Assembly: GCA_004321845.1 (NCBI GenBank)
Contig: SHBL01000005.1
Span: 1-36,960, forward strand
Direction of reading: 5' to 3'
DNA from: SAR86 cluster bacterium
GTDB lineage: Bacteria > Pseudomonadota > Gammaproteobacteria > Magnimaribacterales > TMED112
Length of the DNA stretch: 36,960 bases
In this document: positions 1-36,960 of the stretch, piece after piece
Position numbering within the stretch: position 1 is the first letter of the stretch
Layout of the letters: every line of letters starts with the position of its first letter
Translations under genes and position numbers: made by a program
The notes under the pieces: generated by a model
The model's database searches: none
What the model saw: only the letters and a program-made list of their open reading frames with translations
Told to the model about the DNA's origin: nothing

Positions 1-192
1 TCTTGGTTCATAAATTGTAGCCTCTCTGTCAACAAGAACTGGTAATTTATTGTAGGGGTTTATGCTGGGTAGTTCCTCTGGAAGTTTTCCTGCTGGATCA
101 AATTCTTTAATCTCACAAGCAATGTCTTTTTCTGCAAGCACTAGTCTTACCATGTGACTATAATGTCCTTTTTCTTCTGAATAAAATATCAT
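1..192 (-). CDS. sspA: Stringent starvation protein A / GST-like N-terminal domain (partial, runs off left edge)
   Basis: Reverse-complement translation MIFYSEEKGHYSHMVRLVLAEKDIACEIKEFDPAGKLPEELPSINPYNKLPVLVDREATIYEPR; thioredoxin-fold GST N-domain; directly downstream of petC as in many gammaproteobacteria. ATG overlaps petC stop (ATGA). Confidence 0.85.
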   Translation of the reverse strand, partial: MIFYSEEKGHYSHMVRLVLAEKDIACEIKEFDPAGKLPEELPSINPYNKLPVLVDREATIYEPR

Positions 193-887
193 TTAAGCTC
201 CTTTGCGTATTCTCTGTATAGAAGATTCATTACAGCTGTAAAAACAATGAAGAATAAAATAACGAAAATGCCATTTTTTTCTCTTGTTATTCTTGCTGGC
301 TCACTAGCATAAGCCAAAAAATTAACTAAATCTCTCATTGAGCTGTCAAACTCTTCTTTTGTCATTGAACCTTCAGAGACTTTTATAATATTACCATCCA
401 TGTCAAGTGCCTGGTTGCCTTGAAGCCCAGCAAGAACATTCGGCATTGCCGTACCAACGTAAACAAGATTATTTGATCCAGAAGTTTGTGAAGGATCTTC
501 ATAAAAAGTTCTTAAATATGTATAAATCCAATCATCGCCTCTAACTCTTGTTCTTAAAGTTAAGTCAGGAGCTCCAATGGGTGACTTATCTGGTATTCCA
601 AATGTCATATGGTCAGCTATTTTTGTATCAGCTGTCCTTATAAGGTCTTCGGTGATTATGTTTTCAGGTATAACCAAGTCTCTTTGCATTCTGTTCCATC
701 TTAATAATTTTAAGGAATGGCAGGCTGAACAGTAGTTCATATATAAACCTAGCCCTCTCTGCAATGAATATAAATCATGTACATCTGTAGAGAAATCATC
801 ACATTCTTCAAGACTTCCACAAGCATTTTCACCAGCTGAATAACTGTAGCTACTAAGAAGAAATATAATTAAAATTAGTTTTTTCAT
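189..887 (-). CDS. petC: Ubiquinol-cytochrome c reductase, cytochrome c1
   Basis: CSACH heme-binding motif, N-terminal signal peptide, C-terminal TM anchor; operon with cyt b and Rieske. Confidence 0.95.
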   Translation of the reverse strand: MKKLILIIFLLSSYSYSAGENACGSLEECDDFSTDVHDLYSLQRGLGLYMNYCSACHSLKLLRWNRMQRDLVIPENIITEDLIRTADTKIADHMTFGIPDKSPIGAPDLTLRTRVRGDDWIYTYLRTFYEDPSQTSGSNNLVYVGTAMPNVLAGLQGNQALDMDGNIIKVSEGSMTKEEFDSSMRDLVNFLAYASEPARITREKNGIFVILFFIVFTAVMNLLYREYAKELK

Positions 888-2128
888 AGCCTGTCCGGGA
901 CTTCAAGTGTTTTTTCATATTTAGTGTAAAAAGGCATGAGAATAAATGGTGCAAAGTAAAATACAGTGCAAATTTGCGCAACTAGAGTTCTTAGCTCATT
1001 TACAGGTTTTGTTCCTAGATAACCCAGAGTTATGAATGAAGCTGCAAATAATATCATAGCAATTTTGCTGTATATTCCTTTGTATCTTATGCTTTGTACA
1101 TTTGATCTATCGAGCCAAGGGACAACAAATAAGATTGCTATACTGCCTGCAAAAACTATAAAGCCTAAAAACTTACTAGTAATACCGAGAAATGGTATTC
1201 CAAAGGTTACTGCTCTTAAAATTGAATAGAAAGGTGCGTAATACCAAACTGGTGCAATATGGTCTGGAGTCTTAAGAAAATTAGCCTCTTCAAAGTTAGG
1301 TTTTTCAATAAAATACCCACCCCCGGTTGGAGCGAAAAATACAATTGCAAAAAATACTATGAAAAATACTCCAATAGCAGGCAAGGCTCCAAAGGTTTTA
1401 TAAGGGTGGAATGGTGCGCCATCTAATGGCATACCTTTAGAATCTCTGTATTTTTCAATATCTACACCCTCAGGATTCCCTGCACCAACTTCATGAAGAG
1501 CAAAAATATGAAAAACTACCAAAGCAATCATCAGCAGTGGCACTACAACAACATGTAAAGCAAAAAATCTAGATAATGTTATTCCAGATAATACAAAATC
1601 TCCTTGAATCCAAATCTGAAGGTCAGGCCCTATAAAAGGAATAGCACCAAACAGAGATAAGATCACATTTGCAGCCCAATATGACATTTGACCCCACGGC
1701 AATACATAACCTAAGAATCCCTCTGCCATTAGCAAAAAAAGCAAGAAACAACCAAATAACCAAACTAGCTCTTTTGGTTTTTGATAAGAACCGTACAAGA
1801 GCCCTCTAAACATATGGAAGTACATCAAAAAAAAGAATGCACTTGCTCCTGTGCTGTGCATATATCTCATTAACCAACCATATTCGACATCTCTCATAAT
1901 AAATTCAACGCTAGCAAAAGCACCTTCTTCAGTATTTGTATAAAACATCATCAACCAGATACCTGTTATAACTTGAACCATGAAAACAACCATTAATAAA
2001 GCACCAAATAGATAAAAAAAGTTAACTTTTTTTGGCACTGGATGTTTTGTTAAGTGTCGTTCAAGGTTTTCTGTAACGGGCAGCCTTCTATCTAGCCAAC
2101 CCATTATGGTGTTTTTTTCTGTAGCCAT
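884..2128 (-). CDS. petB: Ubiquinol-cytochrome c reductase, cytochrome b
   Basis: Multi-TM protein with cytochrome b motifs (GYVLPWGQMSYWAA, PEW-region-like PVWYYAPFYSILRA). Confidence 0.97.
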   Translation of the reverse strand: MATEKNTIMGWLDRRLPVTENLERHLTKHPVPKKVNFFYLFGALLMVVFMVQVITGIWLMMFYTNTEEGAFASVEFIMRDVEYGWLMRYMHSTGASAFFFLMYFHMFRGLLYGSYQKPKELVWLFGCFLLFLLMAEGFLGYVLPWGQMSYWAANVILSLFGAIPFIGPDLQIWIQGDFVLSGITLSRFFALHVVVVPLLMIALVVFHIFALHEVGAGNPEGVDIEKYRDSKGMPLDGAPFHPYKTFGALPAIGVFFIVFFAIVFFAPTGGGYFIEKPNFEEANFLKTPDHIAPVWYYAPFYSILRAVTFGIPFLGITSKFLGFIVFAGSIAILFVVPWLDRSNVQSIRYKGIYSKIAMILFAASFITLGYLGTKPVNELRTLVAQICTVFYFAPFILMPFYTKYEKTLEVPDRL

Positions 2129-2928
2129 TACACTTGTTCTCCTATAATTAATGTATCACCATCAAAAGAATGTGGTGGCACTTCAAGGTTAATTGGTGCT
2201 GGAACGCCTTTATATACTCTGCCAGCAAGATCAAATTTTGAACCATGACATGGACAGAAAAAACCGCCTAGCCATTCCTCATCCCAAGCTTTTGGTTCTA
2301 TTTCAGGATGATATTTGGGTGCACATGAAAGATGTGTACAAACACCCTTCAGAACTGTAAATTTTTCATTGGAAGATCTTGCAATGCCTTCAGACAAAGC
2401 TGGATCCGTGACTCTATCATTTAATTTAGGTAAGTTATCTAATGCTTTCTTTGTTTGATGAACAACAAAGATAGGAGTTCTTCTCCACTCAACTACAGCC
2501 ATAGCACCAGGATCAAGTTTTGAAAGATCAAATTTGACCGATGCACCTAGAGCTTTTGCTTTTTCACTTGGATTCCATGCACTCAGAAAAGGAACAGCAA
2601 ATCCTGTTACAGTCACTGCGCCCATAAGCCCTGAAGTGATCATAAGAGCTTTACGCCTTGTGTTATCAACTTTGTGATTATCTGCTCCAGAATTAACTGT
2701 TTCTACTAATTTGTTTGTGTCTGTAGCTACTTCACCTGTGAACAATTCATTCTTCCATTGGAAAAGATTTTTTTCAGCTTCTTTTTTGTCTGTTGTCTTG
2801 AGACTCTTTTTATGAATTTGCCCATCTATATTTAAATAACCCCAATAAAATGGCGATTTATCCCTAGTGTACAAAGACATTCCATCAAGAATATGAATGT
2901 GTTTTTTCCCTTGCTTATTTTTTGACAT
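2128..2928 (-). CDS. petA: Rieske iron-sulfur subunit with atypical ~90-aa N-terminal extension before the Tat signal
   Basis: Rieske motifs CTHLSC and CPCHGS; twin-arginine motif TRRKALMITSGLMGAV at residues 90-105; residues ~12-65 look like an integrase arm-binding domain. Confidence 0.95.
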   Translation of the reverse strand: MSKNKQGKKHIHILDGMSLYTRDKSPFYWGYLNIDGQIHKKSLKTTDKKEAEKNLFQWKNELFTGEVATDTNKLVETVNSGADNHKVDNTRRKALMITSGLMGAVTVTGFAVPFLSAWNPSEKAKALGASVKFDLSKLDPGAMAVVEWRRTPIFVVHQTKKALDNLPKLNDRVTDPALSEGIARSSNEKFTVLKGVCTHLSCAPKYHPEIEPKAWDEEWLGGFFCPCHGSKFDLAGRVYKGVPAPINLEVPPHSFDGDTLIIGEQV

Positions 2929-2954
2929 TTTGAACAGTTGGCTAGGTGTTCAAA
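2929..2954. promoter_or_regulatory. Dyad TTTGAACA-N10-TGTTCAAA immediately upstream of petA start
   Basis: Perfect 8-bp inverted arms at 2929-2936 and 2947-2954, abutting the petA ATG (2926-2928). Confidence 0.5.
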
Positions 2955-3111
2955 TTAGTGCGAAACCTATCCAATATATTCCTCTTAAAACTATATGTTC
3001 AGTATTATATATAGATTAATATTAAAATAAAAAGCTTTTTATTAAATAATCTTTATAAATAATAATTTTGAACAAAAATTAGAGTATATTTCAAGGTGTT
3101 CAAAGATAGAT

Positions 3112-3492
3112 TTACCTTTTAGAAAATTGCGGGCTCTTTCTTGCTTTCTTTAGACCAACTTTCTTTCTTTCTTTTACTCTTGAATCTCTTGTTAAATACC
3201 CAGCTTTTTTTAATTCTGCCCTTAGCTCTGGATTTTCTTCTAAAAGAGCTTTTGAAATAGCAAGCCTTATAGCTCCAGCTTGTCCAAAAGAACCTCCACC
3301 TTGCACTTTTGCATCCACATCGTATGCTTCTGCATTTTTTGTCAATACTAGTGGTTGTCTGACAATCATTTTGGCAACATCTCTTCCAAAATATTCATCA
3401 ATGCTTTTTTTATTTACGGTTACAACACCAGTGCCCTTGGTTAACCTAACAACTGCAGTAGCTTCTTTTCTTCTACCAGAAATAGTATTCAT
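3112..3492 (-). CDS. rpsI: 30S ribosomal protein S9
   Basis: Conserved S9 sequence ending [22 protein letters not shown]. Confidence 0.97.
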
Positions 3493-3917
3493 TATTTTAT
3501 CTCCTGAGGATTCTGCGCTTCATGAGGATGATCTTCATTATCATAAACTTTTAATTTTTTAATTATTTGTCTGTTTAGTCTATTTTTTGGCAACATACCT
3601 TTCACTGCGTCTCTAATTACTTTTTCTGGATTTTTTTCCATTTGGTCTTGAAACGATATTTGTTTAATACCTCCTGGAAAACCTGAGTGCCTATAATATA
3701 TTTTATCTGTAGCTTTTTTCCCTGTTACTTCTATATTTTTTGCATTTAAAAGTATTACAAAATCACCAACATCAGAGTTAGGTGTGTATTCTGGCTTATT
3801 CTTTCCTCTTAATATATTTGCAACTTGTACAGATAATCTGCCTAGTTTTTTACCAGTACAGTCTAATATGTACCATTTTTGCTCAATATCTTGAGTTCTT
3901 AATGCTGTTGTTTTCAT
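3492..3917 (-). CDS. rplM: 50S ribosomal protein L13
   Basis: Conserved L13 sequence ([32 protein letters not shown]). Confidence 0.97.
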
Positions 3918-3972
3918 GTAATGCTCAAAGTTGACCCGCTATATATTAATATATTGGTAAAGGATTTGAAAC

Positions 3973-4941
3973 ATGAAAAACCTGTTTTTATTAATATTAT
4001 TTTTTGGCGTATTTTTTGGCGCACAGTTTGTTTATTTTGAAAATCGATTATCAGATCAAAAAGAAATAAATTTCGATGATGTTTCAGCCTCAATTGTCAC
4101 AATTGAATCAATTAATAATAGAGGTAAAAGTTTTGGCTCTGGAGTGCTCATATCTGATGATGGTTATATTATTACAGCATTCCATGTACTTTCAGGAAAT
4201 TTAAGTACAGTAAAAATTGCCGGCAAATCTTATTTAGCGAATCTAATAGGTTTTGATGAATTTGCAGATTTAGCTGTTTTAAAAATCAATGAACAAGATT
4301 TAAAGCCCATTGAATTTTCAAATGGAGATGGTTTGCAGATTGGACAAACCGTGTATGCTATTGGCAATCCTTATAACCTAGGAACTTCTGTCTCAAGAGG
4401 TATATTAAGTGCAACAGGTAGAAATTTTGGTAATCCTTACTTAGACATCATCCAAACTGATGCTGCAATCAATAAAGGGAACTCAGGAGGAGCTTTAATA
4501 AATAGTGATGGAGAACTTATAGGATTAAGCACACTTATTGCATCTGCTTCAGGTGGTTCTGATGGTGTGGGTTTTGCTCTGCCATCAGATAAAGTTTTAT
4601 CCATCACTAATGAAATTATTAAATATGGCAAGGTAAATAGGGCTTGGCTTGGAGACTTTAGATTTCGAAGTGGCTTTTTTACTCCGACCAATAGTTCAAC
4701 AAGAATCCCAGTTTTATATGCTGTTGAATTAAATAGCAATTCAAATTTTACAGATGGTCTTAAAGATGGTGACATAATTATCAGCATTAAAGGAGCTGAA
4801 GCTAGATGGAATATTTTACTTGCTTCGGTGAACAGCATAATTCCGGGAGAAGTGCTTGATCTTAGAGTTATTAGGTCTGACAAGGAATTAGATTTAAAAC
4901 TTATTACAAAGGAGAGACCTAATACACCACAGGCTCTCTAA
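3973..4941 (+). CDS. degS: DegS/DegQ-family trypsin-like serine protease with one PDZ domain
   Basis: N-terminal TM segment; TAFHVLSG, GNSGGAL catalytic motifs; C-terminal PDZ-like DGDIIISIKG. Confidence 0.85.
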   Translation: MKNLFLLILFFGVFFGAQFVYFENRLSDQKEINFDDVSASIVTIESINNRGKSFGSGVLISDDGYIITAFHVLSGNLSTVKIAGKSYLANLIGFDEFADLAVLKINEQDLKPIEFSNGDGLQIGQTVYAIGNPYNLGTSVSRGILSATGRNFGNPYLDIIQTDAAINKGNSGGALINSDGELIGLSTLIASASGGSDGVGFALPSDKVLSITNEIIKYGKVNRAWLGDFRFRSGFFTPTNSSTRIPVLYAVELNSNSNFTDGLKDGDIIISIKGAEARWNILLASVNSIIPGEVLDLRVIRSDKELDLKLITKERPNTPQAL

Positions 4942-6184
4942 TAATTTCAGCCCCTAATTTATTAAGCTTTTCTTCAATGCACTCATATCCTCTATCGATA
5001 TGATAGATATCATCTATTTGTGTTTTATTCTTTCCAACTAAACCAGCAAGTACCAAGCTAGCAGATGCTCTTAAGTCAGAGGCACTTACATCAGCTCCAA
5101 CTAAGTTAGACACCCCAGTAATTGACGCTTTATTGTTGTCTAAAGTAATATCAGCACCCATCTTCTTTAATTGGCTGACGTGCTGGAATCTATTTTCAAA
5201 TACAGTTTCTTCTATGATGCAAGTTCCCGATGCTATTGAATTTAATGTCATAAATTGAGCCTGCATATCTGTTGGGAATCCAGGAAATGGTTCTGTATAG
5301 ATATCTTGAGCTATTATATCTGATGAGGTTGCATCAACTTCAACATAATTTTCTCCAACATTAACCCCTACCCCCATGTCCGAGAGCTTCTTAGTAAGAA
5401 TTTTTATGGTTTGTGGAATAATTTTATTAACTTTCACATGTCCATTTGTGATTGCGCCAGCAACTAGATAAGTGCCTGCTTCTATTCTGTCAAATAATAC
5501 ATTCCATCTGCTTGCTTCTAAGCTTGATACGCCTGTTATTGAAATATTTGATTCTCCAGCTCCTTCGATCTTTGCTCCGCAGCTATTTAAATAATTAGCT
5601 AGCTCAACAACTTCTGGCTCTTTCGCACAATTTCGTAGAACTGTGACGCCATCTATTAAAGTAGCTGCCATCATTAAATTTTCTGTTCCTGTTACTGAAA
5701 CCTTAGGAAAATTAAAATCAATTGGATTAAGTGTCTTTGCTTCTAGATAAATATATTTAGAATCAGAAGTAATCTTAGCTCCCATTTGTTCAAGTCCTGC
5801 AAGATGAAAATCAATTGGTCTTGTGCCAATATCACAACCTCCTGGTTGAGAAATTTTTGCTTTTCCATATTTTGCCACAAGTGGTCCCATAACTAATATT
5901 GAAGCTCTCATAGTCTTAACTAACTCATATCTTGCTTCAGGTAGAGTAATGTTTGAAGAATTAATCTCAATGAAACCATCTTCATGAAAATTAATGTTTG
6001 CTCCCATTGAATTAAGCAATTCAAGTTTAGTTGTTATGTCTTGTAGGTGAGGTAAGTTACCAATATATGCAGAACCATCTAATAGAATTGTAGAAGCTAA
6101 GATTGGAAGGCCTGCATTTTTTGCCCCAGAACAATCAATTTCACCAAATAAATGATTGCCTCCTTTAATTATTAATCTTTCCAT
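4919..6184 (-). CDS. murA: UDP-N-acetylglucosamine 1-carboxyvinyltransferase
   Basis: GAKNAGLPILA, QPGGCDIGTRPIDFHL active-site Cys motif, FPTDMQAQFM, ENRF. Confidence 0.97.
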   Translation of the reverse strand: MERLIIKGGNHLFGEIDCSGAKNAGLPILASTILLDGSAYIGNLPHLQDITTKLELLNSMGANINFHEDGFIEINSSNITLPEARYELVKTMRASILVMGPLVAKYGKAKISQPGGCDIGTRPIDFHLAGLEQMGAKITSDSKYIYLEAKTLNPIDFNFPKVSVTGTENLMMAATLIDGVTVLRNCAKEPEVVELANYLNSCGAKIEGAGESNISITGVSSLEASRWNVLFDRIEAGTYLVAGAITNGHVKVNKIIPQTIKILTKKLSDMGVGVNVGENYVEVDATSSDIIAQDIYTEPFPGFPTDMQAQFMTLNSIASGTCIIEETVFENRFQHVSQLKKMGADITLDNNKASITGVSNLVGADVSASDLRASASLVLAGLVGKNKTQIDDIYHIDRGYECIEEKLNKLGAEIIREPVVY

Positions 6185-6190
6185 TTAATT

Positions 6191-6796
6191 TTAAAAAGTT
6201 GTTGGTTTCCAAGATTCTATAGCATCATCAAGATTAGAGTTACTTTCTAGATAAGTATCTTGAAATTGATTCCTAAATATCAAACCCAGATTTACGCCAT
6301 CTATAATTATGTTTACGATTCTGAATTCGTTATTTTTGTTTTTATAAACAATAAATTTCGTAACAAATGAGCTTGAGTCCGAATAAAAATTCATTGAGAC
6401 CTCAAATGTCTTTTTATTAACCTTAATCTCTTCATCTGTTTCAATTTGATAATTATCGAACTCCAATAAGGTTGTTACATAAGCATCTAAGAGCAGTTTC
6501 TTTGTAGTTTCCTCAAATAATTTCTTTTGCTCTTCAGTAGCTAAAGAATAGATTTTAGGTGTAAGAATTAATCTTGAAACAACTCCTACATCAACCATAG
6601 GTTCCCAAATAGCTTTAAGTCTATCTTTGAATGCTTTTGGATCTTCCTCATATTTTGAACCATCTTCCTTTATAACTGTCAAAAAGTACTGACCATTAGT
6701 GTCTATAAATTTATAAAGTTCAGGAATTTTATCTGCGTTAATAAATTGAGATAAAAGAAGAACAAATAAAATTTTTGATGAAAAAAATCGTATCAT
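6191..6796 (-). CDS. mlaC: MlaC-family phospholipid-binding periplasmic protein
   Basis: Provided ORF reaches 6943 but the signal-peptide-like start MIRFFSSKILFVLLLSQFINA is at 6796; MlaC/Ttg2 fold sequence (EDPKAFKDRL, VVSRLILTPK, DAYVTTLLEFDN). Confidence 0.85.
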   Translation of the reverse strand: MIRFFSSKILFVLLLSQFINADKIPELYKFIDTNGQYFLTVIKEDGSKYEEDPKAFKDRLKAIWEPMVDVGVVSRLILTPKIYSLATEEQKKLFEETTKKLLLDAYVTTLLEFDNYQIETDEEIKVNKKTFEVSMNFYSDSSSFVTKFIVYKNKNNEFRIVNIIIDGVNLGLIFRNQFQDTYLESNSNLDDAIESWKPTTF

Positions 6797-6815
6797 GTGT
6801 AGATTATAGTTTGAA

Positions 6816-7781
6816 ATGAAAAAAAATATTTTCCAAAAAGAAGCAAAAAAAGCCTTTTTGATCGAATTAGAGGAATTAAAGGCCTTTTCTAAGTCAAAAA
6901 ACTTCAATGTTGAAGAATTATGCTCCAATATTTTTAATTGCAAGGGGAAAGTTTTTATAACTGGTGTCGGTAAATCTGGTCATATCGCAAATAAAATTGC
7001 TGCTACTTTATCTAGTACTGGAACACCTTCTTTTTTTATTCATCCAGCAGAAGCACTGCATGGTGACTTAGGTATGATAGAAAAGAAGGATGCAATTCTT
7101 GCAATTTCTAAGTCTGGAGAAAGTAAAGAAATATGTGATCTTATACCTGCTATCAAATTAAAAAAGATAGATCTTTACTCAATTACAGAAAATATAAACT
7201 CAACAATTGCCCAAGCATCAAAAACTCATATATTGGTAAAAGTTAAAAGAGAGGCGTGCCCTAATGACCTAGCACCGACTTCAAGTACTACAGTAACCTT
7301 GGCATTAGGTGACGCAATAGCAGTTGCTCTTTTAAAAGCGAAGGGCTTTTCTTCTGAAGATTTTGCAAAATCTCACCCTGGAGGAAAGCTTGGAAAGAAA
7401 CTTACTCTTAGAGCAAAAGATTTAATGGTCCCCATTAAGAAAGCCGCAGTGGTGAATACTACAAATACAATTAAAGATCTAATTTTTGAGGTTTCTGAAA
7501 AAAAACAAGGTATAGCATTAGTAAAAAAAGGGCACAAAGTCATTGGTGTATTTACAGATGGTGATTTAAGAAGAGAGCTTAAGAAAAATATACAAATTGA
7601 TAAAGTTAAACTTAATTCGGTTATAGCTAAGAAATTTAAAACAGTAAAGGCAGATGACTTAGTGGTAGAAGCAGCCAATATGATGAAAAAATTTAAAGTT
7701 TATACTTTGGTTGTAGAAGAAAATAAAGATATTGTTGGCATCTTATCAATGCATGATATCTTGGAAGCTAATGTTTTATAA
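6816..7781 (+). CDS. kdsD: Arabinose-5-phosphate isomerase (SIS + 2 CBS domains)
   Basis: GVGKSGHIANKIAATLSSTGTPSFFIHPAEALHGDLGM, SHPGGKLGKKL, CBS pair. Confidence 0.95.
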   Translation: MKKNIFQKEAKKAFLIELEELKAFSKSKNFNVEELCSNIFNCKGKVFITGVGKSGHIANKIAATLSSTGTPSFFIHPAEALHGDLGMIEKKDAILAISKSGESKEICDLIPAIKLKKIDLYSITENINSTIAQASKTHILVKVKREACPNDLAPTSSTTVTLALGDAIAVALLKAKGFSSEDFAKSHPGGKLGKKLTLRAKDLMVPIKKAAVVNTTNTIKDLIFEVSEKKQGIALVKKGHKVIGVFTDGDLRRELKKNIQIDKVKLNSVIAKKFKTVKADDLVVEAANMMKKFKVYTLVVEENKDIVGILSMHDILEANVL

Positions 7782-8154
7782 ACTGTTATTTTTAATTTTA
7801 TTTCCTTTGAGTGCCTTTGCTCAAGAATATGAGATTACATCTGAAAATATAGAAATCAATACAGACCTAAACACCATAAGCTATGAAAATAAAGTCTTTT
7901 TTAGCTCCGAGAATATAAAATTCTCTGCTGATGAGTTAAAGCTTAATCAGAATAATGATTCTTTCACAGCCATAGGCACCCCAATCAAAATAACTTTTTT
8001 TGATGGATCTGAATTTATTGAAGGTGAAGCTGAAATTATACAGATAGACTCAGAGAAACTTGTGCTTTCAAAAAATGTTTCTGTGATTAAATCTGGCAAT
8101 AAAATTAATTCAGAGAAAATGGTAGTTAAATTGAAAAAAAATGATAAAAGCTGA
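7771..8154 (+). CDS. lptA: LptA-type LPS transport periplasmic protein
   Basis: Start chosen at 7771 (MFYKLLFLILFPLSAFA signal peptide), overlapping kdsD stop; OstA-like beta repeats; precedes lptB. Confidence 0.8.
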   Translation: MFYKLLFLILFPLSAFAQEYEITSENIEINTDLNTISYENKVFFSSENIKFSADELKLNQNNDSFTAIGTPIKITFFDGSEFIEGEAEIIQIDSEKLVLSKNVSVIKSGNKINSEKMVVKLKKNDKS

Positions 8155-8851
8155 GAATATAAGCAGAGCTGTAAACTCTAAATCATTATTTAAAGATATA
8201 ACCTTTGAGTTACCAAACAATAAGATTACAGGCCTATTAGGTGCAAATGGTGCTGGCAAGACAAGCCTTTTCAAAGCACTAGCTGGTTTAACAAAAATTG
8301 ATCAAGGAGCTTTGAGTTTTTTTGGAAAAAATCTTAATTCAATGAACCTAGAAGAAAGGTCAAATGCTGGTCTTAACTATGTGCCACAAGAAAATTCTTT
8401 GTTTGATGACTTAACGCTTAAAGAAAATCTCCAAGCAGTAATTGAATTAAAATACAAAACTATTTCAGAGGAAAAATCGTCTCAGATAAAACAGTTATTA
8501 AAGAAAATGAATCTAGAAGAGAAGGCGGATATTAAAGCAAAGTTTCTTTCAGGCGGCGAAAAGAGAAAAACAGAAATACTTAGATCTATACTGCTTGATG
8601 CTAAATTTATTTTGCTTGATGAGCCATTTGCTGGCGTTGACCCAATATCGGTTGAAGAAATTATCAAAATGTTAAAAACATTCAAGAATGATTTAGGAAT
8701 ATTTATTAGCGATCATAACTTTAGAGATGTAATTAATGTTTGTGATGAAATAATTTTACTAAATCAAGGTGAAGTCCTATTAAAAGGAACTCCTAATCAA
8801 GTAAAAAATGATCCAGTTGCTAAAAAATTATATTTCGGCGAGTTGAATTAA
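8141..8851 (+). CDS. lptB: LPS export ABC transporter ATP-binding protein
   Basis: Walker A GANGAGKTSL, signature LSGGEKRK, Walker B FILLDEPFAGVDP, YVPQENSLFDDLT. Confidence 0.95.
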   Translation: MIKAENISRAVNSKSLFKDITFELPNNKITGLLGANGAGKTSLFKALAGLTKIDQGALSFFGKNLNSMNLEERSNAGLNYVPQENSLFDDLTLKENLQAVIELKYKTISEEKSSQIKQLLKKMNLEEKADIKAKFLSGGEKRKTEILRSILLDAKFILLDEPFAGVDPISVEEIIKMLKTFKNDLGIFISDHNFRDVINVCDEIILLNQGEVLLKGTPNQVKNDPVAKKLYFGELN

Positions 8852-8875
8852 GCGTTTTTCTTGTAGAATAGCCCC

Positions 8876-10219
8876 ATGGCTAACGAAAATTTAGATAATC
8901 GATTTGAACTTATTCAAGAAACCTTCTCAAATCCAGAATTTAAAACAAAGCTTGGAAGAATTTTAAGTGAAATGACTCCAAGTGAGTTAGCTTATGTTAT
9001 TGAATCTTCTCCTCCACATGAAAGAAAGATTATATGGGATTTAATTCAGCTTGATACAGAAGGTGAAGTCTTAGGAGAGTTAGACGAAAGTTTAAGAGAA
9101 GATTTATTGGCAGGCATGAATCCTGAGGAAATATCTGCAGCTATTAGTGATCTTGAAGTAGATGATCTGGCTGATATCCTTCAGACCCTTCCTGAAAAAA
9201 TTACAAATGAAGTTTTGTCCTTGATGAATTCAAGGGACAGAGGAAGAGTAGAAAAGATTCTTGATTACCCAGAAGAATCAGCTGGTGGTCTCATGAATAC
9301 CGATGTAATAACTGTGCGTGCAGAAAATTCAATTGAACTAGTAATGAGGTATCTAAGATTTCTTAAGGAATTGCCACAGAATACTGATGATATTTATGTA
9401 GTTTCAAAAAAAGATGAGTATCTAGGAATACTCCCAATCACAAAAATTTTAACTTCCGATCCAAATCTTACTGTTAGAGAGGTTATGGATACTGAATTTA
9501 GTCCTTTAAGCATAGAGAGCGATCAAATTGATATTTATAATCAATTTAAAACCAAAGATTTATTTTCAGCTCCTGTTGTAGATGAAAATAATCACTTGTT
9601 AGGGCGAATTACTGTTGATGATATTATCGAAGTAGCAGCAGATGAGGCAGAACAAGACTTCATTGGCTTTGCACAGATTGAAGAAGATATTTTTGCCTCA
9701 CCGAAGAAATCTATTCGAAATCGACTGTTATGGTTATCAATAAATTTGCTTACAGCAATAATTGCTGCCTTCTCTATAAGTATTTTTGAAGATGTAATCG
9801 AGCAAGTTGTGTATGCTGCAATATTAATGCCAATTGTTGCAAGCATGGGAGGAATTGCAGCCACACAAACTCTAGGCATATATATAAGAGCTGAAGCTAT
9901 GCGCCAATTAAATAGGAAAAATTTACGCTATTTATTTAGAAGAGAATTTATTGTTGCTTTAGCTAATTGTGTTGTATTTTCCTTGGCGATATATGCCATA
10001 ACAACTTTTTGGTTTGCAAATCCTTCTCTCTCTTTAGCAATATCTCTTGCTATGATTTTTAATTTGCTTGCTGCTGCAATTTTTGGATTCTTATTTCCTC
10101 ACCTTTTAAGAAAGTTTGGATATGACCCTGCAATTGCAGGAGGTGTAGTAATCACCACATTTACAGATATCATAGGCTTTGTAAGCTTTCTAGGAATAAT
10201 CAGCTTTCTTATTGCCTAG
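8876..10219 (+). CDS. mgtE: Magnesium transporter MgtE
   Basis: MgtE N domain, CBS pair, C-terminal TM domain with MPIVASMGGIAATQTLGIYIR. Confidence 0.95.
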   Translation: MANENLDNRFELIQETFSNPEFKTKLGRILSEMTPSELAYVIESSPPHERKIIWDLIQLDTEGEVLGELDESLREDLLAGMNPEEISAAISDLEVDDLADILQTLPEKITNEVLSLMNSRDRGRVEKILDYPEESAGGLMNTDVITVRAENSIELVMRYLRFLKELPQNTDDIYVVSKKDEYLGILPITKILTSDPNLTVREVMDTEFSPLSIESDQIDIYNQFKTKDLFSAPVVDENNHLLGRITVDDIIEVAADEAEQDFIGFAQIEEDIFASPKKSIRNRLLWLSINLLTAIIAAFSISIFEDVIEQVVYAAILMPIVASMGGIAATQTLGIYIRAEAMRQLNRKNLRYLFRREFIVALANCVVFSLAIYAITTFWFANPSLSLAISLAMIFNLLAAAIFGFLFPHLLRKFGYDPAIAGGVVITTFTDIIGFVSFLGIISFLIA

Positions 10220-12227
10220 TTTCTACAATTAAATTATCCGCGCTACCTGAAATTCCATACTTTGTTTCTGTAATTTGATTAATTCCATCTTCAAGAACTT
10301 CTGTTACTACAACTGCGCCTGCTGCAGCTGGAAAGCCGCCCAATATAGCGACATACCATGGAATATTTTGGGAAAGCGAAGTATTAAAACTCATTTCAAG
10401 ATCGAAAGTATCAAATGATTCTAGCTTTGAAGAAATAGTGCCCACTATTTCTGCATCGCCTACATCGAAATTTAAATTTAAATTATTAATATTTGCATAA
10501 CCAGCACTATCTGCAAAAAATTCTCCAGAAAGAGAATTAATAAAAAAATTATCTTGGTCTAACTTGTCAAAATCTGCATTTAATATATTCACTAATCTAG
10601 ACCTTATATCTATTAGAGAAAGAACTCTTAAAGCATCAATGGTAAATGTTGAATCAGTATAAGAAATATCTTTTCCTGAGATTTTAACTAATCCGCCATA
10701 ACCAATATTGGTATCTTTAAAGTTAATATAACTATTCTTTAATGAGAAATTAAATTTACTAAACTCTAGGTTTGAATTACGAGCTGGATTTTCATTGCTA
10801 TTTAATAACTCAAAATTTGCATTAAGATTTCTTAATTCCATATCATTGAAATTAAATTCAAAAGAACTACTTTCTGTGCTGTTGAGAGAAAAATAATTTG
10901 AATTAAATCCACTTGGATATATTCTGAAACCGCCATTTATAGATTCATAATTATTAAGAATGTTAAAGTCAAAATATATTTCATCTATATTTAGAAGAAG
11001 TCTGTTTTTATTAAATGACACATTATAGTCAGGATCTAAAGAAGGAATCTTTCCATCTAAACTCTTTAAAATTCCATTATCACTAAACTTAATAGTGAAG
11101 TTATCATAATCATTTAGCACTAATTTATTATCATCATTACCGATTAATTTTCGTGATAAATAAAAATTTCCAAGCTCTAGGTTAGGTAGCTTTAATTCAT
11201 CCCCAAAAATTCTTAAAGAACTATTATCAATATAGATATTCAAATTTTCGGTTGCTAAATCTAGTTCTGATGTCCTTAAAAAACCATCTTTTGCTTTCAT
11301 TACTATATTGAAATTTGAATTATCACTTGCTTCTGTGAAAGAGAGGAGTAAGTCCAGATAGCTCGATTTAAAATTTGAATCTTCTAAAAAGGCTTTTAAA
11401 TCATCTGCATTAGATGGGATTAGATTAATAACATCACTTTGATTTCCTTTAACCCACATCTCTAATAAAAAGGAATCATCGTACTTGAATGATGATTTTA
11501 TGACCTTTACACCGTCAGTTGATGAAAGCTTTGCAAAAGGTATGGAGAACTTATCATTGAAATTAATCTCTATAAAACCTTTAAGATTTTTATATCTACT
11601 TGGTGCATCATAGAATGTGAAATCTATTAAAACTTCATCAGAATTTATATTTAAAAAAAGTTTATTTTCTGAAAAATATCCTCGTCCACTGAACTGATCT
11701 AATGAGTTTATACTTCCAGGCAAATCTATACTTAAGTCAGTGAATGCAAAACCAATCTCCTCAGATTTTGAAAGAAAATCTTTTAATTCAAGTTTATTGA
11801 ATTCTGTGTTTCCAGCTTTAAAGTCATTAATAGATAACTCGCTGATATAGATGTCAGGTTGTTCTGCTTGCTCACCAGATGAATCCTCATTAAGTTCCAC
11901 TTCACTGTTATACAGCTCTAGATTTGGAATATAAATCATTTTTCCAATAAGCGAATTAAGGAAATTAATCTCTAGATTAATTCGATCACCTGAAAAATTT
12001 GCTGCACCTGAAAAGGAAAAACCATCAATTTCAACCTTCATTCCAAGAAGACTGGGCTCAATTGAAATTTCCTCATAGCTTATTTTTTCTCCAAATAATA
12101 ATTTAGATGTCTGTTTGGAGCCAAAATCTGTTGTAAGAAATAAACAAAACGAGTAAAAACCTATAATTAAAATTGCAAGAAGATATAAAAAAAGCCTAAT
12201 TGGCCAAATTAAATATTTTTTAACCAT
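10209..12227 (-). CDS. yhdP: YhdP-like AsmA-family protein, shortened
   Basis: N-terminal TM, C-terminal IPWYVAILGGFPAAAGAVVVTEV resembling YhdP C-terminus, located after mreBCD. ORF opens at 12260; start at 12227 (MVKKYLIWPIRLF) preferred. Confidence 0.7.
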   Translation of the reverse strand: MVKKYLIWPIRLFLYLLAILIIGFYSFCLFLTTDFGSKQTSKLLFGEKISYEEISIEPSLLGMKVEIDGFSFSGAANFSGDRINLEINFLNSLIGKMIYIPNLELYNSEVELNEDSSGEQAEQPDIYISELSINDFKAGNTEFNKLELKDFLSKSEEIGFAFTDLSIDLPGSINSLDQFSGRGYFSENKLFLNINSDEVLIDFTFYDAPSRYKNLKGFIEINFNDKFSIPFAKLSSTDGVKVIKSSFKYDDSFLLEMWVKGNQSDVINLIPSNADDLKAFLEDSNFKSSYLDLLLSFTEASDNSNFNIVMKAKDGFLRTSELDLATENLNIYIDNSSLRIFGDELKLPNLELGNFYLSRKLIGNDDNKLVLNDYDNFTIKFSDNGILKSLDGKIPSLDPDYNVSFNKNRLLLNIDEIYFDFNILNNYESINGGFRIYPSGFNSNYFSLNSTESSSFEFNFNDMELRNLNANFELLNSNENPARNSNLEFSKFNFSLKNSYINFKDTNIGYGGLVKISGKDISYTDSTFTIDALRVLSLIDIRSRLVNILNADFDKLDQDNFFINSLSGEFFADSAGYANINNLNLNFDVGDAEIVGTISSKLESFDTFDLEMSFNTSLSQNIPWYVAILGGFPAAAGAVVVTEVLEDGINQITETKYGISGSADNLIVETRQ

Positions 12228-12667
12228 TTTTGTCTTTGATTGATGAAGATAAAGGCCCATATTGCGGCATTAAGCAGAGGATTTAGCACTATTCTTATGT
12301 TCATGCCATCAGCATAACTATTTATCATAAAAAGCATGATATTGAGAACAAATGATATGGAGCAAATTAAGATTATTTGTTCTAGAAGTGATCTTTGAAT
12401 CCATTTTAATGTTGAAAAGTTTAGATATAAGCCAATAATTCCAAAAGTTAAGGTATAAGGCATAGTTAGATTACTAAAAAAAAGGTCTATTAAAAAACCT
12501 TTAAAAATAAAGAAATATACATTTGGCACTTTTTTAACAAAAGTTGTCATGACTAATGTATTAATTAAGAAAATGTCTGGGGTAATGGACCAAATACTTG
12601 TAGCCAGAAATATTTGATTCACAATGATTAAGCCAAAAAGAATTAAAAACCTAAAAAATTCATTCAT
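12209..12667 (-). CDS. mreD: Rod shape-determining protein MreD
   Basis: Small multi-TM protein directly after mreC. Confidence 0.85.
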   Translation of the reverse strand: MNEFFRFLILFGLIIVNQIFLATSIWSITPDIFLINTLVMTTFVKKVPNVYFFIFKGFLIDLFFSNLTMPYTLTFGIIGLYLNFSTLKWIQRSLLEQIILICSISFVLNIMLFMINSYADGMNIRIVLNPLLNAAIWAFIFINQRQKWLKNI

Positions 12668-13457
12668 GCAGTGTCACCTTCTTATCTATAGATTGAAATG
12701 GGTCAAAAAATAGTTCTATTTCTAGATTTTGCTGAAAGATATTTGAGTCAGCTTTTGAAATATTTATCAATCTACCAACAATCAAACCCTGAGGATATAT
12801 TCCATCAAAACCTGTTGAAAAGAATGTGTCTCCTTCGGTATAGCTAACAGCTTTAGATTCATTATTACATGTGATTAATCTTCTTTGTCCTGAGCCTTTT
12901 GCAATACAGTAAAAACCATTAATAGTTTTTATTGATATATACTCTCCTGGATCACTCAGAAGCCTTACTTCGATCTCATTTTTAGAAATATTTTTTGTTT
13001 TTCCAACTGCAAAGTTACCATGTGATACAGCAAAGACACCATTCATAGTTAATCTAGGATTATTAAGATAAACTCTATGTTTATTACAGCAGGTGAAGTT
13101 CATCTGATCAAAAGAACTAATATGAAGTTCAGTATCATTTGTCTCAGAAAATATTAAATTTGTATAAGATTTTGAGTTTTCAAGAGATCTAATTTTAAGC
13201 TCATTTTCATAAATATCGTTTTGCAACATAAGTATCTCTTCTTCTAATAAAGCAATTTTTTTATTTTCAAACTCTTGGTATTCTTGAAGAACTTGTGAAA
13301 CAAATTGTTGAGGTACATTTAGAAATTTAACCAAAAATCTTTGTGATTTTTCATTAAGTTTTAAGATATCAGATAAATATATAAGAAGACTAGCGAAAAT
13401 AAGAGCTAGAAGCACTAATCTTATTTTCTTCTGAATAGGAAGAATACTTGATGACAT
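12660..13457 (-). CDS. mreC: Rod shape-determining protein MreC
   Basis: N-terminal TM, coiled coil, MreC beta domain; between mreB and mreD. Confidence 0.92.
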   Translation of the reverse strand: MSSSILPIQKKIRLVLLALIFASLLIYLSDILKLNEKSQRFLVKFLNVPQQFVSQVLQEYQEFENKKIALLEEEILMLQNDIYENELKIRSLENSKSYTNLIFSETNDTELHISSFDQMNFTCCNKHRVYLNNPRLTMNGVFAVSHGNFAVGKTKNISKNEIEVRLLSDPGEYISIKTINGFYCIAKGSGQRRLITCNNESKAVSYTEGDTFFSTGFDGIYPQGLIVGRLINISKADSNIFQQNLEIELFFDPFQSIDKKVTLHE

Positions 13458-14497
13458 TACTCTTCAGCAAATAGGTCGAAATCTTTATCCATTAGGCCCA
13501 GTGCAATACCACCACCTCGTGCAACACAAGTAAGAGGGTCATCTGATACTCTAGTAGGTATCCCAGTAGACTGCTCTATGAGTGTGTCCAAGCAGTGCAG
13601 CAGTGCTCCACCTCCAGTAAGAACGATACCATCCTGAGAAATATCTGCTGCAAGTTCTGGTGGTGAAAGTTCAAGAGCAGTTCTCACTGATCTTACAATT
13701 GCAGATGTTTGATTTTCAAGTGCTCTAAAACCATCTTCTTTTTGGAATACAACTAATTCTGGAATGCCCTCAGCAAGATTTCTTCCTCTAAATTCATATG
13801 GTTCAAAATCCTTTTTACAATTAAGGGTTGCACAGCCAACCTGTAATTTAATTAATTCTGCTGTAGATTCTCCAATTACCACACCAAATTTTCTTCGAAC
13901 ATATGTTTGTATAGCTTCATCAAACTTATCGCCGCCCACTTTCAAAGATTCAGAATATACGATGCCATTCAAAGATAAAATTGCTACTTCTGAAGTTCCT
14001 CCACCAATATCAATGACCATACTTCCTCGAGGCTTATCAATTGCTACCCCTGCGCCAAGAGCTGCAGCGATTGGTTCTTCTATTAGCTTGACTACACTTG
14101 CTCCAGCAGATAGGGCAGATTCTCTTATTGCTCTCTTTTCAACTTGAGTTGCTTTCGATGGAACACAAACTAAAACTCTAGGGCTTGGTGAAAGAATTGA
14201 ATTATTTGAGACTTTTTTTATAAAATGTTGAAGCATTTTTTCAGTGACATTAAAGTCTGCAATAACTCCATCCCTTAATGGTCTTATTGCTTCCATCTTC
14301 CCTGGTGTTCTGCCAAGCATTTTTTTTGCATCATGGCCCACAGCTACAACTGTTTTCTGACCACTTCTTTCTTGAATTGCTACTACAGAAGGTTCATCTA
14401 ATACTATCCCATCTTCTTTTGTGTAAATTAATGTGTTGGCCGTACCCAAGTCAATGGATATATCATTTGAAAAAATACTGCGTAAAAACTTAAACAT
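13457..14497 (-). CDS. mreB: Rod shape-determining protein MreB
   Basis: Actin-fold motifs [32 protein letters not shown]. Confidence 0.98.
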
Positions 14498-14546
14498 TTC
14501 TAATATATCTCTATAATATTCAGAATCTTATAGAATACGGCTTTTA

Positions 14547-14828
14547 ATGGATAAAATCGAGTTAAAAAATCTTTTATTTCTTGCACGAATTAGTGCTGAT
14601 GAAAAAGAGCACCCCAAAATCATAGAAAAATTACAAAATACATTCAATTTAATTGATGAAATGCAAGATTTAGATCTATCTAACCTAGAACCACTAAATA
14701 ATCCTTTAGAACTTAATAATGTATCTAGAGAAGATGTTAATAAAAATAGAAATTCTAAAAATGAGTTTCTTGATAACTCACCAGAGTCCGATAAAGATTA
14801 CTTTTTAGTGCCTAAAATAATAGAATGA
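14547..14828 (+). CDS. gatC: Asp/Glu-tRNA amidotransferase subunit C
   Basis: GatC-like length and sequence, upstream of gatA. Confidence 0.92.
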   Translation: MDKIELKNLLFLARISADEKEHPKIIEKLQNTFNLIDEMQDLDLSNLEPLNNPLELNNVSREDVNKNRNSKNEFLDNSPESDKDYFLVPKIIE

Positions 14829-16252
14829 ATTTTAAAGAGCAAAGAGATAACTTCAGATCAAAAAAAGTTTCTGCTAAAGAGGCAGTTAAAGATTCAATAA
14901 ATAAAATTAATAATGATGATTTAAATATTTTTATAAATATTTTCGATTCTGAAGCCATAAAAAAAGCTGAATTTATTGATAATAATTTTGATAAATTCAA
15001 AGATGCGCCTTTAGCAGGAGTCCCAATAGCTCATAAAGATATTTTCTGTACTAAAGGCTTACCTACGACTTGCGGGTCTAAAATGTTAGAAAATTTTGTT
15101 CCACCATATGATTCAACAGTTATAAAAAACTGCAATGAAGCAGGTTCTGTGATTTTAGGCAAAACTAATATGGATGAATTTGCTATGGGCTCATCAAATG
15201 AGACAAGTTATTTTGGCCCAGTTTCTAATCCTTGGAACTCTGATTTAGTTCCAGGAGGAAGTTCTGGAGGTGCAGCAGCTTGTGTTGCAGCCGGTATTAC
15301 ATCTATTTCAACAGGAACTGATACAGGTGGCTCTATAAGACAGCCAGCTGCTCTATGTGGGATCACAGGTTTAAAACCTACATATGGTTTGGTCTCAAGA
15401 TGGGGAATGATTGCCTTTTGCTCAAGCATGGATCAAGCAGGCCCATTTTCTAAAGATGCATTTGGATGTGCTGCTTTACTTGATGCAATGTCATCATACG
15501 ATAGTAAAGATTCAACATCCACCAAAAGACCAGATAAAAATTTTGAGAACCTATTAACTAAAGATTTTGGATCATTAAAGATAGGCGTGATAAAAGATAT
15601 TAATAGTTTTGGTATTAATTCAGATGTCATGGGGGCTTATGAAACATCAAAAACAGTTCTTTCTGGATTGGGTCATGAGCTTAAAGAGGTAGATTTTTCC
15701 GAACTTTCCTCTGGCATATGTTCATATTATGTAATTGCACCTGCTGAGTGTTCATCAAATTTATCTAGATTTGATGGAGTCAAATATGGTTACAGAGCAA
15801 GTGATCAAAAAGATATCTCGAAACTATACATGGAAACAAGATCTGAAGCTTTCGGTGATGAAGTTAAAAAAAGAATATTAATTGGTACTCACGTTCTCTC
15901 AGCTGGTTTTTATGATGCTTATTACTTGCAGGCTCAGAAGGTAAGAAGAATGATTAAAAATAAATTTGAGGATGTTTTTAAAAATGTAGATCTTGTTTTT
16001 ATGCCAACGACCTTAGATCAGGCATTTGAAAAAAATAGAGAATCTAATGATCCAAATAGAATGTATAAAGAAGACTTGCTGACTATTCCTGCTAACTTAG
16101 CCGGCTTACCAGCTATTTCATTCCCAAATGGCTTTAAAAATAACCTCCCTATTGGTGGGCAGTTTGTTGGAAACTATTTTAGTGAAGATCTTTTACTTAC
16201 TACTACTCACAAAATACAGGAGGTGTCCGATTGGCACAAAATGACACCTTAA
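14825..16252 (+). CDS. gatA: Asp/Glu-tRNA amidotransferase subunit A
   Basis: Amidase signature PGGSSGGAAACVAAG...GTDTGGSIRQPAALCG. Confidence 0.98.
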   Translation: MNFKEQRDNFRSKKVSAKEAVKDSINKINNDDLNIFINIFDSEAIKKAEFIDNNFDKFKDAPLAGVPIAHKDIFCTKGLPTTCGSKMLENFVPPYDSTVIKNCNEAGSVILGKTNMDEFAMGSSNETSYFGPVSNPWNSDLVPGGSSGGAAACVAAGITSISTGTDTGGSIRQPAALCGITGLKPTYGLVSRWGMIAFCSSMDQAGPFSKDAFGCAALLDAMSSYDSKDSTSTKRPDKNFENLLTKDFGSLKIGVIKDINSFGINSDVMGAYETSKTVLSGLGHELKEVDFSELSSGICSYYVIAPAECSSNLSRFDGVKYGYRASDQKDISKLYMETRSEAFGDEVKKRILIGTHVLSAGFYDAYYLQAQKVRRMIKNKFEDVFKNVDLVFMPTTLDQAFEKNRESNDPNRMYKEDLLTIPANLAGLPAISFPNGFKNNLPIGGQFVGNYFSEDLLLTTTHKIQEVSDWHKMTP

Positions 16253-17670
16253 TTAAAGGTTGGCAACCAGTTATTGGACTTGAAGTTCATGTCCAACTTA
16301 TGACTAATACCAAACTTTTTTCACCGGCAAAAAACAAATTTGGAGAAGATGCAAATACTCTAGTTGATCTCATTGATATGGGGCTACCAGGTGTTCTCCC
16401 AGTTCTAAATGAAGGAGCTATGAAACAAGGCATTAAGTTTGGGTTAGCTACTTCAGCTAAAATCGCAAAAACTATGATTTTTGATAGAAAAAATTATTTT
16501 TATCCTGATTTACCGAAAGGCTATCAGATAACACAATTACATTACCCAATTGTTAAGGAGGGGGTTGTTGAGGTTAACAACAAGAAAATTCGAATTCATC
16601 AAGCACATCTAGAAGAGGATGCTGGTAAATCAATGCATGATAAATACGATAATAAATCAGTGATTGATCTGAACAGATCAGGAGTTCCTTTGCTTGAAAT
16701 AGTTTCTGAGCCAGATATTAGATCTGCACGAGAAGCAGTAGATTACCTAAAAAAGATTCATCAAATAATCACTTACCTTGATATCTCCGATGGCAATATG
16801 TCTCAAGGATCAATGAGGTGTGATGCAAATATTTCTATTATGAAGCCTGATGCTGAAGCATATGGAACCAGAGCTGAAATAAAGAATATAAACTCATTTA
16901 AATTTGTTGAGAAAGCAATTAATTTTGAAATTAAAAGACAAATTAAATTATTAGAAAATGGTGGAACAGTCGAACAAGAAACCCGTTTATATGATGCAGT
17001 AAAAGATGAAACTAGGTCTATGCGAACAAAAGAATTTGCAAATGATTATAGATACTTTCCATGTCCAGATTTAGTGCCAACAAACATATCCAACGAACTT
17101 ATCGAAGAGGTTAGGAAAGGTATGGATGAATTACCTGAAGAGAAAGAGGCAAGATTTAGATCTGAATATAATCTAGGAGATTATGAGGCACAAGTTTTGT
17201 GTGCAGAAAAATCAACAGCAAATTTCTATGAAGAGGTATGTAAAGTGACAGATCCAATTCTTTCAGCAAAATGGATTATTGGTGAAGTAAATGCTCTTTT
17301 AAACAAGCATGATGTTTCTCTAAACCAATCTAATATCAATTCAAAGAACTTTTCTAATCTAATTCTAAAAATTACCGATGGCACAATATCTGGAAAAATT
17401 GCAAAAGAAGTATTGGAAGAAATGTGGGAGGAAGGTTCAGATCCAATCGAGATAATAAAATCTAAGGGCCTTGAACAGATTTCTGATGAAGGAGAGTTAG
17501 AAACAATAGCCCAAGCTGTGATTGATAATAATTCTAGCCAAGTTGAAGCTTATAAATCAGGTAAAGATAAATTATTTGGTTTTTTTGTTGGCCAGGTAAT
17601 GAAAGAGACCCAAGGTAAAGCAAACCCTGGTGCTGTAAATGAAATACTTAAAAAACTTCTTTCTAATTAG
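16231..17670 (+). CDS. gatB: Asp/Glu-tRNA amidotransferase subunit B (TTG start)
   Basis: IGLEVHVQL, DLNRSGVPLLEIVSEPD, YRYFPCPDL; TTG start preceded by AGGAGGTG inside gatA. Confidence 0.96.
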   Translation: MAQNDTLIKGWQPVIGLEVHVQLMTNTKLFSPAKNKFGEDANTLVDLIDMGLPGVLPVLNEGAMKQGIKFGLATSAKIAKTMIFDRKNYFYPDLPKGYQITQLHYPIVKEGVVEVNNKKIRIHQAHLEEDAGKSMHDKYDNKSVIDLNRSGVPLLEIVSEPDIRSAREAVDYLKKIHQIITYLDISDGNMSQGSMRCDANISIMKPDAEAYGTRAEIKNINSFKFVEKAINFEIKRQIKLLENGGTVEQETRLYDAVKDETRSMRTKEFANDYRYFPCPDLVPTNISNELIEEVRKGMDELPEEKEARFRSEYNLGDYEAQVLCAEKSTANFYEEVCKVTDPILSAKWIIGEVNALLNKHDVSLNQSNINSKNFSNLILKITDGTISGKIAKEVLEEMWEEGSDPIEIIKSKGLEQISDEGELETIAQAVIDNNSSQVEAYKSGKDKLFGFFVGQVMKETQGKANPGAVNEILKKLLSN

Positions 17671-18554
17671 TGAATTCTTAAAAGATCAGTTGCAACTTCA
17701 ATATCACCATCATAATACTTTGCTACTTCTAATTTAATTTCAGATTCAGTAGCTCCCCAATAAAGAATATGAGAAAGAACAAGCTTCTTGGGTTTGATCT
17801 TATTAGCTATAGAGCCAAGTTGTTTTGGGCTTGTATGATGTGCAGCATGATATATCTGCCAATCAGGCGTTTTTTTTAAAAATCCAGTTTCTGAAAAAAC
17901 CTCATGCACTAATATGTCAGCACCTTTAGATTTTTCTATAAGTTTCATTGATGGAGCTGTATCTCCAGAAAAAACTATTTTTAGATCATCTGTAGTAACA
18001 ACAAAACCAAATGATTTTTCTAATTCACCATGACTATTTTTAAAAGCTTCCAATTTTATTTCTTCATTCTTGTAAATATATCCATCGTAAATTTCAAAAA
18101 AGTCATATTTGTAACCAGTGCTATTTTGAGGTTGAGTGCCATTTATTCTGTAATTAATATCAAAAGCGTAAGCATTGATTATATTTTTTGCCATCAAATC
18201 TAATTCTTTAGGACCATGAAGTTTAAGACTTTTAGTCTTACCCATTATCCATGGTGTGATTATTAGATCACTTAGACCAAGAGTATGGTCTGAGTGCATA
18301 TGTGTGAGGAATGCATGTTCAATACTTGTAGTGTCCACTTCAAGATCACCGCCCCACTCTTTTGTTAATCCAGCAAAATTACGAACTACCCCTGCTCCAA
18401 AATCAATGAGGTATGGTGTTTTATCAACCATTATTAGATATGAAGATCCGCCTCTATCTGGATCTGGGTTAGGTGTTCCCGAACCAAGAACAAAAACTTT
18501 CGTTTCTGCCCCTAGGCTTAAAATAAAGAAAATTAAAAAAAATAATCTAATCAT
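17667..18554 (-). CDS. Exported metallo-beta-lactamase-fold hydrolase (RNase Z/arylsulfatase-like)
   Basis: Signal peptide MIRLFFLIFFILSLGAE; HMHSDH metal motif, FSGDTAPS, LSHIL. Confidence 0.85.
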   Translation of the reverse strand: MIRLFFLIFFILSLGAETKVFVLGSGTPNPDPDRGGSSYLIMVDKTPYLIDFGAGVVRNFAGLTKEWGGDLEVDTTSIEHAFLTHMHSDHTLGLSDLIITPWIMGKTKSLKLHGPKELDLMAKNIINAYAFDINYRINGTQPQNSTGYKYDFFEIYDGYIYKNEEIKLEAFKNSHGELEKSFGFVVTTDDLKIVFSGDTAPSMKLIEKSKGADILVHEVFSETGFLKKTPDWQIYHAAHHTSPKQLGSIANKIKPKKLVLSHILYWGATESEIKLEVAKYYDGDIEVATDLLRIH

Positions 18555-19713
18555 TTATATTAAAAATACCAATTCTGTCTGATTTATAAGAGCCTAGTAT
18601 TAGTTCATCTTTGAATGGATAAACGACTGATAGACCTCCAAAAGCAGTGTCTCCAAAAGTATATTCTTTTATCATATTTAAGGATTTATCAGTTGTAATA
18701 ACCGAAAAGGGTGTGGCGCATTGTATTTGAGATGATCTCATACATGTAAGGCCACCAAGATCTGTATTCTGCACAGCTATCCATAATTCATCTCCTTTTG
18801 CGATAATATTATCTGATCCGCCTTCAAGATAATTTCTGAATTTAAAATTTTTTCTTTTATCATTCTCAATTGAAGCTACGGTTCCATTCATTCTAAAACT
18901 TATAAATAGTGTATCTTCAATAATTTCAATTCCATTTGGCCATGCACCCTGTGAATTTTCTACAATATTAAATCCGCTATTTTTATTCCATTCATAAACA
19001 TAGCCCGTATCCCATTTGAAGATATTGTAAAGTTCTAATTTCGAGAAATCCCAATCCTTATCGTATTGATGAGTAGCAAAGAAACCGCCAACGTCGTCTT
19101 TAATGACTACATCATTGAAATAAGTATTTTCTCTAGGAGCCGCAACACAACCAATCCAGAACAAGGTCCTTTTTGGACTATCAGAAAAGACAATATCGTC
19201 ATTAAAAAATAAAAAAAACTCTACTCTATCTACGAGTTCGTGGTTGATAACAGCAAGTAAATGAGCTTCTTCAAGAAATGGACTGAAATTATTTGAGTTT
19301 TTTAAAGAGATTTTTTTATGGGTGTCTATGCCATGAGGGAATAGCTGCTTGTAGGGCTTGCAATCCTCTTCACCAATCCCTAAGCCACTTTCTTCTATAA
19401 ATGTAATTTCATAGTCTTGAATTTTTTTTGTCTCAAGATCTAATCTTGATAATACACCAGTCTTTATTGAGCCCTCATTTAATTCAGCAAGTCCTGCAAA
19501 TTGAGAAATAATTAATGCATCTTCACCTGGTATTTCAGCAAAATCTTCAGGATTTTGTAAGTTGCATATTAATTGAAGTGTTCCTTTTGATAAGCAATTA
19601 TCTTTATTCTCATACTCTGGAACAAAAGATTTTAAAATAGGATCTAGTGACAGTAGTCCTAAGAAAATAATTAGAACTACTGCTGCCAGTATTTTTAATA
19701 GAATCTTATACAA
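18547..19713 (-). CDS. Membrane-anchored paraoxonase/arylesterase-like beta-propeller hydrolase
   Basis: N-terminal TM; PHGID and LLAVINHE (cf. PON1 PHGIST / LLVVNHP), YFNDVV, WPNGIEI, GSDNIIAKGDELWIAV aligning with PON Ca2+-ligand regions. Confidence 0.7.
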   Translation of the reverse strand: MYKILLKILAAVVLIIFLGLLSLDPILKSFVPEYENKDNCLSKGTLQLICNLQNPEDFAEIPGEDALIISQFAGLAELNEGSIKTGVLSRLDLETKKIQDYEITFIEESGLGIGEEDCKPYKQLFPHGIDTHKKISLKNSNNFSPFLEEAHLLAVINHELVDRVEFFLFFNDDIVFSDSPKRTLFWIGCVAAPRENTYFNDVVIKDDVGGFFATHQYDKDWDFSKLELYNIFKWDTGYVYEWNKNSGFNIVENSQGAWPNGIEIIEDTLFISFRMNGTVASIENDKRKNFKFRNYLEGGSDNIIAKGDELWIAVQNTDLGGLTCMRSSQIQCATPFSVITTDKSLNMIKEYTFGDTAFGGLSVVYPFKDELILGSYKSDRIGIFNIND

Positions 19714-20155
19714 ATATCATTGCAAGATTTTCAGCAACGAAACCTGGTTTTTCTTGGCCCTCTATTTCTAGCTCTATTCCAAATTTCATTAGCCATCTGC
19801 CGCCACCTTTCTCTGTTACTTCTAGCAGTGAACTGGTATACCTGCATTTTGAGTCAACAGGTACTGGGCTTATAAATCTAATTTTATCGTACCCATAGTT
19901 CATAGCCATTTTTGTACCTTCCACAGGTATTGAAGTCTCGTAACCCTTTCCAACCGATAAGGAAAGCATTAGAGCACCATGTGCAATAGTGCTACCAAAT
20001 ATTGGCGCAGCTTTTTCTGGATCAACATGAATAAACTGTGGATCATCAGTAACATCTGCAAACGTATTTATCATTTCTTGATTTACCACAAACCACGATG
20101 TACTTTGTGCTTTACCAATTTCTTTATGTAGGTCTTCTGGTTTAATTGCTTCCAT
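19706..20155 (-). CDS. MaoC/NodN-family (R)-specific enoyl-CoA hydratase-like protein
   Basis: Hot-dog hydratase motif FADVTDDPQFIHVDPEKA...TIAHGALMLSL. Confidence 0.88.
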   Translation of the reverse strand: MEAIKPEDLHKEIGKAQSTSWFVVNQEMINTFADVTDDPQFIHVDPEKAAPIFGSTIAHGALMLSLSVGKGYETSIPVEGTKMAMNYGYDKIRFISPVPVDSKCRYTSSLLEVTEKGGGRWLMKFGIELEIEGQEKPGFVAENLAMIFV

Positions 20156-20165
20156 AATTTTTCTC

Positions 20166-21779
20166 CTATTTAATTAAATGGTCTTTGAACTGTTCTCTTA
20201 GCTTAATCTTCAGGACTTTTCCTGTTGCTCCAATTGGCAGCTCTTCTATAAAAATAATATCATCTGGCTTCCACCACTTCGCTATCTTATCTTCTAGAAA
20301 AGTAAAAATTGAATCTTTGTCTTTCTTTTCGTTTGCTGGAACTACTAATAACACTGGTCTTTCGTCCCACTTTGGATGAGCAACACCAATTACACATGCT
20401 TGCATCACATCAGGATGCCCTTGAGCAGCATTTTCTAAGTCTACTGAACTTATCCACTCTCCACCTGATTTGATAACATCTTTTGCCCTATCAACTATAG
20501 TCATGTAACCGTCAGGATCTATTGAGGAGATATCACCTGTATCAAACCAACCATCTGCATCAACAGCATCAGAATCATGTTTGTAGTATCTTTTATTAAT
20601 CCAAGGCCCTCTTATCATTAACTTACCGTAAGCTTTACCATCTTCAGGTAGTGTTTTTCCGTCATCATCAATAATCTTTAACTCAACTCCATAAATAGGC
20701 TTACCCTGTTTGGTTTGAAGCTTATACATTTCATCTTTAGGCATTTTTTCCATAGCTTTAGTCTTAATGTTTGCTGTTGCTAGTGGACTTGTTTCTGTCA
20801 TGCCCCAACCCTGAACAACATTAATGTTATGTTCTTCATCAAATTGTTTAATCATGGAATATGGCACAGCTGAACCACCAATGAGTGTCTGTTTTACTGT
20901 ATTAAGCTTAATATTGTTTTCTTTACAATAATTCAGCAAACCTAGCCAAATTGTTGGAACACCAAATGCTAACGTTACATGTTCTTTTTCAATTAACTCC
21001 ACAAGTGCTGGACCATCCATGCCCATTCCAGGCAAGACTAATTTAATTCCATTCATAGCACCTATATATGGCAAGCCCCAACCCATTACATGAAACATTG
21101 GAACTACCATTAATATTGAGTCATCCTTATCAAGTCCTAAGCCATTAGCAGAAGATCCAGCCCAGGTATGGAGCAAAGTAGACTTGTGTGAATAAAGAAC
21201 TCCTTTAGGGTTGCCAGTTGTACCAGATGTATAACATAGACCACATGGTGCATCCTCATCTAATTCTGGCCATGAATATGATTCATCTCCATCTTCTATA
21301 AATTCTTCATATGAAATTACGTTCTTTAATTTTGTTTCAGGCATTTCTTCTTTAGAGCAAAGAAGTATGTATTTTTCAACTGTTGGACAGTTATCTTGAA
21401 GTGCTTCCAATAGTGGTGCGAAAACAGTCTCTAAGAATATTAGCCTATTTTCAGCATGATTTATGATGTATGCAATCTGCTCAGGATGTAATCTAAAATT
21501 TATTGTGTGCATGACAGCACCCATGCCTGAAATGCCATAATACATTTCCATATTTCTGTAAGTATTAAGTGCTAATGATCCAACATTTTGACCGTGCTGT
21601 ATGCCATAAGATTCTAATGATGAGCCTAATTTTTTTGCTCTTTTTGCAACCTGTCCATAATTTGATTTGACTATCTCTCCAGTCAAAGCTCTTGATACGA
21701 TTTCTACTTCTGGAAAAATTCTTTCTGCATAGTCAATTAAGCTGCCTATGTTCTGTTTCCATGCTTGCATATTACTCAT
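20166..21779 (-). CDS. Medium/long-chain fatty-acid-CoA ligase (AMP-binding)
   Basis: YTSGTTGNPKGV, GWGMTETSP, YRT-equivalent DGWFDTGDI, DRAKDVIKSGGEWIS. Confidence 0.93.
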   Translation of the reverse strand: MSNMQAWKQNIGSLIDYAERIFPEVEIVSRALTGEIVKSNYGQVAKRAKKLGSSLESYGIQHGQNVGSLALNTYRNMEMYYGISGMGAVMHTINFRLHPEQIAYIINHAENRLIFLETVFAPLLEALQDNCPTVEKYILLCSKEEMPETKLKNVISYEEFIEDGDESYSWPELDEDAPCGLCYTSGTTGNPKGVLYSHKSTLLHTWAGSSANGLGLDKDDSILMVVPMFHVMGWGLPYIGAMNGIKLVLPGMGMDGPALVELIEKEHVTLAFGVPTIWLGLLNYCKENNIKLNTVKQTLIGGSAVPYSMIKQFDEEHNINVVQGWGMTETSPLATANIKTKAMEKMPKDEMYKLQTKQGKPIYGVELKIIDDDGKTLPEDGKAYGKLMIRGPWINKRYYKHDSDAVDADGWFDTGDISSIDPDGYMTIVDRAKDVIKSGGEWISSVDLENAAQGHPDVMQACVIGVAHPKWDERPVLLVVPANEKKDKDSIFTFLEDKIAKWWKPDDIIFIEELPIGATGKVLKIKLREQFKDHLIK

Positions 21780-21786
21780 AATTTAA

Positions 21787-22767
21787 TTACTCCCAATTTT
21801 TTAAATTATGAAGATAAGGATACCATTCATTTTTAAGAGGGTGAAACCATGTAAACATAATTTTATGAATTTTATCTTTATCCTCTTTTTTTAAATTTAC
21901 TTTAAACTTTGGATTAAAAAGGTTTATTTGCTTAATTAACCTTTCATCAACCCCATGTTTTAGCAAAATCTCTTCATAAGAAGTTTCTTTTTGAGCATAA
22001 AATGACCCAAGCATATCGACTATAAGATTATCAGTTCTTGGCATTCCAGTAAGATTTACCAAATAGCAGTCTTTTGAAGAAATAAATTCATGTTGGAGGT
22101 AGTCAAAAAAAGAAAGGTTTAATTTTTTTGGGCATGAATCAACGGTAAAATAATTATCCCAAATAGCAATGCTTGTATTTGCAAAATCATGTAGATGTTC
22201 TTGACTTGAACTACCCATCTTCTCACTTATAACTTTGTTTCCTGTCCAGAAAAAAACTTCGTGCTTCGGGAAAGAATCATTGAATTCTTTAAAGTATTCT
22301 TGGTGAGCTGAATTTTTATCTATAAGCTCTCCTGCATAAACAGTTGGGCAGAAGTCAAAATACAAATTAGGAAATTCGTCTTTGATAACTCTATAGGTTT
22401 CAATTTGGTCAAAAAAAGAAAAATTTTCTTCAATATCATCGAATAAAATAGAGAAAAATTTTACCCCTCGGTCGGAAAAGTTTTTAATTTTACTTTTAAG
22501 CGCCTCTGTTTTATTTTTATAAATAGGTGCGAGACCAATGCCAACTTCGACACTCATTTTTTGTGAATATGCTATGAAATCATCAAACTCTCTTAGCCAG
22601 TTTTCTGTATGATCAATATCTATATTTGAACGTAAGAATGGGTCCTCTTTTGGAGCATACATGTAAAAATTTAAGCTATGCTCACTTAAGCTCGATATAA
22701 TTTTTTTTCTTTGTTCAAAGGTGGGTATCTTTCCGTAGTAGCCTTCAACAATGCCTATTCTTTTCAT
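21787..22767 (-). CDS. GH84-like beta-N-acetylglucosaminidase (O-GlcNAcase/hyaluronidase-type catalytic domain), no signal peptide
   Basis: Start GIVEGYYGKIPTFEQRKKII, NFYMYAPKEDPFLR, and FSILFDDIEE double-Asp motif characteristic of GH84. Confidence 0.75.
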   Translation of the reverse strand: MKRIGIVEGYYGKIPTFEQRKKIISSLSEHSLNFYMYAPKEDPFLRSNIDIDHTENWLREFDDFIAYSQKMSVEVGIGLAPIYKNKTEALKSKIKNFSDRGVKFFSILFDDIEENFSFFDQIETYRVIKDEFPNLYFDFCPTVYAGELIDKNSAHQEYFKEFNDSFPKHEVFFWTGNKVISEKMGSSSQEHLHDFANTSIAIWDNYFTVDSCPKKLNLSFFDYLQHEFISSKDCYLVNLTGMPRTDNLIVDMLGSFYAQKETSYEEILLKHGVDERLIKQINLFNPKFKVNLKKEDKDKIHKIMFTWFHPLKNEWYPYLHNLKNWE

Positions 22768-22786
22768 TTTATTTTTTTCTTATCAA

Positions 22787-23578
22787 TTATTTAAAACCAA
22801 CAATAAATCTATTTATTCCATTAATGTCCTTTATTAATTCTATCTTTTTATAGGAATTATTGAGCATTTTTTGTTTAAGAGGCACTTCTTGTCCAATTCC
22901 ATGCTCAAGCATTAAGACCCCGCTATCTTGAAGATAACCATATGCTTGTGTAATGATCTCTTTCAGATCAGATAGACCGTCCTCTTTGGAAATTAAGGCG
23001 GATCTTGGTTCATGTTTAAGGCTTTGATCCAATCTTTCATTTTCTGATACATATGGAGGGTTGCTTACTATCAAATCAAAAGTTTCATCTATATTTGAGA
23101 ACCAATTAGAGGCTTTAAAATTAACTGGATTTTTAGTTTGTTTATTATTTTTTTTGGCTACCTTAAGTGCGTCCTCTGACTCATCAACTCCTATGATTAC
23201 AGATGCAGGTAATTTCTTAGATATCTCTATTGCTATACAACCAGAACCAGTGCCTAAATCAAGAATTTTTTTGGCATGAGAAAAATTGTTTATTACATAA
23301 TCAACCAGAACTTCAGTTTCTGGCCTAGGTATTAAAACGTGACGATTTAAAAAATATTCACCATCATAAAAAAACCACTGTTTCAAAATATACTGAATTG
23401 GAACTTTGTTCTTGATTTGAGTTAAGACTGATTCTAATAAGAAATTTTTATCTTTGAGACCATGAAGTAAAAAGTGCAGACCTTCTTCATATGAATTCTT
23501 ATACGTATTACGCCAAACTTTTTTAATAGATAGTAGTTCTTCTTTAACTATCTTGGATTTCAAGGAGCTTCTCTGCAT
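22787..23578 (-). CDS. prmC: Release factor glutamine methyltransferase
   Basis: DLGTGSGCIAIEI, LIVSNPPYV; follows prfA. Start overlaps prfA 3' end; exact start uncertain. Confidence 0.95.
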   Translation of the reverse strand: MQRSSLKSKIVKEELLSIKKVWRNTYKNSYEEGLHFLLHGLKDKNFLLESVLTQIKNKVPIQYILKQWFFYDGEYFLNRHVLIPRPETEVLVDYVINNFSHAKKILDLGTGSGCIAIEISKKLPASVIIGVDESEDALKVAKKNNKQTKNPVNFKASNWFSNIDETFDLIVSNPPYVSENERLDQSLKHEPRSALISKEDGLSDLKEIITQAYGYLQDSGVLMLEHGIGQEVPLKQKMLNNSYKKIELIKDINGINRFIVGFK

Positions 23579-24629
23579 TGCTCTGTGCTTTCAATGAATC
23601 TAACATTTCATTAATATCACCATCAAGGAAATTTTCAATATTATAGAGGGTTAACTTTAGTCTATGATCAGTAATTCTGCCTTGTGGGAAGTTATAGGTT
23701 CTTATTTTTTCACTTCTATCACCAGTTCCTACCAAAGATTTCCTCTCTGTTGCTTTTTCCTGCTCTATTTTTTGTTTTTCAACATCGTAAATTTTTGCAG
23801 ATAATAACGCCAATGCTTTTGCTTTATTTTTATGTTGGCTTCTATCTTCTTGGCATTCAACAACTATCCCAGTAGGTTCATGGGTTAGACGAACAGCTGA
23901 GTCTGTTTTATTTACATGCTGACCGCCTGCTCCTGAAGCCCTATAAGTGTCTACTCTTATTTCAGACATATCGAGATCTTTCTCTTCAATATCATCTAAT
24001 TCAGGCATAATTGCTACAGTTGCCGTTGAAGTATGTATCCTGCCCTGAGATTCAGTTAATGGAACTCTTTGTACACGATGAACGCCTGATTCAAATTTCA
24101 ATTTTCCATATGAATCGTTACCTATAATTTTCATTACTACTTCTTTAAAGCCTCCTGGCCCTGATACAACTTCTTTAATTTTTTCAGTTTTCCAATTATT
24201 TCTTTCAGCATATCTGCTAAACATTCGATATAAATCTCCAACAAATATTGCAGCCTCATCTCCTCCTGCTCCAGCTCTTAATTCAAGAAAAGAATTCCTC
24301 GAATCATCCTTGTCTTTTGGCAATAACTGAACCATTATTTCCGATTCAAGTGCTGCAAGTCTTTTTTCACAGTCTGATTTTTCTTCTTGAGCCATATCTT
24401 TCATTTCTTCATCTTTTAGTAACTTTTCTAGATCTGAAATTGTTAGCTCAATCTCTTGGTAGTTAGCCCAGTTTTCAACAACATCTTTAATTTCTGAAAA
24501 CTCTTTATTCAAACTAGTTAATTTAGATATATCTGAAGTAATGGATGGATCAGACAATTGTTGGCTTAGCTCACTAGCTTTTTCTTGCAGGCTCGTTAAT
24601 GATTTTCTTATAGATTCCTTCATGGGCAA
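23544..24629 (-). CDS. prfA: Peptide chain release factor 1
   Basis: GGQ motif ASGAGGQHVNKTDSAVRLTH; RF1 domain structure. Confidence 0.97.
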   Translation of the reverse strand: MPMKESIRKSLTSLQEKASELSQQLSDPSITSDISKLTSLNKEFSEIKDVVENWANYQEIELTISDLEKLLKDEEMKDMAQEEKSDCEKRLAALESEIMVQLLPKDKDDSRNSFLELRAGAGGDEAAIFVGDLYRMFSRYAERNNWKTEKIKEVVSGPGGFKEVVMKIIGNDSYGKLKFESGVHRVQRVPLTESQGRIHTSTATVAIMPELDDIEEKDLDMSEIRVDTYRASGAGGQHVNKTDSAVRLTHEPTGIVVECQEDRSQHKNKAKALALLSAKIYDVEKQKIEQEKATERKSLVGTGDRSEKIRTYNFPQGRITDHRLKLTLYNIENFLDGDINEMLDSLKAQSNAEKLLEIQDS

Positions 24630-25796
24630 TTAGCTTCCTCTATTTTTGCCGCCTAATGACTCATCTAAAATTTTTGAAACGTGAAACGCATTTTTTGATG
24701 CAATTTCATCAGCTAGCTCTTTTACAACCCCTTCAACATTATTGGTTTTTAAAAGCTTTTTAAGCGCTTTATCTACTGCTTTTTCTTTGATGGCTGATTG
24801 CTCTTCATGAAATTTTTTCTGAACACTATTTATATTTTTTCTATTTCTTAGCTTTGCAAATTCTTGATCGCAGTTTACAGAAATTAACTCTTCAGCTTCT
24901 TTTACTGCAATTTTTCTTCCTTTCAAATTCTTACTAACCATTCCACTTAGCTCATCTAAAGTTAAAATACTTAAGTTATTACAATTCTTTAATTCCTGTG
25001 GCAGGTTTCTTGGAATTGCTAAATCAAAAATTAAACAATCATTGGTCCCTATATCATTATTATTAAAAAAAGAATTTTCTGAGGCGGCTGCCACAACCAC
25101 TATTTCAAAACCCTTAATGTCTTGTTTGACAAGTTCTAATGATTTAGATTTTATTCCTTCGACAACAATATCTGATCTGTTGTAAAGACTTATTGAATAG
25201 CCTTTCTCATTCAATCTTTTAATAAGGGCTTTACCAACATCGCCTGCGCCTATAATCAATACAGGCTTCTGCTCAGTTTCAATTATTTTATTTTCAACTA
25301 ATGAAGCTATTGAAAGTGGATTCTTTGATAATTGGGTATCTGAACGTATCTCCTTAGTTAAGTTTATAGCTCTTGAAAAGATTACCTCTAATTCAGAATC
25401 TAAATAGTTAAATATTTTTGAATTTTGAAAAGATTTTTTTACCTGTCCAAAAATATCAGGCTCCCCCACTATCATTGAGTCAATACCTGTCATCACTCTT
25501 AATAAGTGTTTGAAGGCATCATTATTAGATAATAAGTACTGATCATTTTTTCGTAAGTTAATATCTCTTCCCGTTAACCCTTCAAGAAATGAATCAAAAT
25601 TTTTAATCTCAGTTCTTTTGCAGAATGAATAAAATTCAGTTCTATTACACGTTGAAAGAAATACACCATTATCAAATGGAGTAATTCCTTTTAGATTAGC
25701 AATAATTTCATCAATCTTTTCTTTATTAAAAGCAAATTTTTCTCTAACCTCTAAGGAGGTAGATTTATGACTTATTCCCCAACAATGAAATTCCAT
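24630..25796 (-). CDS. hemA: Glutamyl-tRNA reductase
   Basis: STCNRTEFY, GIDSMIVGEPDIFGQVK, NAD-binding GAGDVGKAL. Confidence 0.97.
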   Translation of the reverse strand: MEFHCWGISHKSTSLEVREKFAFNKEKIDEIIANLKGITPFDNGVFLSTCNRTEFYSFCKRTEIKNFDSFLEGLTGRDINLRKNDQYLLSNNDAFKHLLRVMTGIDSMIVGEPDIFGQVKKSFQNSKIFNYLDSELEVIFSRAINLTKEIRSDTQLSKNPLSIASLVENKIIETEQKPVLIIGAGDVGKALIKRLNEKGYSISLYNRSDIVVEGIKSKSLELVKQDIKGFEIVVVAAASENSFFNNNDIGTNDCLIFDLAIPRNLPQELKNCNNLSILTLDELSGMVSKNLKGRKIAVKEAEELISVNCDQEFAKLRNRKNINSVQKKFHEEQSAIKEKAVDKALKKLLKTNNVEGVVKELADEIASKNAFHVSKILDESLGGKNRGS

Positions 25797-26201
25797 AATT
25801 ATTTTCCTAAAAACATACTTTATTCTATTTTTTTAATATATATATTATCTAGCTGTGCAAGTTTAAATACATCTAATGCAACATACAATCTTGCAGGAAA
25901 GTTTTCCTATGTTTCCGATGAATATTCAGCAATATTTTCAGTTAAAATAGTTACTGATTTGCACAATATTAAGATTAATCTCTATGAACCTATAAATGGG
26001 ACTTTATTTACTAGTTTAAAGGGCTCAGAGAATACATGGGAAATGAGTAATCAAAGTCTTAAGCAGATGAAATCTATATTTCCCAAGCCTAAAGAACTTT
26101 TATATTTAATTGGGAATAGGTGTGTAAAGAGTGCTAACTGTAAATTTGAATTTGATACTAATGGCAATACGAAAGTAAAGGTGATTCTGCAAAATGTTTA
26201 A
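25767..26201 (+). CDS. lolB: LolB-like outer-membrane lipoprotein (short)
   Basis: Lipobox ILSSCAS; position between divergent hemA and ispE as for lolB; SD AAGGAGGT at 25753-25760 supports ATG 25767. Confidence 0.6.
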   Translation: MTYSPTMKFHNYFPKNILYSIFLIYILSSCASLNTSNATYNLAGKFSYVSDEYSAIFSVKIVTDLHNIKINLYEPINGTLFTSLKGSENTWEMSNQSLKQMKSIFPKPKELLYLIGNRCVKSANCKFEFDTNGNTKVKVILQNV

Positions 26202-26991
26202 ATATAAATCCTGCGCAAAGTTAAATAGTTATCTAAATATCACTGGCAAGCTGGCGAATGGCTATCATGCACTAAATACACACTTTCAGTTAATAGATCT
26301 ATTTGATGAGATTGAATTTAGCAAAAGTAAGACTTTTTCATTGAAATCAAATACTGAATTAAGCGAACAAAATAACTCCATATCTAATGCTATAAATTGG
26401 TTCAATAAAAAATTCAATTTTGACCAAAACTTTAATGTTTCTCTTAAGAAAAATATCCCAATAGGTGGTGGTTTAGGTGGTGGAAGCTCAAATTGTGCTA
26501 CGACACTTAAGTTTTTGTGTGAATTTCACTCCATAAGTCCTAGGATTCTAGATTTTAATGAAATTTGTTTTGATCTAGGAGCTGATGTTCCAATATTTTT
26601 GCACGGTAAAAGCGCTTTTGCAGAAGGTTGTGGGCATATATTTCCTAAGAATTACTCTCATAATTCAGAATATTTGCTTATTGTTCCCAATATCTTAATT
26701 TCAACCAAAAAGTTATTTAGATCTACTGAACTAAAAATAAACCCAAAGATAGATAAAACTCAAAATAGTTTCTTTAGTATTATTACTAAAGAGAATAGAG
26801 AGTTTCATGACTTTATGAAAATTTTTTGTTTAAACCTTCCAAAAAATACCCAAAAAAAACTTAAATTAAGCGGTACAGGCTCGACATTGTTCATCGAAAA
26901 CCCCATCAAAGATGAAATTCAATTAATTATGGGTAAAATTGAAAATAATTTTAGAGTTTTTCAAGTGAAAGGATTAGAATACTATCACTAG
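26194..26991 (+). CDS. ispE: 4-diphosphocytidyl-2-C-methyl-D-erythritol kinase
   Basis: AKLNSYLNITGKLANGYHAL, PIGGGLGGGSSN GHMP kinase motif. Confidence 0.94.
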   Translation: MFKYKSCAKLNSYLNITGKLANGYHALNTHFQLIDLFDEIEFSKSKTFSLKSNTELSEQNNSISNAINWFNKKFNFDQNFNVSLKKNIPIGGGLGGGSSNCATTLKFLCEFHSISPRILDFNEICFDLGADVPIFLHGKSAFAEGCGHIFPKNYSHNSEYLLIVPNILISTKKLFRSTELKINPKIDKTQNSFFSIITKENREFHDFMKIFCLNLPKNTQKKLKLSGTGSTLFIENPIKDEIQLIMGKIENNFRVFQVKGLEYYH

Positions 26992-26996
26992 ACTGA

Positions 26997-27071
26997 TGGG
27001 GTGTCGCCAAGTGGTAAGGCAGAGGCTTTTGATGCCTCCATGCGTAGGTTCGAATCCTACCACCCCAGCCA
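26997..27071 (+). tRNA. tRNA-Gln (anticodon TTG)
   Basis: Acceptor TGGGGTG/CACCCCA, anticodon stem GAGGC-TTTTGAT-GCCTC, T-arm TAGGTTCGAATCCTA, encoded CCA. Confidence 0.96.
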
Positions 27072-27081
27072 ATTTTTTATT

Positions 27082-28029
27082 ATGAATAATAGAGTTGTTT
27101 TTACAGGGAATTCAAACCCAAAATTAGCAGAAAAGGTTGCTGATAATCTGGGCGTTAAGTTAGGCTCCTTAAAGGTTGGAGCATTTAGCGATGGTGAAAT
27201 CAATGTAGAGATAAATGAGAATGTCAGAGGTAAAGACACATTTATAATTCAATCTACAAGCTTTCCAGCTGAAAAGAACTTAATGGAGTTAATTCTGATT
27301 ATTGATGCTTTAAAGAGGGCATCAGTAAGATCAATCACGGCGGTAATTCCATATTTTGGTTATTCAAGACAAGATAGAAGGGTCAGGTCAGCAAGAGTCC
27401 CAATTAGTGCAAAGGTTGTCGCAGATATGCTCTCAAATGCAGGTGCAACAAGAATTATTACTTTGGATATCCATTCAGAACAAATACAAGGATTCTTTTC
27501 TTTCCCAATGGATAATATTTACACAGCAAATTTAATGGTCAAAGGCCTTTTAGATCAATATAAACTTGAAGATTTACAAGTAGTATCACCTGATACAGGT
27601 GGAGTCTTAAGAGCAAGATCAGTTGCAAAAACACTAGGAGTGCAAGACCTTGCAATAATAGATAAGCGAAGAGAGAAAGCTAATGAGTCTGAAGTCATCA
27701 ATCTGATTGGTGATGTAGAGGGTAAAGTTTGTATCGTTCCTGATGATTTAATTGATACAGCAGGAACTTTAAGTAATGCCAGCCATACTTTAAAAGAAAA
27801 AGGTGCAAAGGAAATAATTGCCTACATAACGCACCCTGTTCTTTCAGGTAATGCTATTGAGAATCTCAATAAATCGTCAATTGATAAGTTGGTGGTATCA
27901 AACTCTATAGATATTGGTGACAAATCGAAAAAATGTCCTAAAATAGACGTCTTTGATATTGCACCAATTTTATCGCAAGCAATAACAAGACTTATGACAG
28001 GCGAATCAGTTAGCGAGTTATTTAGATAA
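27082..28029 (+). CDS. prs: Ribose-phosphate pyrophosphokinase
   Basis: Start at 27082 (MNNRVVFTGNSNPKLAEKV); PYFGYSRQDR, DDLIDTAGTL. Longer ORF from 27001 runs through the tRNA. Confidence 0.97.
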   Translation: MNNRVVFTGNSNPKLAEKVADNLGVKLGSLKVGAFSDGEINVEINENVRGKDTFIIQSTSFPAEKNLMELILIIDALKRASVRSITAVIPYFGYSRQDRRVRSARVPISAKVVADMLSNAGATRIITLDIHSEQIQGFFSFPMDNIYTANLMVKGLLDQYKLEDLQVVSPDTGGVLRARSVAKTLGVQDLAIIDKRREKANESEVINLIGDVEGKVCIVPDDLIDTAGTLSNASHTLKEKGAKEIIAYITHPVLSGNAIENLNKSSIDKLVVSNSIDIGDKSKKCPKIDVFDIAPILSQAITRLMTGESVSELFR

Positions 28030-28733
28030 TGGAAAGTTTAAAACTAAAAGCAGAAGTAAGAGAGAAGATCGGAGGTCTTAGCTCTAAAACATCGATCTAT
28101 AAGGAAAGTAAGATTCCTGGCATTATCTATGGAGGCAAAGATGAACCTCAACCAATTCTTGTAAAAAATAATGAGTTATTAAAAATAATCAATAATGAAG
28201 GGTTATTTAACTCAGTGGTAGAAGTTGAATTGGATGGCAAAGTTGTAAACGTACTATTTAAAGAGGTTCAAAAGCATCCCGCTAAGAATATTTTCACACA
28301 TATTGACCTTCAAAGAGTAGTCAAAGGTACAAAGGTAAATGTGGTTGTTCCTGTTGTACTGAAGAATCAGGATAAATGTTTTGGTGTAAAAATTGAGGGC
28401 GGGGTTATCAATCATGTTTTAAAAGAAGTTTCAGTCCTTTCAAGTCCAGATTCTATTCCTGAATCCATAGAGGTAGATATGGAAGAAATCAAATCAAAAG
28501 AGAAAGTCAGACTTAGCTCTTTAGGTGGAAATGAAAGTTATGATTTTCCATCTAGCTTAAAAAACCAAGATCCGGTTCTGGTCTCAGTCCTTACTGCTAA
28601 AGGTGGAGCTCTTGATTTTGAAGATGAAGAAGCCGATGATGTTGGAGAGGGTGCTGATGGTGAAGGCACAGAATCAAGTGATGAAAACTCTTCTGAAGAA
28701 AATAACTCAGATAATTCTGAGGGAAAATCCTAA
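28029..28733 (+). CDS. rplY: 50S ribosomal protein L25/CTC-type with acidic C-terminal tail
   Basis: L25 domain IPGIIYGG...FKEVQKHPAKNIFTHIDLQRV; tail rich in D/E/S. Confidence 0.93.
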   Translation: MESLKLKAEVREKIGGLSSKTSIYKESKIPGIIYGGKDEPQPILVKNNELLKIINNEGLFNSVVEVELDGKVVNVLFKEVQKHPAKNIFTHIDLQRVVKGTKVNVVVPVVLKNQDKCFGVKIEGGVINHVLKEVSVLSSPDSIPESIEVDMEEIKSKEKVRLSSLGGNESYDFPSSLKNQDPVLVSVLTAKGGALDFEDEEADDVGEGADGEGTESSDENSSEENNSDNSEGKS

Positions 28734-28737
28734 TAAC

Positions 28738-29307
28738 TTGCTTGATCTTTGCATAGTTGGTCTGGGAAATCCTGGGGATAAGCATAAAAAAACAAGACAT
28801 AATGCTGGCTATGACTTTGTAGAGCTATTGGCAAATGATCTAAATGTTGAATTGAAAGATACAAAAAAACTTGATGCCCTTTATGGTGAACTATCTATTG
28901 GCGATAGCACAATAGCATTAGTAAAACCAAATGAATATATAAATAATTCAGGTAAAACTTTAAATCTCTTAAAAAAATACAAAGTTAAGTCTTTAAAGGA
29001 CGTTCTCGTTGTTCATGATGATATGGATTTAGAGCCTGGAGAAGTTAAATTAAAAGATGGCGGAGGACATGGCGGACATAATGGCTTAAAAGATATTACT
29101 AACCGAGTAGGTAGCGATTTTATGAGATTGAGATTTGGCATAGGCCACCCTCCTATAAAAAATGATACAAATGCATGGGTGATAAAAAAACCTAACCCTC
29201 AAGAGAAAAAAGGACTTAATGAGGCTTTCAAAAAAACATTAAGCTCATTAGATCAGTTGCTTGATAAGAACTGGTTAATAGCCATGAATGACCTTCACTC
29301 AAAATGA
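28738..29307 (+). CDS. pth: Peptidyl-tRNA hydrolase (TTG start proposed)
   Basis: CIVGLGNPGDKHKKTRHNAGYDFV; ORF from 28603 overlaps rplY, so TTG 28738 just after the rplY stop is preferred. Confidence 0.9.
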   Translation: MLDLCIVGLGNPGDKHKKTRHNAGYDFVELLANDLNVELKDTKKLDALYGELSIGDSTIALVKPNEYINNSGKTLNLLKKYKVKSLKDVLVVHDDMDLEPGEVKLKDGGGHGGHNGLKDITNRVGSDFMRLRFGIGHPPIKNDTNAWVIKKPNPQEKKGLNEAFKKTLSSLDQLLDKNWLIAMNDLHSK

Positions 29308-30392
29308 GTATCAAATGTGGCATTGTTGGACTACCAAATGTTGGTAAATCAACATTGTTTAATGCCCTTACCTCACAAAAAATAGATGCTGAAAATTTTC
29401 CTTTCTGCACCATTGAGCCAAATATAGCTAGAGTAAATATACCTGATGAAAGATTAGATAAACTTTCTAATCTGGTTAATCCAGAAAAAGTAATACCATC
29501 TTTTATGGAATTTGTTGATATTGCAGGTCTTGTGAAAGGAGCTCACTCTGGTGAAGGTCTAGGCAATAAGTTTTTATCCCATATAAGAGAAACCCAATGT
29601 TTTGCTCATGTCATAAGATGTTTTGAAGATGAGAATGTTATTCATGTTGAGGGACAGGTATCTCCAATTAATGACCTTGAAACAATTGAAACCGAATTAA
29701 TACTTGCAGACCTAGAGGTAGTATCTAAAAGGAAAGAATCCGTACAAAAAAAATTAAGAAGTGGGGATAAAACGACACAAAAAGAATTTGATATTTTAGA
29801 AAAAATTCACAACAGCTTAGACAACAATAAACCAGTTAGAGATATTGATTTTGAACATAATGACAAGGCATTTCTTAAACAACTCCAATTAGTTACCAGC
29901 AAACCATTCTTTTTTATCGCTAATATTCATGAAGATGAACAAAAGAATAAGCATTTAGCTGAATTAGAAGAATATGCAAAGCAACATAATCTTGAGATCT
30001 TAAAAGTTTTTGCAAAAGCAGAGGGTGAGCTAATAGATCTAGAGGAAGAGGAAAGAAAGGAATACCTTGAAATGATGGGTCTAGCTGAGCCAGCATTAAA
30101 CTCAATTATAAGAAAAGGTTATGAGATGTTGGACTTATTTTCGTACTTTACAGCTGGGCCTAAGGAAGTAAGAGCATGGTCTATTAAACGAAATTCGACT
30201 GCACCTCAAGCTGCAGGAAAAATTCATACTGACTTTGAGAGAGGTTTTATAAAAGCAGAGGTTATAGGGTTTAATGACTATATTGAATGTGGCGGCGAAC
30301 CAAAAGCAAAAGAACAAGGAAAACTAAGGCTAGAAGGAAAGGAATACATTGTTAAAGATGGTGATGTAATTCATTTCAAATTCAACGTCTAA
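29304..30392 (+). CDS. ychF: Redox-regulated ribosome-binding GTPase/ATPase YchF
   Basis: GIVGLPNVGKSTLFNALT, FVDIAGLVKGAHSGEGLGNKFL, C-terminal TGS domain. Confidence 0.97.
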   Translation: MSIKCGIVGLPNVGKSTLFNALTSQKIDAENFPFCTIEPNIARVNIPDERLDKLSNLVNPEKVIPSFMEFVDIAGLVKGAHSGEGLGNKFLSHIRETQCFAHVIRCFEDENVIHVEGQVSPINDLETIETELILADLEVVSKRKESVQKKLRSGDKTTQKEFDILEKIHNSLDNNKPVRDIDFEHNDKAFLKQLQLVTSKPFFFIANIHEDEQKNKHLAELEEYAKQHNLEILKVFAKAEGELIDLEEEERKEYLEMMGLAEPALNSIIRKGYEMLDLFSYFTAGPKEVRAWSIKRNSTAPQAAGKIHTDFERGFIKAEVIGFNDYIECGGEPKAKEQGKLRLEGKEYIVKDGDVIHFKFNV

Positions 30393-30417
30393 TAGTGTGT
30401 AAAGACAATTATTTCTT

Positions 30418-30423
30418 TATAAT
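30418..30423 (+). promoter_or_regulatory. Putative -10 element TATAAT for tRNA-Met
   Basis: Perfect TATAAT 9 nt before the tRNA 5' end; -35 weak; lies inside a small inverted repeat ACAATTAT-N6-ATAATTGT (30405-30426). Confidence 0.5.
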
Positions 30424-30432
30424 TGTGTCCTC

Positions 30433-30509
30433 GGCTATGTAGCTCAGCTGGTTAGAGCACAGCATTCATAATGCTGGGGTCGGTGGTTCAAGTCCACCCA
30501 TAGCCACCA
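30433..30509 (+). tRNA. tRNA-Met (anticodon CAT, elongator-like)
   Basis: GGCTATG/CATAGCC acceptor, anticodon arm CAGCA-TTCATAA-TGCTG, T-arm GGTGGTTCAAGTCCACC, encoded CCA; close to enterobacterial elongator tRNA-Met. Confidence 0.94.
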
Positions 30510-30522
30510 AACAATTAAAATT

Positions 30523-30906
30523 ATGGATTTAGCAATCTTATTATCAGGGATAGCTGCAGGAGCAATACTATTTCATACAGCAATAATAGCTCCAACACTA
30601 TTTAAGACATTAGGGCCAGCAGAAGTAAAAATATTCCTTAGAGCAGTATTTCCAAAGCTTTTCAATTTATTAGTTTTTCTAGGAATTGTTATGCTTGCTC
30701 TTTTCTTTTTTGATATGGGAAATATTTACATAGCACTTGTCACTATAATCTTGCCCTTAGTGTGTGGAAGACTAGTTCCAGCTACTAATAAAGCTCGAGA
30801 TGAAGGAAATGATATAGCCTTCAAGAGACTTCATACAATAAGTATTGTTTTAACTGTAGTTGTGCTTCTGTCCAATCTTTCTTGGATCATTCACACGTTT
30901 AGATAG
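30523..30906 (+). CDS. Small 4-TM membrane protein, DUF4149-like
   Basis: 127 aa, hydrophobic segments, C-terminal FKRLHTISIVL motif resembling DUF4149 proteins. Confidence 0.6.
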   Translation: MDLAILLSGIAAGAILFHTAIIAPTLFKTLGPAEVKIFLRAVFPKLFNLLVFLGIVMLALFFFDMGNIYIALVTIILPLVCGRLVPATNKARDEGNDIAFKRLHTISIVLTVVVLLSNLSWIIHTFR

Positions 30907-30910
30907 AGTG

Positions 30911-31156
30911 TTACTTCTTTAGAACTGCAAAAATTATTGCTACTGAGACCAATGCAATAATGCCATTCTCGCCAATGTTAGAAAGAATAGTAGCGAAATT
31001 CTGATAAACAGATCCAACAAAGGCAGTATCAGGACCAAACAGAACGCCCATTAAAAGTGATACAGAAATTACTAACAGCAGAACTTCTGTAAGCTTTTCA
31101 AGGAAGCTTTTTAAAGCGGAAAAATTAAAATTAAAAAATTTCATATTTAAAGGCAT
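30911..31156 (-). CDS. Small two-TM membrane protein B (paralogue of 31190..31414)
   Basis: ORF with hydrophobic segments; aligns with the neighbouring ORF (LTxVL...VxxG...GENGxxxLVxxxIIxxVL). Start either 31156 (inside hairpin) or 31144 (MKFFNFNF). Confidence 0.65.
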   Translation of the reverse strand: MPLNMKFFNFNFSALKSFLEKLTEVLLLVISVSLLMGVLFGPDTAFVGSVYQNFATILSNIGENGIIALVSVAIIFAVLKK

Positions 31157-31177
31157 GAGGGGATAAACCCCTCATGC
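31153..31177. terminator. Perfect 10-bp stem / 5-nt loop hairpin GCATGAGGGG-ATAAA-CCCCTCATGC between the two small-protein genes
   Basis: Exact inverted repeat, GC-rich for this window; weak/no T tract on minus strand, so attenuator, processing/stability element or start-codon sequestration are all possible. Confidence 0.6.
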
Positions 31178-31189
31178 AAAAATTATACT

Positions 31190-31414
31190 TTATTTGATGT
31201 TAAGTACACCCATGATGATGAGTAATACAACTAGACCAGCTAATCCATTTTCACCCAACATATCGACATACATCATGATGTTACCAATAACATCGCCAGC
31301 AAACCAAGCGTCACCGATTACGATTTGAGCAACAATGCCTAAACCTAAAACGGCTACTAGAACACCTGTAAGACCATTTACAAATCCTACAACAGTTTTC
31401 ATTAAACTATCCAT
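31190..31414 (-). CDS. Small two-TM membrane protein A
   Basis: 74 aa; GGGGGAATTATG at start; paralogous to downstream ORF. Confidence 0.7.
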   Translation of the reverse strand: MDSLMKTVVGFVNGLTGVLVAVLGLGIVAQIVIGDAWFAGDVIGNIMMYVDMLGENGLAGLVVLLIIMGVLNIK

Positions 31415-31512
31415 AATTCCCCCATGTAATAGTTACGAATATGGTACAAAATAGACCGTATTTCACAAATTATTTTAAATTAACTCTTATGAGGTTTTTA
31501 TGAGGCTATGGG

Positions 31513-31541
31513 ATGATATAAATTTGGCTTATATTGTGCAA
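31513..31541 (-). promoter_or_regulatory. Candidate sigma70 promoter TTGCAC-N17-TATCAT for the small membrane protein pair
   Basis: Read on minus strand; upstream of 31414 start with ~90-nt predicted 5' UTR. Confidence 0.5.
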
Positions 31542-31553
31542 TTTCTTATGTGG

Positions 31554-31571
31554 AACACTATATATAGTGTT
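31554..31571. repeat. 18-bp perfect palindrome AACACTATATATAGTGTT
   Basis: Direct reading; about 12 bp upstream of the candidate -35. Confidence 0.8.
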
Positions 31572-31585
31572 TTCAAGTGGTCGGA

Positions 31586-32887
31586 TTAATCAAAAAAAAC
31601 TTTTGGTGATAGTATATTCTTTGGATCCATTGATTTTTTAAGGGTTTTAAGCAATTTATACTTATCTTGATATTCTATAAATTCTGTCCAAATGTCTTTT
31701 TTTCTTTGCCCAATTCCATGTTCTGCACTGGGCGACCCTTTGCACTCTTTAAGAAGCTTATAAGTTGATGTAACAAGCTCAGATTGTTTTAGGGGTGAAA
31801 CAATATTTACATGTATATTTCCATCTCCTAGATGACCAAATGAATAGATTTCTTTGCTTTCAAGATTTTTTATTTCATCCAGAAAACTACTTAACTTATT
31901 AAGTGGTAATGACACATCCATTTTATATGCGCCTCTGTCAGCCAATATAACGGGCAAGTCTTCTCTTTTATCCCAAATTTCCTTAGCTTGTTTTGAATTT
32001 AATAGCGCAATATTAAGATCCTTTTTAGCTAAGATCTCAAAACAGTTTTCTAGTTCTTGTTCTGATTGTGAAACTAGTTCGATAACAATGAAATATTTTT
32101 TTTCAGGACTGTCTCCTATTAAAGTTTGGCAATTTTCATCCCAGTACTCTACAGAGGAAATGCATTTTTTTATCTCAGGAGAAAGAATATGATCCTTCAC
32201 TGCATCTATATCATCGCTCCTAAGTAAAACTGTTTCTAAAAATTTTGGCTTTTCACAAGTATTAAAAACAATTTCAAATATAATGCCTAATGACCCTTCA
32301 GAACCAAAGAATAATTCCATCAAATTTGGTCCTGTGGCATCTTTTGCAATTTCTTTTTGCAGCGTCAGCACTTCTCCATTAGCAAGTAGCACTTTTATAC
32401 GAGCAACATGTTCTTTTGTGGACCCGTAGCGTATGAATTTAGATCCTGCTGCATTTGTAGCAACATTTCCACCTACTGAACTTGATGAAGATGAAGCTAA
32501 TGATATCGGTAGTAATCTACCGTGACTATCAGCAAAATCTTTTACAACATCTGTGATAGCTCCTGCTTCACAAACTACTTGTTTTTTTTCATCAGACCAC
32601 TCAATCTTATTCATTTTTTCTAATGAAACGATTAGCTCCTTATTGGCAGCAGTGGCACCACCACATAATCCTGTGCGTCCTCCTGATATTACAATTGGCT
32701 GATTTCTTTTATTAGCAAATAAGACAATATTTTTTAAGTCAGATTCAGATTCAGGAAAAAATATTGCTAGAGGGTCAGGCTTTATTTCTTTGTACCAATC
32801 TGTTCCATATTTTTCCAAATATTCCTCAGTAAACTTAACTTTTTGTTCACCAAATTCCTCTAAAAGCATTCTTTGGATTTCAGTCAT
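31586..32887 (-). CDS. FAD-binding oxidoreductase, GlcD/D-2-hydroxyglutarate dehydrogenase-like
   Basis: PLAIFFPESESDLKNIV, GGRTGLCGGATAA, GNVATNAAGSKFIRYG, EHGIGQRKK. Confidence 0.88.
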   Translation of the reverse strand: MTEIQRMLLEEFGEQKVKFTEEYLEKYGTDWYKEIKPDPLAIFFPESESDLKNIVLFANKRNQPIVISGGRTGLCGGATAANKELIVSLEKMNKIEWSDEKKQVVCEAGAITDVVKDFADSHGRLLPISLASSSSSSVGGNVATNAAGSKFIRYGSTKEHVARIKVLLANGEVLTLQKEIAKDATGPNLMELFFGSEGSLGIIFEIVFNTCEKPKFLETVLLRSDDIDAVKDHILSPEIKKCISSVEYWDENCQTLIGDSPEKKYFIVIELVSQSEQELENCFEILAKKDLNIALLNSKQAKEIWDKREDLPVILADRGAYKMDVSLPLNKLSSFLDEIKNLESKEIYSFGHLGDGNIHVNIVSPLKQSELVTSTYKLLKECKGSPSAEHGIGQRKKDIWTEFIEYQDKYKLLKTLKKSMDPKNILSPKVFFD

Positions 32888-33263
32888 CTTTAAATACTAA
32901 GTAATTTCTATAAATGAATACAGTAGTGAAACTAAAGATACCAGCGATAATCTTCTGAATGAGAATGTTATTAACTTCAATTGCTGCAAGAAGATAGAAA
33001 GCAACTGCAGTAATTACTGCTCCAATTACACCACCTAGAAAATAAGCAAGAAACTCTATGAAAGGCTTATTAGCAAGCCAACCTCTTCCAAAAACGAAAT
33101 TTTTAGCTAAGACGAAGCTTACACAAGTACCAAGCAAATAACAGAAAAAAGAAGTATAAACTCTACTGAAATCAGTGTAGTAATCAAGGGCAAGCAATAC
33201 TGCAAAATCAACAATAAATGCTGCACCATTAGTTCCTGCATACTTAATAATTTTTATAACCAT
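32880..33263 (-). CDS. GtrA-family membrane protein
   Basis: FAVLLALDYYT...FSFTTVFIYRNYLVFKD; four TM helices. Confidence 0.85.
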   Translation of the reverse strand: MVIKIIKYAGTNGAAFIVDFAVLLALDYYTDFSRVYTSFFCYLLGTCVSFVLAKNFVFGRGWLANKPFIEFLAYFLGGVIGAVITAVAFYLLAAIEVNNILIQKIIAGIFSFTTVFIYRNYLVFKDD

Positions 33264-33276
33264 AGGAAAGCTATTT

Positions 33277-34542
33277 TTAGCCTGTTATTTTCGTGAAGAC
33301 TTCTTTGATCTTATCAAGACCCCAATCTAATTCCTCTTTAGTGATGACTAAAGGTGGAGCAAATCTTATTGTTGTTTCATGAGTTTCTTTGCAAAGGATT
33401 CCGTGATCTAAACACATCTTTGATAAATCTTTTCCAGAAATTAGTTCAGGATCAATCTCAACACCAAGCCATAAACCCATTCCTCTAATCTCTTTAATAA
33501 GTTTTGAGTTCATTCCAAGTAAAGATTCTTTGAAATAATCCCCCATTATTCTACTATTCTCAATTAAATTTTCTTCATCTAGTAACTCCAAAGATCTCTT
33601 TGCTAGTGCTGCAGCAAGCGGATTGCCTCCAAAAGTTGAACCATGTGATCCAGGATCCATCCACTGCATCACTTCTTTTGATGTTAGAAAGCATGATACT
33701 GGCATGAAACCTCCTCCTAAAGCTTTACCAAGAATTAGGCCATCAGGCATAGATTCTTTAGTCTGGTCTTCTTCGCAACCTATATTGCAATTACAATCCC
33801 CACAAGAGTGTTGGTATGCAAATAATTTTCCTGTTCTTCCAAGACCTGATTGGATTTCGTCTAACAGCATAAGAACATTGTTTTTTGTGCAAATTTCTCT
33901 AACTTCTCTCAAATAATTTTTAGGTGGTACGATTATTCCGCCCTCACCTTGTATGGGCTCAATTAAAACTGCTGCTGTATTTTCATTTATTGCTGCTTCT
34001 ATAGATTGAGAACACCCATATTTTACAGGCTTAAATCCAGGCGTATGTGGCCCAAAATCTTTTTTAGAGTTTTCATCAGTAGAGAAACTAATTATTGTTG
34101 TTGTTCTGCCATGAAAGTTGCCGTCTGCTACAATTATCTCAGCTTTGCCTGGCTCAACTTTCTTAGTTCTGTACGCCCACCTTCTTGATGATTTGATTGC
34201 TGTCTCTACTGCTTCAGCACCTGAGTTCATTGGAAGACACATTTCAAAGCCACTCATTTTTGTGATGGTTTCTAAGTATGGTCCTAAAGTATCTGTATAA
34301 AATGCTCTAGAAGTTAGAGAAAGTTTGCTTGATTGTTCATGAAAAACTCTTAAAAGTTCTGGATGAGCGTGTCCATGACTTACAGCAGAATAGCCTGACA
34401 TCATATCAAGATATTTCTTTTCATTTACATCCCAAGCCCAAACCCCTTTTGCTTTTGATAATACAACTGGTAAAGGCTTATAATTATCAGGGCCATATAT
34501 TGACTCTTTTTTTATTAGGTTATTTTGAATATCATTTACCAC
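33277..34542 (-). CDS. rocD: Ornithine aminotransferase with Cys-rich insertion
   Basis: Class III aminotransferase motifs LLDEIQSGLGRTGKLFAYQH, LGKALGGG (PLP Lys), GSHGSTFGGNPLAAA. Confidence 0.88.
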   Translation of the reverse strand: MVNDIQNNLIKKESIYGPDNYKPLPVVLSKAKGVWAWDVNEKKYLDMMSGYSAVSHGHAHPELLRVFHEQSSKLSLTSRAFYTDTLGPYLETITKMSGFEMCLPMNSGAEAVETAIKSSRRWAYRTKKVEPGKAEIIVADGNFHGRTTTIISFSTDENSKKDFGPHTPGFKPVKYGCSQSIEAAINENTAAVLIEPIQGEGGIIVPPKNYLREVREICTKNNVLMLLDEIQSGLGRTGKLFAYQHSCGDCNCNIGCEEDQTKESMPDGLILGKALGGGFMPVSCFLTSKEVMQWMDPGSHGSTFGGNPLAAALAKRSLELLDEENLIENSRIMGDYFKESLLGMNSKLIKEIRGMGLWLGVEIDPELISGKDLSKMCLDHGILCKETHETTIRFAPPLVITKEELDWGLDKIKEVFTKITG

Positions 34543-34585
34543 GACAATATTCTAATGTTTAATATTTTGTACGGCTAGTTAAAAC

Positions 34586-35485
34586 ATGAAAGATAAACAA
34601 TCAACAAATAAAATCTTTATGGTTGAACCTGAGGTTTTCTTTATGAATCCTCAAACCGCCTCAAGCAATCATTATCAGTTTGATGATAAGCATGAAAACT
34701 CAAACCAAATCTTAGATTCTGCAATTGGAGAATTTAGGAGATTTAAGGACTGTCTAGAAAGTAATGGTGTTGAAGTTATAGCTCTTAAAGGCTCATCTAA
34801 ATGTCCAGATCATATTTTTCCTAATTGGTTTATAACATTTGAAAATAAAACCTTTCAGATATTCAGCATGCTTGCAGAGAACAGAAGGCTTGAGAAAACA
34901 CCTGAAATGATTAATTACCTCAAACAAGACTATAAATTAACTGAAGATATGAGTGATTTAGAATCTAAAAATAAGTTTTTAGAATCTACAAGCAGCATGG
35001 TATTTGATAGAACTAATAAAGTGGTCTACTTAACAATATCTCCAAGGGCAAACGCTGAACTAGCTAAAGAATGGTGTGTAAGAAATAATTATGAATTGGT
35101 AATGTTTGAAACTCAAAGCCATACAGGAAGCCCGATATACCATACAGACGTTTTGATGTACGTTGGAACAACTGCTATAGGAATCTGTTTTGAAGTAATC
35201 AAACCAGAGTATGTAGATCATGTAAAAGAAATGGTAATGAAGCACCATGAAGTAGTAGAAATAAGAAAAGAACAGTTATTAGAATTCTGTGGAAACTGTT
35301 TAGAAATTCAAAATAAAAATGGCGAGTTATTGCTCGCCATGTCTACTAGATCTTTTTGTGGTTACACCGAAGAGCAGAAAGCCAAACTATTATTGCACTT
35401 CAAAAAGATTGTGCACGAAGAAATACCTACAATCGAAAAGTTCGGTGGTGGCTCAGCAAGATGTATGCTTGCTGAACTATTCTGA
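34586..35485 (+). CDS. Arginine deiminase-related / arginine dihydrolase-like guanidino-group hydrolase (CtlX-like)
   Basis: FFMNPQTASSNHYQ, IFPNWFITFE, LESTSSMVFDR, YHTDVLMYVG, terminal GGGSARCMLAE catalytic Cys motif. Confidence 0.8.
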   Translation: MKDKQSTNKIFMVEPEVFFMNPQTASSNHYQFDDKHENSNQILDSAIGEFRRFKDCLESNGVEVIALKGSSKCPDHIFPNWFITFENKTFQIFSMLAENRRLEKTPEMINYLKQDYKLTEDMSDLESKNKFLESTSSMVFDRTNKVVYLTISPRANAELAKEWCVRNNYELVMFETQSHTGSPIYHTDVLMYVGTTAIGICFEVIKPEYVDHVKEMVMKHHEVVEIRKEQLLEFCGNCLEIQNKNGELLLAMSTRSFCGYTEEQKAKLLLHFKKIVHEEIPTIEKFGGGSARCMLAELF

Positions 35486-36960
35486 GTCAGAAAATTCTAA
35501 CTTAACCTTGCCGTCTCTTCTTATTTCAGTAACTTTTACTCTAATTTCATCGCCTTCGTTGATAACATCAGTTAGTTGCTCAAAATCTTGCTTAAATTGA
35601 GAGATATGAAGCAAACCATCCTTTCCAGGCATGAATGTGACAAACGCACCAAACTCCATAATCTTTGCAACTACAGCATCATAATCCTTTCCTACTTCTG
35701 GTTCAGCACATAAAAGTTCGATCTTGGCTTTTGCTGCTTCTGCGACTTCTTTATTCTCTCCAAAGACATTTACTTCTCCTGAATCTTGAAGCTCTATAGT
35801 CACACCAAATTCTTCTTGCAGGCCTTTAATAGTTGAGCCTCCCTTACCGATAACAACTTTTACTTTATCCTTGTGAACCTTGAACTTACAGAAATAAGGC
35901 GCTAGTCCAGTTAACTCATTTGGTTTAGATAAGACTTTATCCATCTCTCCAAGAATATGCATTCTTGCATCTTTTGCTTGAGTTAATGCTTTCTCTAAAA
36001 TTTCTTCATTGATGCCTTCAATTTTAATATCCATTTGAAGTCCAGAAACCCCATTCTTAGTTCCAGCTACTTTGAAGTCCATATCTCCTAAGTGATCTTC
36101 ATCACCTAAGATATCTGTAAGCACCTCATATCTAGTGTCATCTTTGACTAGGCCCATAGCTATACCTGCAATATTTTCTTTAATAGGTATACCAGCAGCC
36201 ATCATTGCTAAGCTACCGCCACAAACTGATGCCATTGAACTTGAACCATTAGATTCAGTAATCTCACTAACGACTCTTATGGCATATGGAAATTCTTCTA
36301 GACTTGGTACTGCAAATTGCAATGATCTTTTAGCAAGTGCACCATGTCCTATTTCTCTTCTTTTTGGGCCCATTGGAAATCCAAGCTCTCCAACACTGTA
36401 ACTAGGGAAATTGTAATGCAACATGAAATTATCTTTTTTCTCACCAGCTAAAGAATCAACAATCTGTACATCTCTTCCTGAACCTAGTGTTGCTGTTACA
36501 ATTGCCTGAGTCTCGCCTCTTGTAAATAAAGCTGAACCATGAACTGAAGGCAAAAAGTTTGTTTCTATGTCGATATTTCTTACTTCTGTTAAACTTCTGC
36601 CATCTATTCTTTTTTGGTTAGCAAGAATATTTTCTCTAACAATATGCTTCTCAACTTCTTTAAATTGTTTTGAGTAACTGTTATGGAGTTCTTCATCCAA
36701 GTCTGCTAAAAGCTCATCTTTAACAATATTTATTTTTTTAACTCTTTCTTTCTTGTCAATTGTTGTAAATGCATCAGTCAGTCCTTTAGAACATTTTTCA
36801 GTAACTTCGGCATAAATTTTTTCTTCTTCAGCCTGGTTTGGATTTACATGTTCTTTTCTCTCAGGAAGAACTTCTGTTGCAAAATCATTAATCGCTTTGA
36901 TAACTGATTTCATTTCTTGATGTCCAAATAATATCGCACCAATCATTAAGTCTTCACTTA
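35477..36960 (-). CDS. pnp: Polynucleotide phosphorylase (partial, N-terminus off right edge)
   Basis: RNase PH domain, KH (VVIGKGGSTIKGLQEE) and S1 (GKDYDAVVAKIMEFGAFVTFMPGKDGLLHIS) domains; frame continues upstream of 36946 (SEDLMIGAILFGHQE). Confidence 0.97.
   Translation of the reverse strand, partial: SEDLMIGAILFGHQEMKSVIKAINDFATEVLPERKEHVNPNQAEEEKIYAEVTEKCSKGLTDAFTTIDKKERVKKINIVKDELLADLDEELHNSYSKQFKEVEKHIVRENILANQKRIDGRSLTEVRNIDIETNFLPSVHGSALFTRGETQAIVTATLGSGRDVQIVDSLAGEKKDNFMLHYNFPSYSVGELGFPMGPKRREIGHGALAKRSLQFAVPSLEEFPYAIRVVSEITESNGSSSMASVCGGSLAMMAAGIPIKENIAGIAMGLVKDDTRYEVLTDILGDEDHLGDMDFKVAGTKNGVSGLQMDIKIEGINEEILEKALTQAKDARMHILGEMDKVLSKPNELTGLAPYFCKFKVHKDKVKVVIGKGGSTIKGLQEEFGVTIELQDSGEVNVFGENKEVAEAAKAKIELLCAEPEVGKDYDAVVAKIMEFGAFVTFMPGKDGLLHISQFKQDFEQLTDVINEGDEIRVKVTEIRRDGKVKLEFSDSE

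Follow-up and report, generated by a model that had tools for sequence, protein, structure and literature searches.

A captured integrase-type domain on the Rieske protein of SAR86 bacteria may confer autoregulation on petA

The petA locus of a SAR86 cluster bacterium raises the question of why a respiratory Rieske protein should begin with a domain of the kind that opens tyrosine integrases; a DNA-binding-type domain on the Rieske subunit of the bc1 complex is surprising by itself. The window, the whole stretch of 36,960 nucleotides analysed here, is a contig from a 657-kb genome of 72% completeness. On its minus strand the genes rplM and rpsI are followed by petA (2128-2928) and then by the cytochrome b gene (884-2128). 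The petA product has 266 amino acids from its ATG and is composed of an integrase-type N-terminal domain, a linker, a Tat/TM signal and a Rieske [2Fe-2S] domain; the twin-arginine motif TRRKALMITSG starts at residue 90 in the list of open reading frames, as the preliminary description had reported. Residues 1-66 (2731-2928, minus strand) make up the integrase arm-binding-type domain, with a predicted beta-beta-beta-beta-alpha order, and residues 67-88 (2665-2730, minus strand) a fast-evolving linker predicted to be disordered. Residues 89-266 (2131-2664, minus strand) hold the twin-arginine/TM anchor and the Rieske domain with its CTHLSC and CPCHGS boxes. Residues 90-261 score 186.7 bits on the NCBIfam model TIGR01416 (Rieske_proteo), whose cut-off is 97.4, and residues 1-89 are therefore extra. 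The Pfam families UCR_Fe-S_N (residues 83-121) and Rieske (PF00355) were also matched; weak matches to Tle3, ATP-synt_Eps and STT3 fell below the cut-off and were set aside. The cluster-binding boxes and the arginine pair are invariant in nine PetA orthologues. With its TIGR01416 match, both boxes and the twin-arginine anchor, PetA is by sequence a true Rieske protein and a subunit of ubiquinol-cytochrome c reductase.

The extension is a translated part of this protein and under selection. As had been noted before, in-frame ATG and GTG codons are lacking between its start and the Tat motif, and only one TTG is in frame; this TTG is that of L63. Across 11 full-length orthologues the mean pN and pS are 0.142 and 0.721 in the domain, 0.541 and 0.587 in the near-neutral linker, and 0.089 and 0.657 in the Rieske core. 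The dN/dS of the domain in the closest pairs is 0.03-0.09, and all linker indels among the orthologues are in-frame. As the domain has a low pN and the linker only in-frame indels, the extension is translated, which the preliminary description had considered likely, and a wrong start codon or an untranslated extension is ruled out by the same data. The substitution patterns show strong purifying selection on the domain. An example of a tryptic peptide from residues 10-60 of PetA is SPFYWGYLNIDGQIHK.

The fusion is present in 14 genomes of the window's SAR86 genus, which rules out an assembly artefact of a single genome; six siblings have petA without the fusion, and one further genome of the genus has no petA in its assembly, many of the surveyed assemblies being incomplete. 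The Rieske proteins of the unfused sibling species have open frames of 191-201 amino acids. The extension is thus no ordinary feature of Rieske proteins, in line with the earlier claim that it is unusual for them, and the proposed in-frame fusion of an integrase fragment to a bc1 subunit holds as a translated, selected feature of 14 genomes. On a single-gene tree the distribution of the fusion in genus g1 takes three changes by parsimony, and the g1 fusion may have one origin. Two assemblies show irregular copies of the gene. Genome G015 (L011, L162) has the domain and the Rieske part in different frames through a frameshift within the linker; either a split gene or an error of assembly may account for it. 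Contig C22 of G163 carries two petA copies of identical score in inverted orientation, probably a palindromic assembly artefact.

The resemblance of the N-terminus to integrase arm-binding domains, proposed earlier from its residue pattern, is borne out by sequence, profile and fold comparisons. The window segment alone matches the N-terminus of a SAR86 integrase from another family with 43% identity (E 3e-13); the matched protein of 382 amino acids has integrase SAM-like domains and lies shortly downstream of a sequence that by eye resembles a tRNA. The search beyond SAR86 was made with the petA-type domain family in 369 Gammaproteobacteria, and all nine non-SAR86 matches of the domain profile lie in frames reading as tyrosine integrases, one of them a truncated frame of 146 amino acids. 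When integrase rows were left out of the profile, the new relatives that it found among 4224 open reading frames were all integrases, and chance similarity is therefore rejected. The AF2 model of residues 1-66 is compact, with four strands and a helix (pLDDT 78), and Foldseek aligned it with phage integrases of BFVD at probability 1.00 and an rmsd of 1.2-1.3 Å over 45-52 residues (E 0.05-0.13); one AP2/ERF protein was also matched. Sequence and fold searches of the PDB with the domain gave no significant match, so the fold support rests on the BFVD phage integrases. In the full-length AF2 model confidence is low beyond the N-terminal domain, with linker pLDDT mostly below 30. The domain scores 14.4 bits against DUF6538 (PF20172), under the Pfam gathering cut-off of 27, and a search of phage and plasmid collections returned zero phage matches and two weak plasmid matches. 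These comparisons and the predicted fold support common descent of the PetA N-terminus and the arm-binding domains of tyrosine integrases. PetA carries the arm-binding-type domain and lacks the C-terminal catalytic domain (R..H-x-x-R..Y); it is not an integrase, because residues 90-266 are a Rieske protein. The N-terminal arm domains of integrases bind DNA arm sites.

Sites of a suitable kind accompany the domain. In unfused siblings petA begins a few bases past rpsI. Fused genomes have an AT-rich rpsI-petA spacer of 155-185 bp with about 20% GC, which measures 183 bp in the window (2929-3111). Two operator-like inverted repeats lie in it: the first, TTTGAACA-N22-TGTTCAAA (3067-3104), stands just past the rpsI stop codon, and the second, TTTGAACA-N10-TGTTCAAA (2929-2954), abuts the petA ATG. 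Between them is a candidate -10 element, TATAAT (3004-3009, minus strand), found at -80/-81 from the petA ATG in 10 of 13 genomes, the other three having it at -91; a generic promoter scan of the AT-rich spacer gave nothing above chance. Across the fused genomes TTGAACAC..TGTTCAA likewise stands on both sides of the TATAAT, one copy some 120-175 bp upstream and the other adjoining the petA ATG, and the four half-sites are invariant in 13 of 13 aligned fused spacers, most of the other spacer sequence drifting. Each of the 14 fused genomes has the paired inverted repeat (TTGAACAC...TGTTCAA) at petA in two places and nowhere else, and all seven genomes of the genus without the fusion lack it; a reversed control pattern has one match across all 21 genomes. 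In the window's 657-kb genome the repeats at petA are the only such pairs. Taken by itself, the half-site TTGAACAC shows no enrichment across the window, with 2 copies against an expected 1.2, the paired pattern being the distinctive one, and since the repeat-count statistic on single upstream regions is weak for the window's petA (p 0.08), the cross-genome tests carry the claim. As these operator-like repeats are unique to the petA locus, DNA binding with regulation is the function that sequence evidence favours among those listed in the preliminary description.

Could the domain instead act on the protein that bears it? It lies beside the Tat signal on a linker that would give it access to partners, so that it might serve quality control of Rieske folding, delay Tat export or assist bc1 assembly, with the repeats belonging to an unrelated regulator. 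The one-to-one co-occurrence of site and domain across fused and unfused siblings speaks against such a role, as do GltD and IscS, which follow the same logic (see below) yet are not exported, and we hold this explanation to be very improbable. A domain left without a regulatory job, gained with the promoter and 5' coding region of an integrase, is likewise quite unlikely. Capture of a 5' end by deletion would yield exactly the observed layout, and the domain is dispensable in six siblings; however, a relic would not be expected to evolve under the dN/dS seen in the closest pairs next to a near-neutral linker, to keep its sites while the remaining spacer drifts, or to turn up repeatedly on different genes that all have sites of their own. 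Regulation through bound DNA remains the preferred reading of the petA locus.

Similar captures are found elsewhere in SAR86. The domain profile finds the petA-type domain on GltD, the small subunit of glutamate synthase (identified by TIGR01318), in 95 genomes of family f3. The direct repeat TGTCATACTNNGTCATAC was sought in 24 f3 genomes and in nine from other families. All 23 genomes with a fused gltD have a single copy, which lies immediately ahead of that gene, and none of the 10 without fused gltD has one; these are the nine from other families and the 24th f3 genome, which also lacks a gltD match. The gene is divergent from gltB in both f3 loci examined (L256, L259), an arrangement in which the gltD sites could act on gltB too. 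Indolepyruvate:ferredoxin oxidoreductase carries the domain in two genomes, with TATACACAG/CTGTGTATA-like repeats preceding its start. By eye, the sites of petA, gltD and the indolepyruvate oxidoreductase have a common ACA(C) core on one strand. CACAC-type repeats precede the starts of integrases that carry the first domain (L015, L238, L241), those of L015 being of the TTAACACAC type.

SAR86 genomes thus also hold integrases with such domains, and both domain and sites are of integrase type, which would allow the fused domain to sit on the arm sites of related mobile elements and so shield the cell from them, or to serve integrases in trans. The paired sites are found only at petA in the 14 fused genomes, however, and the gltD sites only at gltD, and the domain is joined to redox and Fe-S enzymes, not to the products of defence or mobile genes; this makes a role towards mobile elements the least probable of the explanations considered. 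Translational autoregulation deserves somewhat more attention and is still unlikely. The repeat at the petA AUG could act as an RNA hairpin, a counterpoint to control at the DNA level: bound by the domain in the 5'-UTR beside the AUG, it would block ribosome access. The inverted repeat abuts the start codon, folds so well that only 1 of 200 shuffles is as good (z -3.6), and would be transcribed, because it lies downstream of the TATAAT. The other repeat is equally conserved yet lies upstream of the TATAAT, the gltD sites are direct repeats 10 bp apart, the isc sites are in mixed orientation, and DNA arm sites are the textbook target of the source domain family. An Rfam scan at petA matched zero families, which also rules out a known RNA leader.

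A second domain family, surveyed within SAR86, repeats the pattern. DUF6538 is an integrase-type N-terminal domain with only distant likeness to the petA-type domain (hhalign probability 57, E 1e-4) and is fused in SAR86 to non-integrase proteins. The Rieske protein of genus g10 bears a DUF6538 extension (29.3 bits, cut-off 27) and GGGTACA sites, and is a second, independent capture at the same gene. DUF6538 is also found on a GltD-like NAD(P)-binding flavoprotein heading a 2-oxoacid:acceptor oxidoreductase operon, on IscS in part of family f4, and on a small f3 protein with a C-terminal hydrophobic segment. GTACA-type sites reach 10.2/kb in the 250 bp upstream of DUF6538 fusions against 1.22/kb elsewhere in the same loci, with at least one site upstream in 49 of 49 fusion starts, and the DUF6538 integrase L201 has GGTACAT and GGGTACAT ahead of its own start. 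Comparison of the loci thus shows SAR86 captures on PetA twice, GltD, indolepyruvate:ferredoxin oxidoreductase, the GltD-like flavoprotein of the 2-oxoacid oxidoreductase operon and IscS. Integrase front ends with their target sites have been fused repeatedly to redox and Fe-S enzymes, apparently in a way that would let each govern its own gene.

The small f3 protein (L220-L222, L231, L232) has 150-177 amino acids and several GGGTACA-like sites upstream, and may be a tail-anchored, stand-alone form of the same device. In L222 it lies directly behind guaA, and tyrosine integrases adjoin the guaA 3' end in two SAR86 genomes (L143, L144); these neighbours suggest that guaA is a hot spot for integration within the order.

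At the isc locus of family f4, two neighbouring genes are alternative carriers of the DUF6538 domain, and just one of them has it. In one state it is on the flavoprotein, which is divergent from a plain iscS; in the other it is on IscS itself, and the oxidoreductase operon is replaced. The two states are mutually exclusive in the surveyed f4 genomes. The candidate site of the IscS fusion is TGTACC-N20-GGTACA. IscS-borne domains group together across f4 genera, and this resemblance suggests one switch followed by exchange of the locus; independent origins of the IscS fusion in several f4 genera were dropped on the same ground. IscR was not detectable in f4 and is present in most f2 and f3 genomes. 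This co-occurrence suggests that the DUF6538 device may have replaced IscR control at the f4 isc locus. The window's genus has an IscR match in 1 of 21 genomes (G010, contig C22:4991-5389), which may be a stray contig because the genome is listed with 3% contamination. Four f4 loci (L251, L252, L253, L258) have a ferredoxin that appears fused to an IscA-like C-terminus (242-244 amino acids), with no hscA or hscB seen between fdx and ndk; in g14 the ferredoxin and IscA-like genes are separate.

Homology to integrases, purifying selection, co-occurrence of fusion and sites, uniqueness of the sites and recurrence of the capture emerge consistently from the compared genomes. In our judgement, capture of an integrase-type domain has probably given petA negative autoregulation and made its product a bifunctional enzyme similar to PutA, where we infer the binding, the repression and the link to export or assembly. 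The 5' end of a mobile-element tyrosine integrase, comprising promoter, arm-type sites and the arm-domain coding region, would have been captured in frame before petA, breaking the direct rpsI-petA linkage and giving petA its own promoter. By uniting promoter, sites and binding domain, such a captured end would bring an autorepression loop to its new gene, so that feedback already present in integrase genes would have passed to a housekeeping enzyme. The Rieske protein would use the domain as an arm to bind DNA at the two bipartite sites flanking the petA promoter, and petABC transcription would be repressed in proportion to the free or unassembled precursor, until membrane insertion and assembly relieve the repression. 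Against such autoregulation, the Rieske anchor in the membrane would keep the domain from most DNA, so that only the precursor could bind, or only membrane-near DNA be bound. A wider version, in which arm domains are a general modular device of SAR86 through which redox and Fe-S enzymes gauge their own maturation, one that replaces IscR in f4, is possible and rather doubtful; here an apo or unassembled enzyme would repress its own operon, and the cluster-loaded, membrane-inserted or complexed enzyme would release it.

Mobile-element integrases might accordingly have supplied finished feedback loops again and again, domain and cognate sites arriving in one captured 5' end. The setting is core metabolism in SAR86, one of the most abundant clades of the surface ocean, and the proposed loop would explain regulation of single operons in a streamlined genome without dedicated repressor genes. 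The predicted operator sites at petA, gltBD, the 2-oxoacid oxidoreductase operon and isc are open to in vitro testing. In the open-access papers searched, we found none that brings SAR86, integrase and Rieske together and none that mentions DUF6538.

PetA combines features of several known systems. It is similar to tyrosine-recombinase integrases, whose AP2-like arm domains include DUF6538 (PF20172), in domain homology, predicted sheet and helix, and repeats at the start codon; unlike them, it continues from this domain into a Rieske protein, without the SAM-like core-binding or catalytic domain. The DNA-binding domain of PutA is a ribbon-helix-helix. Integrase genes whose promoter overlaps the att region or recombination sites are negatively autoregulated, as is IntS of KplE1 (PMC2951348), and PutA, an enzyme with a DNA-binding domain, represses its own promoter and is switched by its move to the membrane (PMC8249747). 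Given IntS-type autorepression and the PutA precedent, we therefore propose that the Rieske precursor would bind the repeats and repress petABC. As in KplE1 IntS, the putative binding protein has its sites around the promoter of its own gene, whereas the controlled gene is the respiratory petA, with no recombination function left. Two marks of a trigger enzyme are seen in PetA at the level of sequence, namely a DNA-binding-type domain on an intact enzyme under selection and specific putative sites at its own promoter (14/14 fused genomes, 0/7 unfused). Like PutA, it is a membrane-associated enzyme with an added DNA-binding-type domain and with sites only at its own promoter; unlike PutA, it has an integrase-derived domain on an integral bc1 subunit, and its regulation is a prediction. 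The f4 fusions to IscS or the flavoprotein resemble IscR, the Fe-S-sensing isc regulator, in their place at an Fe-S locus where IscR is absent, whereas the SAR86 domain is not homologous to IscR and has no known Fe-S ligand in itself.
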